Part shown: piece after piece, positions 1-7,888 of the stretch | How positions within the stretch are numbered: position 1 is the stretch's first letter | How the letters are laid out: the number at the start of each line of letters is the position of its first letter | Source: Conexibacter sp. | GTDB lineage: Bacteria > Actinomycetota > Thermoleophilia > Solirubrobacterales > Solirubrobacteraceae | Reading direction: 5' to 3' | NCBI GenBank assembly: GCA_025964295.1 | Contig: JAOPZD010000502.1 | Span: 1 to 7,888 of the forward strand | DNA length: 7,888 nucleotides | Notes under the pieces: generated by a model | The model's database searches: none | Told to the model about the DNA's origin: nothing | The model's input: only the letters and a program-made list of their open reading frames with translations | Translations under genes and position numbers: made by a program

Positions 1-62
1 GCCCGCGCGCCGTCGCGCGCGCGCTGGCCGAGGGCCAGGCGGCCGGGCGGGCGCGCGGATGA
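1..62 (+). CDS. 3' end of an unidentified upstream gene (partial)
   Basis: The frame whose codons begin at base 3 is open from the window edge and ends at a TGA at 60-62. It gives an Ala/Arg/Gly-rich tail of 19 residues (PRAVARALAEGQAAGRARG). The stop overlaps the ATG of the next gene in an ATGA arrangement, the usual mark of translational coupling in dense actinobacterial operons. That overlap is the main reason to call it a gene. The tail contains no recognisable motif, so the product is unknown. Because such GC-rich DNA has few chance stops, an open frame of 60 bases proves little by itself, and the call is tentative. Confidence 0.4.
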   Translation, partial: PRAVARALAEGQAAGRARG

Positions 63-898
63 GGCTGCGGCTCTGGCACACCGGCGACGGGGCGCGGATC
101 GCCTACCGCGAGGTCGGGACCGGGCCGCCGGTCGTGCTCGTGCACTCGGCCGGGCTGAGCCACCGCGAGTTCGAGCCGGCCGTCGAGGACCTCGCGCACC
201 GCTTCCGGCTGATCCTGCCGGACCTGCCCGCGCACGGGGACTCCGAGGACCGTCCGCGCCATCCGTACACCTTCGACTGGCTGGCGGCCGTGCTCGCGGA
301 CTTCTGCGTCGACGTCGCCGGGCGCCGGCCGCTGGTCGGCGGCCACGGGCTGGGCGGCGACCTGCTGATCCGGGCGATCGAGCTCGGGCGGCTGCGGCCC
401 GGGCGGCTCGTGCTGCTGCCCTGCCGCCTGCACCGTCCGCCCGAGCGCGCCAAGGCGCACGGCGCGTGGATGACGGCGGCGCGCACCGCGGGGATGCCCG
501 GGTTCGACCGGCTCGCCGGGCACGCGGTCAAGCTCGCGTTCCGGCCCGAGCGCGGGACGGCGCTGACCGCGCGCGGCGTCCCGGAGGCGGCCGACCTCGT
601 GCGCCACGCGATGGCCGACGTCGGCGGCAACGCCAACCTGGCGCGCTCGTGGGCGCGGCTGGCGCGCGAGCTGCCGCGCTCGGCGCGCCGCGAGGTGCTC
701 GACCTGCTGCCGCGCCTCGACGTCCCGGTCCTGCTGCTGTGGGCCGACGAGGACCGCCACCATCCGCTGCGCGGCGCCGAGGAGGCGCTCGACCTGCTCC
801 CGGATGCCATCCTGCGCGTCCTGCCCGGAACCGGGTACCTCATCGCCTACGACGATCCCGTCGGCGTGGCGCGCGAGCTGCTCTCCTTCTTGTCATAG
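59..898 (+). CDS. alpha/beta-hydrolase-fold protein lacking catalytic Ser and His (probable pseudoenzyme)
   Basis: This 279-residue protein has the full layout of a cytoplasmic alpha/beta hydrolase: an N-terminal strand pair (DGARIAYREVG, residues 10-20), the first core strand and oxyanion region (VVLVHSAG, 25-32), the DLPAHGDS turn (55-62), a helical cap (about 120-215), strand 6 with an acid (LLLWADED, 225-232) and the last strand and helix (about 250-279). The nucleophile elbow, normally G-x-S-x-G, reads GHGLGG at 95-100, with Gly97 (codon ggg at 347-349) in place of Ser. The His position after the last strand is Tyr260 (GTGYLIAYDDP, codon tac at 836-838). The probable acid, Asp232, remains. 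Loss of two triad residues in an otherwise intact frame suggests a non-hydrolytic role, such as ligand binding or scaffolding, or an enzyme with other chemistry. The start overlaps the preceding stop as ATGA, and the esterase gene follows after 8 bases. No signal peptide is seen. Confidence 0.85.
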   Translation: MRLRLWHTGDGARIAYREVGTGPPVVLVHSAGLSHREFEPAVEDLAHRFRLILPDLPAHGDSEDRPRHPYTFDWLAAVLADFCVDVAGRRPLVGGHGLGGDLLIRAIELGRLRPGRLVLLPCRLHRPPERAKAHGAWMTAARTAGMPGFDRLAGHAVKLAFRPERGTALTARGVPEAADLVRHAMADVGGNANLARSWARLARELPRSARREVLDLLPRLDVPVLLLWADEDRHHPLRGAEEALDLLPDAILRVLPGTGYLIAYDDPVGVARELLSFLS

Positions 899-909
899 GC
901 CTTGTCTTG
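896..909 (+). promoter_or_regulatory. weak ribosome-binding site and TTG start of the esterase
   Basis: No ATG or GTG lies near the point where the esterase begins to look like a signal peptide. A TTG at 907-909 is preceded at a 7-base spacing by AGG (897-899), which overlaps the TAG stop of the hydrolase. Starting here gives an Arg-containing N-terminus followed by a hydrophobic run, as expected for an exported protein. A second TTG at 922 is possible but would shorten the signal segment. Re-initiation after the upstream stop is likely. Confidence 0.5.
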
Positions 910-2148
910 ATCCTCCGTCTGTTGCGCGGCGCGCTGGCGTCGCTGGCTGTCGTCCTCGGTCCGCTGGGGGCGCCGGTCGACGCGTCGGCGTCGGCGCGGG
1001 CGTCGGGGCTGAAGCTCATCGGCTCGGTGGCGATCGACGCGCGGATGCGCGAGCTGACGTTCAGCACGCCGGCGCTCGCCGGTCCGGTCAAGGTGCGGGT
1101 CCTGGTCCCGCGCGACGCGGCCGCGCACCCGGAGGCGCGCTACCCGGCGCTGTACCTGCTGCACGGCAGCGGGGGCGACGAGAAGGTGTGGACGAACCTC
1201 GACGCCGAGGCGCTCACCGAGGGGCTGGGGCTCGTCGTCGTCATGCCCGACGGCGGCCACGACGGCTGGTACACGGACTGGTTCGGCGGTGGGCAGCCGC
1301 AGTGGGAGCGCTTCCACGTCGACCAGCTGATCCCGTGGATCGATGCGCACGAGCCGGTGATCGCGGCGCGCGGCAAGCGGGCGATCGCGGGGCTGTCGAT
1401 GGGCGGCTTCGGCGCGCTGAGCTACGCGGCGCGCCATCCGGACCTGTTCGTGGCGGCGTCGTCGTTCTCGGGGGCGCTGGACCTCGGGGTCCCGGCGGAT
1501 GCGGGGCCGTCGCTGGTCGGCGTGCAGCCGTGGGGGCCGTGGGACGGGCCGCAGGTGCGCTGGCGCGGGCACAACCCGGCCGACCTCGCGGGCAACCTGC
1601 GCGGGATCGCCATGTCGATCTACACCGGTGAGGGCGACGGCGGGGACGCGATCGAGCCGGTGATCCACGCCGAGAGCGAGTCCTTCGCGCGGCGCGCCGG
1701 CGCGCTGGGGATCGCGCGGCAGTACGTCGACTACGGGCGCGGCGGGCACGACGGCGAGCTGTTCAAGCGCGACCTGCAGCAGGCGCTGCCGGGGTTGATG
1801 GAGGTGTTGGACCACCCGCCGGATCCGCCGTCGCCGTTCTCGTTCACCGCGACCGAGCAGGCGTTCACGGTCCGGGGGTACTCCGTGCGCGCCGCGCGGG
1901 ACGCCCTGGCCTTCCGGACGCTGTCGCGGGTGCGGGCGGCGGGGTTCACCCTCGCCACGGACGGGCCGACGACGGTCGTGACGGCGCGACGCTACGTGCG
2001 GCGGGCGCGCTACCGCGTGGCCGTGCGACCGCGCGGCGGTGGCGCCGCTGCCGTGTCGGTCCTGCGCAGCACCGCTGAGGGGCGGCTGCGGATCGTGGTC
2101 GGAGGGTCGGCGTCGGTCGGGATCACGCGCGCGGCGGCCGCATCGTAG
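907..2148 (+). CDS. exported esterase, esterase D/antigen 85-like family
   Basis: From the TTG at 907 this is a 413-residue serine esterase of the putative esterase family (PF00756, the fold of antigen 85 and esterase D). Residues 1-30 form a signal peptide: basic start (MILRLLR), hydrophobic core and an Ala/Ser-rich end (DASASA). A beta-rich start (VKVRVLVP, 61-68) leads to the oxyanion motif LYLLHGSGG (82-90) and the nucleophile elbow AGLSMGGFGA (161-170; Ser164). The acid probably lies in GEGDGGD (241-247), and His281 in GGHDGELF completes the triad. The enzyme should therefore be active outside the cytoplasm on an ester, which the sequence does not identify. Residues from about 305 to 413 follow a Pro-rich linker (PPDPPSP) and form an extra beta-rich, Arg-rich domain beyond the family core, perhaps for substrate or surface binding. 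The open frame continues far upstream, but that part translates as low-complexity shadow of the previous gene. Confidence 0.83.
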   Translation: MILRLLRGALASLAVVLGPLGAPVDASASARASGLKLIGSVAIDARMRELTFSTPALAGPVKVRVLVPRDAAAHPEARYPALYLLHGSGGDEKVWTNLDAEALTEGLGLVVVMPDGGHDGWYTDWFGGGQPQWERFHVDQLIPWIDAHEPVIAARGKRAIAGLSMGGFGALSYAARHPDLFVAASSFSGALDLGVPADAGPSLVGVQPWGPWDGPQVRWRGHNPADLAGNLRGIAMSIYTGEGDGGDAIEPVIHAESESFARRAGALGIARQYVDYGRGGHDGELFKRDLQQALPGLMEVLDHPPDPPSPFSFTATEQAFTVRGYSVRAARDALAFRTLSRVRAAGFTLATDGPTTVVTARRYVRRARYRVAVRPRGGGAAAVSVLRSTAEGRLRIVVGGSASVGITRAAAAS

Positions 2149-2159
2149 GCTCCAGGGTC

Positions 2160-3491
2160 ATGCCCCCCGTGAAGAAGAAGACGCTGTACGGCGGCGAGAC
2201 CAAGAAGGCCGTCGAGAACTTCCCGATCTCCGGCGAGACCGTCCCGCTCTCGGTGATCCGCTGGCTCGGCCGCATCAAGGGCACCGCCGCCCTGGTCAAC
2301 GCCGACCTCGGCAACCTCGACAAGCAGCTCGCGCAGGAGATCGCCGCGGCCGGCGCCGCGATCGCCGCCGGCGAGCACGACAGCCAGTTCCCGATCGACG
2401 TCTTCCAAACCGGCTCGGGCACGTCGTCGAACATGAACACCAACGAGGTCATCTCGGCGCTGACCGACGGCAAGGCGCATCCCAATGACCATGTGAACTT
2501 CGGCCAGTCGTCCAACGACGTCTTCCCGAGCGCCGTGCACCTCGCCGCGCTCGACGAGGCCACCAACCGGCTCCTGCCGGCGCTCAAGCAGCTCGAGCGG
2601 TCCTTCGACCGCAAGGCCAAGAAGTTCAAGGACGTGGTCAAGTCCGGCCGCACGCACCTGATGGACGCGGTGCCGGTCACGCTCGGCGCGGAGTTCGGCG
2701 GCTACGCGTCGCAGATGCGCCTGGGTCAGGAGCGGATCGCCAGCGCGCTGGTGCACGTCGGGCAGATCCCGCTGGGCGGGACGGCGACGGGCACGGGCCT
2801 CAACACGCATCCGAAGTTCGCGGCGGAGGTGCGCAAGCGCCTGGCGCGCGATGCCAAGTTGAAGCTGATCGCGCCGCCGGCGGATCCGTTCGAGGCCCAG
2901 GCCAACCGCGACGCGCTGGTCGAGCTGAGCGGCGCGCTGAAGGTCGTCGCCGTGTCGCTGACGAAGATCGCGCAGGACATCGCGCTGATGGGCTCGGGCC
3001 CGCGCGCGGGCATCGGCGAGATCTTCCTGCCCGAGCTCCAGAAGGGCTCCTCGATCATGCCGGGCAAGGTCAACCCGGTCCTGCCCGAGGTCGTCCTGCA
3101 GGTGTCCGCGCAGGTCATCGGCAACGACACCGCCATCACCATCGGCGGCATGCAGGGCCAGTTCGAGCTCAACGTCCGCATCCCGCTGATCGCTCGCAAC
3201 CTGCTGCAGTCGATCCACCTGCTGTCGACGACGGCGGTGGCCTTCGCCGAGAAGTGCGTGGACGGCATCGAGGTCAACAAGGCCGGCACCAAGGCCTCGG
3301 CGGAGGGGACGCTGGCGACGGCCACCGCCTTGAACGGGGCCATCGGCTACGACGCGGCGGCGGCGATCGTCAAGGAGGCGTCCTCGTCGGGCCGTCCCCT
3401 GCGCGAGGTGGCCCTGGAGGCCGGCGTCGACGCCAAGCTCTACGACGAGACGATCAACCTGCGCCGGATCGCGGCGGGCAACCAGGCCTGA
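2160..3491 (+). CDS. fumC: class II fumarate hydratase (fumarase C)
   Basis: This 443-residue enzyme of the aspartase/fumarase superfamily should catalyse the reversible hydration of fumarate to L-malate in the TCA cycle, as a cytoplasmic homotetramer. The order of motifs is diagnostic: FQTGSGTSSNMNTNEV (82-97), HPND and QSSND (107-120), SGRTHLMDAVPVTLG (162-176, with the active-site T165-H166), GGTATGTGLNTHP (206-218) and the signature GSSIMPGKVNP (296-306; catalytic Ser297, Lys303, Asn305). The C-terminal fumarase domain occupies about 375-443. GSSIMPGKVNP followed by VLPEVVLQV could suggest aspartate ammonia-lyase, but FELNV and the FQTGSGTSSNMNTNEVI block match what I recall of mycobacterial fumarase, so fumarase is preferred. 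The N-terminus lacks the usual D-x-M-G-x-x-x-V-P segment of about 20 residues. ATG at 2160 is chosen; GTG at 2169 is an alternative, because the nearest AGGG (2154-2157) sits only two bases before the ATG. It follows the esterase stop by 11 bases. Confidence 0.93.
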   Translation: MPPVKKKTLYGGETKKAVENFPISGETVPLSVIRWLGRIKGTAALVNADLGNLDKQLAQEIAAAGAAIAAGEHDSQFPIDVFQTGSGTSSNMNTNEVISALTDGKAHPNDHVNFGQSSNDVFPSAVHLAALDEATNRLLPALKQLERSFDRKAKKFKDVVKSGRTHLMDAVPVTLGAEFGGYASQMRLGQERIASALVHVGQIPLGGTATGTGLNTHPKFAAEVRKRLARDAKLKLIAPPADPFEAQANRDALVELSGALKVVAVSLTKIAQDIALMGSGPRAGIGEIFLPELQKGSSIMPGKVNPVLPEVVLQVSAQVIGNDTAITIGGMQGQFELNVRIPLIARNLLQSIHLLSTTAVAFAEKCVDGIEVNKAGTKASAEGTLATATALNGAIGYDAAAAIVKEASSSGRPLREVALEAGVDAKLYDETINLRRIAAGNQA

Positions 3492-3495
3492 GACG

Positions 3496-3513
3496 GGTCC
3501 GTGTCGTCTCGTG
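3496..3513 (+). repeat. 18-base repeat unit, left copy of an inverted pair
   Basis: GGTCCGTGTCGTCTCGTG here matches 17 of 18 bases with the reverse complement of 4458-4475 and 16 of 18 with 4427-4444. The inner 12 bases also recur inverted at 3527-3538 as the other arm of the local hairpin. The first and last copies face each other across the nuclease gene like terminal inverted repeats about 980 bases apart. I saw no further copy of the core elsewhere in the window. Confidence 0.7.
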
Positions 3514-3538
3514 GTGAATAGTTCACCACGAGACGACA
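3502..3538. terminator. 17-bp perfect hairpin between convergent genes; probable bidirectional terminator and left repeat of the cassette
   Basis: TGTCGTCTCGTGGTGAA (3502-3518) and its exact reverse complement TTCACCACGAGACGACA (3522-3538) flank a three-base loop, TAG. The hairpin starts 10 bases after the fumarase stop and ends 4 bases before the stop of the minus-strand nuclease gene, a position that suits termination of both transcripts. No T-tract follows on either strand, so an intrinsic terminator would have to be of the tract-less kind often proposed for actinobacteria. The same stem-base sequence recurs in the hairpin at 4427-4475, so it may also, or instead, be one end of a repeat-bounded unit. 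Confidence 0.75.
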
Positions 3539-3542
3539 TGCA

Positions 3543-4451
3543 TCATCCGAGCAGGTGGCGGATGCGCTGCGCGACCGCCTCGGGCGTCCGCGTCACCTGT
3601 TTGTAGGTGAAGCGGACGACGGTGTAGCCGGCGAGCGTGAGCTGCTGGTCGCGCCGGCGGTCGCGCTCGAAGGCCGACGGCGTCGAGTGGTAGGCGTAGC
3701 CGTCGGTCTCGACGATGATCCTGGCGGCAGGCCAGAGGAAGTCCACCAACAAACCGGCGACCCGGGCGTTCGCGTGCGGTGCGGGCAGGTGGTGGTCGTC
3801 GCAGAGCTGGAGCAGCGCGACCTCGAGGGTGCTCCGAAGGTCGGCGGCGCCCGTGCCGCGCATGGTGTCGAGGAGCCGCCGCAGCGCCGGCGCGCCCGGC
3901 TGCCGCGGATGCTCCCGCAGGCACCGACGGACACCGACGAGGTCGAAGAGGCCGAGGCGATCCATCCGCCCGATGACGTCCTCGATCGCCCTGGGTCGCA
4001 GCCGGGGCGCGAGGTCCAGGAGCGTTCGGGCGGGCGTGGTGGTCGGTATGCCGTCAGTGAGCGTGCGCTCCCAGGCGCGGAGGGTGCCGACGCGGTGGAG
4101 GTGGATGCGCTTCGGGTCGGGTGCGCGGCCGGACGTCGAAGGCCGCGTGACGTGGATGCGGCGGCCACGGAGCGGCAGCAGGTCCCACAGCGCCGCCGCG
4201 TCGAAGTGGCTGAGCACCGCGCCCTCCCCGGACGCCAGCACCGCCGCCAACCACGAGCCCTCGCGCCGCAGCTGACGATGGCCGACCGCATAGACGCCGG
4301 GGAAGAGCGGCAGCAGGCGCCGAGCGCGGACGCGCGAGGCGATCTGCTTGGACGAGAGGCCGGCGGCGAGCAGCTCCGCGCGCGTCACCACGCCGTGATG
4401 ACGGTCGGCGAGCGCCGCGATGACGTGGTCTGTGTCGTCTGGTGTCCCCAT
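3543..4451 (-). CDS. AbiEi-like winged-helix domain fused to a DUF559 Vsr-like nuclease domain
   Basis: This 302-residue protein has two recognisable parts. Residues 8-58 (HVIAALADRHHGVVTRAELLAAG through LLPLFPGVYAVGH) match the AbiEi-type winged-helix domain of type IV toxin-antitoxin antitoxins. Residues about 205-302 match DUF559, a relative of Vsr/PD-(D/E)xK nucleases: Glu210, LLVDFLW (Asp237), IIVETDGYAYH (Glu248, Asp250, His255), FERDRRRDQQL (Arg263-Asp264, Arg267-Asp268) and VVRFT (Arg280). All the acidic and basic positions expected for nuclease chemistry look intact. The middle part (about 75-200) is the usual linker region of such proteins. No AbiEii nucleotidyltransferase toxin lies beside it, so it stands alone. 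The ATG at 4449-4451 has no visible Shine-Dalgarno and lies in the loop of a long hairpin; GTG at 4458-4460 is an alternative start. The gene is convergent with fumC and lies 59 bases downstream of the GH2 gene. Its function, whether defence, regulation or selfish spread, is not established. Confidence 0.85.
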   Translation of the reverse strand: MGTPDDTDHVIAALADRHHGVVTRAELLAAGLSSKQIASRVRARRLLPLFPGVYAVGHRQLRREGSWLAAVLASGEGAVLSHFDAAALWDLLPLRGRRIHVTRPSTSGRAPDPKRIHLHRVGTLRAWERTLTDGIPTTTPARTLLDLAPRLRPRAIEDVIGRMDRLGLFDLVGVRRCLREHPRQPGAPALRRLLDTMRGTGAADLRSTLEVALLQLCDDHHLPAPHANARVAGLLVDFLWPAARIIVETDGYAYHSTPSAFERDRRRDQQLTLAGYTVVRFTYKQVTRTPEAVAQRIRHLLG

Positions 4452-4475
4452 ATGGGACACGAGGCGACACGGACC
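4427..4475. repeat. 22-bp imperfect hairpin over the nuclease start codon; right repeat of the cassette
   Basis: The arms at 4427-4448 and 4454-4475 pair with 19 Watson-Crick pairs, two T-G wobbles (4431/4471 and 4438/4464) and one G-G mismatch (4441/4461), around a five-base loop (4449-4453). The ATG of the nuclease gene on the minus strand occupies loop bases 4451-4449, so the first codons form one arm. In mRNA this would expose the AUG in a loop but hold its surroundings in a strong stem. The hairpin also lies 35 bases past the GH2 stop and could terminate or attenuate read-through from that operon. Its stem base is the same sequence as that of the 3502-3538 hairpin. Binding by the AbiEi-like domain would be a plausible autoregulatory function, by analogy with AbiEi antitoxins that bind inverted repeats in their own promoter. 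Confidence 0.75.
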
Positions 4476-4510
4476 GGAAGTTCGCCCCCGGCAGGTCGTG
4501 CCGCGGACGC

Positions 4511-6409
4511 TCAGCCGAGGCCGGTGCCGAGGCGCGAGAAGGCCCGCGCCACCGCAGCGGCCGCCGGCTTCGGCCGGCCGGCGTAGTCGAAGAGGCCCTT
4601 GGTGTTCAGTCCCCGCTCGACGACGATGTCGGGCACGACGGACTTGATGGAGCCGCCGGCGAAGGTGGGCGCGACGCCGAAGTCGCGGAGGTTCCACACC
4701 AACATGCCGGAGAGCTGGGGCAGGGCGCGGTAGGTCGCGATGTGGCGGCGCAGGAGCCAGGACTGGTAGGCGTAGCCGCCCGGCAGGTCGGTCGGGTTGG
4801 CGGCGTTGGCCTCGGCGCCGAACTCGCTGACGAGCAGGACCTTGCGCGGGAACAGCCGCGTGAAGCCCACCACCGTGGAGTGCAGGCGGGCGGCGATCTG
4901 CGACCGCGTCTCGTCCGCCCCCTCGTACCACCCGATGTAGTTCGTCAGCGCGACGGCGTCGACGTCGCGGTAGATCGCGCCCGGGACGTGCGGCGGGTGC
5001 GTGCCCCAGAGGTCGACGGCGACCAGGCGGCCCGGGTCGCGGCGGTGCAGCTCGCGGGCCATGTCGCGGACGTAGGCGACCTGCGAGGCGTCGTGGCCGT
5101 TGCCGGCGACCTCGTTGACGAGGTTCCAGGCGATCACCGACGGGTGCAGCTGCTCCTGGCGCACCGACACGCGGACGCGCTCGCGGGCGGCGTGGGCCAG
5201 CGCGGGCGTCGAGGAGGTCCAGGCGCCGGGCGCGTCGACGGGGCCGACGCCCTGCCAGACCATGATCCCGGCGCGGTCCAGCCGCTCCAGCAGCGGTGCC
5301 GACAACGCGTGCTGCGCGCGCGTCGCGTTGGCGCCGATAGCCTTCAGGTCGCGGACGATCGCGTCCATGTCGGCGGGCGACAGCGCGTCGCCGTCGCCTG
5401 CGGCGTCCTCGTGGATCGAGGCGCCGTGCAGCCGCAGGCGCTGGCCGTTGAGCAGCAGCTCGCGGCCGCGCCGTGAGACCTCGCGCAGGCCGACGTGGTC
5501 GTCCCAGGCACCGCCGCCGGGCGCGGAGAGCTTCAAGGCGTACAACGACGGCGAGCCCGGTGCCCACAGCGCGGGCCGGGCGACCACCACGCGCGCCGCG
5601 ACCCGCCGCGTCTCGCCCGGACCCAGATGGACGGGCGGGAACACGACGCGCGTGACGCGGCCGGCGTGGGTGAGGCTGCCGCGGACCTGGAGGTCGCGTG
5701 ACCCCCGCTCGCGGTTGTGCACCAAGACGCCGAGGTCGACCACGGCGGTGGCGCCGAAGAGGCGCGTCCGCAGCGACGGGGACTCCAGCTCCGAGCGCGC
5801 CAGCGGCCGCAGCGTCACCTCGCGGTTGATCCCGCCGTAGTTGAACCACGTGCGGTGCCAGCCGTCGCGCTTCTGGCGCGTCGGATAGCGGTAGTCGGCG
5901 CGCACGACGAGCCGGTGCGCGACGCCCTCGCGCAGCCGCAGCGTGAACGCGAACGGCAGGTAGGCGCCCGTGTGGCTGCCCAGCAGGCGGCCGTCGAGCC
6001 AGACCTCGGCCACGTGGTGGACCGACTCGAAGCGCAGCGCGTAGGAGCCGGTGTGCGGCGCGGTCAGCGTCGTGCGGTACCAGGTGATCCCGCCGCGGTA
6101 GGCCGCGACGCCGGCCGCGCCCGTCACCTTCGCCGCGTTGGCGACCTCCGGCACGCTCGTCGGCGTGCCCGGGAAATGCCCCGCGGCCCAGCCGGCCGGC
6201 TCGCCCGCGTCGTCCGGATCGTCGGCGACCACCCACGGCCCCGCGACGGCCAGCCGCCCGGAGGGTCCGCCGAGCGCCGCCGGCGGGACGAGCGCCTCGC
6301 CGACCGGCCGCGATCCGATCGCGCCGAGCACGACCGCCGAGGCCCCGCCGATCAGCATCGCCACCGCCAGGGCAGCCGCCACCGCGAGCCTGGTGCTCGT
6401 GCGCCGCAT
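4511..6409 (-). CDS. exported glycoside hydrolase family 2 enzyme (beta-glucuronidase/beta-galactosidase-like)
   Basis: This 632-residue protein begins with MRRTSTRLAV, a hydrophobic run (8-32) and an ASA cleavage-like site near residue 25, so it is exported or membrane-anchored. Three GH2 domains follow: a sugar-binding jelly roll (about 50-205, including WYRTTL, VAEVWLDGRLLGSHTGAYLPF and WFNYGGINREV), an immunoglobulin-like domain (about 206-300) and a TIM barrel (about 305-620). Catalytic residues are visible: acid/base Glu433 in AWNLVNEVAGNG and nucleophile Glu529 in LLVSEFGAEA. The barrel ends with MLVWNLRDF and NTKGLFDYAGRPKPAA, typical of the family. It should hydrolyse a beta-linked glycoside by the retaining mechanism. 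Its size is closer to beta-glucuronidases than to the roughly 1,000-residue beta-galactosidases, but specificity cannot be read from these motifs. The ATG lies 5 bases after the cyclase stop, indicating translational coupling; no clear Shine-Dalgarno is seen. Glycan degradation outside the cell is the likely job. Confidence 0.9.
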   Translation of the reverse strand: MRRTSTRLAVAAALAVAMLIGGASAVVLGAIGSRPVGEALVPPAALGGPSGRLAVAGPWVVADDPDDAGEPAGWAAGHFPGTPTSVPEVANAAKVTGAAGVAAYRGGITWYRTTLTAPHTGSYALRFESVHHVAEVWLDGRLLGSHTGAYLPFAFTLRLREGVAHRLVVRADYRYPTRQKRDGWHRTWFNYGGINREVTLRPLARSELESPSLRTRLFGATAVVDLGVLVHNRERGSRDLQVRGSLTHAGRVTRVVFPPVHLGPGETRRVAARVVVARPALWAPGSPSLYALKLSAPGGGAWDDHVGLREVSRRGRELLLNGQRLRLHGASIHEDAAGDGDALSPADMDAIVRDLKAIGANATRAQHALSAPLLERLDRAGIMVWQGVGPVDAPGAWTSSTPALAHAARERVRVSVRQEQLHPSVIAWNLVNEVAGNGHDASQVAYVRDMARELHRRDPGRLVAVDLWGTHPPHVPGAIYRDVDAVALTNYIGWYEGADETRSQIAARLHSTVVGFTRLFPRKVLLVSEFGAEANAANPTDLPGGYAYQSWLLRRHIATYRALPQLSGMLVWNLRDFGVAPTFAGGSIKSVVPDIVVERGLNTKGLFDYAGRPKPAAAAVARAFSRLGTGLG

Positions 6410-6414
6410 CCGAA

Positions 6415-7179
6415 TCAGTCACCGATGATGGCAACCGCGCGCGCGGGCGCCGCCGATCCCCCGACGAGGCGCAGCGGGAAGACCGAGACGGTGAAGCCCG
6501 TCGGCGGCAGCTCGCGCAGGCCGCAGAGCCGCTCGATCTGGCAGTACTCGAGGTCGGCCTGGTGCGCGGCCCAGAAGATCCCGGGCTCGCCGCGCTCCTT
6601 GGCCGCGGCCGCCTGGAGGTGCAGCGGCGCGTCCCAGCCCCAGGCGTCGATGCCCATCACGCGCACGCCGTGCTCGTGCAGCCAGCGGGTCGCCTCGACC
6701 GTCACGCCCGGCCCGCGGGCCATGTAGTCCAACTCGTCGAGGAACTCGTCGCGGTCGGTGCGGACCAGGACGATGTCGCCCGGCGACAGGACGTGCCCAG
6801 CGGCGTCCAGCGCCGCGGCCGCCTCGTCCACCGTCATCGCCTCGCCGTCGGCCTTGTGCGACATGTCGAGCACCACGCCCGGCCCGAAGAACCAGTCCAG
6901 CGGCAGCTCGTCGATCCGCCGCGCGGGCTTGCCGCCGATCGTCGAGTTGTAGTGGTAGGGCGCGTCGACGTGCGTCGAGTTGTGCGTCCCCAGCCGGGTG
7001 AACGTCTCGACCGCCCAGCCCTCGCCGTCGCGCAGCAGCTCGGGCCCCACGCCGAGCATCGCCTCGATCGTGCGAGCGCCCTCCGCGTGGTCGGAGAACT
7101 CGACGTCGGTGCGCAGGATGTCGGGCAGCTGCGCCGGCGACGGCGTGATGGGCGCGCTGAGATCCACGAAGCGGGGCAT
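6415..7179 (-). CDS. cyclase-family metal-dependent hydrolase (kynurenine formamidase-like fold)
   Basis: This 254-residue cytoplasmic protein belongs to the putative cyclase family (PF04199), which includes KynB-type arylformamidase and isatin hydrolase and binds Zn or Mn. The N-terminal RFVDLSAPITP (3-13) and the metal-binding motif H-x-x-T-H-x-D-x-P-x-H at 66-76 (His66, His70, Asp72, His76) are complete. Further family features are LSPGDIVLVRTD (131-142), VRVMGIDAWGWDAP (172-185), AAHQADLEYCQIERL (204-218) and the end segment LPPTGFTVSVFPLRLVGGSAAPARAVAI (224-251). Length is normal for the family. Members open or form amide or lactone-like bonds, but the substrate here is unknown. It sits between an aldehyde dehydrogenase gene and a GH2 gene on the same strand, which suggests a catabolic operon rather than tryptophan breakdown; no kynureninase or dioxygenase is in view. 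The start ATG is inside a 12-bp stem (7174-7208), so translation may be restricted or coupled to the gene upstream. Confidence 0.88.
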   Translation of the reverse strand: MPRFVDLSAPITPSPAQLPDILRTDVEFSDHAEGARTIEAMLGVGPELLRDGEGWAVETFTRLGTHNSTHVDAPYHYNSTIGGKPARRIDELPLDWFFGPGVVLDMSHKADGEAMTVDEAAAALDAAGHVLSPGDIVLVRTDRDEFLDELDYMARGPGVTVEATRWLHEHGVRVMGIDAWGWDAPLHLQAAAAKERGEPGIFWAAHQADLEYCQIERLCGLRELPPTGFTVSVFPLRLVGGSAAPARAVAIIGD

Positions 7180-7208
7180 CGGCGCAGCCGACTTCGGCGC
7201 CGATGCCC
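7174..7208 (-). promoter_or_regulatory. 12-bp hairpin burying the cyclase start codon
   Basis: Bases 7174-7185 (GGGCATCGGCGC) and 7197-7208 (GCGCCGATGCCC) are perfect inverted repeats with an 11-base loop. In the minus-strand transcript the AUG of the cyclase (7179-7177) lies within the 3' arm, where pairing would hide it from ribosomes. Ribosomes finishing the dehydrogenase gene stop about 26 bases upstream of the stem, and could approach or re-initiate there. Control of translation is inferred. Partial termination of the dehydrogenase transcript is the other reading, although no T-tract follows. Confidence 0.5.
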
Positions 7209-7211
7209 GCT

Positions 7212-7225
7212 GTCCTGCAAAGGAC
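7212..7225 (-). other. short 5-bp hairpin after the dehydrogenase stop
   Basis: GTCCT (7212-7216) and AGGAC (7221-7225) pair around a four-base loop, GCAA on the plus strand and TTGC on the minus strand. It occupies the 54-base gap between the dehydrogenase stop and the cyclase start, just before the longer start-codon hairpin. On the minus strand the AGGA within it is the only Shine-Dalgarno-like string upstream of the cyclase ATG, but at more than 30 bases it is too far to serve that start. A hairpin this short could be chance. Confidence 0.25.
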
Positions 7226-7233
7226 GCCGGGAG

Positions 7234-7888
7234 CTAGAGCGGCGTCGGCTCGGTCCCGAGGTTCATCGCGACGTACTTCGTCTCGAGGTACTCGTCGAGC
7301 CCCTCGGGGCCGCCCTCGCGGCCGAAGCCCGACTGCTTGACGCCGCCGAAGGGCGCGCCGGCGTTGGAGACCATGCCCTGGTTGAAGCCGATCATGCCGG
7401 TCTCCAGCGCCTCGATCACGCGGAACGCCCGGTTGACGTCCCGGGTGAAGACGTAGGAGACCAGGCCGTACTCGGTGTCGTTGGCCTTGGCGATCGCCTC
7501 CTCGTCGGTGGAGAACGTCGTGATCGGCGCGACCGGGCCGAAGATCTCCTCGGCGAGCAGGTCGGCGTCGTCGCTGACGTCGGCCAGCACGGTCGGCTCG
7601 TAGAAGTAGCCCGCGCCGTCGAGGCGCGAGCCGCCGGTCAGCACGCGCGCGCCCTTGCCGACCGCGTCGTCGACGAGCTCGGCGACCTTGGAGCGCTGCG
7701 CCTCGTCGATCAGCGGCCCGACCTGGATGCCGTCCTCGGTCCCGCGCCCGACCTTCAGCGACCCGATCTTCGCGGCCAGCTTGTCGGCGAACTCCGAGGC
7801 CACCGACTCGTGGACGTGGAAGCGGTTGGCGCTGGTGCAGGCCTCGCCGCCGTTGCGCATCTTGGCCAGCAACGCGCCCTCGACCGCG
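7234..7888 (-). CDS. aldehyde dehydrogenase, C-terminal part (succinate-semialdehyde dehydrogenase-like), partial
   Basis: The frame runs from the right edge to a TAG at 7236-7234, giving 218 residues of an NAD(P)-dependent aldehyde dehydrogenase; its cofactor-binding N-terminal half lies outside the window. The first visible residues (AVEGALLAKMRNGGEACTSANR) contain the catalytic cysteine region, with the Cys codon at 7839-7837. Further family signatures are VGPLIDEAQ, YFYEPTVL, LAEEIFGPVAPI, AKANDTEYGLVSYVFTRD, GMIGFNQG and the C-terminal APFGGVKQSGFGREGG. The RN-G-E-AC-TSANR form and the ending resemble actinobacterial proteins usually annotated as succinate-semialdehyde dehydrogenase, which oxidise succinic semialdehyde to succinate. 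Specificity in this superfamily is hard to assign, so this is a best guess. It is the first gene in view of a probable operon with the cyclase and GH2 genes. Confidence 0.9.
   Translation of the reverse strand, partial: AVEGALLAKMRNGGEACTSANRFHVHESVASEFADKLAAKIGSLKVGRGTEDGIQVGPLIDEAQRSKVAELVDDAVGKGARVLTGGSRLDGAGYFYEPTVLADVSDDADLLAEEIFGPVAPITTFSTDEEAIAKANDTEYGLVSYVFTRDVNRAFRVIEALETGMIGFNQGMVSNAGAPFGGVKQSGFGREGGPEGLDEYLETKYVAMNLGTEPTPL

Follow-up and report, generated by a model that had tools for sequence, protein, structure and literature searches.

The predicted nuclease gene of this Conexibacter contig and the two palindromes that bracket it very probably belong together, and we think it fairly probable that the encoded AbiEi-DUF559 protein recognizes and spreads such palindromes, forming a REP/RAYT-like system with a Vsr-type nuclease as the partner. 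The association of gene and palindromes is strong; from it we infer recognition, cutting, and spreading. Features of the window, that is, the whole 7,888-nt stretch of DNA that was analyzed, are as follows.

2160 to 3491, plus strand: fumC, the P3-side neighbor (Pfam); context outside the element, adjoining the nuclease gene in five relatives too
3496 to 3540, no strand: P3, a palindrome just 3' of the nuclease stop codon, with a 17-bp perfect stem (3502-3518/3522-3538)
3543 to 4451, minus strand: gene for the AbiEi_4 plus DUF559/MTES_1575 protein, 302 aa (Pfam, AlphaFold2 model, PDB comparison); start codon ATG at 4451-4449, stop codon at 3545-3543
4427 to 4475, no strand: P5, a palindrome whose center is the start codon and whose arm toward the gene is coding sequence
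4481 to 4489, minus strand: G-rich motif GGGGGCGAA, upstream of P5
4511 to 6409, minus strand: GH2 family gene, the P5-side neighbor (Pfam); context outside the element

The nuclease gene is the single gene between fumC and the GH2 gene in the window. The initial annotation, made from the sequence, had read its product as a predicted nuclease with a DNA-binding domain, and Pfam and fold comparison agree. Pfam places AbiEi_4 at residues 11-56 and DUF559/MTES_1575 at about residues 228-299 of the 302-aa protein, and nothing else. In comparisons of an AlphaFold2 model with PDB structures, the N-terminal fold matches AbiEi and the nuclease part is Vsr/I-Bth0305I-like, with the EDxHD/Vsr-type catalytic fold. 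We describe the protein as an AbiEi-type fold joined to a predicted Vsr/I-Bth0305I-like nuclease domain. A named match to the protein is from Baekduia alba (74% identity), and the window looks to be from a Baekduia-like member of the Solirubrobacterales. Among 7998 candidates scored there were 2074 relatives at E <= 0.001, and those named by their sources are labeled hypothetical, DUF559, or 'very-short-patch-repair endonuclease'. A contig scan with a single protein query returned 38 stretches, 0 of them relatives. A family unlisted in the VIA-align table is not thereby excluded.

The repeats reported in the initial annotation are correct: the units at 3496-3513 and 4458-4475 are inverted and 17/18 identical (94%), and a third copy at 4427-4444 matches at 16/18 positions (89%). 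Each end was also said to form a long hairpin, and both fold far better than shuffled sequence. On the plus strand the left hairpin (3490-3545) has an MFE of -35.8 kcal/mol (z -7.4) and the right hairpin (4418-4482) one of -42.6 (z -6.0), with 0/200 shuffles folding as well in either case; on the minus strand the outcome is the same, with 0/200 shuffles as stable. The start codon lies at the center of P5, and therefore the 'third copy' at 4427-4444 is 5' coding sequence, part of MGTPDDTD. The gene spans from the center of P5 to just before P3, and the two palindromes have outer arms in common and different inner arms. The 13-mer arm alone is not enriched in the window (4 matches with <=3 mismatches versus 6.2 expected); the unusual feature is their arrangement, all four being parts of two hairpins that flank one gene. 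Promoter and terminator scans found neither, including no T-tract terminator, and an Rfam search over 3300-4700 gave a single chance match, below threshold. Elsewhere in the window, a hairpin with a perfect 12-bp stem and an 11-nt loop (7174-7208) sits at the start of the minus-strand gene at 6415-7179.

The same layout recurs in the closest relatives: G-rich motif, ATG-centered palindrome, gene, stop, second palindrome. The spacing between the G-rich motif (GGGGGGCGA-like) and the start-codon palindrome that follows it is fairly constant; the motif precedes 45/115 related genes, versus 8/332 control windows. The palindrome sequence varies between gene copies, and the two ends of one copy are alike. 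Outer arms read GTGTCG in the window and in B. alba (L121) and AAGTCG in genome G009 (L125), and L128, L004, L101, and L105 have further, different sequences; in several lineages a different palindrome sequence matches at both gene ends.

The related-gene set comprised 115 genes with both flanks, from 120 unique genes among the matches listed. In a paired-flank test, a gene's own 5' and 3' flanks exceeded 99% of mismatched pairs in 20/115 genes, of which at least three (L021, L044, L115) have simple direct repeats and lack an evident 5' palindrome; the window's own pair scores 20.5, above the 95% level (18.0) and below the 99% level (21.4). A separate hairpin score gave a significant 5' palindrome in 51/115 genes and a 3' palindrome in 20/115, with 7/115 for the mid-gene control. 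Among the 51 genes with a 5' palindrome, 26 carry an in-frame ATG at the loop, versus 4/51 for the two other frames. From these flank and hairpin counts, the full palindrome pair is a minority pattern in the sampled family that is very clear in some lineages. The pattern also extends to another order of Actinomycetota, where a DUF559 gene of Tsukamurella tyrosinosolvens NCTC13231 (31.5% identity) lies between two similar 41-nt palindromes:

L363:1913-1953 and L363:2908-2948: Tsukamurella tyrosinosolvens palindromes, on both sides of the distant DUF559 gene

This palindrome sequence occurs at 7 places in three records of NCTC13231, and weaker matches occur in 22 further records. Four of the seven places were read, two beside the gene and two gene-free; the gene-free ones are intergenic, one at a convergent and one at a divergent gene pair.

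In the genomes of five relatives, palindromes that match those of the resident gene are scattered at gene-free sites as well: 12 gene-free copies in B. alba, 16 in G009, 13 in Conexibacter arvalis, and 3 each in two metagenome-assembled genomes (MAGs), G001 and G002. The counts come from three specific patterns, built after the elements had been seen. The B. alba (G005) pattern has 13 sites in that genome, one of which is the P3 of the gene at the fumC locus, and 0 in 7 others. The second pattern has 18 sites in G009 (among them both palindromes, P5 and P3, of the fumC-locus gene), 4 in G001 (including P3), 4 in G002 (including P5), and 0 in 5 other genomes. The third, from C. arvalis DSM 23288 (G030), has 15 sites there, including P5 and P3 of L105, and 0 in 7 others. 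Genomes scoring 0 were searched with the palindromes of other genomes, not those of their own DUF559 genes. Reversed-pattern controls were 0 in all three whole-palindrome searches. Dispersal of the window's palindrome in its source genome is extrapolated from these relatives. Scattering of the repeat with no link to DUF559 genes, the outcome that the initial annotation had named as counting against its proposal, was not what we found: the repeat is scattered, yet in each of the five genomes at least one DUF559-gene end belongs to the palindrome family.

Less specific searches were also made. B. alba has 35 occurrences of the short motif GTGTCGTCTNGTG (<=1 mismatch) versus 9 for the reversed control, and in four relatives the motif does not exceed the reversed control apart from small differences. 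A generic pattern, TCGYCT-N21-AGRCGA, was dropped: it also gave 8 to 11 matches in G006, G007, G008, G010, and G012 (reversed control 0 to 2), and the sequences listed for these are mostly not palindrome-like, so only sequence-specific patterns were used afterwards. Among 20 retrieved B. alba sites, 15 are palindromes and 5 are chance single arms (L243-L246, L248). In a further observation, several gene-free palindromes in B. alba (L231, L234, L239, L240), G001 (L267), and G009 (L290) are themselves enclosed symmetrically by TTCGGGGCCGAA-like arms, one on each side; this larger frame may represent another family of palindromic repeats.

Complementarity extends beyond what the searches specified. 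In C. arvalis, six pairs flanking the searched pattern keep their complementarity in 11 to 15 of the 15 copies; the one unspecified stem pair inside it does so in 10/15, as three different kinds of pair (permutation p about 0.01). In B. alba and G009 complementarity likewise runs beyond the searched pattern, and the inner arms differ between copies while remaining complementary. Using a crude codon-based gene caller, we scored the placement of 42 of 43 gene-free copies (L378 was left out): 27 lie between convergent genes, 9 between codirectional genes, and 1 between divergent genes, and 5 were called inside a gene.

These observations bear on the main rival to our explanation, that the palindromes are operators: the AbiEi-type protein would repress its own gene at P5 and act on other genes at the dispersed sites, the nuclease having some other task. 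In its favor, many copies have a P5 that spans the start codon, the N-terminal fold matches AbiEi, and AbiEi of Streptococcus agalactiae binds inverted repeats at its own promoter, according to the part of PMC7319586 consulted. Operators would, however, sit poorly with a single divergent site against 27 convergent ones, with a P3 located after the stop codon, and with inner arms that vary between copies as complementarity is maintained, and we consider this reading unlikely. The placement of the gene-free copies instead resembles that of REPs, which are described in the consulted part of PMC3733652 as enzyme-bracketing palindromes that are dispersed, mostly at gene ends.

The gain and loss cases examined were one loss of the gene and two palindromes without it. 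In G009, a ligase/glycerate-kinase locus is made up of the ligase, P3, the gene, P5, and the G-rich motif. The flanking genes and the G-rich motif are also found in B. alba, but there the gene is absent and exactly one palindrome, sharing the outer arms, is present. By sequence comparison, this arrangement is consistent with an unoccupied target or with loss of the gene from between its palindromes. B. alba also has a palindrome after an epimerase gene, and the orthologous genes of G009, G002, G001, G006, G008, and G012 have no such palindrome behind them; the neighbor on the other side is kept in G009, and several of the other genomes are without it. At an NDH locus the element is present in B. 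alba and G002. G009, G006, G008, and G012 have no palindrome there and a different next gene, and the G001 contig stops at this locus. No target-site duplication was defined.

The fumC/GH2 junction holds the gene in the window and in five relatives (L121, L125, L127, L002, L001), and the copy studied here therefore looks vertically inherited. The initial annotation had put the gene forward as a candidate for a new type of cassette that might be mobile: matched palindromes at the ends of DUF559 genes do recur, and a freely moving cassette is less supported, given the same fumC/GH2 site in five relatives. It had also pointed to gene-less orthologous loci keeping both hairpins as contrary evidence, and we found none; the B. 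alba ligase locus keeps one palindrome, and the fumC/GH2 junction of G007, which is without the gene, has one perfect-looking palindrome of unrelated sequence (L405:1801-1837) in a gap of 60-odd bp.

That unrelated hairpin at the same convergent junction is what ordinary transcription terminators at gene ends would predict, as are the strength of the hairpins and the position of P3 and most gene-free copies at gene ends. No T-tract terminator appeared in the scan, however, and P5 lies on a start codon. Moreover, the primary sequence is common within one genome and specific to that genome, a sharing that terminators do not need. We rejected plain terminators on this last ground and regard this reading as very improbable.

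Another possibility is that other machinery (a RAYT, another transposase, or recombination) spreads the palindromes and that DUF559 genes simply have a tendency to lie within them. Y1_Tnp genes were indeed found in 5 of the 9 genomes tested, those of B. alba, G009, G002, G007, and G008. Against this, no Y1_Tnp match was found in C. arvalis or in G001 (a 3.5-Mb MAG), both of which have the dispersed palindrome, and different palindrome sequences match at both gene ends in several lineages. Y1_Tnp was also unmatched in G006 and G012. The Y1_Tnp loci of B. alba and G009 have no palindrome at the threshold used, and those of G002 carry GGGGTCAGACCCC palindromes unlike the DUF559 ones (L304:2440-2484, L305:1784-1835). 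Because the Y1_Tnp loci of these three genomes have no palindromes or different ones, and Y1_Tnp is unmatched in some genomes, a RAYT is an unlikely source. We rejected it as such on the C. arvalis result and the palindrome-free loci of B. alba and G009, Y1_Tnp being the sole transposase family searched. Spread by other machinery in general seems to us improbable. Separately, the G002 GGGGTCAGACCCC palindromes fit the GGGGWSAS motif, which is reported for TIR-flanked tyrosine transposases in the consulted part of PMC3733652.

The explanation that we prefer is spread by the AbiEi-DUF559 protein itself. The AbiEi-type winged-helix part would recognize its cognate palindrome, perhaps when this is extruded or forms a single-stranded hairpin, and the Vsr/EDxHD-like nuclease part would cut there. 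The palindrome could then be copied into other intergenic sites by repair or replication. The gene would mostly be inherited vertically and could be lost between its two palindromes, one remaining, and P5, on the start codon, may also let the protein control its own expression. These data suggest an enzyme-linked repeat system of an undescribed kind; among the titles and abstract openings listed by searches of one open-licence library, none links DUF559 to palindromic repeats. A broader proposal is possible, and we advance it tentatively: REP-type palindromes may include a second class, independent of RAYTs, whose dedicated enzymes are AbiEi-DUF559 proteins. In this class a homing-endonuclease-like nuclease would recognize and spread hairpins around its own gene, with lineage-specific sequence, and the class would take in at least the Solirubrobacterales and Tsukamurella. 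DUF559 proteins related to these might then explain REPs elsewhere that have no known transposase.

If the protein is the partner of the dispersed palindromes, the large uncharacterized DUF559 family would gain a function, and REP-type systems would have arisen with an unrelated enzyme. It would also offer an approach to the puzzle, recorded in the consulted part of PMC3733652, of REPs without a dedicated transposase. The cultured C. arvalis DSM 23288 allows a direct test: it has no Y1_Tnp match, its gene carries both palindromes, and 13 copies are gene-free.

Several known systems share parts of this one. The EDxHD homing endonuclease I-Bth0305I and Vsr have the catalytic fold in common with the 302-aa protein (by predicted structure) but differ in the DNA-binding part, and no intron is involved here. 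The type IV toxin-antitoxin system AbiE has a predicted AbiEi-type DNA-binding protein in common; an AbiE operon was rejected, as no AbiEii nucleotidyltransferase toxin gene adjoins (the neighbors are fumC and the GH2 gene), and the 302-aa protein carries a fused nuclease domain. CGTC REPs are likewise dispersed palindromes, and the consulted part of PMC3733652 gives no dedicated transposase for them. The closest likeness in layout, already drawn by the initial annotation, is to REP/RAYT or TnpA-REP systems (REPtrons), and it holds: a vertically inherited enzyme gene is bracketed by matched palindromes (in 20/115 relatives by the strict paired-flank test), and the palindrome is dispersed without the gene, mostly at gene ends, in five relatives' genomes. 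The enzyme there is an HUH Y1 transposase (PF01797), whereas here it is AbiEi plus DUF559, with a Vsr-type nuclease fold; further differences are the start codon at the center of one palindrome and the low copy number, 3 to 16 gene-free copies. The system is therefore not a RAYT, the defining enzyme being absent, but its layout is RAYT-like.
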